The notes under the pieces were generated by a model. That model had not been told where the DNA came from, searched no databases, and saw only the letters and a program-made list of their open reading frames with translations. Source: Zygnema cylindricum (Eukaryota > Streptophyta > Zygnematophyceae > Zygnematales > Zygnemataceae). Taken from it: DNA of 64,000 nucleotides. The stretch is taken from NCBI GenBank assembly GCA_037447655.1, contig JBBHKE010001656.1, positions 62,001-126,000 of the forward strand, given 5' to 3'. Each line of letters opens with the position of its first letter. The first letter of the stretch is position 1. A program made the translations under genes and the position numbers. Positions 1 through 64,000 of the stretch are shown here, piece after piece.

Positions 1-520
1 ATTTTCTTTGAGAAAGTCCGAGAATGCATGAGAAATATATTCCCCTCTGTTGCCGGACTGAAGAGAAAGAACCGGTTTCCCCGAAGTTTTTCCGCCCATA
101 CCGGAAAATGTTTCAAGTGAGTGAGCACTTCACTCTTTTGTTTCATAAAGTAAACCTTTCTTTATCTTGAGGAATCATCAGTAAAAGTGACCAAAAACCA
201 GCTGCCAACGAGAGAAGGAACTTTTGACGGTCCCCATACATCTGAATGAATAATTTGCAGCAAAATCTGTTGCCCGGTTATCCGCGCTTTGAGGTAGGGG
301 CAGGTTATGAAGCTTTCCCAAAGCACATCCGTCACTTACATGAGAGTTTGTTTGTCCTAATTTAACACCATCTTTCATATTTTGTTGAAGCATTTTATCA
401 AGCCTTTCATGATGAACATGACCGAGCCTCTTATGCCACAAAACATTTTCCGGATAGACACTGGAGTATGCAAAGTCAATTTCATTAGCCAAGTTTATCC
501 GGTAAAACAAGGTTGGGCCT
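1..520 (-). pseudogene. Copia-type GAG-pre-integrase / integrase fragment, runs off the left edge
   Basis: On the minus strand the translation carries the copia GAG-pre-integrase signature: LWHKRLGHVHHERLDKM, about 30 residues later the CxxC-type DGCALGKL box, then NLPLPQS. Further towards the window edge a frame-shifted stretch still reads as the part of the integrase core around EVLTHLKHFPVWAEKL. In intact elements this domain joins reverse-transcribed DNA to the genome. The family differs from the copia element at 39-53 kb, which has LWNKRLGHVNYDSMKKM at the same place, so a second copia lineage is present. At least one frameshift and a stop near position 180 break the frame, and the rest lies outside the window. 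Upstream (higher coordinates) the same open frame continues into a gag segment of the D element, which is not a normal copia arrangement. The domain assignment is secure; the exact junction is good to about 10 bases. Confidence 0.8.
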
Positions 521-1180
521 CCACATTTCACCAAAGCTTCAACAACGGAGGAGATCTCCACCGATACAAAAGTAGGAAGCTCCCGAGATATAGCAGTGAA
601 TTCAAAAGGTTTATTTGCACAAAAACCCTTTCCATTAGGTCTTGTTATACCCCCCCTTTCTTGGTGAAGAGGATGTTTGTTTCAAGTTCCCAATGGCGTT
701 ACTTTAAGATGAGTTTCGGGGGAGTAGCGGTTTCTCGGGTCGGCTCTCCGAAATAAGGAGATATTATTGGCGAGGTAAAAACCTACTCCCTAAGAAGCCC
801 TCCGGACCTAAGCCGAGCATCTCGTATCAGACTTAATTCGTGTTTCCCACACTTTCTTCATTTCTTCCTCTAAAGCCTCGCAATCTATGGTGAGAGTCTC
901 GGCCCTCGTCGTAGCTCCGCCTTGGGATTTCAACTTTTTCACTAATTCCTAGGCACTATTCAATACCCTTGTCAAATCCTCCAAATCCACCCCGGGACCT
1001 TTGGGTCGGTAGGTCTTGTCTGCCACAATCCTCTCGAAGGTCGAACGGTAGGTGCTCGTTGAAGAGGCTTCTCAGGTAGAACTATTGCGGGAGGGGGAGA
1101 CGTTTCCTCCTTAACCATCATCATAATCCTTCCTTTCCTATCTCGGTCGTCAAATCTTTTCCCCTTACGAGGCTCTTGAG
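515..1180 (-). pseudogene. Partial copy of the D-element ORF1 (gag-like) region
   Basis: The reverse complement aligns with 42820-43580 inside the D element at both DNA and protein level. Matching landmarks are RKGKRFD (43 kb: RKGKRFD), RPSRGLWQTRPTDPKVPG (43 kb: RPSGGLWQTELTDH, then VPG after a stop), a GKG..FEF block, and RELPTFVSVEISS (43 kb: RENRTFVYVEIAS). The copy is diverged and lacks a few tens of bases relative to the 43-kb version. It lacks the in-frame TAG that interrupts the 43-kb copy at 43547, where it reads Val-Val-Glu instead. This gives an independent view of an older reading frame. It ends near 520, where the frame enters copia integrase. The start near 1180 is set by loss of similarity; sequence beyond it does not match D. 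Confidence 0.72.
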
Positions 1181-2220
1181 AGTTGTTGCTTTGGAAAATA
1201 TAGTTTCGTGCGTACGCAACATTTCGTGCGTACATCATAAGGTGTAGTGTGAAGGTTTGCATGGATTCGCGGATTGGGTGAGCAAACGTGCGGATAAAAT
1301 TAAAGTGACGCGAACAAGCGTTGTGAAATGGACGGCGGATAGCAAAGCGATCCGATTGGAAATAATTAGTAATGTTTGAAATGTAACATAATAAGACAAA
1401 TTTCAACAGTTGTTGTACAAGCGTGAAGTTACGAGAACACGTTTTAGTGTGGTATGTAAGTCCGAAGGGAGTACACGGGCTGAATACACTATAGGCACAC
1501 GTGTCGGTCCGTGGGGAAGTGTTGAGTTGGTTGACAAAGTACATATTTACTTGAGGGACTTGATTTACACGTGGAGGTTAATCTTCGTCGATGAATGAAT
1601 ACGCGGATGGCGGACGGAGTTTGCCGTCATTTTTGGAAGAGAAATATTGACCGAACCCTCACTTTGTAGACTAGCTTTGACTGCGTATTTTAGTTGCGGC
1701 TAAGGTTTAGGATTGATGTAAATACTTGTACGGTAGATGGCGGGGTTTATTTTGATTAATGTTTAGTGTACCGACACACCACGGTAGTTGTGGTACAGTG
1801 TAGATCAGCTGTAGGTTCACTTTGTATATGTAGGACTTAGTCATTTTTGGACTTAGGAACTTTTGGACAGAAACTGTATTCTGCTCCTTTTTGGGAATTT
1901 AATCTGAGAATTGCTCTCATTTCTATTGGCATAATTATCTGAAATTTTGCATATGTGTTCCTCCTTGAATTGGTAATTCTGTGGCAAATATTCAGAGCTA
2001 TTGTAAGTCTGGTTTGCTTGGGGCGTCATTGTAAAGTTGGTAAGATTTATCAAAGTTCTGGCAGGCTATTTTTCTGCAACTTTGACTTAGTGTTGTGATT
2101 ATTCGGTTTGGTATTGTTATATGACAATTGGTGGGAATACTAAGTAGCCTAGAAAATATCTGGTTGAGTATTTTCAGCTTGGTTTGGTATTTCTGTAGAT
2201 TTCTGAGTGGAATCAAAGAA
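1181..2220. other. Unassigned stretch between retroelement remnant and satellite
   Basis: No recognisable protein, RNA gene or repeat was found here. Short open frames on both strands have no recognisable motif. The segment from about 1850 is rich in G and T on the plus strand and resembles untranslated or LTR-like DNA, but it does not match the copia leaders at 39.6 or 56.4 kb. It may be the far part of the retroelement that carries the satellite-flank motif at 2221. Confidence 0.4.
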
Positions 2221-2288
2221 GGCTGTTTTGGGGTAGTCTGTGGTGCTTCTGAGGGTACATTTATGGCTAAAAAGGGCTATGAACAACA
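2221..2288 (+). repeat. Satellite-flank motif, left copy (about 68 bp)
   Basis: The segment runs from GGCTGTTTTGGGGTAGTCTG to GGGCTATGAACAACA and passes directly into the first 40-bp monomer. A close relative lies at 58933-59001, again ending in GGCTATGAACAACA and again followed by satellite sequence. Two independent occurrences at a satellite start indicate that this piece travels with the array, either as its original flank or as part of a larger repeat unit. Confidence 0.7.
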
Positions 2289-5200
2289 GTTTGTGTAATT
2301 TAGGTCACAATTCTTGTTATCGCTAAATGTATGTGTAATTTAGGTAACAATTCTTGTTATCGCTAATCGTTTGTGTAATGTAGGTAACAATTCTTATTAT
2401 CGCTAACTGTTTCGTTAATTGAGGTAACAATTCTTGTTATCACTAACCGTTTTTGTAATTTAGGAAACAATTCTTGTTATCGCTAACTATTTGTGTAATT
2501 TAAGTTACAATTATTGTTATCGCTTAAATTTTGTGTAATTTAGGTAACTATTCTTGTTATTGCTAACAGTTTTTGTAATTTAGGTAACAATTTTTGTTAT
2601 CGCTAACAAATTGTGTAATTTTGGTAACAATTCTTGTTATCGCTAACAGTTTTTGTAATTTAGGAAACAATTTTTTTTATCGCTAACAATTTGTGTAATT
2701 TAAGTAACAATTCTTGTAATAGCTAACTGTTGGTTCATTTAGGTAACAATTATTGTTATTAATAACCGTTTGTGTAATTTAGGAAACAATTCTTGTTATC
2801 GCTAACTCTTTGTGGAATTTAGGTGAAAATTCTTGTTATTGCTAACAATTTGTGTAAGTTAAGTAAGAATTTTTGTTATCGCTAACATTTTGTGTAATTT
2901 AGGTAACAATTATTGTTATCGCTAACTGTTTGTGTAATTTATGAAACAATTTTGTTATCGCTAATAGTTTGTGTAATTTATGAAACAATTTTGTTATCGC
3001 TAATAGTTTGTGTAATTTAGGTAACAATTCTTGTTATCGCTAACAATTTGTTTAATTTAGGTAACAATTTTTGTTATCGCTAACCGTTTGTGTAATTTAG
3101 GAAACAATTTTTATTATTGCTAACAGTTTGTGTATTTTAGGTGACAATTATTTTTATCGCTAACAGTTTGTGTAATTTAGGTAACAATTTTTGTTATCGC
3201 TAACCGTTGGTGTAATTTAGGAAAAAAATGGTTATCGCTAACTGTTTGTGTAATTTTTGTAACAATTCTTGTTATCGCTAACAGTTTGTGTAATTTAGGT
3301 AAGAATTTCTTGTTATCACTAACAATTTTTGTAATTTTGGTAAAAATTATTGTTATCGCTAACCGTTTGTGTAATTTAGGAAACAATTTTAATTATTGCT
3401 AACTGTATGTGTAATTTAGGTAACAATTCTTGTTATCGCTAACAGTTTGGTTAATTTAGGTAACAATTCTTGTTATCGCTAACTGTTTGTGTAAGTTAGG
3501 TAACAATTCCTATTATCGCTACCTGTTTGGTTAATTTAGGTAACAATTCTTGTTATCGCTAACTGTTTCTGTAATTTAGGTAAAAATTCTTGTTATCTTT
3601 AACAGTTTGTGTAATGTAGGTATCAATTCTTGTTATCGTTAACAGTTTTTGTAATTTAGGTTACAATTGTTGTTATGGCTAACAATTTGTGTAGTTTAAG
3701 TTACAATTATTGTTATCGCTAATAATTTGTGTAATTTAGGTAAAGATACTTGTTATCGCTAACTGTTCGGTAAATTTATGTAACAATTCCTGTTATCGCT
3801 AACCATTTGTGTAATTGAAGAAACAATTGTTGTTATCGCTAACTGTTTGTGTAATTTTAGTAACAATTATTGTTATCGCTGACAGTTTGTGTAATTAAAG
3901 TAACATTTCTTGTTATCGCTAACAGTTTGTGTAATTTAAGTCATAATTTTTTTTATCGCTAACTATTTGGTTAATTTAGGTAACAATTCTTGTTATCGCT
4001 AACCGTTTGTGTAACTTAGATAACAACAGTTGTAAGCCCAAACAGTTTGTGTAATTTAGATAACAATTCCTGTTATCGCTTACTGTTTGGTTAATTTAAG
4101 TAACAATTCTTGTTATCGCTAACAGTTTGGGTAAGTTAGGTAACAATTCCTGTAATAGCAAATAGTTTGTATAATTTAGATAACCTATTTTTGTTATCAC
4201 TAACAGTTTGTGTAGTTTAAGTAACAGTTCTTGTTATCGCTAACAGTTTGTGTAATTTAGGTAACAATTTTTGTTATCGCTAACTGTTTGGTTAATTTAG
4301 GTAACAATTCTTGTTATCGCTACCTGTTTGTGTAATTTAGGTAACAATTATTGTTATCCCTAACAATTTGTGTAGTTTAAGTAACAATTCTTGTTATCGC
4401 TAACAGTTTGTGTAATTTAGGTAACAATTCTTGTTATCGCTAACTGTTTGGTTAATTTAGGTAACAATTCATGTTATCGCTAACCGTTTCTGTAACTTAT
4501 ATAACAACTGCTGTAAGCCCAAACAGTTTGTGTAATTTAGATAACAATTCCTGTTATGGCTTACTGTTTGGTTAATTTAGGTAACAATTCTTGTTATCGC
4601 TAACAGTTTGGGTAAGTTAGGTAACAATTCCTGTAATAGCAAATAGTTTCTGTAATTTAGATAACAATTCATGTTATCGCTAACTCTTTCGTTAATTTAG
4701 GTAACAATTATTGTTATCGCTAACTGTTTGTGTAATTTAGGTAACAAATCTTGTTATCGCTAACAGTTTGTTTAATTTAGGTAACAATTTTTGTTATCGG
4801 TAACTGTTTTTGTAATTTAGATAACAATTCTTCTTATCGCTAACACTTTGTGTAATTTAGGTCACAATTTTTCTTATCGCTAATTGTTTGTGTATTTTAG
4901 GTAACAATTCTTGTTATCGCTAACAATTTGTGGAAGTTAGGTAACAATTCCTGTAAGCGCAAACATTTTGTGTAATTTAGATAACAATTCCTGTTATCGC
5001 CAACTATTTGGTAAATTTAGGTATCAATTCTTGTTATCGCTAACTTTTTGTGTAATTTAGGTAACAATTCTTGTTATCGCTAACAGTTTGTGTAACTTAG
5101 GTAACAATTCTTGTAAATGCTAACAGTTTGTGAAATTTAGGTAACAATTCTTGTTATTGCTAACAGTTTGTGTAATTTAGGTAACAATTCTTGTTATCGC

Positions 5201-8200
5201 TAACAATTTGTGTAATTTAGGTCACAATTCTTGTTATCCTTAACAGTTTGTGTAATTTAGGTAACAAATCTTGTTATCGCTAACAATTTGTGTAGTTTCA
5301 GTAATAATTGTTGTTATTGCTAACAGTTTGTGTAATTTAGGAAACATTTGTTGTTTTCTCTAACAGTTAATGTAATTTAGGTAACAATTTTTGTTATCGC
5401 TAACAATTTGTGTAGTTTAAGTAACAGTTTATGTTATCGCTAACCGTTTATGTGATTTAGGTAACAATTATTGTTATCGCTAACAATTTTTGTAATTTAG
5501 ATAACAATTCTTGTTATCGCTAATTGTTTGGTTAATGAATGTAACAATTTATGTTATCGCTAACAGTTTGTGTAATTTAGGTAACAATTATTGTTATTGC
5601 TAACAATTTTAGTAATTTAGGTAACAATTCTTGTTATCGATAACTGTTTGTGTAAGTTAGGTAACAATTCTTGTTATCGCTAAAAGTTTGTGTAATTTAG
5701 GTTACAATTCTTGTTATCGCTAACGTTTTGTGTAAGTTAGGTAACAATTCTTGTTATCGCTAACAGTTTATGATATTTAACCAACAACTATTGTTATCGC
5801 TAACAGTTTGTGTACGTTAGGTACCAATTCCTGATATCGCTAACCGTTTGTGTAATTTAGGAAACAATTCTTATTAACACTAACAGTTTGTGTAATATAG
5901 GTAATAATTCTTGTTCTTCCTAACAGTTTTTTAATTTAGGTAACAATTTTTGTTATCGCTAACAGTTTGTGTAATTTAGGTCATAGTTTTTGTTATCGCT
6001 AACTGTTTGTGTAATTTAGGTAACAATTCTTGTTATCGCTAACAATTTGTGTAGTTTAAGTAACAATTTTTGTTATCGTTAACTGCTTGTGTACTTTAGG
6101 TACCAATTCTTGTTATCTCTAACAATTTGTGTAATTTGGGTAACAATTCTTGTTATCGCTAACAGTTTGTGTAAGTTAGGTAACTATTCCTGTAAGCGCA
6201 AACAGTTTGTGTAATTTAGATAACAATTCTTGTTATCGCTAATTGTTTCGTTAATTTAGGTAAAAATTCTTGTTATCGCTAATCGTTTGTGTAATTTAGG
6301 AAAAAATTCTTGTTATCGCTAAGTTTTTGTGTAATTTAGGTAACAATACTTGTTATCGCTAACAGTATGTGCAATTTAGGGAACATTTTTTGTTATCGCT
6401 AACTGTTGTGTAATTTAGGTAATAGTACTTGCTACCGCTAACAGTTTGTGTAATTTAGATAACAATTTTTGTTTTTGCTAACTTTTTGTGAGTTAAATAA
6501 AAATTCCTGTTAGCGCTAACAGTTTGAGTAAGTTAGATAACAATTCATGTTAGCGCTAACAATTTGTTTAAGTTAGGTAACATTTCCTGTCAGCGCAAAC
6601 AGCTTATGTAATTTAGATAACAATTATTGTTATTGTTAACTGTTTGTGTAATTTAGGTAACAATTTTTGTTATAGCTAATAGTTTGTGTTAGTTAGATAA
6701 CAATTTATGTTAGCGCTAACAGTTTGTGTAATTTAGGTAACTAATCTTGTTATCGCTAACAGTTTGTGTTAGTTAAGTATCAATTCCTGTTATTGTTAAC
6801 TGCTTGTGTAATTTAGGTAACAATTCATGTTATCGCTAACAATTTTGATAATATAGGTAACAATTCTTGTTAGCGCTAACTGCTTCCGTAATTTAGGCTA
6901 AAATTCTTGTTATCGCTAGCAGTTTGTGTAATGTAGGTAACAATTCTCGTTATTGCTATCTGTTTCTGTAATTTAGGTAACAATTTTTGTTACCGCTAAG
7001 AGTTTGTGTAAGATAGGTAACAATTTTTGTTATCGCTAACAGTTTGTGTAAATTTAGTTAACAACTTCTGTTATCTCTAACAGTTTGTGTAATATAGATA
7101 ACAATTCATGTTATCGCTAACTATTTGTGTAATTTAGGTAACAATTCTTGTTATCGCTGCTTATTTCTGTAATTTATGGAACAATTCTTGTTATCGCTAA
7201 CAATTTGTGTAATTTAGATAACAATTTCTGTAATTGCTAACAGTTTGTGTAATTTAGATAACAATTCATGTTATCGCTAACAATTTCTGTAAGTTAGGTA
7301 ACATTTCCTATTATTGCTAACAGTTTGTGTAAGTTAGGTAACCATTATTGTTAGCACTAACAGTTTGTGTAAGTTAGATAATAGTTCCTCTTAGAGCAAA
7401 GTGTTTCTGTAATTTAGATAACAAATCTTGTTATCGCTAACAATTTTATGTAAATTAGGTACCAATTCTTGGTATCGCTAACTGCTTCTATAATTAAAGT
7501 AACAATTCTTGTTGTCGCTAACTGTTTATGTAATTTAGGTAACTATTTTTATTATCGCTAAGTGCTTGTGTAATTTAGGTAACAATTCTTGTTATCGCTA
7601 ACTGTTTGTGTAATTTAGGTAACAATTCTTGTTACCGCAAAGAGTTTGTGTAATTTTTGTAACAATTATTGTTATTGCTAATTGTTTGTGTAATTTAGAT
7701 AACAATTTTTGTTATTGCTAATAGTTTGTGTTAGTTAGATAACAATTCCTGTTAGCGCTAATAGTTTGTGTAAGTTAGGTAAAAATTCTTCTAATCGCTA
7801 ACAGTTTGTGTAAATTAGATAACAATTCTTAATAGGGCTAATAGTTTGTGTATGTTAGGTAACAATTCTTTTTATTACAAACAGTTTTTTTAACTTAGGT
7901 AACCATTCTTCTTAGCGCTAACAGTTTGTGGAAGTTAGATGCCAATTTCTGTTAGCGCTAACTATTTTTGTAATTTATGTAACAAAAATTTGTTATCGCT
8001 AACTATTTGTGTAATTTAGGTAACAATTCTTATTATTGCTAACAGTTTGTGTAATTTAGGTGACAATTCTTGTTAGGGCTAACAGTTTGTGTAATATAAA
8101 TAACAATTCTGTTATCGCTAACAGTTTGTGTAATTTAGATAACATTTTTTGTTATCACTAACTGTTTATGTAATTTAGGTAACAATTCTTGTTATCGCTA

Positions 8201-10439
8201 ACTGTTTCTGTAATTTAGGTAACAATTCTTGTTATCGCTAACTGTTTGGGTAATTTAGGTAATAATTATTGTTATCAGTAACAATTTGTGTAGTTTAAGT
8301 AACAATTTTTGTAATCCCTAAGAGTTTGTGTAATTTAGGTAAGAATTCTTATAAGGGAAAACAATTTGTGAAATTTTGATAACAATTCTTGTTATTGCTA
8401 AGTGTTTGTGTAATTTAGGTAACAATTGTTGTTATCGCTAACAGTTTGTGTAAATTAGGTCAAAATTCTTGTTATCGGTAACACGTTTTGTAATTTAGGT
8501 AACAATTCTTGTTATCGCTAACTGTTTGGGTAATTTAGGTAATAATTCTTGTTATCACTAACAATTTGTGTAGTTTAAGTAACAATTTTTGTAATCCCTA
8601 AAAGTTTGTGTAATTTAGGTAACAATCCTTGTTATCGCTAACAATTTGTGTAGTTTAAGTAACGATTCTTGTTATCGCTTACAGTTTCTGTAATTTAGGT
8701 CACAATTCTTGTGATTGCTAACTGCTTGTGTACTTTAGGTACCAATTCCTGTTATCGCTAACCGTTTGTGTAATTTGGGTAACATTATATTGTTATCGCT
8801 AACAGTTTGTGTAAGTTAGGTAACTATTTCTGTAACCGCAAACAATTTGCGAAATTTAGATAACAATTCTTGTTATTGCTAAGTGGTTGGTTGATTTAGG
8901 TAACAGTTATTGTGATCACTAACTTTTTTTGTAACTTAGGTAACAATTGTTGTTATCGCTAACAATTTGTGTAGTTTAAGTAACAATTTTTTTTTATCGC
9001 TATAGTTTTTGTAATTTAGGTAACAATTCTTGTTATCGCTAACAGTTTGTGTAATTTAGGTAACAATTCTTCTTATCGCTAACAGATTGTGTAATTTAGG
9101 TAACAATTGTTGTTATCGCTAACCGTTTGTGTAATTTAGGAAACAATTCTCGTTATTGCTAACAGTTTGTGTAATTTAGGTCACAATTCTTGTTATCGCT
9201 TACTGCTTGTGTACTTTAGGTACCAATTCCTGTTATTGCTAACCGTTTGTGTAATTTAGGAAACAATTGTTGTTATCGCTAACTATTTGTGTAATTTAAG
9301 TAACAATTCTTCTTATCGCTAACATTTTGTGTAATTTAGGTTACAATTCTTGTTATCGCTAACTGTTTGTCTAAATTAAGTAACAATTCATATTATCGCT
9401 AACAGTTTGTGTAAGTTAGGTTACAATTCTTGTAAGCGCAAAGTTCTTGTTATTGCTAACTGTTTGTGTAATTTAGGTAACAATTCTTGTTATCGCTAAT
9501 TGTTTTTGAAATTTAGGTAACAATTCTTGTTATAGCTAACTGTTTGTGTAATTTAGGAAACAATTCTTGTTATCTAAAACAGTTTGTGTAATTTAAGTTT
9601 TAATTCTTGTTTTCGCTAACAGTTTGTGTAATTTGGGTAACCATTCTTGTTTTCCCTAACAGTTTGTGTAAGTTAGGTAACAATTACTGTAAGCGCAAAC
9701 AGTTTGTGTAATTTAGATGACAATTCATGTTATCGCTAACTGTTTGGTTAATTTGGTTAACAATTTTTGTTATCGCTAACTGTTTGTGTAATTTAGGTAA
9801 CAATTATTGTTATCGTTAACCGTTTGTGTAATTTAGGAAACAATTCTTGTTATCGCTAACTGTTTGTGTAATTTAGGTAACAATTCTCGTTATCGCTAAC
9901 AGTTTGTGTAAGTTAGGTAATAATTCTTGTAAGCGGAAACAGTTTGTGTGTTTTGGGTCACAATCTTTGTTACCGCTAACAGTTTTTGTTATTTAGGTAA
10001 CAATTCATGTTATCGCTAACTTTTTGGTTAATTTGGGTAACAATTTTTGTTATCCCTAACTATTTGTGTAATTTAGGTCACAATTCTTGTTATCGCTATC
10101 CGTTTGTGTAATTTAGGAAACAATTTTTATCGCTAACTGTTTGTGTAATTAAGGTAATAATTTTTGTTATCGCTAACAGTTTGTGTAATTTGGGTCACAA
10201 TCTTTGTTACCGCTAACAGTTTTTGTTATTTAGGTAACAATTCTTGTTATCGCTAATTGTTTGTGTAATTTACGTAACAATTGTTGTTATCGCTAACTCT
10301 TTATGTAATTTAAGTAACAATTCTTGTTATCGCTAACTGTTTGTGTAAGTAAGGTAACAATTCCTGGAAGCGCAAACAGCTTGTGTGATTTAGATAACAA
10401 TTCTTGTTATCGATAACAGTTTGTGTTAGTTAGGTAACA

Positions 10440-13200
10440 ATTTCTGTAAGCGCAAACATTTTGTGTAATTTAGATAACAATTCGTGTTATCGCTAACTGT
10501 TTCGTTAATTTAGGAAACAATTTTTGTTATCGCTAACCGTTTGTGTAATTAAGGAAATAATTCTTGTTATCTCTAACAATTTCTGTCGTTTAAGTAACAT
10601 TTCTTGTTATCGCTAACTGTTTGTGTAATTTTGGTAACAATTCTTGTTATCGCTAACCGTTTGTGTAATTTAGGAAACAATTCTTGTTATCGCTAACTGT
10701 TTGTGTAATTTAAGCAAAAATTCGTGTTATCGCTAACTATTTGTGTAATTTAGGAAACATTTCTTGTTATCCCTAACAGTTTGTGTAAGTTAGGTAACAA
10801 TTCCTATAAGCGCAAACAGTTTGTGTAATTTAGATAACAATTCCTGTTATTGTTAACTGTTTGGTTAATTTAGGTAACAATTTTTGTTATCGCTAATTGT
10901 TTGTGTAATTTAGGTAACAATTCTTGTTATCCCTAACAATTTGTAGTTTAACTAACAATTATTGTTATCGCTAACAGTTTGTGTAATTTTGGTAACTATT
11001 TTTGTAATTGTTAACTGTTTGATTAATTTAGGTAACAATTCTTATTATCGCTAACAGTTTGTGTAATTTTGGTAACAATTTTTGAGATCGCTAACTGTTT
11101 GGTTAATTTAGGTATTAATTCTTGTTATCGCTAATTGTTTATGTACTTTAGGTCACAATTCTTGTTATCGCGAACTGTTTGTGTAATTTAGGTAACAATT
11201 CTTGTTATCGTTAACTCTTTTTGTAATTTAGGAACTATTATTGTTATCGCTAACTGTTTGTGTAATTTAGGTAACAATTTTTGTTACCGCTAACTGTTCG
11301 TGTAATTTAGGAAACAATTCTTGTTATCGCTAACTGTTTCTGTAATTTGTGTAACAATTTTTGTTATCGCTAACAGTTTGTGTAATTTAGATACAATTCT
11401 AGTTATCGCTAACAGTTTGTGTAAGTTAGGTAACAATTTTTGTAAGCGCAAACATTTTGTGTAATTTAGATAACAATTCGTATTATCGCTAACTGTTTGG
11501 TTAATTTAGGTAACAATTCTTGTTATCGCTAACCGTTTGTGTAATTTAGGAAATAATTCTTTTTATTGCTAACAATTTCTGTCGTTTAAGTAACATTTCT
11601 TGTTATCGCTAACTGTTTGTGTAATTTAGGTAACAATTTTTATTATTGCTAATCGTTTGTGTAATTTAGGAAACAATTCTTGTTATCGCTAACTGTTTGT
11701 GTAATTTAGGCAACAATTCGTGTTATCGCTAACTATTTGTGTAATTTAGGAAACATTTCTTGTTATCCTTAACAGTTTGTGTAAGTTAGGTAACAATTCC
11801 TATAAGCGCAAACATTTTGTGTAATTTAGATAACAATTCCCGTTATTGCTAACTGTTTGGTTAATTTAGGTAACAATTCTTGTTATCGCTAATTGTTTGT
11901 GTAATTTAGGTAACAATTCTTGTAATCCCTAACAATTTGTAGTTTAACTAACAATTATTGTTATCGCTAACAGTTTGTGTAATTTTGGTAACAATTTTTG
12001 TGATCGCTAACTGTTTCGTTAATTTAGGTAACAATTCTTGTTATTGCTAACAGTTTGTGTAATTTTGGTAACAATTTTTGTGATCGCTAACTGTTTGGTT
12101 AATTTAGGTAACATTTCTTGTATCGCTAATTGTTTATGTAATTTAGGTCACAATACTTGTTATTGCTAACAGTTTGTGTACGTTAGGTAACAATTCCTGT
12201 AAGCGCTAACAGTTTGTGTAATTTAGGTAACAATTTTTGTTATCGTTAACTCTTTTTGTAATTTAGGAACTATTATTATTATCGCTAACTGTTTGTGTAA
12301 TTTAGGTAACAATTCTTGTTATCGCTAACTGTTTCTTTAATTTAGGAAACAATTCTTGTTATCGCTAACTGTTTGTGTAATTTGTGTAACAATTTTTGTT
12401 ATCGCTAACTGTTTGTGTAATTTAGATACAATACTAGTTATCGCTAACAGTTTTGTAACTTAGGTAACAATTTCTGTAAGAGCAAACATTTTGTGTAAGT
12501 AGATAACAATTCGTATTATCGCTAACTGTTTGGTTAATTTAGGTAACAATTCTTGTTATCGCTAACCGTTTGTGTAATTTAGGAAATAATTCTTGTTATT
12601 GCTAACAATTTCTGTCGTTTAAGTAACATTTCTTGTTATCGCTAACTGTTTGTGTAATTTAGGTAACAATTCTTATTATCGCTAACCGTTTGTGTAATTT
12701 AGGAAAAAATTCGTGTTATCGCTAACTATTTGCGTAATTTAGGAAACATTTCTTGTTATCGTTAACAGTTTGTGTAAGTTAGGTAACAATTCCTATAAGC
12801 GCAAACAGTTTGTGTAATTTAGAAAACAATTCTTGTTATCGCTAATTGTTTGTGTAATTTAGGTAACAATTCTTGTAATCCTTAACAATTTGTAGTTTAA
12901 CTAACAATTATTGTTATCGCTAACAGTTTGTGTAATTTTGGTAACAATTTTTGTGATCGCTAACTCTTTCGTTAATTTAGGTAACAATTCTTGTTATCGC
13001 TAACAGTTTGTGTAATTTTGGTAACAATTTTTGTGATCGCTAATTGTTTGGTTAATTTAGGTAACATTTCTTGTTATCGCTAATTTTTTATGTAATTTAG
13101 GTCACAATTCTTGTTTTCGCGAACTGTTTGTGTAATTTAGGTAACAATTCTTGTTATTGCTAACAGTTTGTGTAAGTTAGGTAACAATTCCTGTAAGCGC
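10440..13200 (+). repeat. Higher-order repeat, about 1.0-kb unit, nearly three copies
   Basis: Rare monomer variants recur in the same order with spacing near 1 kb. TTCTGTCGTT occurs at 10581, 11577 and 12610. The truncated variant TTGTAGTTTA occurs at 10941, 11937 and 12890. The marker spacings are 996, 1033 and 953 bases, or roughly 24-26 monomers. The spacing differences are about one monomer, consistent with later gain or loss of single units. Confidence 0.8.
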
Positions 13201-14169
13201 AAACAGTTTGTGTTATTTAGATAACAATTCTTGTTATCGCTAACTGTTTGGTTAATTTAGGTAATAACTCTTGTTATCGCTAACTGTTTGTGTAATTTAG
13301 GTAATAATTATTGTTAACGTTTACCGTTTGTGTAATTTAGGAAATAATTCTTGTTATCGCTAACCGTTTGTGTAATTTAGGAAACAATTCTTGTTATCGC
13401 TAACTGTTTGTGTAATTTAGGTAGTAATACTTGTTATCGCTAACCGTTTGTGTAATTTAGGTAACAATTGTTGTTATCACTAACAGTTTGTGTAAGTTAG
13501 GTTTCAATTCCTGTAAGCGCAAATAGTTTGTGTAATTTAGATAACAATTTCTGTTATCGCAAAGTGTTTAGTTAATTTATGTAACAATTCTTCTTATCGC
13601 TAACTCTTTGTGAAATTTAGGTAACAATTGTTGTTTTCGCTAACAGTCTGTGTAGTTTAAGTAAAAATTCTTGTTATCGCTAACAGTTTGTGCAATTTAG
13701 GTAACAGTTTTTGTTATCGCTAACAATTTGTGTAGTTTAAGTAAGAATTCTTGATATCACTAACAGTTTCTGTAATTTAGGTAACAATTCTTGTTATCGC
13801 TAACAGTTTTTGTTATTTAGGTAACAATTCTTGTTATCGCTAACTGTTTGTGTACTTTAGGTACCATTTCCTGTTATCGTTATCGTTTGTGTAATTTAGG
13901 AAACTATTTTTGTTATCGCTAACTGTTTGTGTAATTTAGGTAACAATTCTTGTTATCGCTAACAATTTTTGTAATTTAGGTAACAATTCCTGTTATCGCT
14001 AACTGTTTGTTTAATTTACGAAACAATTCTTGTTATCGCTAACTATTTGTGCAATTTAGGTAACAGTTTTTGGTATCACTAACAGTTTTTGTAATTTAGG
14101 TAGAAATTATTGTTATCGCTAACCGTTTGTGTAATATAGGAAACAATTATTGTTATCGCTATCGTTTCT

Positions 14170-17100
14170 GTAATTTAGGAAACACTTTTTGTTATCACTA
14201 ACAGTTTTTGTAATTTAGGTAACAATTTCTATTATCGCTAACTGTTTGTGTAATTTAGGAAACAATTCTTGTTATCACTAACCGTTTGTATAATATAGGC
14301 AACAAATTTTGTTATCGGTAACAATTTGTGTAATTGAAGTAAGAATTATTGTTATCGATAACAGATTGTGTAATTTAAGTAACACTTTTTGTTATCGCTA
14401 ACTGTTCGGTTAATTTAGGTAACAATTCTTGTTATCGTTTAGTAAATTTAGGTCACAATTGTTGTTATCGCTAACTGTTTGTGTAATTTAGGTTATAATT
14501 TTTGTTATCGCTAGCAATTTGGGTAATTTACGTAAGAATTCTTGATATCACAAACAATTTTTGTAATTTAGGTACAATTCTTGTTATCGCTAACTGTTTG
14601 TGTACTTTAGGAACCATTTCTTGTTATCGCTATCGTTTGTGTAATTTACGAAAAAAAATTTGTTATCGCTAACTGTTTGTGTAATTTAGGTAACAATTAT
14701 TGTTATCGCTAACAGTTTTTGTAATTTAGGTAACAATTCCTGTTATCGCTAACAGTTTTTGTAATTTCGGTAACAATTCTTGTTATCACTAACTGTTTGT
14801 GTAATTTAGGTATAAATTTTTGTTATCGCTAACAGTTTGTGTAACTTAGATAACAATTGTTGTTATCTCTAACTGTTTGGTTAATTTTGGTAACAATTAT
14901 TGTTATCGCTAACAGTTTGTGTAATTTAGGTATTAATTATTTTTATCGCTAACACTTTGTGTAATTTAGGTAACAATTCTTCTTATCGCTAACTCTCTGT
15001 GTACTTTAGGTACCAATTCCTATTATCGCTAACCGTTTGTGTAATTTAGGAAACAATTCTTGTTATCGCTAAGTGTTTCTGTAATGTAGGTAACAATTCT
15101 TGTTATTGATAACTGTTTGTGTCATTTAGGTAATAATTTCTGTTATTGCTAACAATTTATGTAATTCAGGTAACAATTCTTGTTATCGCTAACAGTTTTT
15201 ATATTTAGGTAACAATTTTTGTTATCGCTAACAGTTTGTATACTTTAGGTCACAATTCTTGTTATCGCTAATTGTTTGTGCAATTATGGTCACAATTCTT
15301 GTTATCGCTAATTTTTTGTGTAATTTAAGTAACAATCATTGTTATCGCTAACAGTTTGTGTAATTTAGGAAACAATTTTTGTTATAGCTAACTATTTGTG
15401 TAATTTAGGTAACAATTCCTGTTATCGCTAACCGTTTGTGTAATTTAGGAAATAGTTCTTGTTATAGCTAACTATTTGTGTAATTTAGGTAACAGTTCTT
15501 GTTATTGCTAACAGTTTTTCTAAATTAGGTAACAATTCTTGTTATCGCTAACATTTTGTGTAATTTGGGTGATAATTTTTGATATCGCAAATAGTTTTTG
15601 TAAATTAGGTAACAATTCTTGTTATCGCTAACATTTTGTGTAATTTAGGTAGCAATTCTTGTTATCGCTAACAGTTTTTGTAATTTAGGTAACAATTATT
15701 GTTATCGCTAACTGTTTGGTTAATTTAAGTAACAATTGGTATTATTGCTAACAGTTTGTGAAATTAAGCTAACAATTGCTGTTATCGCTAACTGTTTGGT
15801 TAATTTTGGTAACAATTATTGTTATCGCTAACAGTTTGTGTAATTTAGGTAACAATTATTTTTATCGCTAACAGTTTGTGTAATTTAGGTAACAATTCTT
15901 CTTATCGCTAACTGTCTGTGTACTTTAGGTACCAATTCCTGTTATCGCTAACTGTTTGTGTAATTTAGGGAACAATTATTGTTATCATTAAGAGTTTGTG
16001 TAATTTAGGTAACAATTCTTGTTATCGCTAACCGTTTGTGTAATTTAGGAAACAAATCTTGTTATCGCTAACTGTTTGTGTAATTTACGTAACAATTCTT
16101 GTTATCGCTAACAGTTTTTGTAATTAAGGTGAAAATTCTTGTTATCACTAACTGTTTGTGTAATTTAGGTAACAATTCTTGTTATCGCTAACCATTTGTG
16201 TAATTTAGGAAACAATTTTCATTATTGCTAACAGTTTGTGTAATTTATGAAACTATTATTGTTATTGCTAACTGTTTGTGTAATTTAGGTAACAATTTTT
16301 GTTATCGTTAACAGTTTCTGTAATTAAGGTAACAATTCGTGTTATTGCAAATTGTTTGTGTAATTTAGGAAACAATTTTTGTTATCGCTAATTGTTTGTG
16401 TAATTTAGGTCACAATTCTTGTTATCGCTAACAGTTTTTGTAATTTAGATAACAATTCTAGTTATCGCAAATTGTTTGTGAAATTTAGGTAACAATTCTT
16501 GTTATTGCTAACAGTTTGTGTAAGTTAGGTAACAATTCCTGTAAGCGCAAACAGTTTGTGTAATTTATATAATAATTCTTGTTATCGCTAACTGTTTGGT
16601 TAATTTAGGTTACAAATCTTGTTATCGCTAACTGTTTGTGTAATTTAGGTAAAAAAAATTGTTATCGCTAACTGTTTGGTTAATTTAGGTAACAATTCTT
16701 GTTATTGCAAACCGTTTGTGTAATTTAGGAAACAATTCTTATTATCGCTAACAGTTTGTGTAATTTAGGAAACTATTCATGTTATCGCTAACTGTTTGTG
16801 TAATCTAGGTAACAATTTTTGTTATGGTTAACAGTTTGTGTAATTTAGGTGACAATTCCTGTTATCGCTAACCGTTTGTGTAATTCAGGAAAAAATTCTT
16901 GTTATCGCTAACAGTTTATGGAATTTAGGTCACAATTCCGTTATCGCAAACAGTTTTTGTAATTAAGGTAACAATTATAGTTATCGCTAACTGTTGTGTA
17001 ATTTAGGTAAGAATTCTTGTTATTGCAAACAATTTGTGTAATTTAAGTAACAATTTTTTGTTATCGCTAACAGTTTGTGTAATTTAGGTAACAATTTTTG

Positions 17101-17965
17101 TTACCGCTAACTATTTGGTTAATTTAGGTAACAATTCTTGTGATCACTTACCGTTTGTGTAATTTAGGTAACAATTGTTGTTATCGCTAACAATTTGTGT
17201 GATGTAAGTTTTAATTCTTGTTATTGCTAACAATTTGTGTAGTTTCATTTACAATTGTTGTTATCGCTAACAATTTATGTAATTTAGGTAACAATTCTTG
17301 TTATCGCTAACTGTTTGTATTATTTAGGTTTTAATGCTTGTTATCGCTAACTCTTGTGTAATTTAGGAAAAAATTCTTGTTATCGCTATCAGTTTGAGTA
17401 AGTTGGGTAACAATTTTTGTTATCGCTAACTGTTTGGTTAATTTAGGTAACAATTCTTGTTATCGCTAATTGTTTGTGTAATTTAGGTAACAATTCTTGT
17501 TATCGTTAATAGTTTGTGTAATGTAGGTAACAATTCTTGTTATCGCTAACCGATTTTGAAATTTGGGTAACCTTTCTTGTTACCGCTAACAATTTGTTTA
17601 GTTTAAGTTACAATTCTTGTAATCGCTAACAATTTGTGTAGTTTAAGTTAGAATTCTTATTATCGCTAACAGTTTGTGTAATTTAGACAACAATTCTTGT
17701 TATCGCTTAATGTTTGGTTAATTTAGGTAATAATTCTTGTTATCGCTAACAGTTTGTGTAATTTAGGAAACAATTCTTGTTATCGCTAACTATTTGTGTA
17801 ATTTAGGTGAAAATTCTTGTTATCGCTAACAATTTGTGTAAGTTAGGTAACAATTCTTGTAAGCGCAAACAATTTGTGTAATTTAGGAAACAATTCTTGT
17901 TATCGCTAACAGTTTGTGTAATTTAGGTAACAATTCTTATTATCGCTAACAATTTGTGTAATTTA
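14170..17965 (+). repeat. Segmental duplication inside the satellite, copy 1 (about 3.8 kb)
   Basis: This stretch repeats in the same order at 18485-22365. Diagnostic rare variants include TAATTGAAGT at 14331, CAATTATGGT at 15281, and a CAGTTTTTGTAATTAAGG variant near 16951. The offset to copy 2 moves from 4351 to about 4480 and back to 4399. This implies insertion of about three monomers and later loss of two (80 bases near 17100-17200 are missing from copy 2). The duplication spans nearly 100 monomers. Confidence 0.85.
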
Positions 17966-18484
17966 GGTAAGAATTTCTTGTTATCACTAACAATTTTTGT
18001 AAGTTAGGTAACAATTCTTGTTATCGCTAACAGTTTGTGTAATTTAAGTCACAATTCTTGTTATCCCTAACTGTTTGTGTAATTTAGGTAACAATTCTTA
18101 TTATCGCTAACAGTTTGTGTAATTTTTGTAAGAATTTCTTGTTATCACTAACAATTTTTGTAATTTAGGTAACAATTCTTGTTATCGCTAACAGTTTGTG
18201 TAATTTAAGTCACAATTCTTGTTATCCCTAACTGTTTGTGTAATTTAGGTAACAATTCTTGTTATCGCTAACAGTTTGTGTAATTTAGGTCACAATTCTT
18301 GTTATCGCTAACTGTTTGTGTAATTTAGGTAGCAATTCTTGTTATCGCTAACAGTTTGTGTAATTTAGGTAAGAATTTCTTGTTATCACTAACAATTTTT
18401 GTAAGTTAGGTAACAATTCTTGTTATCGCTAACAGTTTGTGTAATTTAAGTCACAATTCTTGTTATCCCTAACCGTTTGTGTAA

Positions 18485-21400
18485 TTTAGTAAACAATTTT
18501 TGTTATCACTAACAGTTTTTGTAATTTAGGTAACAATTTCTATTATCGCTAACTTTTTGTGTAATTTAGGTAACAATTCTTGTTATCACTAACCGTTTCT
18601 GTAATTTAGGAAACAATTCTAGTTATTGCTAACTGTTTGTGTAATATAGGCAACAAATTTTGTTATCGGTAACAATTTGTGTAATTGAAGTAAGAATTAT
18701 TGTTATTACTAACAGATTGTGTAATTTAAGTAACACTTTTTGTTATCGCTAACTGTTCGGTTAATTTAGGTAACAATTTTTGTTATCGCTAACTGTTTGG
18801 TAAATTTAGGTCACAATTGTTGTTATCGCTAATTGTTTGTGTAATTTAGGTTATAATTTTTGTTATCGCTAAGAATTTGTGTAATTTACGTAAGAATTCT
18901 TGATATCATGAACAATTTTTGTAATTTAGGTACAATTCTTGTTATCGCTAACTGTTTGTGTACTTTAGGAACCATTTTTTGTTATCGCTATCGTTTGTGT
19001 AATTTACGAAACAATTTTTGTTATCGCTAACTGTTTGTGTAATTTAGGTAACAATTATTGTTATCGCTAACAGTTTTTGTAATTTAGGTAACAATTCTTG
19101 TTATTGCTAACTGTTTGTGTAATTTAGATAACAATTCCTGTTATCGATAACTGTTTGTGTAATTTAGGAAACAAATCTTGTTATCGCTAACTGTTTGTGT
19201 AATTTACGTAACAATTCTTGTTATCGCTAACAGTTTTTGTAATTTCGATAACAATTCTTGTTATCACTACCTGTTTGTGTAATTTAGGTATTAATTTTTC
19301 TTATCGCTAACAGTTTGTGTAACTTAGATAACAATTGTTGTTATCTCTAACTGTTTGGTTAATTTTGGTAACAATTATTGTTATCGCTAACAGTTTGTGT
19401 AATTTAGGTATTAATTATTTTTATTGCTAACACTTTGTGTAATTTAGGTAACAATTCTTCTTATCGCTAACTCTCTGTGTACTTTAGGTACCAATTCCTA
19501 TTATCGCTAACCATTTGTGTAATTTAGGAAACAATTCTTGTTATCGCTTACTATTTCTGTAATGTAGGAAACAATTGTTGTTATTGATAACTGTTTGTGT
19601 CATTTAGGTAATAATTTATGTTATTGCTAACAGTTTGTGTAATTCAGGTAACAATTCTTGTTATCGCTAACAGTTTTTGTAATTTAGGTAACAATTTTTG
19701 TTATCGCTAACAGTTTGTATACTTTAGGTCACAATTATTGTTATCGCTAATTGTTTGTGCAATTATGGTCACAATTCTTGTTATCGCTAACTTTTTGTGT
19801 AATTTAAGTAACAATCATTGTTATCGCTAACAGTTTGTGTAATTTAGGAAACAATTTTTGTTATTGCTAACTATTTGTGTAATTTAGGTAACAATTCCTG
19901 TTATCGCTAACCGTTTGTGTAATTTAGGAAATAGTTCTTGTTATAGCTAACTATTTGTGTAATTTAGGTAACAGTTCTTGTTATCGCTAACAGTTTTTGT
20001 AAATTAGGTAATAATTCTTGTTATCGCTAACATTTTGTGTAATTTGGGTGATAATTCTTGTTATCGCAAATAGTTTTTGTAAATAAGGTAACAATTCTTG
20101 TTATCGCTAACATTTTGTGTAATTTAGGTAGCAATTCTTGTTATCGCTAACAGTTTTTGTAATTTAGGTAACAATTATTGTTATCGCTAACTGTTTGGTT
20201 AATTTAAGTAACAATTGGTATTATTGCTAACAGTTTGTGAAATTAAGCTAACAATTGCTGTTATCGCTAACTGTTTGGTTAATTTTGGTAACAATTATTG
20301 TTATCGCTAACAGTTTGTGTAATTTAGGTAACAATTATTTTTATCGCTAACAGTTTGTGTAATTTAGGTAAGAATTCTTCTTATCGCTAACTGTCTATGT
20401 ACTTTAGGTACCAATTCCTGTTATCGCTAACTGTTTTTGTAATTTAGGGAACAATTATTGTTATCATTAAAAGTTTGTGTAATTTAGGTAACAATTCTTG
20501 TTATCGCTAACCGTTTGTGTAATTTAGGAAACAAATCTTGTTATCGCTAACTGTTTGTGTAATTTACGTAACAATTCTTGTTATCGCTAACAGTTTTTGT
20601 AATTAATGTGAAAATTCTTGTTATCACTAACTGTTTGTGTAATTTAGGTAACAATTCTTGTTATCGCTAACCATTTGTGTAATTTAGGAAACAATTTTCA
20701 TTATTGCTAACAGTTTGTGTAATTTATGAAACTATTATTGTTATTGCTAACTGTTTGTGTAATTTAGGTAACAATTTTTGTTATCGTTAACAGTTTCTGT
20801 AATTAAGGTAACAATTCGTGTTATTGCAAATTGTTTGTGTAATTTAGGAAACAATTTTTGTTATCGCTAATTGTTTGTGTAATTTAGGTCACAATTCTTG
20901 TTATCGCTAACAGTTTTTGTAATTTAGATAACAATTCTAGTTATCGCAAATTGTTTGTGTAATTACGGTAACAATTTTTGTTATTGTTAACAGTTTGTGT
21001 AAGTTAGGTAACAATTCCTGTAAGCGCAAACAGTTTGTGTAATTTAGATAATAATTCTTGTTATCGCTAACTGTTTGGTTAATTTAGGTTACAATTCTTG
21101 TTATCGCTAACTGTTTGTGTAATTTAGGTAAAAATATTTGTTATCGCTAACTGTTTGGTTAATTTAGGTAACAATTTTTGTTATCGCAAACCGTTTGTGT
21201 AATTTAGGAAACAATTCTTATTATCGCTAACAGTTTGTGTAATTTAGGAAACTATTCATGTTATCGCTAACTGTTTGTGTAATCTAGGTAACAATTTTTG
21301 TTTTGGTTAACAGTTTGTGTAATTTAGGTGACAATTCCTGTTATCGCTAACCGTTTGTGTAATTTAGGAAAAAATACTTGTTATCGCTAACAGTTTATAG

Positions 21401-22365
21401 AATTTAGGTCACAATTCCTGTTATCGCAAACAGTTTTTGTAATTAAGGTAACAATTATAGTTATCGCTAACTGCTGTGTAATTTAGGTAAGAATTCTTGT
21501 TATCGCAAACAATTTGTGTAGTTTAAGAAACAATTTTTTGTTATCGCTAACAGTTTGTGTAATTTAGGTAACAATTTTTGTTACCGCTAACTATTTGTGT
21601 AGTGTAAGTCTTAATTCTTGTTATTGCTAACAATTTGTGTAGTTTCATTTACAATTGTTGTTATCGCTAACAATATATGTAATTTAGGTAACAATTCTTG
21701 TTATCGCTAACTGTTTGTATTATTTAGGTCTTAATGCTTGTTATTGCTAACTGTTGTGTAATTTAGGAAAAAATTCTTGTTATCGCTATCAGTTTGAGTA
21801 AGTTGGGTAACAATTTTTGTTATCGCTAACTGTTTGGTTAATTTAGGTAACAATTCTTGTTATCGCTAATTGTTTGTGTAATTTAGGTAACAATTCCTGT
21901 TATCGTTAATAGTTTGTGTAATGTAGGTAACAATTCTTGTTATCGCTAACCGATTTTGAAGTTTGGGTAACCTTTCTTGTTACCGTTAACAATTTGTTTA
22001 GTTTAAGTTACAATTCTTGTAATCGCTAACAATTTGTGTAGTTTAAGTTACAATTCTTATTATCGCCAACAGTTTGTGTAATTTAGACAACAATTCTTGT
22101 TATCGCTTAATGTTTGGTTAATTTAGGTAATAATTCTTGTTATCGCTAACAGTTTGTGTAATTTAGGAAACAATTCTTGTTATCGCTAACTGTTTGTGTA
22201 ATTTATGTGAAATTCTTGTTATCGCTAACAATTTGTGTGAGTTAGGTAACAATTCTTGTAAGCGCAAACAATTTGTGTAATTTAGGAAACAATTCTTGTT
22301 ATCGCTAACAGTTTGTGTAATTTAGGTAACAATTCTTATTATCGCTAACAATTTGTGTAATTTAG
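18485..22365 (+). repeat. Segmental duplication inside the satellite, copy 2 (about 3.9 kb)
   Basis: Second copy of 14170-17965, with the same rare variants in the same order: TAATTGAAGT at 18682, CAATTATGGT at 19760, and CAGTTTTTGTAATTAAGG near 21431. Extra monomers near 19090-19200 and a two-monomer loss near 21600 distinguish it from copy 1. The intervening 520 bases (17965-18485) contain shorter local repeats of a GAATTTCTTGTTATCAC variant. Confidence 0.85.
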
Positions 22366-25300
22366 GTAAAAATTCTTGTTATCGCTAACAGTTTATGTAA
22401 TCCAGGTAACAATTATTGTTATCGCTAACTGTTTGTGTAAGTTAGGTAACAATCCTTGTTATCGCTAACAGTTTTTTTAATTTAGGTAACAATTCTTGTT
22501 ATCGCTAACAGTTTGTGTAATTTAAGTCAAAATTCTTGTTATCCCTAACTGTTTGTGTAATTTAGGTAGCAATTCTTGTTATAGCTAACAGTTTGTGTAA
22601 TTTAGGTAAGAATTTCTTGTAATTACTAATAGTTTTTGTAATTTAGGTAACAAATCTTGATATCGCTAACAGTTTGTGTAATTAAGGTCATATTTCTTGT
22701 TATCGCTAACTGTTTGTGTAATTTAGGCAGCAATTCTTGTTATCGCTAACAGGTTGTGTAATTTAGTAAACAAATCTTGTTATCGCTAACAGTTTCTGTA
22801 ATTTAGGTTACAATTCTTGTTATCGCTAACCGTTTGTATAATTTAGGAAACAATTTTTGTTATCTCTAGTTGTTTATGTAATTTAGGTAAAAATTATTGA
22901 TATCGCTAACAATTTGTGTAACTTACATAACAACTGCTGTAAGCCCAAACAGTTTGTGTAATTTAGGTCACAATTTTTGTTATCGCTAACTGTTTGTGTA
23001 ATTTAGGTAGCAATTCTTGTTATCGCTAACAGTTTGTGTAAGTTAGGTGACAATTATTGTTATTGCTGACCGCTTTTGTAATTTAGGTAACAATTGTTGT
23101 TATCGCTAACAATTTGTGTAGTTTATGTAACAATTCTTGTTATCGCTAACAATTTGCGTAGTTTTAGTTACAATTCATGTTATCGCTATCAATTTATGTA
23201 ATTTAGGTAACAATTCTTGTTATCGCTAACTGTTTGTGTAATTTAGGTAATAATTCTTGTTATCACTAACTGTTTCTGTATTTTAGGTAAAAATTCTTGT
23301 TATCGCTAACAGTTTGTGTATTTTAGGTCATAATTTTTGTTATCGCTAAGTCTTAGGTTAATTTAGGTAACAATTCTTGTTATGGCTAACAATTTGTGTA
23401 ATTTAGGTAACAATTATTTTTATCGCTAATAGTTTTTGTAATTTAGGTAACAATTCTTGTTATCGCTAACAGTTTGTGTAATTTAGGTAACAATTCTTGT
23501 TATCGCTAACTGTTTGGTTAACTTAGGTAACAATTCTTGTTATCGCTAACCGTTTGTGTAATTTAGTAAACAATTCTTGTTATCGCTAACTGTTTGTGTA
23601 ATTTAGGTAGCACTTATTGTTATCGCTAACAGTTTGTGTAATTTAGGTCACAATTCTTGTTATCGCTAACAATTTGTGTAGTTTAAGTTACAATTCTTGT
23701 TATCGCTAACATTTTGTGTAGTTTAAGTTACAGTTCTTGTTATCGCTAACTGTTTGTGTAATTTAGGTAACAATTCTTGTTATTGCTATTTGTTTGGTGA
23801 ACTTAGGTAACAGTTCTTGTTATCGCTAACTGTTTGTGTAATTTAGTAAACAATTCTTGTTATCGCTATATTGCTAATTGTTTGGGTAATTTAGGTATAA
23901 ATTCTTGTTATCACTAACTGTTTGTGTAATTTAGGTAAAAATTCTTGTTATCGCTAACAGTTTGTGTAAGTTAGGTTACAATTCTTGTTATCGCTAACAG
24001 TTTGTGTAATTTAGGTCATAATTTTTGTTATCGCTAACTCTTAGGTTAATTTAGGTAACAATTCTTGTTATGGCTAACAGTTTGTATAATTTAGGTAACA
24101 ATTATTTTTATCGCTAATAGTTTTTGTAATTTAGGTGACAATTCTTGTTATCGCTAACAGTTTGTGTAATTTAGGTAACAATTCTTGTTATCGCTAACTG
24201 TTTGGATAACTTAGGTAACAATTCTTGTTATCGCTAACCGTTTGTGTAATTTAGTAAACAATTCTTGTTATCGCTAACTGTTTGTGTAGTTTAGGTAACA
24301 ATTTTTATTATCTCTTACAGTTTTTGTAACTTAGGTAACAGTTCTTGTTATCGCTAACAGTTTGTGTAATTTAGGTCACATTTCTTGTTATCGCTAACTG
24401 TTTGTGTAATTTAGGTAGCAATTCTTGTTATCGCTAACAGTTTGTGTAATTTAGGTAAGAATTTCTTGTTATCACTAACAGTTTTTGTAATTTAAATAAC
24501 AATTCTTGTTATCACTAACAGTTTGTGTAATTTAGGTCACAATTCTTGTTATCGCTAACAATTTGTGTAGTTTAAGTTACAATTCTTGTTATCGCTAACA
24601 TTTTGTGTAGTTTAAGTTACAGTTCTTGTTATCGCTAACTGTTTGTGTAATTTAGGTAACAATTCTTGTTATTGCTATTTGTTTGGTGAACTTAGGTAAC
24701 AGTTCTTGTTATCGCTAACTGTTTGTGTAATTTAGTAAACAATTCTTGTTATCGCTAACAATTTTTGTAATTAAGGTAACAATTCTTGTTATCGCTAACT
24801 GTTTGTGTAATTTAGGTAGCAATTCTTGTTATCGCTAACAGTTTATGTAATTTAGTTAAAAATTTCTTGTTATCACTAACAGTTTTTGTAATTTAAATAA
24901 AATTCTTGTTATCGCTAACAGTTTTTGTAATTTAGGTAACAATTCTTGTTATCGCTAACAGTTTGTGTAATTTAAGTCACAATTCTTATTATCCCTAAGT
25001 GATTGTGTAATTTAGGTAGCAAATCTTGTTATCGCTAACAGTTTGTGTAATTTATGTAAGAATTTCTTGTAATCACTAACAGTTTTTGTAATTTAGGTAA
25101 CAATTCTTGTTATTGCTCACAGTTTGTGTAATTTAGGTCTTAATTCTTGTTATCGCTAACAATTTGTGTAGTTTAAGTTACAATTCTTGTTATCGCTAAC
25201 TGTTTGTGTAATTTAGGTAACAATTCTTGTTATTGCTAACTGTTTGGTTAACTTAGGTAACAATTCTTGTTATCGCTAACCGTTTGTGTAATTTAGTAAA

Positions 25301-25384
25301 CAATTCTTGTTATCGCTAACTGTTTGCGTAATTTAGGTAGCAATTCTCGTTATCGCTAACAGTTTGTGTAATTTAGGTCACAAT

Positions 25385-26720
25385 TCATATTATCGCTAAC
25401 TCTTTGGTTAATTTAGGTAACAATTCTTGTTATCGCTAACTGTTTGTGTAATTTAGGTAACAATTCTTGTTATCGCTAACAGTTTGTGTATGTTATGTGA
25501 CAATTATTGTTATCTCTGACCGCTTTTGTAATTTAGGTAACAATTGTTGTTATCGCTAACAATTTGTGTAGTTTAAGTTACAATTCTTGTTATCGCTAAC
25601 AATTTGTGTAGTTTCAGTTACAATTTATGTTATCGCTATCTGTTTATGTAATTTAGGTAACAATTCTTGTTATCGCTAACTGTTTGTGTAATTTAGGTAT
25701 TAATTCTTGTTATGACTAGCTGTTTGTGTAATTTGGGTAGAAAATTCTTGTTATCGCTAACAGTTTGTGTAATTTAGGTCATAATTCTTGTTATCGCTAA
25801 CTCATAGGTTAATTTAGGTAACAATTCTTGTTATGGCTAACAGTTTGTGTAATTTAGGTAACAATTATTTTTATCGCTAATAGTTTTTGTAATTTAGGTA
25901 ACAAATCTTGTTATCGCTAACAGTTTGTGTAATTTAGGTAACAAATCTTGTTGTCGCTAACAGTTTGCGTAAGTTAGGTAACAATTCCTGTAAGAGCAAA
26001 TAGTTTGTGTAATTTAGATAACAATTTATGTTATCGCTAACTGTTTGTGTAATTTAGGTAAGAATTCTTGTTATCGCTAACAGTTTGTGTATGTTAGGTG
26101 ACAATTCTTGTTATCGCTAACTGTTTGTGTAATTTAGGTAACAATTCTTGTTATCGCTAACAGTTTGTGTATGTTATGTGACAATTATTGTTATCGCTGA
26201 CCGCTTTTGTAATTTAGGTAACAATTGTTGTTATCGCTAACAATTTGTGTAGTTTAAGTTACAATTCTTGTTATCGCTAACAATTTGTGTAGTTTCAGTT
26301 ACAATTCATGTTATCGCTATCAGTTTATGTAATTTAGGTAACAATTCTTTTTATCGCTAATTGTTTGGGTAATTTAGGTATTAATTCTTGTTATCACTAA
26401 CTGTTTGTGTAATTTAGGTAAAAATTCTTGTTATCGCTAACAGTTTGTGTAAGTTAGGTTACAATTCTTGTTATCGCTAACAATTTGTGTAATTTAGGTC
26501 ATAATTCTTGTTATCGCTAACTTTTAGGTTAATTTAGGTAACAATTCTTGTTATGGCTAACAGTTTGTGTAATTTAGGTAACAATTATTTTTATCGCTAA
26601 TAGTTTTTGTAATTTAGGTGATAATTCTTGTTATCGCTAACAGTTTGTGTAATTTAGGTAACAATTCTTGTTATCGCTAACTGTTTGGTTAACTTAGGTA
26701 ACAATTCTTGTTATCGCTAA
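25385..26720 (+). repeat. Satellite higher-order segment, copy 1 of a 2.6-kb spaced pair
   Basis: The segment contains an ordered set of rare variants: CATATTATCGCTAACTCTTTGG, then GCTGACCGCTTTTGTAATTT, GGGTAGAAAATTC, CTCATAGGTTAATTT and CTGTAAGAGCAAATAG. The same set recurs at 28020-29340 with offsets of about 2564 to 2643 bases. The related GCTGACCGC variant also occurs near 23066 and 29920, so further rounds of duplication are likely in 22.5-33 kb. Confidence 0.7.
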
Positions 26721-28019
26721 CTGTTTGTGTAGTTTAGGTAACAATTTTTATTATCTCTAACAGTTTTTGTAATTTAGGTAACAGTTCTTGTTATCGCTAA
26801 CAGTTTGTGTAATTTAGGTCACAATTTTTGTTATCGCTAACTGTTTGTGTAATTTAGGTAGCAAATCTTGTTATCGCTAACAGTTTGTGTAATTTAGGTA
26901 GCAATTCTTGTTATCGCTAACAGTTTGTGTAATTTAGGTAAGAATTTCTTGTTATCACTAACAGTTTTTGTAATTTAAATAACAATTCTTGTTATCACTA
27001 ACAGTTTGTGTAATTTAGGTCACAATTCTTCTTATCGCTAACATTTTGTGTAGTTTAAGTTACAGTTCTTGTTATCGCTAACTGTTTGTGTAATTTAGGT
27101 AACAATTCTTGTTATTGCTAACTGTTTGGTTAACTTAGGTAACAATTCTTGTTATCGCTAACCGTTTGTGTAATATAGTAAACAATTCTTGTTATCGCTA
27201 ACTGTTTGTGTAGTTTAGGTAACAATTCTTATTATCTCTAACAGTTTTTGTAATTTAGGTAACAGTTATTGTTATCGCTAACAGTTTGTGTAATTTAGGT
27301 CACATATTCTTGTTATCGCTAACTGTTTGTGTAATTTAGGTAGCAAATCTTGTTATCGCTAACAGTTTGTGTAATTTAGGTAGCAATTCTTGTTATCGCT
27401 AACAGTTTGGGTAATTTAGTTAAGAATTTCTTGTTATCACTAACAGTTTTTGTAATTTAAATAACAATTCTTGTTATCACTAACAGTTTGTGTTATTTAG
27501 GTCACAATTCTTCTTATCGCTAACAATTTGTGTAGTTTAAGTTACAATTCTTGTTATCGCTAACATTTTGTGTAGTTTAAGTTACAATTCTTGTTATCGC
27601 TAACTGTTTGTGTAATTTAGGTAACAATTCTTGTTATTGCTAACTGTTTGGTTAACTTAGGTAACAATTCTTGTTATCGCTAATCGTTTGTGTAATTTAG
27701 TAAACAATTCTTGTTATCGCTAACAGTTTTTGTAATTTAGGTAACAATTATTGTTATCGTTAGTTGTTTGTGTAATTTAGGTGAAAATTCTTGATATCGC
27801 TAACAATTTGTGTAACTTACATAACAACTGCTGTAAGCCCAAACATTTTGTGTAATTTAGATAGCAATTCATGTTATCGCTAACTGTTTGGTTAATTTAG
27901 GTAACAATTCTTGTTATCGCTAACTGTTTGTGTAATTTAGCTAGCAAATCTTGTTATCGCTAACAGTTTGTGTAAGTTAGGTAACAATCCCTGTAAGAGC
28001 AAATAGTTTGTGTAATTTA

Positions 28020-29340
28020 GATAACAATTCATATTATCGCTAACTCTTTGGTTAATTTAGGTAACAATTCTTGTTATCGCTAACTGTTTGTGTAATTTAG
28101 GTAACAATTGTTGTTATCGCTAACAATTTATGTAGTTTAAGTTACAATTCTTGTTATCGCTAACAATTTGTGTAGTTTCAGTTACAATTTATGTTATTGC
28201 TATATGTTTATGTAATTTAGGTAACAATTCTTGTTATCGCTAACTGTTTGTGTAATTTAGGTATTAATTCTTGGTATCACTAGCTCTTTGTGTAATTTGG
28301 GTAGAAAATTCTTGTTATCGCTAACAGTTTGTGTATGTTCGGTAGCAATTTTTTGTTATCGCTAACAGTTTGTGTAATTTAGGTCATAATTCTTGTTATC
28401 GCTAACTCTTAGGTTAATTTAGGTAACAATTCTTGTTATGGCTAACAGTTTGTGTAATTTAGGTAACAATTATTTTTATCGCTAATAGTTTTTGTAATTT
28501 AGGTAACAAATCTTGTTATCGCTAACAGTTTGTGTAATTTAGGTAACAAATCTTGTTATCGCTAACAGTTTGCGTAAGTTAGGTAACAATTTCTGTAAGA
28601 GCAAATAGTTTGTGTAATTTAGATAACAATTTATGTTATCGCTAACTGTTTGGTTAATTTAGGTAACAATTCTTGTTATCGCTAACTGTTTGTGTAATTT
28701 AGGTAAGAATTCTTGTTATCGCTAACAGTTTGTGTATGTTAGGTGATAATTCTTGTTATCGCTAACTGTTTGTGTAATTTAGGTAACAAATCTTGTTATC
28801 GCTAACAGTTTGTGTATTTTATGTGACAATTATTGTTATCGCTGACCGCTTTTGTAATTTAGGTAACAATTGTTGTTATCGCTAACAATTTGTGTAGTTT
28901 AAGTTACAATTCTTGTTATCGCTAACAATTTGTGTAGTTTCAGTTACAATTCATGTTATCGCTATCAATTTATGTAATTTAGGTAACAATTCTTTTTATC
29001 GCTAATTGTTTGGGTAATTTAGGTATTAATTCTTGTTATCACTAACTGTTTGTGTAATTTAGGTAAAAAAAATTGTTATCGCTAACAGTTTGTGTAAGTA
29101 AAGTTGCAATTCTTGTTATCGCTAACAGTTTGTGTAATTTAGGTCATAATTCTTGTTATCGCTAACTCTTAGGTTAATTTAGGTAACAATTCTTGTTATG
29201 GCTAAGAGTTTGTGTAATTTAGGTGACAATTATTTTTCTCGTTAATAGTTTTTGTAATTTAGGTGACAATTCTTGTTATCGCTAACAGTTTGTGTAATTT
29301 AGGTAACAATTCTTGTAATCGCTAACTGTTTGGTTAACTT
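28020..29340 (+). repeat. Satellite higher-order segment, copy 2
   Basis: Counterpart of 25385-26720 with the same ordered variants, including GGGTAGAAAATTC near 28301, CTCTTAGGTTAATTT near 28405, GTAAGAGCAAATAG near 28595 and GCTGACCGCTTTTG near 28840. The boundaries are set by eye and may be off by a few monomers. Confidence 0.7.
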
Positions 29341-32300
29341 AGGTAACAATTATTGTTATCGCTAACCGTTTGTGTAATTTAGTAAACAATTCTTGTTATC
29401 GCTAACAATTTGTGTAGTTTAAGTTACAATTCTTGTTATCGCTAACATTTTGTGTAGTTTAAGTTACAGTTCTTGTTATCGCTAACTGTTTGTGTAATTT
29501 AGGTAACAATTCTTGTTATTGCTAACTGTTTGGTTAACTTAGGTAACAATTCTTGTTATCGCTAACCGTTTGTGTAATTTAGTAAACAATTCTTGTTATC
29601 GGTAACAATTTTTGTAATTTAGGTAACAATTCTTGTTATCGCTAACAGTTTGTGTAACTTAGGTAGCAATTCTTGTTATCGCTAACAGTTTGTGTAATTT
29701 AGGTCATAATTATTGTTATCGCTAACTCTTAGGTTAATATAGGTAACAATTTTTGTTATGGCTAACAGTTTGTGTAATTTAGGTAACAATTATTTTTATC
29801 GCTAATAGTTTTTGTAATTTAGGTAACAATTCTTGTTATCGCTAATAGTTTGTTTAATTTAGGTAACAAATCTTGTTATCGCTAACAGTTTGTGTATGTT
29901 AGGTGACAATTATTGTTATCGCTGACTGGTTTTATAATTTAGGCAACAATTCTTGTTATCGCTAACTGTTTATGTTATTTAGGTATTAATTTTTGTTATC
30001 ACTAACTGTTTGTGTAATTTAGGTCATAATTCTTGTTACCGCTAACTCTTAGGTTAATTTAGGTAACAATTCTTGTTATGGCTAACAGTTTGTGTAATTT
30101 AGGTAACAATTATTTTTATCGCTAATAGTTTTTGTAATTTAGGTAACAATTCTTGTTATCGCTAACAGTTTGTGTAATTTAGGTAACAATTCTTGTTATC
30201 GCTAACTATTTGGTTAACTTAGGTAACAATTCTTGTTATCGCTAACCGTTTGTGTAATTTAGTAAACAATTCTTGTTATCGCTAACTGTTTGTGTAATTT
30301 AGGTCACAATTCTTGTTATCGCTAACAGTTTGTGTAATTTAGGTAAGAATTTCTTGTTATCACTAACAGTTTTTGTAATTTAAATAAAATTCTTGTTATC
30401 ATTAACAGTTTGTGTAATTTCGGTCACAATTTTTGGTATCGCAACAATTTGTGTAGTTTAAGTTCCAATTCGTGTTATCGCTAACATTTTGTGTAGTTTA
30501 AATTACAATTCTTATTATCGCTAACTGTTTGTGTAATTTAGGTAACAATTCTTGTTATCGCTAACAATTTTTGTAATTTAGGTAACAATTCTTGTTATCG
30601 CTAACAGTTTGTGTAATTTAAGTCACAATTCTTGTTATCCCTAACTCTTTGTGTAATTTCGGTAGCAATTCTTGTTATCGCTAACTGTTTGTGTAATTTA
30701 GGTAAGAATTTCTTGTAATCTCTAATAGTTTGTGTAATTTAGTTCTTATTTCTTGTTATCGCTAACAATTTGTGTAGTTTAAGTTACAATTCTTGTTATC
30801 GCTAACTGTTTGTGTAATTTAGGTAACAATTCTTGTTATTGCTAACTGTTTGGTTAACTTAGGTAACAATTCTTGTTATCGCTAACCGTTTGTGTAATTA
30901 AGTAAACAATTCTTGTTATCGCTAACTATTTGTGTAATTTAGGTAACAATTCTTGTTATCGCTAACTGTTTAGTTAACTTAGGTAACAATTCTTGTTATC
31001 GCTAACTGTTTGTGTAATTTAGGTAACAATTCTTGTTATCGCTATCTGTTTGTGTAATTTAGGTAACAATAATTGTTATCGCTAACTGTTTGGTTAACTT
31101 AGGTAACAATTCTTGTTATCGCTAACCGTTTGTGTAATTTAGTAAACAATTCTTGTTATCGCTAACTGTTTGTGTAATTTAGGTAGCACTTATTGTTATC
31201 GCTAACAGTTTGTGTAATTTAGGTCACAATTCTTGTTATCGCTAACAATTTGTGTAGTTTAAGTTACAATTCTTGTTATCGCTAACATTTTGTGTAGTTT
31301 AAGTTACAATTCTTGTTATCTCTAACTATTTGTGTAATTCAGGTAACAATTCTTATTATTGCTAACTGTTTGGTTAACTTAGGTAACAATTCTTGTTATC
31401 GCTAACCGTTTGTGTAATTTAGTAAACAGTTCTGGTTATCGCTAACATTTTTTGTAATTTAGGTAATAGTTCTTGTTATCGCTAACAGTTTGTGTAATTT
31501 AGGTAATAATTATTGTTATTGCTAACAGTTTCTTTAATTTAGGAAACAATTCTTGTTATCGCTAACCGTTTGTGTAATTTAGTAAACATTTTTTGTTATC
31601 GCTAGTTGTTTGAGTAATTTAGGTGAAAATTCTTGATATCGCTAACAATTTGTGTAACTTACATAACAACAAGTGTAAGCCCAAACATTTTGTGTAATTT
31701 AGATAACAATTCATGTTATCGCTAACTGTTTGGTTAATTTAGGTGACAAGTTTTGTTATCGCTAACTGTTTGTGTAATTTAGGTAACAATTCTTGTTATC
31801 GCTAACAGTTTATGTGATTTAGGTAAGAATTTCTTGTTATCACTAACAGTTTTTGTAATTTAGGTAACAATTCTTGTTATCGCTAACATTTTGTGTAATT
31901 TAGGTCAGAATTATTGTTATCGCTAACAATTTGTGTAGTTTAAGTTACAATTTTTGTTATCGTTAACAATTTGTGTAGTTTAAGTTACAATTCTTGTTAT
32001 CGCTAACTGTTTGTGTAATTTTGGTAACAATTCTTGTTATTGCTAATTGTTTGGTTAAGTTAGGTAATAATTCTTGTTATCACTAATAGTTTTTGTAATT
32101 TAGGTCGCAATTATTGTTATCGCTAACAATATATGTAGTTTAAGTTACAATTCTTGTTATCGCTAACAATTTGTGTAGTTTAAGTTACAATTCTTATTAT
32201 CGTTAACAATTTGTGTAATTTAGTTAACAATTATTGTTATCGTTAACTGTTTGGTTAATTTAGGTAATAATTCTTGTTATCGCTAACAGTTTGTGTAAGT

Positions 32301-34221
32301 AGTCAAGATTTCTTGTTATCGCTAACAGTTTATGTAATTTAGGTAACAATTTTTGTTATCGCTAACAGTTTTTGTAATTTAGGAAACAATTCTTGTTATC
32401 CCTAACAGTTTGTGTAATTTAGGTAAGAATTTCTTGTTATCGCTAACAGTTTTTGTAATTTAGGTCACAATTCTTGTAATCGCTAACAATTTGTGTAGTT
32501 TAAGTTATAATTCTTGTTATCGCAAACATTTTGTGTAGTTTAAGTTACAATTCTTGTTATCGCTAACTGTTTGTGTAATTTAGGTAACAATTCTTGTTAT
32601 TGCTAACTGTTTGGTTAACTTAGGTAACAATTCTTGTTATCGCTAACTGTTTGTGTAATTTAGTAAACAATTCTTGTTATCGCTAACAGTTTTTGTAATT
32701 TAGGTAACAATTCTTCTTATCGCTAACAATTTGTGTAATTTATGTAATAATTCTTGTTATCGCAAACCGTTTGTGTAATTTAGGAAACATTTTTTGTTAT
32801 CGCTAGTTGTTTGTGTAATTTAGGTGAAAATTCTTGATATCGCTAACAATTTGTGTAACTTACATAACAACTACTGTAAGCCCAAACATTTTGTGTAATT
32901 TAGATAACAATTTATTTTATTGCTAACTGTTTGGTTAATTTAGGTAACAATTCTTGTTATCGCTAACTGTTTGTGTAATTTAGGTAACAAATCTTGTTAT
33001 CGCTAACAATTTGTGTAATTTAGGTAACAATTCTTGTTATCGCTAACTGTTTAGTTAACTTAGGTAACAATTTTTGTTATCGCTAATTGTTTCTGTAATT
33101 TAGTAAACAATTCTTGATATCGCTAACTGTTTGTGTAATTTAGGTAACAATTCTTGTTATCGCTAACTGTTTGGTTAACTTAGGTAGCAATTCTTGTTAT
33201 CTCTAACAGTTTGTGTAATTTAGGTAACAATTTTTGTTATCGCTTACTGTATGTGTAATTTAGGTAACAATTCTTGTTATCGCTCACAGTTTGTGTAACT
33301 AAAGTAACCATTCTTATAAATGTTAACAATTTGTATAAGCTAGGTAACTGTTCTTGTTTTTGCTAACAGTTTCCGTAAGTTATATAACAATTCTTGTTAT
33401 CGCTAACAGTTTGCGTAGGTTAGGTAACAGTTCCTGTTAGCTCAAATAGTTTATGTATTTTAGATAACAATTTCGGTTATCGCTAACAGTTTGTGTAATT
33501 TAGGTAACAATTATTGTTATCGCTAATAGTTTGTGTAAATTAGGTAACAATTATCGTTATAGCTAACAGTTTGCGTAAGTTAGGTAACAATTTTTGTTAT
33601 CGCTAACTGTTTATCTAATTTAGGTAACAATTCTTGTTTGCGCTAACATTTTGTGTAATTTAGGTTACAACTATTGTTATCGCTAACAGTTTGTGTAATT
33701 TAGGTATCAATTCTTGTTATCGTTAACTATTTGTGTAATTTAGGTAACATTTCTTGTTATCGCTACCTATTTGTGTAAGTTAGGTAATAAATCATATTTA
33801 TCGATAACTTGTTTGTGTAATTTAGGTAACAATTCAGTTTATCGCTAACTGTTTGTGTAATTTGGGTAACAATCTTTGTCATCGCTTATAGTTTGTGTAA
33901 TTTAGGTTACAATTTTTGTTATCGCTAACAATTTGTGTAATTTAGGTAACAAATTTTGTTATCACTAAGAGTTTGTGTAATTTAGGTAAAAAAAATTGTT
34001 ATCGCTAACAATTTGTGTACTTTAAGTAATAATTATTGTTATCGCTAACTATTCGTGTATTTTAGGTAACAATTCGTGTTAGAGATAACAATTTGGGTAA
34101 TTTAGGTTAAAATTTTTGTTATCGCTAACAGTTTGTGTAATTAAGGTAACAATTCCTGTAGCGCAAACAGTTTGTGTAACTTTGATAACAATTCCTTTTA
34201 TCGCTAACTGTTAGGTGACCA

Positions 34222-35083
34222 TATCAACTTACGCAAACAGTAAGCAATAACAAGAATTGTTACCTAAATTACACAAACTATTAGCGATAACAAGAATCTT
34301 TAACTAAATTACACAAAATGTTTGCGATAACAAGAACTCTTACCTAAATTACACAAGAAGTTAGCAATAAAAACAATTGTTACCTATATTACACAAACTC
34401 TTAGCGATAACATAAATATTAACTTAAATTACACAAATTGTTAGCGCTAACAGGAATTGTTACCTAAATTACACAAACAGTTAGATATAACAAGAATTTT
34501 TATCTAACTTACACAAACTGTTAGCGATTACGAGGATTGTTACCTAAATTATACAAATTGTTAGCGATAACAAGAATGGTTACCTAAGTTACACAAACAG
34601 TTAGCGCTTACAAAAATGGTTACCTAAATAACACAAACTGTTAGCAATAACAATAATTATTACCTAAATTACAGAAACTGTTAGCGAAACAAGAATTGTT
34701 ACCTAAAATACACAAACTGTTAACGGTAACATGAATTATTACAAACTGTTAGAATAACAAAAATTGTTACATGAATTAGACAAACTATTAGCGATAATAT
34801 CAATTGTCACGTTAATTATACAGACACTTAGCGATAACAGGAATTGTTACCTAAATTACACAAATAGTTAACGATAACAAGAATTGATACCTAAATTACA
34901 CAATTGCTTAGCGGTAACAGGAATGGTTTCCTAACTTACACAAACTGTTAGCGCTAACAAGAATGGTAACCTAAGTACCACTAACTGTAAACGATAACAA
35001 GAAATGTTACCCAAATTACACAAATTGTTAGAGCTAATAAGAATTGTTACCTAAATTACAAAAACAGTTAGCGATAACAGGAA
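34222..35083 (-). repeat. Inverted block of the 40-bp satellite (about 21 monomers)
   Basis: From about 34222 the plus strand reads as the reverse complement of the monomer (TACCTAAATTACACAAAC, GTTAGCGATAACAAGAATTG), and at about 35083 it flips back. The left switch lies near GGTGACCATATCAACTTACG. The right switch is where ...GATAACAGGAA meets TCGCTAACTTATTATG. Monomers here are more diverged than those in the array centre. The block creates head-to-head and tail-to-tail satellite junctions. Confidence 0.95.
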
Positions 35084-37591
35084 TCGCTAACTTATTATGT
35101 AATATAGGTAACAATTCTTTTTATCGCTAACGGTTTGTGTCAGTTAGGTAAACATATTTGTTAGCGCTAACAGTATGTGTAATTTATGAATCAATTCTTG
35201 TTATCGCTAACTGTTTGTGTAATTATGGTACCAATTTTTGTTATCGCTAACAATTTGTGTAATTTAGGTAACAATTCCTGTTAGCGCTAACAATTTGTGT
35301 AAGTTAGATTATAATTCTTGTTATCGCTAACTTTTTCTGTAATTTAGGTAACAATTCGTGTTAGGGCTAACAATTTGTGTAATTTAGATATTATCGCTAA
35401 ATATTTGTGTAATTTAGGCAACAATTATTGTTAACGCTAACAGTTTGTGTAAGTAAGATAACAATTCCCGTTATCGCTAACAGTTTGTGTAAGTTAGGTA
35501 ACCATTGTTGTTAACGCTAACAGTTTGTGTAAGTAAGAGAACAATTCTTGTTATTGCTAACAATTTGTGTAATTTAGGTTACTATTCTTGTTATCGCTAT
35601 CTGTTTGTGTAATTTAGATAACAATTCTTATTATCGCTAACAGTTTGAGTTATTTGGGTAACAATTTTTGTTATTGTTAACTGTTTGTGTAATTTAGGTA
35701 ACAATTATTTTTAGCGCTAACAAGTTGTGTAAATTAGATAACAATTCTTGTTATCGCAAACAATTTGTGTAATTAAGGTAACAATTCTTGTTATAGCAAA
35801 CAATTTGTGTAATTTAGGTTACAATTATTGTTATCGCTAACAGTTTGTGTAATTTAGGTAACAATTATTGTTATCACCAACAGTTTGTGTAATTTAGGTA
35901 ACTATTTTTGTTATCGCTAACTGTGTGTGTAATTTAGGTAACAAATCCTGTTAACTCTAACAGTTTGTGTAATTTAGGTAACAATTTTTGTTATTGATAA
36001 CAGTTTATGTAATTTAGGTTACTATTCTTGTTATCGCTAACTATTTGTGTAATTTAGGTAACAATTTTTGTTATCGTTAACTGTTTGTGTAATTTAGGTA
36101 ACAAATATTGTTATCGCTAACAATTTGTGTAATTTAGGTTAAAATTCTTGTCATCGCTAACAGTTTGTGTAATTTAGGTCACAATTTTTGTTATCGCTAA
36201 CACTTTCTGTAAGTTAGGTAACAATTCTTGTTATCACTTATTGTTTGTGGAAGTTAGGAAACCATTCTTGTTAGCGCTTAAAGTTTGTGTAAGTTAGAAA
36301 ACAATTCCTGTTATTAGTAACAGTTTGTGTAATTTAAGTAACAATTTCTCTTATCGCTAACAGTTTTCGTAATTTAGGTAACAATTCTTGTTATCGCTAA
36401 CAGTTTTTGTAATTTAGATAACAATTCTTGTTATCGCTAACTATTTGTGTAAGTTAAGTAACCATTATTGTTAGCGCTAACAATTTATGTCAGTTAGATA
36501 ACAATTCTTGTTATCGCTAATAGTTTTTGTAATTTAGGTAACAATTATTCTTATCGCTAATAGTTTTTGCGTAAATTAGGTGACAATTTGTGTTAGCGCA
36601 AACAGTTTGTGTAATTTAGATAACAATTCTTGTTATCGCAAATAATTTATATAATTTAGGTAACAATTACTGTTATCGCTAACAGTTTTTGTGCTTTAGG
36701 TAACAATTCTTGTTATCGCTAACTGTTTGTGTAATTTAGGTAACAGTTTTTGTTATCGGTAACAGTTGGTGTAAGTTAGGTAACCATTCTTGTTAGCGCC
36801 AACATTTTGTGTAAGTGAGATAACAATTCCTGTTATCGCTATTAGTTTGTGTAATTTAGGTAACAATTATTCTTATCGCTAACAGTTTGCGTAAATTAAG
36901 TAACAATTCCTGTTAGCGCAAACAATTTGTGTAATTTAGATAACAATTGTTGTTATCGCTAACTGTTTCTATATTTAGGAAACCATTCTTGTTAGCGCTA
37001 ATAGTTTCTGTAAGTTAGGTAACCATTCTTGTTAGCGGTAACATTTTGTGTAATTTAGGTAACAATTATTGTTATCGCTAACAGTTTGTGTATGTTAGGT
37101 AACCATTCTTTTTAGCGCTAACATGTTGTGTAAGTTAGATAACAATACCTGTTTGCTAAAAGTTTCTGTAATTTTGGTAAGAATTCTTGTTATTGCTAAA
37201 TTTTTGTGTAATCTAGGTAATAATTCTCGTTATTGCTAACAATTTGTGTAATTTAGGTTAGAATTCTCGTTACCGCTAACAGTTTGTGTAATTTAGGTAA
37301 CAATTATTGATATCGCTAACAATTTGTGTAAGTTGGGTAACCATTCTTGTTACCGCTAATAGTTAGTAAGTTAGATAACAATTCCTGTTATCTCTAAAAG
37401 TTTGTGTAATTTAGGTAACAATACGTGTTATCGGGAACAGTTTGTGTAAGTTAGGTAACCATTTTTGTTAGTGCTCACAGTTTGTGTAATTTAGGTAACT
37501 ATTACTGTTAGCGCAAACACTTTGTGTAATTTCGGTAACAATTGTTGTTATCGCTAGAAGTTTGTGTAATTTAGGTAACAATTCTTATTAT
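35084..37591 (+). repeat. 40-bp satellite array, distal forward block
   Basis: Forward-orientation monomers resume after the inverted block and continue to the first base of a copia LTR at 37592. This block is richer in the GTTAGCGCTAAC variant, a perfect 12-base palindrome, and in GTAACCATTCTTG variants. It resembles the second satellite block at 56.6-59.1 kb more than it resembles the array centre. Confidence 0.96.
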
Positions 37592-37660
37592 TGTTGTTTT
37601 TCGAAAGCTTTAAGTTTCAAGCAAATTTATAAGACGGCGGAAAAATAGATCTAAATCGAC
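37592..37660 (+). repeat. Copia 5' LTR, first 69 bases
   Basis: It matches the start of the LTR at 55639, sharing TGTTGTTTTT, GAAAGCTTTAAGT, AAGCAAATTTATA and GGACG/AGACGG followed by AAAAATAGAT. Similarity stops near 37660 and resumes at about 39023. The preceding base is the last base of the satellite, so this is where the element entered, or was joined to, the array. Confidence 0.82.
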
Positions 37661-39022
37661 ATTTGTCCAATTGAGTACGGAAGTGAAAGCTAAAACTCGA
37701 GGATACCGTGAAATTGCGAAACATAATTGTTAACACGCATTACAAGAGCGAATGGGAACAAAGTTTGACGGTAAAGTTGCCGTGACTAGACATCGATCAG
37801 AGAACGAATAAAGGCCGTCCTTTTTGTCCAAGATTTATCATTACTGGCCGTCCGTGCGGCAAAAATATAATCTCAGGATTCAATGGACGACACGTGGTTA
37901 ACTTTTGGTGCACATTTTTTTAATCCAAAAAAAAGGGACTACGACACAACACCGTGTAGGTATGAACGTGGAGAACGGTGTTTTGAATTGAAAAAGTATA
38001 TTTTTTGCATTTTAACGTTTTTACATTCCCCAGTACAGTTCCTTGTTTACCTCATCCGTTTACTTTCATCCTCAATGTATATATGTCATACATATTTTTT
38101 GAGAGAATTATCACCCATTTACCAATTTACGGTGTTTGATTGTTGAGATTTTTGTTATATTGTCAAGCAAGCTTATTTCATTTGGTTTTTGTGAGAATCA
38201 AGGATATTCCGCGAGACACAATATTACATCACAAATGTAATATTGTTAGAAATCTTCTTTTCAAGTACACCCTTAATGATTGTTTTACAATTCCCTTTAA
38301 GAAGATGCAGGGATCATATAACTTCTTATTTTCAATTTGCCTTCTAAACATTGTTTTATCATGCCCTAGAAAAATTTGCAAGAATCATGTAAATTCTCAT
38401 ACAAAACTTTAGTGCGAATGTTTCCACTGGCAAGTTTCAAGACTATTAGGGGTAAATTGCTATTGTAATAAATACCTCTTTTATAAGCCAATCATATGTG
38501 ATATGATACAAAATAGAGATATTCTACTGGTCAAGTTTTTGACTTTGTTGTAATATAGGATCTAAGTTACAATGGCGTTTTACGATAATATGGAATAGTT
38601 ATTCAGAATAGTGGTGTTAATCTTATATTTTTGTATGAAGTCACTCCATCAAAAATAGAAGATTTCTTAACACGGAAAATACAAATTAGGATAAGCTATA
38701 TATTGCAAACAGAGAAAGCCAAACAGTAAAGAGATGAGAAGTCACGAGAGAAAATGCAGCGAATTAATAATTTGGGCTTTTATTTTAATTCTTAACGGCT
38801 CGAAAATTTGCCCAAGAAGAAGGAGAGAGAGAGAGGGGGAAAGATAAGCGGAGAGAACGAGAAAGAGAAAAAGAGAGGGAGAGGTGGAGGGGTGGAGAGG
38901 GGGAGAGGGGTAGAGGTGGAAAGGGGGAGGGGAAGGACAAAGGTGGGTAGAAGGGGCGGGGGAGAAAGGAATGCATGGAGGGAGGGAGAGGGAGAGGGCG
39001 GGGGGGGGAGGAAAGAAGTTGC
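37661..39022. other. Unknown 1.36-kb insertion in the copia LTR
   Basis: This segment has no counterpart in the sister LTR at 55639-56530, where the flanking pieces are about 30-40 bases apart. It has no recognisable coding content; open frames at 37883-38146 and 38140-38412 lack known motifs. The last 200 bases are a purine-rich tract. No terminal inverted repeats or clear target duplication could be seen by eye. It may be a separate insertion or a long LTR variant. Confidence 0.55.
38812..39015 (+). repeat. GA-rich low-complexity tract
   Basis: About 200 bases are almost entirely G and A on the plus strand (GAGAGAGAGGGG, GGGAGGGGAAGG and similar). Long proline- or arginine-rich frames here come from composition, not coding. 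Such polypurine tracts can form triplex structures. Confidence 0.9.
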
Positions 39023-39851
39023 TAAGTGCAGGTTTTGAATGGTACCGACAACGTAACTGCGACGCAGATGGAACAAGCGCAGCTGCGGTTATTTTTGATA
39101 TGGTCTGTAGGAACGAACACAGCTTGCGACGCAACGGGACAAACGCAACTGCTGATGTTTTGGTACAAAACAACACAGTTGCTATGGAACCAGACAAACG
39201 CAGCTGCGGTTGTTTTTGGTATTAGACAGCGCAGCTGCTACGAAGCCGCATATATTTGAATGAGATCAGGATTTGGACTGCGTTGCTACGGTTGATATGA
39301 ATCGAGTCAACTGACGAGATTCATAAGAGAATAATTAAGTGAATCGCTAACATATGTTCTGCAACAGCTGGATGGACGTACCCAATCAATCGTCACTAAA
39401 CAAGGCGACAACTATTTGAACAAATCACCTGTATAGGATTCTCAATAATATTGATTGTACAATGATAGATTAGTTTAAGCGTGATCAGGAGCACTTAGAC
39501 CTTAGTGGCATTTTAGTTCTTTTGGACGTATCTTTTAGGAACGCTTGTATAAGCGGTACAACAGTATGAAGAAGTACAATTAAGTGAAGAGTATAAGACT
39601 TAGGACGTAAAACATTTTATGTATCTAAACTTCCAGACTGTGTAATCTGCAAACTATTTTTGGGAAACTTCTGAGTTGCATATGTTGGTGTATGTTGGAT
39701 CAATTGAGCTGAAACTTTGGGAGTTGTCAGTCTTTGTGATATTTTATTCTGTGGTATAGTTTAAACCAGGTTGGTACATTGTGTTAGTTTTGGTGAGCTG
39801 TAGAAAATAGTTGTTTAATAGGATTCTTGATAAGCTTCTGTGAGTGAGAAT
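39023..39851 (+). repeat. Copia 5' LTR remainder and untranslated leader
   Basis: It matches 55727-56547 over its whole length, from GGTTTTGAATGG to the GTGAGTGAGAATATG before gag. The first 250 bases carry repeated CAGCTG cores (GCGCAGCTGC at 39077, ACGCAGCTGC at 39198, GCGCAGCTGC at 39229) plus CGCAACTGC variants. These could be promoter elements of the LTR. The LTR/leader boundary is not certain. A TTGGTGAGC shared by all three copies near 39793 could be the start of a primer-binding site. Confidence 0.75.
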
Positions 39852-40803
39852 ATGTCTACTTCTACTACTACTGTTGACGCTCCATCTCCTCGAGTGGTTG
39901 TAGAACAACAGATTATGGGCCTGTCATCAAGAATTCCTATTTTATCGCGAGAAAAATACGCATATTGGGCGGATATGGTGGAAACACACTTCAAAAATGT
40001 TAATCTTTTGGATATTTTGGATGGTTCACTGACGGAATCGGATCTGTCTTTGTCAAAGAAAAATTTGCAAGCTTGGTCAATTTTGAAATTTTGTATTTAA
40101 GAAGAATTGGCTATGTCACGGATAAAAATGAAAAAGGCGATCGATATCTGGAAATCTCTCAAGGACGATTTTGAAAAGGCTAATGTTCAAGAAAAACTAT
40201 TCTTGGCTTGACGGATTTGGGACTACAATTACACGAGTGGCACGATAGCAGAATATTGTAATAAATTTTGAATACTACTAGATTCTCATGCTTGTGCAGG
40301 TGGATCTTTTCCTCAGTTTCATCAAGCTGCTTTGCTAATGAGGGGTCTTCCTAATACTATGAGAGCAGCGTCTGATAAGCTGAAACAAAAAGATAAAGCT
40401 AGCTGGACTCTACAGTTAGCTATTAATTTGATATTGGAAGAGGAAGCAGATTCTAAAATTCTTAATGGTGAAAAACAAGTAGAGGCATTTAGCACAGAAT
40501 TTGACAAGAAAGCTCAGTTTAATCAGCAGAGAAATCAATTTAATCAAAATAAGAATCATTTCAAACAGTTTAATCAAAGAGGAAATAGACAATCTTTCAA
40601 TGCTTGTTTTTATTGTAATGAAAAAGGTCATGGATATAAGTTCTGTCCTAAGCTTAAGAAAGCTAATGAAACAGGTCTGCACAGGCCAAGATGGCAGCAA
40701 AGCCAATTTCATCAAGGCTTCACGAGATCATCACAACGAGGAAATGCACTATTATTGGTATTTTCATCTCATCACGACGAGTCTATTTCGCTCTTTGAGA
40801 AGG
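39852..40803 (+). pseudogene. gag: Copia gag (5' part up to the D insertion)
   Basis: This is the structural nucleocapsid precursor that packages element RNA. I start it at ATG 39852 because the upstream GTG at 39840 is not a eukaryotic start and the ATG context is shared with the copy at 56548. One frame (mod 3 = 0) runs through with stops at 40098 and two TGA codons near 40209 and 40269. Landmarks are YWADMVETHFKNVNLLDIL near the N-terminus (UBN2/copia gag type), an Asn/Gln-rich linker, and the zinc knuckle CFYCNEKGHGYKFC (C-x2-C-x4-H-x4-C) at about 40606-40650. The sister copy at 60.4-60.9 kb reads through the first stop as FCISEDLAMS, showing the stop is secondary. Element D interrupts the frame after Phe-Glu-Lys; the frame resumes at 49974. 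Confidence 0.88.
40800..40803 (+). repeat. Target-site duplication AAGG, left
   Basis: AAGG precedes the TGTC start of element D, and AAGG follows the GACA end at 49971-49974. Removing the element and one AAGG joins TTTGAGAAG to GAGGATGATGAT in the copia frame. The result has the same codon number as the uninterrupted copia copy on the minus strand near 54040. Confidence 0.85.
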
Positions 40804-41983
40804 TGTCAAGCTCGTGTGTGTTTTCGGCACACCTTTATTTCCCCCAAATCTTCGGAACCATTTCTACCTGTACGGACATTAGCGTACGGCAAAAGAGGCG
40901 CTCAAAATCGGACCAGATCAAGGGATTTCTTGAACTGAACGGAACGCACTTTATTTCACGCCTAACGGACGCCGAAAAGCCAAGTTATTCCGCTTCAAAG
41001 ATTTCAGTTCTATTACATGCAGCCAGTTGCCACTTGACCTTTTGGGGGTCACATTGTGGAACGCCACGTAACTCTTCGGATAGTCATTTAGATTTGGCCA
41101 TCTTATGTCATTAGGAATTCAGTTCAGGTCCAACTGGCTTTTTGTCCACTAATTAGGTCAGGTCAAAATCTCTCGTTTAAGCGTCAGTTTCAGTACTTTG
41201 TCTTATTGAAGTGGAACCAACTTTGACTTTCAACCAGAAATCTAGTCGTAACTGAAAGCTCATCTTTTTGCCCTAAGCGTAATACAGCTTAATTTGTCTT
41301 TTGTCAGTTCGATAGCATTTGCTTTCCACTGATTGGTTCATTGTATTGCTTTGACTTTTTGGACCGGAAGTGGACAAACTTGGTTGTATAAGGCATTTGG
41401 GCCGAAGGAGACAGGTTGCTTTTCAGTACTGTCTCTTGTGAAAAACCTCAGAGAAATTCCAAACAAACCTTTTTTTGGAGAATCTTTGTTATGCTTGTTT
41501 GCTTGACTCTATTGCCATCTTCGTTTCAATTTGTCTTGCTTGGAGATAGTAGTTCGAGTGGGTAGTTGGCTCTATCAATCCTTTTGGGCGATATTGATCT
41601 TTTGCTATTGAAACTGAGAAGAGTCCAGTCATATCGATATGTGGAAACAGAGTGGTGAAGGAGAATCGTACCGGTCTTCAGTGTCCTTGGGAGATATTTC
41701 GTCTTCCTTTGTGGTCATCTTGGCTTTATGAGGTATGTTGCGCTTGCTTTACCATAATTCTTAATTCTACCTTTAATTCCATTTTTGGGGCAAGGTGATA
41801 TTGTTAAATCTGAATCAGCCAATCATTTCTATTTTTATTTTTTTCACGTGGAAGCTCCCCTGTCCTCCGACTGTAGTCCTTTGGGGATTTTGCTGTGTTC
41901 CCTCCGGAACTAGTTTCGTCCATCTTGGGTACTTAAGCAGGGGGTTCTGAGGGTACAAAAGCTAGACTTCTAGTGGATCAGCA
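40804..41983 (+). repeat. Element D terminal repeat X, left copy
   Basis: About 1180 bases nearly identical to 48500-49680, from TGTCAAGCTCG to TGGATCAGCA. Differences are scattered substitutions of a few percent by eye. Unlike the right copy it is not followed by segment B but passes straight into internal sequence (TAATACTAAAATGC). A cryptic gag-frame extension across it (to 41114) is an artefact of the insertion. Confidence 0.92.
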
Positions 41984-42115
41984 TAATACTAAAATGCAAA
42001 CCTTGTCTACTCAGATTAGAGGAGATATGAGCCTTGATTCAGGAATCTCTCTTAGTGGAAGGGGGTTTTATTTTCTCTTTTTGTATTACTTCCCCTTTCT
42101 AGTGGTTACTATTAG

Positions 42116-44118
42116 ATGGGAGGAGGAGAGGCTCAGGATAGGAGAACTCCTAGCTTCACGCCGGAGGAGGAAGTTAGTCAAGAGGGATCTCCCCCTAGGG
42201 AGGGCTCTCCCAGGACAGAGGAGGCAGTTCAGAAAGCTCCCATGTTTGAATCTCCACCCAAAGGACAGGCCGATGGAAACGTCGCTCCTATCCCCCCAGT
42301 CCTCACTCTTAAACAGTTCCCTTCTCTAGCCGAAGCTGCTCGGGCACAAGCCGAAGAGAAAAGGAAAACGTCTCCCACTTCCCGACAAAAACGGTTGGCC
42401 CATAGGGGGCCAGTTCTCGGGCATTTGCTGGAGGTTGGATTCCATACCCGATCCAAAATTCCAAAGGCCGAGATCCCAATAGACCCTGCGCCGTTAGCCA
42501 ATCCCCGTCATCCTAGTTGTAAGGAACTTTTTGCTCTACATGATCTCCATGAGGTAAAGGTGAAAAAAGAGTTGGTTCAACGTGTGGCTCAGGCCGATCG
42601 AGCTCAGGTGGTTAGACCCGTGGGAGGAGTGATGGAAATTTTGAGCAGTTCCTCTGAAAGTAGCTCATCCCCATCTGAACAGAGTCGACCTCGGAGAGCC
42701 CCATAATTCCGGCCTACGCAATCTTTCTCTCAGGACACCACTACGAGCAAGCTAGCCAGAGGACGTGCCACGTCTCGATCCCTTCCCGGAGAAGGGGGAA
42801 GCAGAGAAGACTTCCTAGATCGTAGGAAGGGGAAGCGATTCGACCACCGGGAAAGTAAAGGAAGATTTGCTCCTATGTCCAAGGAGAAAACTTTTCTAGC
42901 ACCCGATCTCGCCTCGACTGAAGGATTTACCACATCAGTCCCAAAGGGCTCACCTCCTGTGGAGCTTCGTCATTCCAAACCAATCTATTCCGAGGTTCCA
43001 GGTGTAGATTGGGAGAGATCCTTTCCGAAGGATCCCACAGATCGCCCTTCGGGAGGTCTATGGCAAACCGAACTTACAGATCATTAGGTTCCAGGTGTAG
43101 AGGTGGGAGATCTAACGGGGGTCTTAAGCAGTGCTCAGGAATTGGTAAAGAAGTTGAGATCTCTAAGTGGGGCTACGACGGGGGCCAGACCTGTCGAAAT
43201 AGATTGGGAGGCTTTAAAGGAAGAAAAAAAGAAAATATAGGAACAGGAACTACGTCTGATAAGGGACGCACGGCTTAGGTCCAGGGGACTTCTTAGGGAG
43301 CAAATCTCCACATCTCTTATACTTTATCTCTACATCCAGGAGCGGACAAGGGAAGTCGCTCAAGTTCACAAGTTCCACCCTAAGGAGACTCCATCTCAAA
43401 AGTCTCCAGAACTTCCTCTTCAGCGGGGAGGGGGAGGAACAACAGGACCTTATGGAAAGGGTTTGGGTGCAGATTTACGTTTTGAGTTTGCTCCTGTCCC
43501 TCGGGAGAATCGTACCTTTGTATATGTGGAGATCGCCTCTGCCTTGTAGGCTTTGGTGGAATTACGACCAGACGAAAGGGTCCACCTCCCTTTGAGACCA
43601 GCTACTCCTCCTTCCCCGTCTCACGGGCACAATTTTGATCCTACATCCTCTTGTCCTCCGCTCACTTCCTCTCCAGCCTCGGGACCCGCAGCTTATCCCA
43701 AAGACGTTCCCATAAGAGTCCTCGGGTTGACAGTTTAATCACTCGTCAGTGCTGCGCGACGAGAAACTTCCATTCCCGCTTATTCGCCACCTCACCGTTC
43801 TCCATGATCCAGTTTTGAATCTTTCCATTCTCCTCTTGCTGGGCGCACTGCTAGGGGGCAAACCTCGTATCCCAAGCACGGTCCTTCGCCATCCGCGTCT
43901 TCTTCGTCATCTAAAGGAACACCTCTAAACTGCCCGGATCTTCAAATCCCACCGGAAATGAGAAGTAGGCAATCGCGAAGACCTTCAGCACATCGGGGAA
44001 CAAAAGCGTCACCTGGGGGAGACATTTACCTCCCAACCATCTTATCAGAACCGACACTTCCTCAATGGGGGGAAGAGTGGCCATTTCACAAGCTGCTACT
44101 TCCGTTGGGGAAGTAGGT
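42116..44118 (+). pseudogene. Element D ORF1, proline/serine-rich gag-like protein
   Basis: One frame (mod 3 = 2) stays coding-like for about 660 codons, interrupted by stops at 42704, 43085, 43238, 43547 and 43736 and later ones. The N-terminal 200 residues are rich in Pro, Ser, Glu and Arg. Recognisable blocks are RKGKRFDHRES, RPSGGLWQTELTDH, GPYGKGLGADLRFEF and RENRTFVYVEIAS. The last three also occur in the copy at 515-1180, so the frame was under constraint across copies. Beyond 43740 the frame stays Ser/Pro/Arg-rich to 44118. I know no family for it. Its position before a capsid-like gag suggests a gag extension or matrix-like region. The start at 42116 is the first usable position, not a proven initiation codon. 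Confidence 0.6.
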
Positions 44119-44147
44119 GATACAAGATCTGAAATGAAGAGCAATGG

Positions 44148-45240
44148 GTGATTTCTCCCGCACAGTTTGTCAGTCCCACTAGACCTCACTCACCCCAATT
44201 CACTAATCTTGCGGAGGAAGAGAAAGAAATGGGGGACAACCGAGTATTTACGGGAGATAATTCCGGAATTGCATTCTCAGATTTCGAACTGTTTTGGAAA
44301 TCTTTCACTCAGTCCGAAATTAACAAATATCGGGGAGGGGTTATTCCTGATGACTTCGAAACTACCCTCTACCCCATGATGGTCAACTATCTCTTTGGGG
44401 TTGCTTTGGCATATTACAAGGAGCGACAACATCTCCTAATGGCTCCCAGCATCAAAATATCAGATCCGACTCTCGATGCGGCAGTTTTACAAGCGGAAGC
44501 CAATTTGGCTGCAGCGGCAGCCGCACCTGTTTCTCCCGTCTTTACGGAAAACATGAAGCTGCAGGCCCAAGGTCAATCCTACGTTAACCAACTAAAAGCT
44601 ATTAAGGCAGCTCGAGTTGCCACTCGAATGATCGCCAACCCCACTCCGTGCACAACACTCCTCGACGCCTGGAGACTGTTATATACTGAGAGGAATGAGT
44701 CCACCATCAAAGAATTCATGGACTTCCGATGCTTGAAGAATGAGACACCTCAGACCCTTTTCAATAGGATCTCCAGTTTTTGCCGGAAAACCAAGAAATC
44801 AACAATTGATCTTCTAGCAATGGTAACAAAATATTTTATTGCTGTCCGAAATTCGTTTGGACCCACCGGACAGTCTGCTCTAGATAACAAGATCGCAGGC
44901 CAAGCAATTTAAGACATTAAACCCTCGGCTAAAGAAATTTCCCCGGCAGCCATGAAACTGTACGACCACTTCGTTAACAGTGAGGCTAGTGAAGAGGCGG
45001 TCACCGGCAAAGCCATAGCAAATTTCGCCCGGTTTGTCGGAGAAAAATTTTAGAGCAAACAAGAGCAGGATGAACTCTAAGCTTTGCGGAAACTTAAGGG
45101 CAAACAGGCAGCTGATAGTGGATCAGAACCTGCAATGGGGGCGGATGAAAGGATGATTTTGTATAATTGTCTGAACTGTCAGCAGAACGGCCACGGTAGA
45201 AACTGTGCCCCCGGAAACTAAAATCAAAACTCGCTCTGAA
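44148..45240 (+). pseudogene. gag: Element D gag, capsid-like domain and first zinc knuckle
   Basis: The frame (mod 3 = 0) is open from 44148 to 44912 and continues with stops at 44910, 45051 and 45078. The segment after FELFWKSF and before FCRKTKKS is mostly helical in character, with the pattern LLDAWRLLYTERNESTIKEF and FRCLKNETPQTLFNRIS, typical of LTR-retroelement capsids. At 45168-45206 a C-x2-C-x4-H-x3-C element (CLNCQQNGHGRNC) sits where a CCHC knuckle is expected, one residue short of the canonical spacing. The product would form the particle shell. Neighbouring ORF1 is in another frame, so a frameshift lies between 44118 and 44148, or the two were separately translated. Confidence 0.68.
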
Positions 45241-45399
45241 ACAGAAGGAATGGGAAAAAGAAAGGGCCGAAAGAACTCAGAAACAAAACGAAAAGAATCA
45301 AAGAGGGGGTTCGGAGGAAAAAACTCCAATATCAAAGGATAATTACCGCCCAATTCCCCGGTCTGAAACCTCCAAAATGTCTCAAGCCCAGTTGAGACT

Positions 45400-46380
45400 A
45401 ATCAAACTTCCTAAATTCGATGAGCCAAAATTTCTAATGAATTATGGAGCAAATATACTACCGAGGGTTCCAAATGCGAGGCATACGGTTTTATAGGCCA
45501 CAAAGAAGAGCAGTGTTTCCGAAAAAATGGGGTGCCAAAGGAGATGATGCAATACGCCTTATTTATCGGTGAAAGGGAAACCGCCTTGAATTCTTTCCCT
45601 CTTCAGCTCCTTTACCCCTAGGGACGTCGCACAATGGAGGAACCCGAAAGAACACCAGCAAGTCGAGCAACCTGTACCCTGGAAGAGATAATTCAACATC
45701 AAAGCCAGCAATTGGCCGCGATGGCTTCGGAATTAGCGGCCTTACGTTTAAATTCTCCCTTCCGTCCACCTGCTCTGACGCTTGCTCAGAAACTCCAACG
45801 GAAAAGAAAAAACTATTACAAAAGCTAGCGGAGCATGAACAGGAAGCCACGGGGGCTGGAGATGATGACGACATTATGGGATGGGATATGACACCTCCAA
45901 GAGTTAACCATGCCCGGACTTTTCATTCAGGAGCCTAGAATGTAGGGGTGGGGGATAAGCGGAGACAACTCCGTCATACAACATCGGAGCAAAGGAAGGA
46001 CAGACAGGGACTGGCCCTGGGAGATCATAACAGAAAGACCACAGGACCATTGTCATTCACTTCCCGGGCGCTAATACTGAACAATGACACCGGCCTAGGA
46101 ATAAAACCTACAAACCCTTCCCCACAAGCTATGAAGAAATTGCCGCCCCGATTCCCAAAATACAAGTCCGACAAACAAAGGGAGACAGAGAAAAACGCTA
46201 AAAAAGAAGAGAAGCAGAAAACCCAGGACTAGTTTGAACGGTAAATGGCTGAACGCCCGGAGGATGAAACACCAGCAACCCCTCCCACGCCAGGCTTAGA
46301 CGGCGAAAACGAGGAAGCAGGGGGGGGGGGAGCAAGAGGAGCAAAAAACGGAGGAGAATACCCCCATGTCCTCACCTAAA
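45400..46380 (+). pseudogene. Element D gag tail: damaged second knuckle and basic linker
   Basis: At 45475-45516 the frame (mod 3 = 1) gives C-E-A-Y-G-F-I-G-H-K-E-E-Q-C, a CCHC knuckle whose second Cys codon has become Tyr (TAC). The frame continues through a stop at 45618 into a Gln/Leu-rich helix (EEIIQHQSQQLAAMASEL). Near 45810 it shifts to the mod-0 frame, which carries an acidic patch (GAGDDDDIMGWDM) and a long lysine/arginine-rich linker to 46232. A further piece from 46245 includes a run of eleven G at 46320-46330, a likely slippage site. This is the usual spacer between nucleocapsid and protease. No RT-like motif is present. Confidence 0.55.
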
Positions 46381-46502
46381 GCTGTGCCTCTTTCCTCTAA
46401 ACCTGTTGCTATGTAAGTCCGTCACCTAATGCCCTACGCCCTAACACATGTCAAACTCTCGCCTCATCACACAATCTATCAGAAGATATCCTTATTAAGG
46501 CA

Positions 46503-47025
46503 TTGGGAGAGGAAATTCACTTGGGACGGGAGAAGGTAGAGCTGGCAGATCAATCCAGTTCCGTTTTTCTATCCGCCGAACCCAAGACTCCTTTCATGGA
46601 TAGGGATTACAAAGCCTTATCGGTTGCTCTCATCCTCAACCGGACCGGAAATTTCAAGCTCAACAGATACGGGGGCTATCAGGATGCCGTGGTCGATACT
46701 GGTGCGCTTCCAAATTTAATAACAACTTCTGCTTTACAGCAGATGCTTGAGGAATCACGGCCAGAAATTTTACCCAAGCGATATCTGCCTGAGTAGAGTA
46801 AGCAACGGAAGTCAACCAGTCTACGGAATCATCAAAGCTATGGAAATTGAATTCTCAGATGATGTTGGTCAACGAGACATGATCCAGCTCCCGTTTTTAG
46901 TGGTGGAAGGGAAGCAGTTTGAGATTCTGCTGGGGATGGCAACTTGGACTCGACTAAATATGGAGTTGAGTGTGTGGAAGGAGCAGTTCACGGTGAGGGA
47001 CCTCGAAGAGCCCGAAGAGACATAG
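46503..47025 (+). pseudogene. Element D retropepsin-like aspartic protease
   Basis: The catalytic triad Asp-Thr-Gly is at 46695-46703 within DAVVDTGALPNLITTSAL, the standard layout of a retroviral-type protease that matures the polyprotein as a dimer. About 75 residues later FEILLGMATWTRL matches the C-terminal ILG-x-D-type helix of Ty3/gypsy proteases, with Ala-Thr in place of the usual Asp. A frameshift near 46785 moves the frame from mod 0 to mod 1. After that the same frame runs on into the methyltransferase with only a stop at 47023 between them, so protease and DNMT were probably one polyprotein. In an ordinary gypsy element RT would follow here. Confidence 0.78.
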
Positions 47026-48179
47026 GTGGTGGTGCCCTTAGGATTATGGAGTAGGGGAAAGATAAATGCGCCCGTGTCCGGCTGTTACCCCATATATTCC
47101 ACATCCTCCCCTGCTGAACTTTTTGGCTGCTCACTCGATATTGCCAACGAAATATAGCAATTCCCTATTTCTAAGCAGTGGGAAGAGGGATACCAAGCCC
47201 GACTATTTCAGATGGTAGCACTTCGGCGGGGAGTGAAACAGGCTTTTACAGCTATAGCACCAAATGAGATCCTTTCAACTCTTCGGTCAGAATCTTCGGA
47301 AATCCTGTCCCAAGATGGGAAGTTCAACCGACAAGTGATGTCACTGACCATCCCAGCTTCCGGGCTCCGGATTGTATCATTATTTTCAGGAATCATCAGT
47401 GATTTAAAAGCGGTTTTGAAAGCATGATACGTAATAGTGGCGTATACGGCAATGGAAATATCACAAGAAGCTCGAGCCGTTAGCGAGCATCTCCTTCACC
47501 AACTACACCAACTCTATCCTCAACAACTCCCTCTGTCGGCAATCTCCCAAGCTCACCGAAGCTTACCTCAGAATGTGGAAAACATCATGACCCCACACGT
47601 CGCCAGTTTGGGAGGGGTAGATTTGGTAGTAGCAGGATGGCCTTGTCAGTGATACTCCCTAGCCGGAAAATGAAAAGGACATGCACACCAAAGAAGTAGG
47701 ACTTTCTTTAAGATGATATAAGTTATATCATAGATACAACAACTCCAAAACACACCAGTGGGGTATGTTTTGGAAAATTTCCACCCGGGGGATGATCGGC
47801 AACAACAAGTAGCGGACAGTTGGAAACAGGTCACCCAGATTTTAGGAATCCCATTGGTTTTCGACACGACATAGATGGTATCTCGGGCCCACCGAGTAAG
47901 GGCTTATTGGACCAATTTAATTCCAATTCCTATCCTCAGACAGCTCTTGGAAAAGAAGATTCCGAACCACAACAATACAATAAACAAATCCTGAAAAAGA
48001 GGCGAATGGCCACACCCATCACCAAAACTGACCGTTCTCCTTTCTTCAAATGCAACAAACAAGGATTTCCACGCAGAGCTCTTCCATCCTTCATGTCTTC
48101 CCCCCTCCTGGGAGCCAAGCCCTTAGCCCTCAATTACCTGGTTTTGCGGGAGCTGCGAATTGAGCAGATAACAATTTAA
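47026..48179 (+). pseudogene. Element D C5-cytosine DNA methyltransferase (DNMT3/DRM-like), decayed
   Basis: The mod-1 frame, continuous with the protease, carries the ordered motifs of a C5-MTase. Motif I is IVSLFSGI (47371-47394, AdoMet binding). An acidic ME follows about 20 residues later. Motif IV is VDLVVAGWPCQ, with the catalytic Cys in PCQ at 47641-47649. Motif VI is VLENF (47767-47781; usually ENV). Motif VIII is SRAHRVRAYW (47881-47910), close in form to the SAAHRAR block of DNMT3. A shift to the mod-0 frame near 47990 keeps a target-recognition-like piece (TKTDRSPFFKCNKQGFPRR). Stops at 47425, 47650, 47671, around 47719-47736 and 47872 inactivate this copy. Motifs IX-X are not seen; the domain ends just before a polypurine tract. 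The intact enzyme would methylate cytosine in DNA; the site preference cannot be read here. Confidence 0.85.
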
Positions 48180-48198
48180 TGCTTAGTCCCGATTGACT

Positions 48199-48213
48199 AA
48201 GAGGGGGGGAAAA
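48199..48213 (+). promoter_or_regulatory. Polypurine tract of element D
   Basis: Fifteen consecutive purines (AAGAGGGGGGGAAAA) lie between the DNMT frame and segment B. In LTR elements the polypurine tract primes plus-strand synthesis directly before the 3' LTR. Its position therefore argues that the replicated terminal unit begins with B, not with X. Confidence 0.6.
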
Positions 48214-48497
48214 TTGGGACTTCGGCCCGATGACCTCTACGGCCACCCTTTCTCGGTCATATGGGGAAAAGGGAGGGGAAGTGGGGTATTTTTTTCTTCT
48301 TCCCAACCTTGCATTTCTCATCTTGCCTCATTATCTGCAATGCCTTGCATGCACGTCGTCAGGACGCATAGGAGGGCAAAACTGGACATTTTCACTTTTA
48401 TGGGAAGCACCTGCATTCTGGGTTTATTGACAAGATTCTAGGCCGACAATTTACGGCAAAAGCTTTATTCTTTCTGGTGCACCAGGCACGCTCGACA
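48210..48497 (+). repeat. Element D segment B, internal copy
   Basis: 288 bases from AAAATTGGGACTTCGG to CACGCTCGACA, repeated at 49684-49970. The end CTCGACA is followed by GC and then the TGTCAAG start of X. This gives the near-palindrome CTCGACAGCTGTCAAG at 48491-48506, which looks like two element ends joined. Confidence 0.9.
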
Positions 48498-48499
48498 GC

Positions 48500-49680
48500 T
48501 GTCAAGCTCGTATGTGTTTTCGGCACACCTTTATTTTCCCCAAATCTTCGGAACCCTTTCTACCTGTACGGACATCAGCGTACGGCAAAAGGGACGCTCG
48601 AAACCAGACCAGATCAAGGGATTTCCTGAACTGAACGGAACGCACTTTATTTCACGCCTAACGGACGTCGGAAAGCCAAGTTATTCCGCTTCAAAGATTT
48701 CAGTTCTATTACATGCAGCCAGTTGCCACTTGACCTTTTGGGGGTCACATTGTGGAACGCCACGTAACTCTTTGGATAGTCATTTAGATTTGGCTATCTT
48801 ATGTCATTAGGAATTCAGTTCAGGTCCAACTAGCTTTTTTTCCACTAATTAGGTCAGGTCAAAATCTCTCGTTTAAGCGTCAGTTTCAGTACTTTATCTT
48901 ATTGAAGTGGAACGAACTTTGACTTTCAACCAGAAATCTAGTCGTAACTGAAAGCTCATCTTTTTGCCCTAAACGTAATACATTTTAATTTGTTTATTGT
49001 CAATTCGATAGCATTTGCTTTCCGCTGATTGGTTCATTGTATTGCTTTGACTTTTTGGACCGGAAGTGGACAAACTTGGTTGTATAAGGCATTTGGGGCC
49101 AAAGGAGACAGGTTGCTTTTCAGTACTGTCTCTTCTGAAAAACCTCAGAGAAATTCCAAACAAACCTTTTTTTGGAGAATCTTTGTTATGCTTGTTTGCT
49201 TGACTCTATTGCCATCTTCGTTTGAATTTGTCTTGCTTGGAGATAGTAGTTCGAGCGGGTAGTTGGCACTATCAATCCTTTTGGGCGATATTGATATTTT
49301 GCTATTGAAACCGAGAAGAGTCTAGTCGAATCGATCTGTGGAAACAGAGTGGTGAAGGAGAATCGTACCGGTCTTCAGTGTCCTTGGGAGATATTTTGTC
49401 TTCCTTTGTGGTCATCTTGGCTTTATGAGGTATGTTGCGCTTGCTTTACCATAATTCTTAATTCTACCTTTAATTCCATTTTTGGGGCAAGGTGATATTG
49501 TTAAATCTGAAACAGCCAATCATTTCTATTTTTATTTTTTTCACGTGGAAGCTCCCCTGTCCTCCGACTGTAGTCCTTTGGGGATTTTGCTGTGTTCCCT
49601 CCGGAACCGGTTTTTTCCATCTTGTGTACTTAAGCAGTGGGTTATGAGGGTACAAAAGCTAGACTTCCACTGGATCGGCA
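48500..49680 (+). repeat. Element D repeat X, internal copy
   Basis: The 1181-base copy of 40804-41983, ending TGGATCGGCA. It is followed after CTT by the second segment B. The open frame at 48514-48810 is the same cryptic frame seen in the left copy and is not a gene. Confidence 0.92.
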
Positions 49681-49683
49681 CTT

Positions 49684-49970
49684 AAAATTGGGACTTCGGC
49701 CCGATGACCTCTACGGCCACCCTTTATCGGTCATATGGGGAAAAGAGAGGGGAAGTGGGGCATCTTTTTATTCTTCCTAACCTTGCATTTCTCATCTTGC
49801 CTCATTATCTGGAATGCCTTGCATGCACGTTGCCGGGAGGCATGGGAGGGCAGAACTAGACATTTTCATTTTTATGAGAGCACCTGCATTCTGGGGTTAT
49901 TGACAAGATTCAAGGCCGACAATTTACGCCAAAAGCTTTATTCTTTCTGGTGCACCAGGCACGCTCGACA
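49684..49970 (+). repeat. Element D segment B, terminal copy
   Basis: 287 bases matching 48210-48497 with scattered substitutions. It ends in GCTCGACA, directly before the AAGG duplication and the resumed copia frame. Confidence 0.9.
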
Positions 49971-49974
49971 AAGG
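49971..49974 (+). repeat. Target-site duplication AAGG, right
   Basis: Right partner of AAGG at 40800-40803. The copia frame continues from here as Lys-Glu-Asp-Asp-Asp-Leu-Phe. Confidence 0.85.
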
Positions 49975-51690
49975 AGGATGATGATCTATTTGCTATGGGG
50001 GCAGAAATGGAAGGCGCAAAAGACAATAGATGGATAATGGACACGGGAGCGTCGGCACACATGTGTTCGAACAAGGCAGCTTTCAAAAATCTGAAATCAA
50101 CACCAGAGAAAAATATCTACTATGCATGTAGAATGAGTGTGCAAACACGAGCTGTAGTTGATGTCTCCTTGTTAGTTAATATAGAGGGCAAAGCAATTGA
50201 GAGAACTCTTCATAATGTTCTCTATGTCCCAAATTTTAAGAAAAAATTGTTCTCAACTTTTTTGGTAGAAAGTAAAGGGTTTGAGGTCAATCTAAAACAT
50301 GGCAGGCAGGTTGTTAGCAAAAACGGGAAAATTGCAGTTACAAGAACTAGAGATGCTAGCAAAATGTATCGAATGGATATGCTCGATAATAAAGAAAATG
50401 ATGTTTTGTATTCCGGTGCATTATCTTCAAATAAGCTGTGGAATAAAAGGTTAGGCCATGTGAATTATGATAGTATGAAAAAGATGGTCAATGCTGGTAA
50501 AATAGAAGGAGTAACTTTGTCAAACCAGTCACCTAAAACGTGTGATGGATGTGCACTAGGACAATTAAACAGATTACCGTTTCCTCAAGAGTCTGAACAC
50601 AAGTCTACCAAACTTTTGCAACTCATTCATTTTGATGTTTTCGGCCTTGCAAAGGTACCATATGCGGGGGGGATGAAATTTGTGGTTACGTTTACAGATG
50701 ATTTTTTGAGGTTTACTAAGGTCTACTTCATGAAAGAAAAAATGTGAAGTCTTCACTCACTTTTAACACTACAAAGCGTGGGCGGAAAAACTACACGGTC
50801 GACCTATTTTGGAGCTTAAATCGGACAATGGCAGGGAATATACGTCAAAAGAATTTGAAAACTTCTTACTCAATGAAGGTATCAGTCACAAACTAACTAT
50901 TCCATACTCTCCGCAACTGAATTGGGTCTCAGAAAGAGTGAACAGAACTATCACAGAAAGCTCTAGATCCATGCTTGCAGATAAGGACTTGGATCCGAAA
51001 TTCTGGGCTGAAGCATTTAATTGTGCAGTTTATATCAAAAATAGGATATGTTCCAGATTAGTAGAAACCACCCCTTATGAGATCTAGACAGGTAGAAAAC
51101 CGGATGTCAGTCATTTCAAAGTCTATGGTAGTAAATGCTTTATTTTAGATACGTCTAAAGATAGATGGAAAATGGAACCTAAGGGATTGCCGGGCATTTT
51201 GTTAGGATATGATGACCAATCTAAAGGTTATAGGGTCTTTGTTTTTGAAAAAAAAAAATCATTGTAGCAATAAACATCGTTGTCAAAGATGAACTAGACT
51301 CAATAGACTTATTCAAAATGACAGAGCAGCAGCAGCAGCAAAAAGTCCAAAAATATGTCATCTTAGATAACATCCATAATATTGTCCAACAGATACAGAG
51401 TTCACCAGTTGTAACACCGGAGTCGGAACATAATCGCGTTCCACAACAAGTTTGTTTCGAAGCGCAACCCGAGCAATCACTGCCTACAGATCGCAACCAG
51501 CGCAACAAGCGCAACGCACGGACTCCGTCAATTTCAGCCTAAGAATTTTCGCGGGGAAGAAGATCCAATAGCCGCCTGCAAGCAAGTTCTCACTTTGCCT
51601 ACTCGGCAGCCTCGAGGAGCCTCTGACCATCCGGGAAGCATTCTCATCACCGGAGCGGAATCACTAGATCGAGGAGGCAAACAATAAAAT
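49975..51690 (+). pseudogene. pol: Copia protease and integrase
   Basis: The mod-0 frame opens with the protease core WIMDTGASAHMCSN (Asp-Thr-Gly-Ala at about 50038-50049). It runs through the LYVPNFKKKLFS block to GAG-pre-integrase LWNKRLGHVNYDSM, where the usual first His of the zinc site is Asn, and CDGCALGQL. The first integrase Asp is in HFDVFG near 50630. A TGA at 50745 and a one-base shift near 50775 break the frame. The mod-1 frame then gives SDNGREY and, after exactly 35 residues, the catalytic Glu in WVSERVNRT: an intact DD-35-E spacing. After a stop at 51085 the GRKPDVSHFKVYG and GILLGYDDQSKGYRVF blocks follow, then a Gln-rich linker to about 51540. This domain cuts and joins element DNA. 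Confidence 0.88.
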
Positions 51691-51693
51691 GAA

Positions 51694-53194
51694 GTCGAAC
51701 ATGGAGGCTCAGACATGGTAGCTTGTGGACCTTCCTCCGGATCGAAAAGCGATCGGCAGCAAATGGGTATTTAAGGTGAAGTTAAATCCAGATAATACCA
51801 TTGAACGTTACAAGGCTAGACCTGTGGCAAAGGGGTATAATCAAAAGGAAAGAATTGACTTTGAAGAAACATTTTCTCCTGTTGTAAGATTTGCGACAAT
51901 TAGGATTTTGCTATCTCTAGCTCCTATAGAAGATATGGAAATATATCAAATAGATGTAAAGACGACCTTTTTGCATGGAGAACTAGAATAGACCATTTAC
52001 ATGCAGCAGCCTGAAATATATGCAGAACCAGGAAAATAACACTTAGTATGTAAGCTGCTAAAATATTTGTACGGCCTAAAACAGGCCCTCAGGCAATGGA
52101 ATCTAAAACTTGATGAATTCTTATTTGGTCTAGATTTTAAAAAGATATGCTTTGATCACTCTGTCTATGTTTTAAAGGGTGATGATGGAATTGTATATAT
52201 CGCGGTATACGTAGATGATTTACTAATAGTTAGCAAATCAATGGCTGAAATTAACAAAATTTAAAATGCTTTAAAATCACGGTTTGAGATGAAAGACCTC
52301 GGTGAGGCAAAGTTTATTTTGGGTATTCAGGTAGTGAGGGACAGGAAAAATAGATCAATAAAATTGACTCAAAGGGAGGCTATTGGAAACATGTTAGATG
52401 AATATAGAATGCGGGGGGGAAAAAGATGTGCAACACCAATGGAGTTTTGGCATATGTTAGAGGGGGAAGAAATAGAACCAGGTGATATTGTCAGTGAAAC
52501 TTTTGAGTCAAGGGAGGATGATCCTATGACACTCATACCTTACAGACAGATAGTGGGAAGTTTAATATATTTTATGAACTCCACCCGTCTGGATATAAAT
52601 GTAGCTGTTGGGGTACTGAGCAAAAGTCTAGAGAATCCAAAGAAATCTGACCGTGATTTAGCAAGAAGAGTTTTAAGATACTTAGGAGGAACGAAAGACC
52701 TCAAACTCACACTTGGCGGAGGAGAAGTGAAGCAGCAAACATAGAGTGATGCAAGCTATGGCGACATGCCAAGCCGGAAATCCACCACGCGATTCATTCT
52801 GCAAATTGGGAACGGGACTTGCTGTTGGAGCAGCAAACTTCAAAAGGTCACGGCACAATCTACGATGGAGTCAAAGTATATGGCAGCAAGCTCGGCCCTC
52901 AAATAACTCTTATGGGTAAAATCCATGTTGCAAGAACTAAGATACATGCAAGTAGAGCCGCAAGGGATCTGGTGTGATAACCACGCTGCCATTGCCATTG
53001 CCTCTAAGCCAAGTCACCACTTCAAAAGTAAACACATGGATGTAAGATTACACTTTGTAAGAGAAAAAGTGTTGTCTAGGGCGATCAAATTATGCAATCT
53101 GCCAGACGCAAGAATGATTGCTGATATGCTTACTAAAGCTCTTCCAGCTCCCAAACTGAGGTATTGTAGGGATGCAGTAGGATTGGGTGAATAG
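51694..53194 (+). pseudogene. pol: Copia reverse transcriptase and RNase H
   Basis: A single frame (mod 3 = 2) runs from the RT fingers (IGSKWVFKVKLNPDNTIERYKARPVAKG, given in parts: WVFKVKLN, YKARPVAKGY) through QIDVKTTFLHGEL and YGLKQALRQW to the polymerase box YVDDLL near 52210. It then continues through KDLGEAKFILGIQ to the RNase H core SDASYGDMPSRKST and ESKYMAAS. It ends with KHMDVRLHFVREKV, ADMLTKAL and a stop at 53192. Stops at 51989, about 52037, 52262, 52742 and 52903 inactivate it. In QAL the usual Pro-Ser/Arg of YGLKQAPR is changed. The enzyme would copy element RNA into DNA. It is in the same orientation as gag and close behind integrase, the copia order. Confidence 0.92.
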
Positions 53195-53366
53195 ATGAGT
53201 TGCTGCACAGTTGCGCTAGCCCAAAATTAAGGTGTAGTGGAACGAGGTGATTAGTTGGTTTGCTTCGCTGCTATAGTGCCATCCAACGCTAAGTGTGACC
53301 TCCCAGTTGCGCTGATACATTGAGTCTAAAGCTTTATAGGAGTGTTGTTTTTGGAAAGTTTAAGTC
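53195..53366 (+). other. Copia 3' untranslated region, polypurine run and LTR stub
   Basis: After the RNase H stop, about 148 bases lead to TATAGGAG and then TGTTGTTTTTGGAAAG at 53343, the LTR start of this family. Only about 24 bases of LTR remain before the sequence jumps into a gag tail (CAAATTCTGTCC). The same stub-to-gag joint occurs inverted near 54230, so the joint predates the inversion. Confidence 0.8.
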
Positions 53367-53913
53367 CAAATTCTGTCCTAAACTTAAACAAGCTAACGAT
53401 ACACGTTTATACAGGCCGGGATGGCAACAAAGTCATTTTTACAAAAGCTTCACAGGGCCTACACCTCGTGGAAATGCACTGTTTATAGCTTCTTCATCAC
53501 TCCAAGACGAGACTCTGACATTTTTTTAAGAGGACGACACGGATCTATTCGCTATGGCAGCAGCAATAGAGGGGGCGAAAGACCATGGATGGATAATATA
53601 TATAGGAGCATAAGCCCACATGTGCAAGAACAAGGCCATCTTCAAAAATGTGAAAGCAACGCTGGAGAAAAATATTTATTATGCTTGTGGAATGAGTGTC
53701 CAGACTCGTGTTGTGGGTGATGTGTCCTCGCTGGTTGATGTAGAAGGAAAAGCAATTGAAAGGACTCTTCACAATGTCTTATTTGTGCCTGACTTTAAGA
53801 AAAATCTGTTTTCCACATCGTTGGTAGAGAGTAAAGGCTTTGAGGTTAATTTGAAAAATGGTCGTCATGTTGTTAGCAAAAATGGCAAGGTTGCGGTTAC
53901 AAGTACTAAATAA
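53367..53913 (+). pseudogene. Second copia fragment: gag tail and protease start
   Basis: It begins in the zinc-knuckle region (FCPKLKQANDT, then YRPGWQQSHF), continues across the gag/protease boundary that element D interrupts in the main copy, and includes a degenerate protease site (IYIGA, then AHMCKN, where the active DTG is lost). It then reads cleanly through NVLFVPDFKKNLFSTSLVES to GKVAVTSTK and a stop at 53911. It shows what the uninterrupted target of element D looks like. The last 235 bases are the spacer of the inverted repeat. Confidence 0.8.
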
Positions 53914-55153
53914 ATATTTTTCTCCGGCGTAGCTTTCAGATTTTTGAATATGGCCTTGTTCAAGCACATGTGGGCTAAAGCTCCTATATATTATCCATCC
54001 ATGGTCCTTCGCGCCCTCCATTCCTGCCGCCATAGCAAATAGATCCATGTTGTCCTCATCAAAAGATGAGAGAGTCTCGTCCTGGAGTGATGAACAAGCT
54101 AAAAACAGTGAATTTCCACGAGGTTTAAGCCCCGTGAAGATTTTGTAAAACTGACTTTGTTGCCATCCCGGCGTGTATAATTCTTTATCGTTAGCTTGTT
54201 TAAATTTGGGAAAGAATTTGGACTTAAACTTTCCAAAAAACAACACTCCTATAAAGCTTTAGACTCAATGTATCAGCACAACTGCGAGGTCACACTTAGC
54301 GTTGCATGGCACCATAGCAGCGAAGCAAACCAACTAATCACCTCGTTCCACTACACCTTAATTTTGGGCTAGCGCAACTGTGCAGCAACTCATCTATTCA
54401 CCCAATCCTACTGCATCCTTACAATAAGGAAGAGCTTTAGTAAGACTGCATCCTTAGAATAAGGAAGGGCTTTAGTAAGCATATCAGCAATCATTCTTGC
54501 GTCTAACAGATTGCATAATTTGATCGCCCTAGCCAACACTTTTTCTCTTACAAAGTGTAATCTTACATCCATGTGCTTACTCTTGAAGTGGTGACTCTGG
54601 TTAGAGGCAATGGCAATGGGAACCTGGTTGTCACACTAGATCACGTGCGGCCCAACCTGCATGTATCGTAGTTCTTGCAACATGGATTTTACCCATAAGA
54701 GTTCTTTGAGGGTCGAGCTTGCTGCCATATATTCTGACTCTTTTGTCCATTGTACTGTAACCTTTTGAAGTTTGCTGCTCCAGCAGCAATTTCCGTTCCC
54801 AATTTGCAAAACGAATCGCGTGGTGGATTTCCGGCTTGGCAAGTCGCCATAGCTTGCATCACTCCACGTTTGCAACTTCACTTCTTCTTAGCCTAAAGTG
54901 AGTTTGAGGTCTTTAGTTCCTGCCAAATATCTTAAGACTCTCCTTGCTGCATCAAGATCAGATTTTCTCGAATTCTCTAGACTCCTGCTCAGTACCGCGA
55001 CTGTTGCAGCAATGTCAAGACGGGTACAGTTCATGAAATATATTAAGCTTCCCACTATCTATCTGTAAGGTATTTGGGTCATAGACTCATTCTCCCCTGA
55101 CTCTAAATACTTACTAATATTGACACCTGGTTCTATCTCTCCTCCCTCTAACT
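53911..55153 (-). pseudogene. Inverted copia fragment: RT end, RNase H, LTR stub, gag tail
   Basis: On the minus strand, in reading order: QIVGSLI-type RT end region near 55060, RNase H core TWSDASYGDLPSRKST and ESEYMAASS (54881-54636), the KHMDVR and ADMLTKAL blocks, the 3' UTR, LTR stub TGTTGTTTTTTGGAAAG near 54246, then gag tail FPKFKQANDKELY and GWQQSQF, ending near the protease site. A 37-38 base tandem duplication (GACTGCATCCTTA...GCTTTAGTAAG) sits at about 54408-54480. Frames are broken in several places. RNase H keeps SDASYGD and the Glu of ESEYMA. Confidence 0.85.
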
Positions 55154-55638
55154 ACTACGGAAACTTCAGCAAGCTCCGTCCTTAAAGAACTCTTATGGGT
55201 GAAATCCATGTTGCAAGAATTGGGATACATGCAGGTTGGACCACAGGCAATCTGGTGTGATAACCAGGCTGCCATTGCTATTGCTTCTAACCTGAGTCAC
55301 CACTTCAAAAGTAAGCACATGGATGTAAGATAACACTTTCTAAGAGAAAAAGTGTTCGCTAGAGTGATTAAATTATGCTATCTACCAGATGCAAAAATGG
55401 TTGCTGATATGCTCACTAAAGCTCTTCCAGCTCCTAAGTTGAAGTATTGTAGGGACGCAGTGGGATTAAGTGAATAACTGATTTGCTACGTTGCTATGCT
55501 GCGATGATCTACTAGTCTAATAACGTGGATGTAGTAGGACTAGGTGACTTGCTAAATTTCTATGTTGCTATGTTGCGATGCTCCGCTAGTTCGACATCGA
55601 AGCTGCGCTGGCATACTGAGTTTAAAGCTTTAGGGGAG
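55154..55638 (+). pseudogene. Third RNase H C-terminal fragment and 3' UTR
   Basis: It starts inside RNase H with LKELLWVKSMLQELGYMQV and runs through the IWCDNQAAIAIAS, HHFKSKHMDVR, ADMLTKALPAPK and YCRDAVGLSE blocks to a stop near 55480. After 150 bases comes TTTAGGGGAG and the LTR at 55639. A stop replaces Leu after HMDVR. The orientation flips back to plus at 55154, so this fragment and the LTR after it form the right end of the rearranged cluster. Confidence 0.85.
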
Positions 55639-56547
55639 TGTTGTTTTTGGAAAGCTTTAAGTCTTAAGCAAATTTATAGGACGGGAGAAAAATAGATATA
55701 TATGGACACACGTCGTCACTTGAAGCACAGTGCAAGTTTTGAATGGTAGTGACAACGCAGCTGCTACGCAGATGGAACAAGCGCAGCTGCGGTTATTTTT
55801 GATATGGTCTGTACGGACGAACGGAGCCTCCGACACAACGGGACAAACGCAATTGCTGATATTTTGGTACAGAACAACGCAGTTGCTATGGAACAAGACC
55901 AACGCAGCTAGAGTTGTTTTTGGTATTAGACATCGCAGCTGTTACGAAGCCGCATATATTTGAATGAGATCAGGATTGTGATTGCGCTGCTACGGTTGAT
56001 ATGAATTGAGTCAACAGACGAGATTCATAAGGGAATAATTAAGTGACTCGCTAACAGATGTTCTAAAACAGCCGGATGGACGTACCGAATCAATCGTCAC
56101 TAAGCCAGGCGACAACTATTTGAACAAATCACTTGTATAGGATTCTCAGTTATATTGATTGTACACTGATATATAAGTTTTAGCGTGATCAGGAGCACTT
56201 AGACCTTAGTGGCACTTTAGTTCTTTTGGATGTATCTTTTCGGAACGCTTCTACCGGCGGTACAGCACTATGTAGAAGGACAACTAAGTGAAGACTTAGG
56301 ACGTAGAACATTTTATGTATCTAGACTTCTAGACTGTGTAATCTGCACACTATTTTTAGGAAACTTCTTAGTTGCATATCTTGGTGTATGTAGGATCATT
56401 TGAGCTGAAACTTTCGGAGTTGTCAGTATTTGTGATATTCTATACTGTGGTATAGTTTGAAGCAGGTTGTTACATTGTGTTAGTTTTGGTGAGCTCTAGA
56501 AAATAGTTGTATAATAGGATTCTTGATAAGCTTTTGTGAGTGAGAAT
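55639..56547 (+). repeat. Copia LTR and leader, uninterrupted copy
   Basis: It starts TGTTGTTTTTGGAAAGCTTT behind a purine run. It matches the 5' LTR at 37592-39851 without the 1.36-kb insertion, so the natural LTR plus leader is about 900 bases. CAGCTG cores recur near the 5' third. It is followed by gag, so it acts as a 5' LTR of a truncated copy, or as a shared LTR between tandem copies. Confidence 0.82.
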
Positions 56548-56610
56548 ATGTCTTCTTCCACGACTACTGTTGGCGCTCCATCTCCTCCAGTGGTCGTAGA
56601 ACAACAATTA
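56548..56610 (+). pseudogene. gag: Copia gag start, cut by satellite
   Basis: ATG at 56548 opens MSSSTTTVGAPSPPVVVEQQ, the counterpart of the 39852 start. At about 56608 the sequence changes from GTAGAACAACA to 40-bp satellite (ATTATTGCTAAC). The two share AACAA at the joint. The junction is inside gag, not at an LTR end, so it is a rearrangement breakpoint. Confidence 0.82.
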
Positions 56611-59150
56611 TTGCTAACTCTTTGTGTAAGTTAGGTAACCATTCTTGTTAGCGCTAACAGTTTGTGTAAGTTAGATAACAATTCTTGTTATCGCTAATTG
56701 TTTTTGTTATTTAGGTAATAATTCTTGTTATCGCTAACAATTTGTGTAATTTAGGTTACAATACTTGTTATCGCTAAAAGTTTGTGTAATTTAGGTAACT
56801 ATTCTTGTTATCGCTAACGGTTTGTGTAATTTAGGTAACAAATCTTGTTATCGCTAACAATTTGTGAAATTTAGGTCACAATTCTTGTTATCCCTAACAG
56901 TTTGTGTAATTTAGGTCACAATTCTTGTTATCGCTAACTGCTTGTGTAATTTAGGTCACAATTCTTGTTATCCCTAACAATTTGTGTAATATTGGTTACA
57001 ATTCTTGTTATTGCTAACAGTTTGTGTAATTTAGGTAATAATTCTTGTTATCGCTAACTTTTTTTTTAATTTAGGTAACAATTCTTGTTAGATCTAACAG
57101 TTTGTGTAAGTTAGGTAGCAATCCTTGTTATCGCTAAATGTTTATGTAATTTAGGTAACAATTCTTGTTAGCGCTAACAATTTGTGTAAGTTAGATAACA
57201 ATTCCCGTTATTGGTAACAGTTTGCGTAAGTTAGGTAACAATTCTTGTTAGCGCAAACTGTTTGTGTAATTTAGATAAGAATTCCTGTTATCGCTAACTC
57301 TTTGTGTAATTTAGGTCACAATTTTTGTTATCGCTAACTATTTGTGTAATTTAGGTAACAATTCTTGTTATCGCTAACAATTTGTGTAATTTAGGTTACA
57401 ATTCTTGTTATCGCTAACAGTTTGTGTAAGTTAGATAATAATTCTTGTTATCGCTAACAATTTGTGTAATTTAGGTAACAATTCCTGTTATCGCTAACAA
57501 TTTGTGTAATTTAGGTAACAATTTTTATTAGCGCAAACAACTTGTGTAATTTAGATATCAATTCCTGTTATAGCTAACTGTTTGTGTAATTTAGGTAACA
57601 ATTCTCCTTATTGCTAACAATTTGTGTAATTTAGGTAACAATTCTTGTTATCGCTAACTGTCAGTGTAATTTAGGGAACAATTCTTGTTATCGCTAACAA
57701 TTTGTGTAATTAAGGTTACAATTATTGTTGTCGCTAACAGTTTGTGTAATTTAGGTAATAATTCTTGTTAGCGCTAACAGTTTTTGTAATTTAGGTAACA
57801 ATACTTGTTATCGCTAACAGTTTTTGTAACTTAGGTGACCATTCTTGCTGTCGCTAACAGTTTGTGTAAATTAGGTGATAATTCTTGTTAGTGCTGACTG
57901 TTTTTGTAATTTAGGTAACAATTTTTGTTATCGCTAACTGTTGTTGTAATTTAGGTAACAATTTTTGTTATCAATAACAGTTTTTGTAATTTAGGTAACA
58001 ATACTTGTTATCGCTGACAGTTTGAGTAAGTTAGAGAATAATTCCTGTTATCGGTAACAGTTTGCGTTAGTTAGATAACAATTCTTGTTAGCGCTAACAG
58101 TTTGTGTAAAATAGGTTACAATTGCTGTTATCGCTAAATGTTTAAGTAATTTAGGTAATAATTCTTGTTAGGGCTAACAGTTTGTGTAATTTAGATAACA
58201 ATTCCCGTTACGGCTAACAGTTTGCGTAAGTTAGGTCACCATTCTTGTTAGCGCTAACAGTTTGTATAAATTAGGTAACAATTCTTGTTATTGCTAACTG
58301 TTTGTGTAATTTAGATAACAATTCTTATTATCCCTTATAGTTTGTGTAATTTAGGTAACAATTTTTGTTATCGCTAACAGTTTCTGTAATTTAGGTAAGA
58401 ATTATTCTTATTGCTAACAGTTTGTGTAACTTAGGTAACCATTCTTGTTAGTGCTAACAGTTTGTGTAAGATAGATAACAATTCTTGTTAGCGCTAACAG
58501 TTTGTGTAATCAAGGTAACAATTATTATTATCGCTAATAGTTTGTGTAACTTAAGTAACCATTCTTGTTAGTGCTAACAGTTTGTGTAAGTTAAATAACA
58601 ATTCATGTTATCGCTAAGAGTTTGTGTAATTTAGGTAACAATTTTTGTAATCGCTAACTGTTTGTGTAATTTAGGTAACAATTCTTGTTATTGCTAACAG
58701 TTTGTGTAAGTTAGATAACAATTCATGTTATCGCTAACAGTTTATGTAACTTAGGTAACCATTCTTGTTATCCCTAACAGTTTGTGTAAGTTAGGTAACC
58801 ATTCTTGTTAGCGCTAACAGTTTTTATAAGTTGGAATACAATTCTTGCTATCGCCAACAGTTTGTGTAATTTAGGTAACAATTCTTGTAATCGCTAACTG
58901 TTTGTGTAATTTAGGTAACAATTCTTGTTATCAGCTGTTTTTGAGGTAGTCTGTGGGTGTTTCTGTGGGTAATCCATGGCAATAAAAGGCTATGAACAAC
59001 AAACAATTCATGTTAGCGCAACCAGTTTGTGCTATTTAGATAACAATTCCTGTTATCGCTAATTGTTTGTGTAATTTAGGTAATAATTTTTGTTATCGCT
59101 AACAATTTGTGTAATGTAGGTAACAATTCTTTTTAGCGATAACAGTTTGT
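56608..59150 (+). repeat. 40-bp satellite, second block (about 63 monomers)
   Basis: Same monomer and orientation as the main array (GTTTGTGTAATTTAGG, TTGTTATCGCTAAC), but with frequent GTTAGCGCTAAC and GTAACCATTCTTG variants, like 35-37.6 kb. A flank motif interrupts it at 58933-59001; satellite resumes for about 150 bases. The block is probably the far side of the array that the copia cluster split. Confidence 0.96.
58933..59001 (+). repeat. Satellite-flank motif, internal copy
   Basis: It carries GCTGTTTTTGAGGTAGTCTG, a middle section near CCATGGCAATAAAAG, and GGCTATGAACAACA, matching 2221-2288. Here satellite lies on both sides, so it marks the start of a second array unit rather than the outer edge. 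Confidence 0.75.
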
Positions 59151-59425
59151 GTGTTGAAATTATTATTTTTATATGGTATTTTCTAGGTCTGAATTTAGTA
59201 CAAATAGAAATAGGTGGACAGCCTGCCTCCGCCTCCTCTCTCTTCCCACCATACTTGTCGTAGTCACAGAGGGATAGAGAGGGTGGGTGAGCCATGGCTC
59301 TCCTAGCTTAAGCAGGCAGGGCTAAAGAGTGACTCATGTCACTCTCAACAAAAGGTTGTGTCCGGCAGGACTCGAACCTCCGACCGGTGGAGCGCGGCTT
59401 AGCCGTTAGCACTAAACCAATCTGT
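59150..59425 (-). mobile_element. SINE-like element with tRNA-derived head
   Basis: On the minus strand, an A-box-like TTGGTTTAGTGCTAACGG (near 59415-59398) and a perfect-looking B box GGTTCGAGTCC (near 59365-59355) are spaced as in a pol III promoter. The body runs about 200 bases to an A/T-rich tail (ATATAAAAATAATAATTTC near 59150). The acceptor stem does not pair well, so it is not an intact tRNA gene. No target duplication was found by eye. The tail abuts the satellite end. Confidence 0.45.
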
Positions 59426-60154
59426 CGTAGAAGTCCGTTAGGATACATTAGGTTTGATACTTATTTAAACAATGTTACGTCTATGAATTCGATTAACGGA
59501 ATTACGAACAAAAGAACATGGAACCAGGTATTATATAGTGCGAGCATTATCTCGCACGCAAACAAATGAATCGGACATTTGTTTTCAACGGTGAACATTT
59601 AATATCGAATCTGATCCGACGGCGTACATCAATGCCGAGATCACGGAATGGTCATTTTTGGCGTTTATGGACGTGGCGTGACGTGGCGCCACGTGGAGGG
59701 ATAACATTTGGTCCCTGGAATTCGGGCGAACATAAGGACAAGTAAAATGTGGACACGCGTCCACTTATTGGCGTTGCCGTACATGGGCCGTACAGAAAGT
59801 ACATCGGCCATAGTACTTTTCTGTACTCTACAATGATCTGATTGGTTCGTACTTCAATAGATAGGGTTTGTGAGAGGGATTTAGGACTTAGAGAATTTTG
59901 GTAGATAGGAACCTCTCTCTCTTTGAGAGTTTGTATAAACTTGGCATTTTTGCCGACTCATAATTTATCGGCTGGTTGGCCGTTTTTGGTGATTCTTTTT
60001 GCTACGGACTCAGGGGAGTCCAGGCTGCATAAGGATGCAGTCAAATTGTCAGTTTGCCTTCTTGGGCAGCGGTGGTCGTGGCTTAAAGTGGGTAAGTTAA
60101 ATACTATCTAGAGGCTTCCTGTATTCTGGAGTCCAATGGAGGACACGGAATTGC
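59426..60154. other. Unassigned stretch with palindromes
   Basis: No gene was recognised. It contains the perfect 14-base palindrome ACGTGGCGCCACGT (59681-59694) in a run of ACGTGGC repeats that includes a G-box CACGTG. It also has a hairpin with arms GTACAGAAAGTAC (59790-59802) and GTACTTTTCTGTAC (59813-59826). A GGGTAAGTTAAAT at about 60089 resembles a splice donor, but no matching exon or acceptor is evident. Confidence 0.4.
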
Positions 60155-61006
60155 AAAGGTTTTGTAAAACTGACTGTTTGCCATCCCGGCCTGTATATAC
60201 CTGTATTGTTAGCTTGTTTAAGTTTAGGACAGAATTTGTATCCATGACCTCTTTCACTACAATAAAAACATGCATTTTTTTATAGTCTATTTCCACCCTG
60301 ATTAAAGTGTCTGAACTGGGTAAACTGATTACTTGCTGATAAAATTGACCATTCTTCCCAAATTTTCAATTAAAAGCCTCTACTTGCTCAACATTGAGAA
60401 TATTAGATGTAGCTTCCTCCTCTAGTAAAATATTGATGGCTAAATGTAAAGTCCAGCTAGCTTTATCTTTTGTTTGAGCATGTCTAATGCTCCTTTCATA
60501 CTACGAGGGAGACCCCCCATGAGCAATGCTGCCGGTTGAAACTGAGGAAACACCCCACCGGCACAAGCATGTGCATCTACAAGGATACAAAATTTGTTAG
60601 AATATTCAGCCATTGTACCGCCAGTGTACTTATAGTCCCAAATTTTTCCAGCCAATAGAAGCTCTTCCTGAACATTAGCCTTTTCATAATCACTTTTAAG
60701 GGATTTCCAGATATCAATAGCTTTTTTCATTTTTATCCGAGACATAGCTAAGTCCTCAGATATACAAAATTTCAAAATAGAACGAGCCTGGGTATTTTTC
60801 TTAGACCATGACGGATGAGATTCATCCAGCGAACCATCCAATATATCCAAAAGATTGACATTCTCAAAATGTGTCTCCACCATATCCGCCCATTAAACAT
60901 ACTTATCCCCGGAAAAGATAGGAATTCTTGATGACAGGCCCATAACCTGCTGTTCTATAACCACCGGTGCAGGTGCAAGAGCAACAATTGTAGTAGAAGT
61001 AGACAT
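60155..61006 (-). pseudogene. gag: Copia gag, second copy, 3' truncated
   Basis: On the minus strand ATG at 61006-61004 opens MSTSTT-type gag. A stop (TAA near 60895) precedes WADMVETHFENVNLLDIL. The frame then runs cleanly from 60883 to 60440, through FCISEDLAMSRIKMKKAID, IWDYKYTGGTMAEY and LLMGGLPRSMKGALD. After a frameshift the zinc knuckle CFYCSERGHGYKFC appears at about 60229-60270, followed by YRPGWQ. Similarity ends at about 60155. It is the best preserved gag of this family in the window and shows that the stops in the 39.9-kb copy are secondary. Confidence 0.87.
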
Positions 61007-61650
61007 GATACACTCTCATAAGCTATCAAGAATCCTACCAAACAGCTTTTCTTAAATGCTCACCAATTCTTATACAAGCATCCAAACCTCACAAAACTTT
61101 ATCAAAATATAAAGTAGCATAAACACTGACAACTCCCAAAGTTTCAGCACAATTGACCGAACAACACTCAAGATATAATACTCACAAGTTTCCCAAAAAC
61201 TGTTTGCAGTGTTACTACTTGGAAGTCTGGAAACATAATATGTTCTGAGTCGTAAGTCTTATACTTGTGTTGAACTGGCAATGCCAGTGTACTTGGGAGG
61301 TACGTCAAACTACTAAGCTACCATTAATCTGTCAAGCTACCACTAAGCTATCACTAAGCTACCACTAAGCTATCACTAAACTACCACTGAGTTACCCACT
61401 AAGTTTACTATAATCGTATCTATCGCAGTTGCTCTATCTGTACAGAATCACATTAAGAATATCGGACGCTGCGTTGTCCGTACGGACCATATCAAATATA
61501 ATCGTGGTTGTGTTGTCCTGTCTGTGTTGCAGCTTCGCTGCTGCGCTGCTTTGCTGTTGCGCTGCTGCGCTGCTTTGCTTTATAGCACCTGCGTTGCTCT
61601 GTCTGTATAGTTGCTGCGCTGCTCTGAAAGCTTTCCAAAATACAACATAA
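61007..61650 (-). repeat. Copia LTR and leader, minus copy
   Basis: On the minus strand the LTR begins TGTTGTATTTTGGAAAGC (about 61647) and continues through GCTGC-rich repeats to a leader matching the other copies (AGACTTCCAAGTAGT, GGGAAACTTGTGAG, GCTGAAACTTTGGGAG). It is shorter than the LTR at 55639. The repeated GCAGC/GCGCTGC units correspond to the CAGCTG cluster of the other LTRs. Confidence 0.75.
61311..61402 (+). repeat. 11-bp tandem repeat (CTACCACTAAG type)
   Basis: About seven to eight units alternate between AAGCTACCACT and AAGCTATCACT inside the minus-strand copia LTR. The array is not present in the other LTR copies, so it expanded in this copy. Confidence 0.8.
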
Positions 61651-62459
61651 CAGTCAATACCAGTACGACAGTAAAAAAAAAAATCAATGAATTTAGCTTG
61701 TTTCCGTGTGCTAGTGTGAGGAAACGCTTATGCACGTTAGACAAGTTTTCGTTTTTCTTTTTATTATTATATTTTTTTGAATAATAATGTAAAATCATAC
61801 TTGTACATCTTCCCTTGTAGACGGAAAGTTCACCATTTGTCGTTGAACTATTTTTTTTTTGTTCTCTATTTCTATTGCAACTATTTATGAGACAAGGCTG
61901 AGCCAAAAAAAGCAATTGCCAACATAATGCGACTGTTTAGCAATGCTTAACACAATTGTGCCAAAAACAATGCGATTTTGTGTATGATAACCGAGAATGC
62001 ATAAACTACAAGATGATACCAAGGTCATGACTTTTACGAAAAGACAGAATGGTAGAAAGGCGCGGCAAACTGTGAAGGTCAAAACAATTCAAACGGAATG
62101 AAAGAAAGGTGTAGCAAACTTTGAAAGTGGGAGTATCACAAGATAATTTCGGTGGACTCGCATCCACCCTGGCGGAAGTCACATTGTAAAGGTGGTCGTC
62201 CATTACAGGAAAAGTGGGGCTATTCATTGGGCGTTGTACCTTTTAGCACAAATTCGTACCATTTTTTTTCTATCAGACATAACATGTTTACTGAAGATGT
62301 TTACTAGATACCTGTCAGGATACTCAAAGTGTATACGCGTAAAGCTAGGCAGTTGGATGTTTCACTTTTTCAGATCCGCCAAGCAATCTCAAATCATCCA
62401 GTGTGTGGATAGCCTCCGTGCAAGGGCACTTGCTTCACACTGGACGTGGACAGTTGTTA

Positions 62460-62545
62460 CACGTGAAAGAGGGAAAAAATATCCACGACGAATACGCAAT
62501 CTCACGTGAAAGAGGGGAAAATTATCCACGACGAACACGCAATCT
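62460..62545 (+). repeat. 43-bp tandem duplication
   Basis: Two adjacent 43-base units, each starting CACGTGAAAGAGGG and ending ACGCAATCT, with a few substitutions between them. Each begins with a CACGTG G-box core. Confidence 0.88.
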
Positions 62546-63459
62546 CGGGCCTACACGTCATACAGACCATGTGCATGCTGCCATGATAAACCATGTGCCT
62601 CTTGCCACGAGGGATGCTGGTCCACCAAAAGTATCCTCGCACCCTCCAACTAACATCCACTAATCTTCAAAGTTTGTCGCGCCTTTTTGCTATTCCATTT
62701 CGAAAGTTTGATTTCCATTTTCAAAATTAAAATTTGGTCGCAAACTTTTCATACGATCATCAATTACCGCCGCTGGTACAAAAATTACGTTCAAAATCTT
62801 CGTTTGAATAAATTTTCAAAAGTTGAATATTAACCTACATGGCAGAAACCAAAATGAGCCAACGCAGGTGAGAGGTTCTTTATTGGCCCGACATAATGGA
62901 ATACCGAACTAATATACCGTGCCAGAAGACGTGATCGTACGTTTAATTAGACAGCCTAATGGAAAAGAGGCCTAAGACATATAGGGATCGATCGCTCATT
63001 CATCATGGATATTCTTCTATTTTCCACGTGGACCCATTTTACACGTTTATTGTGTGCATACTACACACATTTGCCATACATTGAAGGGTTCGAGCAATTG
63101 CGTCTCGTATTTAAAAAAGAAAACATCTGACAATCAATGATTACGCCTATAATCTTGGAGAATCCAAAAAGACATCTGGTTAAGTTGTTTCCCCCCCAAA
63201 AAAAAGTACATGTTGTGAAATGGTACAAAACTATACGGCCATCAAAAAGAAACCTCACTTTTTCCTAATGGAAGTCTGACCTTAATGGAAGCGCAAAATT
63301 ACGTAATTGTTTTTCTCTGTCGTTTTCCCACAAAATCGGACCTGCAACGAGAAAATCTTACACCGTACGAAAATCGTTTGAAAACAAAGGACATTTTGTG
63401 TCACCTTGAAACTTGGAATGCACTCCGATTTGGGTTATAATCTTTTCAACCCACTTCCA

Positions 63460-63597
63460 CGTCATGCCCAATGCATCTTCAAATTGCTACTTAAATTGAC
63501 TTTGAAGTCGATTTTATTAAAGGTAATACGTCATGCCCAACACATCATCAAATTTATACTGAAATTGACTATTCAATCGATTTTATTTAAGGTAATA
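63460..63597 (+). repeat. 69-bp tandem duplication
   Basis: Two adjacent 69-base units, each starting CGTCATGCCCAA, containing AAATTGACT and TCGATTTTATT, and ending AAGGTAATA, with scattered differences. Confidence 0.85.
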
Positions 63598-64000
63598 GTT
63601 GAGAGACGAATAGGAAAACGTTGTCGCATGCGTGATACGTCTTTGAAATTTTTTGCTCGAGGGAGAGTGCACGCTATTTTTTTCCCTGCTCGTCACGCAC
63701 ATGTATTTAGAAAATGACTAGCATGTACAGAAAAAAATTGTAAGGGTCTTAGATCTCCATTTTCTTTCATGGGCCTTTTGCAAAAGTTTACATCTTCTTT
63801 GTCTTTCCCCCTCTTCACTCTAACGCTTTTCTCTCTTTCTTCTCTGAATGAAACGCAACAATAATGGTATGAAGTGAAAAAAAAAGAAATCGAGAAGCCA
63901 TGAAAGAAACATTTGGTACTAATTTATTTTATAGCATGACCAAGGAATGTCACAAAATTCTAAAAATAATGCCACAAAAAACTTAACATCTACAACCGGC

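What the first reader, a model, noticed from the sequence alone, without database searches (positions are those of the whole stretch)
46503..48179. Retroelement polyprotein in which a C5-cytosine DNA methyltransferase directly follows the protease
The frame carrying the end of a retropepsin (ILLGMATW) continues without a frame change into SLFSGI, PCQ, ENF and SRAHRVRAYW, the ordered motifs I, IV, VI and VIII of a C5-MTase. DNMT capture by retrotransposons is published for charophytes and dinoflagellates and was proposed to let elements methylate their own DNA. Here the enzyme sits where RT should be. Motif VIII resembles DNMT3/DRM, while PCQ is more DNMT1/bacterial-like. It may be a separate capture or an unusual branch.
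Basis: partly seen in the sequence, partly recalled or inferred. Interest (0 to 1): 0.92.

Follow-up and report, generated by a model that had tools for sequence, protein, structure and literature searches.

The report
Broken jumping gene encoding DNA methyltransferase
The stretch is a decayed copy of a retrotransposon family that carries its own DNA-methylating enzyme; the kind was known from one green alga, but the family is wider than I could find described, and its enzyme sits behind a conserved stop codon that ribosomes probably read through.

The parts
40800..40803 (.). Target-site duplication AAGG, left copy (in a Ty1/copia element)
   Evidence: equals 49971-49974
40804..41983 (+). Terminal repeat A, left copy (starts TGTC)
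   Evidence: 95.8% identical over 1184 bp to 48497-49680; K2P 0.042
42116..43306 (+). Remnant of a first ORF of unknown function
   Evidence: tblastn with L009 ORF 1173-2408, 44% identity, E 1.9e-70, 3 stops
44148..45537 (+). Gag remnant with CCHC-like knuckle, three frames
   Evidence: tblastn with L009 Gag ORF, 64-82% identity
46401..47022 (+). Retropepsin-like protease remnant in two frames (46401-46793 and 46723-47022)
   Evidence: 74% and 81% identity to L009 PR; relative L006 matches PF13650 at 2.1e-4, 22.3 bits, under the 24.3-bit cut-off
47155..47157 (+). In-frame TAG between PR and DNMT, followed by CAATTC
   Evidence: stop in 28 of 28 readable places
47158..47361 (+). Linker before the DNMT (QFPIS...)
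   Evidence: 54% identity to L009, no stop
47362..48086 (+). DNMT3-type C5-methyltransferase remnant with motifs I, IV (PCQ), VI, VIII, broken by stops and a frame change; motifs IX-X lost
   Evidence: relatives PF00145, DNMT3A profile match
48094..48168 (+). Remnant of the C-terminal PHD finger, brought next to the DNMT remnant by an internal deletion (RT, RNaseH, integrase lost)
   Evidence: by eye against the end of L010 2-652; DNA homology to L009 ends at 48086; tblastn of RT-IN and of the IN-PHD piece gave no hit
48210..48497 (+). Terminal repeat B, inner copy, just after a purine run
   Evidence: 93% identical to 49684-49970; purine run
48498..48499 (+). GC between B (..GACA) and A (TGTC..): junction GACA-GC-TGTC
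   Evidence: also at the 6 other B/A junctions read
48500..49680 (+). Terminal repeat A, right copy
49684..49970 (+). Terminal repeat B, right copy (ends GACA)
49971..49974 (.). Target-site duplication AAGG, right copy

Best explanation
The window holds an old, internally deleted, non-functional copy of a Ty3/gypsy-type LTR retrotransposon family that long ago took up a DNMT3-type cytosine methyltransferase. In the subfamily of the window (family A) translation through the protease ends at UAG-CAA-UUC; a fraction of ribosomes probably reads through this stop and goes on into DNMT-RT-RNaseH-integrase-PHD, so that the methyltransferase is made in the low Pol amount and packed with the RT. It most likely methylates the element's own new cDNA before or at integration. 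The cDNA appears to be integrated in a permuted form: terminal repeats lie as A-coding-B-GC-A-B with TGTC..GACA ends and a 4-bp target duplication. Shown: domain content and order, conservation of the stop, repeat structure, purifying selection on the DNMT. Inferred: readthrough, packaging, cDNA methylation, circular intermediate.
Against: No expression or activity data. The published assay of the Klebsormidium enzyme in yeast gave no methylation, which its authors call inconclusive (PMC5890265). CpG depletion, the expected scar of self-methylation, is mild and not specific: 0.61-0.70 in four first 10-kb pieces of family A, 0.84-1.13 in four of family B, 0.66 in a neighbouring copia element. 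The TAG could be part of a splice acceptor. In A1 an AUG at residue 19 behind the stop could start Pol without readthrough (3 of 4 copies checked). The downstream hairpin has one covarying pair and a competing fold. How Gag joins PR in family A is unresolved. Target duplications are exact in 3 of 6 copies with both ends read; 3 of 4 bases in two, 1 of 4 in one.
Confidence: 0.7

Rival explanations
1. The conserved TAG is not read through: it is the AG of a 3' splice site, and Pol with the DNMT is made from a spliced RNA.
For: The bases before it are rather pyrimidine-rich in both branches (most often TCTATC-TAG in A1 and CTTATA-TAG in A2).
Against: The stop is in frame with the PR before it and the DNMT after it, which splicing does not require; any AG would serve, yet 28 of 28 are stops and the two TAA copies have no AG at that codon. 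No RNA data.
Confidence: 0.15
2. The stop is an old inactivating mutation inherited from a master copy, or Pol is started separately behind it.
For: All readable copies of the subfamily share it; many copies are decayed; in A1 an AUG stands at residue 19 behind the stop, before motif I (3 of 4 checked).
Against: The frame behind the stop is under purifying selection and open into integrase in L009 and L019. In A2 the first AUG lies behind motif I (residue 96 against 82) in 6 of 9 copies, at 79 in one, unread in two, so a start at AUG would lose the AdoMet site in most.
Confidence: 0.12
3. The DNMT came from a phage or giant-virus DNMT3-like enzyme rather than from a host DNMT3 gene.
For: 20 phage enzymes from IMG/VR join PCQ with DNMT3-like motifs and score 72-100 bits with the retroelement profile, DNMT3A pieces 85.5.
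Against: The 2018 paper places the Klebsormidium elements with eukaryotic Dnmt3. My tree with one DNMT3A outgroup leaves the root open.
Confidence: 0.3
4. The A-coding-B-GC-A-B repeats arise by tandem insertion or recombination after integration, not as part of replication.
For: L009/L010 has an extra partial copy, its first B end (L010 909) is not followed by GC-TGTC, and its flanks show no duplication, so rearrangements occur. In 4 of 11 long copies the pattern was not resolved.
Against: The arrangement recurs in 6 of the 11 long copies and in two divergent families; in L021/L022 A is identical over 931 bp and B 99.6%. The Klebsormidium element has the same repeat order (Fig. 4 legend).
Confidence: 0.15

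Closest known systems
KnitGypsy-Dnmt3 of Klebsormidium nitens (de Mendoza et al. 2018, PMC5890265; parts 1-4 of 7 and passages read)
   Same: Dnmt3-type DNMT inside the Pol frame of a gypsy element, purifying selection, repeats in DIRS-like order; the K. nitens protein P0025 lies in the same DNMT clade. That P0025 is the published element is my inference from species and domains.
   Different: Here an in-frame TAG precedes the DNMT (family A), a PHD finger ends Pol, and the ends, GC junction and target duplication are described; the paper's main text holds no mention of PHD or readthrough; its figures and supplements were not seen.
SymbioDIRS-Dnmt3 and SymbioLINE-Dnmt of dinoflagellates (same paper)
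   Same: Retrotransposons that carry cytosine methyltransferases; SymbioDIRS also Dnmt3-type and in Pol
   Different: DIRS uses a tyrosine recombinase and LINE an endonuclease; here a DDE integrase (PF00665)
Tj1/Tosmo-type gypsy elements of fission yeasts (passages of PMC10085805); gammaretroviruses (recalled)
   Same: In-frame stop, readthrough to make Pol
   Different: There the stop (TGA in the yeasts) lies between Gag and the PR-RT-IN part; here TAG lies between PR and a captured DNMT
Human DNMT3A/DNMT3B catalytic domain
   Same: Best profile and fold match
   Different: PCQ or ECQ where DNMT3A has PCN; 23-29% identity in the structural alignments listed

Membership tests
Gypsy-Dnmt3 retrotransposons (KnitGypsy-Dnmt3 kind) | DNMT3-type DNMT in the Pol frame of a gypsy element | tested here: met
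   Met in relatives of the window copy; the window copy itself keeps PR and part of the DNMT only
Gypsy-Dnmt3 retrotransposons (KnitGypsy-Dnmt3 kind) | Repeats A-coding-B-A-B | tested here: met
   Window and 5 of 10 other long copies; one more has B-A-B only; 4 not resolved
Gypsy-Dnmt3 retrotransposons (KnitGypsy-Dnmt3 kind) | Common ancestry with the Klebsormidium element | tested here: met
   One DNMT clade 100/99 against DNMT3A and P0033; the place of the Klebsormidium protein inside the clade differs between DNMT and RT trees; outgroups few
Gypsy-Dnmt3 retrotransposons (KnitGypsy-Dnmt3 kind) | Purifying selection on the DNMT, published as Ka/Ks under 0.2 | tested here: inconclusive
   Ratios 0.08-0.38; 7 of the 17 computable within-family pairs lie under 0.2
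DIRS retrotransposons | Tyrosine recombinase, no target duplication (the latter recalled) | tested here: not met
   DDE integrase core PF00665 found and PF00589 not listed for the L009 and L021 frames; 4-bp duplication
Ty3/gypsy LTR retrotransposons | PR, then RT-RNaseH, then DDE integrase; TG..CA ends; short target duplication | tested here: met
   Ty3 RT is the best solved match, E 5.9e-38; RT-IN absent from the window copy by deletion
DNMT3-type C5-methyltransferases | Catalytic motifs I, IV, VI, VIII, IX, X in non-rearranged order and DNMT3-like fold | tested here: met
   Relatives. The Pro of motif IV is Glu in 39 of 68 proteins read by pattern; of the 9 unread, six were printed: five Glu, one Asp
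DNMT3-type C5-methyltransferases | Methylates CpG in DNA | not testable with these tools
   No assay; the published Klebsormidium domain gave no signal in yeast
Programmed stop-codon readthrough | In-frame stop kept by selection with an open, selected frame behind it | tested here: met
Programmed stop-codon readthrough | Measured readthrough product | not testable with these tools
   needs a reporter or proteomics

The most novel reading that the evidence does not exclude
Across green algae and at least one liverwort an old clade of gypsy elements carries a DNMT3-like enzyme (often with ECQ in place of the catalytic PCQ). It replicates through a circular two-LTR-like intermediate that its DDE integrase opens at an internal GACA-GC-TGTC site, and in the window's subfamily the methyltransferase is dosed by UAG readthrough to methylate that cDNA. 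This would join features of gypsy and DIRS replication in one element.
Probability: 0.3. Interest if true: 0.82.

Novelty: new variant of a known kind. Interest (0 to 1): 0.62.

Why it matters
Retroelements that carry a DNA methyltransferase turn the usual arms race round: the target of silencing encodes the silencing enzyme. The data here suggest one old capture kept in streptophytes (Klebsormidium, Closterium, Marchantia) and a chlorophyte (Haematococcus) as well as in this genome, with one clear change of domain order, rather than a curiosity of one alga. The conserved stop, the permuted repeats and the ECQ enzyme are each directly testable and bear on why elements keep such an enzyme and how they integrate.

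Tried and rejected
Rejected: DNMT in place of RT (deletion instead). Held unlikely: separate capture. Not established: a readthrough hairpin (RNAalifold prefers columns 7-11 with 26-30; the alternative 14-18 with 27-31 has one covarying pair that may be a single event). Not established: a CpG scar. Not established: how Gag and PR are joined in family A. Host: rbcL Pfam gave 0 matches in the assembly, so no plastid marker; a published 359.8-Mb, 3,587-scaffold Zygnema assembly (passages of PMC11096116) is near in size to 352.8 Mb in 2,689 contigs but no match, and passages of a Closterium paper (PMC10407611) gave none; host left open. DNMT1 is not listed among solved relatives at E 1e-3, which is no exclusion. 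Viral contigs: the first scan found no relative; the second listed 80 of 142 loci, at 25-33% identity, of which 20 went into the tree. Rows dropped: P0026, P0032 and P0033 of 77. Haematococcus P0076 was labelled DNMT-first by my rule although no RT was found in it; it makes one of the two order changes. The RT tree puts the Klebsormidium protein next to the RT-first clade (93/96, long branch), the DNMT tree elsewhere. Papers: listings only, nothing seen on such elements in Marchantia or Haematococcus, on PHD in such elements, or on split repeats in gypsy elements other than the 2018 paper; searches had other aims. PMC12344493 (passages) mentions DNMT3 in LTR and DIRS elements of streptophytes and dinoflagellates without detail. 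No bioRxiv library and no supplements were open to me.

Full report
What is in the window. The window is C1243:62001-126000 of an unnamed 352.8-Mb eukaryotic assembly. The given interval 46503-48179 lies inside an insertion of 9,167 bp, 40804-49970, flanked by AAGG on both sides and lodged in a Ty1/copia element whose coding sequence shows at both flanks. The insertion has terminal repeats in four pieces: A (40804-41983), B (48210-48497), A (48500-49680), B (49684-49970). A1 and A2 differ at 48 of 1,180 sites, K2P 0.042. Inside lie a first ORF of unknown function, Gag, a retropepsin and a C5-methyltransferase, all broken.

Is the methyltransferase real? Alone, 8 of 8 stop-free window pieces, five of them from the DNMT part, gave no PF00145 match. 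But own-genome relatives do (2.6e-13 for L006, 6.8e-14 for L001), and one of them (L009) matches the window DNMT with 64% identity over 209 residues, E 3e-88, with 6 stops. A search of the own genome with PF00145 gave 123 scored matches of 782 candidates, all 123 over the cut-off; only best candidates are scored, so this is a lower bound. I examined a part of them: L001-L008, 10 long copies and 20 short pieces, with overlaps.

Architecture of relatives. In L009/L010 the frame behind the stop reads DNMT, RT, RNaseH, H2C2, integrase core and, at its end, a PHD finger (the PHD of family A is at E 3.7e-4, under Pfam's cut-off, that of family B at 6.1e-11). In L021/L022 (family B) a single frame reads Gag knuckle, DNMT, RT, RNaseH, integrase, PHD. 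So DNMT stands before RT and replaces nothing. In the window copy DNA homology to L009 ends at 48086, inside the DNMT, and what follows at 48094-48168 is, by eye, the last part of the PHD finger; tblastn finds neither RT-IN nor the IN-PHD piece. About 3.6 kb are missing by comparison with L009/L010.

The stop codon. In 28 own-genome places of family A (including the window) whose PR/DNMT junction could be read, the codon before QFPIS is a stop: 26 TAG, 2 TAA. L007 and L029 were not readable there; the family-B places (L004, L005, L021, L023, L025) have no such junction sequence. At every other codon from -45 to +94 at most 3 of 28 have a stop. The bases CAATTC follow in 24 of 28. The subfamilies A1 (19 places) and A2 (9 places) are 54-59% identical in DNMT protein with dS saturated in 20 of 20 pairs, yet share the stop and its context. 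UAG-CAA-UU resembles the leaky context of plant RNA viruses (recalled). Readthrough of an in-frame stop is a known way to make Pol in LTR elements (passages of PMC10085805); its place in front of a captured DNMT is what differs. Splicing at the same AG is not excluded. A start at an AUG behind the stop is possible in A1 (residue 19 in 3 of 4 checked) but would cut motif I in 6 of 9 A2 copies.

Relatives elsewhere. Three protein searches gave 26, 7 and 44 proteins: Marchantia polymorpha, Closterium sp. NIES-53 and NIES-54, Klebsormidium nitens, Haematococcus lacustris and many sequences without an organism name. Of the 77, 35 have RT before DNMT, 9 have DNMT before RT, in 33 one of the two was not found. 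On a tree of 83 DNMT rows (74 of the 77, 8 own-genome rows and DNMT3A; quick search, SH-aLRT only) all 35 RT-first proteins fall in one clade (SH-aLRT 100, 47 rows); the fewest changes of order are 2, one of them due to a Haematococcus protein in which no RT was found. The RT tree (17 rows) shows the same groups except that the Klebsormidium protein moves next to the RT-first clade (93/96, long branch). The residue before the catalytic Cys is Glu in 39, Pro in 29 and unread by the pattern in 9 of 77; six of those 9 were printed, five Glu and one Asp. The tree needs at least 6 changes between Glu and Pro. The Marchantia protein P0003 ends soon after the DNMT and no RT was found in the four Marchantia proteins, so there the enzyme may be made with Gag; their DNA was not seen.

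Terminal repeats. Ends read TGTC..GACA, B starts behind a G-rich purine run, and B and the next A are separated by GC, giving ACAGCTGTC in the window and at 6 other B/A junctions read: L010, L018, L022, L024, L026 (exact CGACAGCTGTCA), L012 with A for G before ACA. L010 also has a first B end that is followed by other sequence. Of 11 long copies (10 fetched and the window) 6 show A..B-A-B, one of them (L009/L010) with an extra part, one shows B-A-B without a left A, four were not resolved. Exact 4-bp duplications: window AAGG, C1344 TTGG, C507 ACGT; C1100 and C449 agree in 3 of 4 bases, C1374 in 1 of 4. Inference: reverse transcription primed at the usual places would give B-GC-A at both ends; joining these ends and opening at the other B-GC-A yields the form seen. 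The primer site was not recognised. The 2018 paper notes DIRS-like repeats for the Klebsormidium element in a figure legend without this analysis in the text that I read.

What the enzyme may do. cDNA methylation is the 2018 authors' proposal. My only test, CpG observed/expected, is weak: 0.61-0.70 in four first 10-kb pieces of family A and 0.69 in the window element, 0.84-1.13 in four of family B, 0.66 in the copia neighbour, 0.85-0.86 in two other window stretches, 0.78-1.01 in two host flanks. It neither supports nor refutes.

Verdict. A decayed member of a known kind, the gypsy elements with a DNMT3-type enzyme, in a new variant with a conserved stop before the DNMT. The broader clade and its permuted repeats are the more interesting part.

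Noticed in passing
2285-37591 and 56608-59152: Huge 40-bp satellite array (about 882 copies, AT-rich) and a second block of about 64 copies of the same unit.
   Followed up: no
52440-55663: Nested inverted pieces, partly copia-like, with arms 78-96% complementary.
   Followed up: no
L021:1658-2588 and L022:1125-2055: A family-B copy whose two A repeats are identical over 931 bp, a sign of recent insertion. Described only.
   Followed up: partly
42116-43306; L009:1173-2408: A first ORF before Gag shared between the window copy and relatives, function unknown.
   Followed up: no
P0044, P0071: Two relatives from other collections carry a precomputed G-patch domain (PF01585), known from some retroviral proteases (recalled).
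   Followed up: no
L052-L131: IMG/VR contigs encode DNMT3-like enzymes; the 20 examined have PCQ motifs and score 72-100 bits against the retroelement profile, like DNMT3A.
   Followed up: partly
P0003, P0005, P0010, P0014: Annotated Marchantia polymorpha proteins hold a Gag-like knuckle and this DNMT but no RT was found in them, so a land plant carries this clade too.
   Followed up: partly
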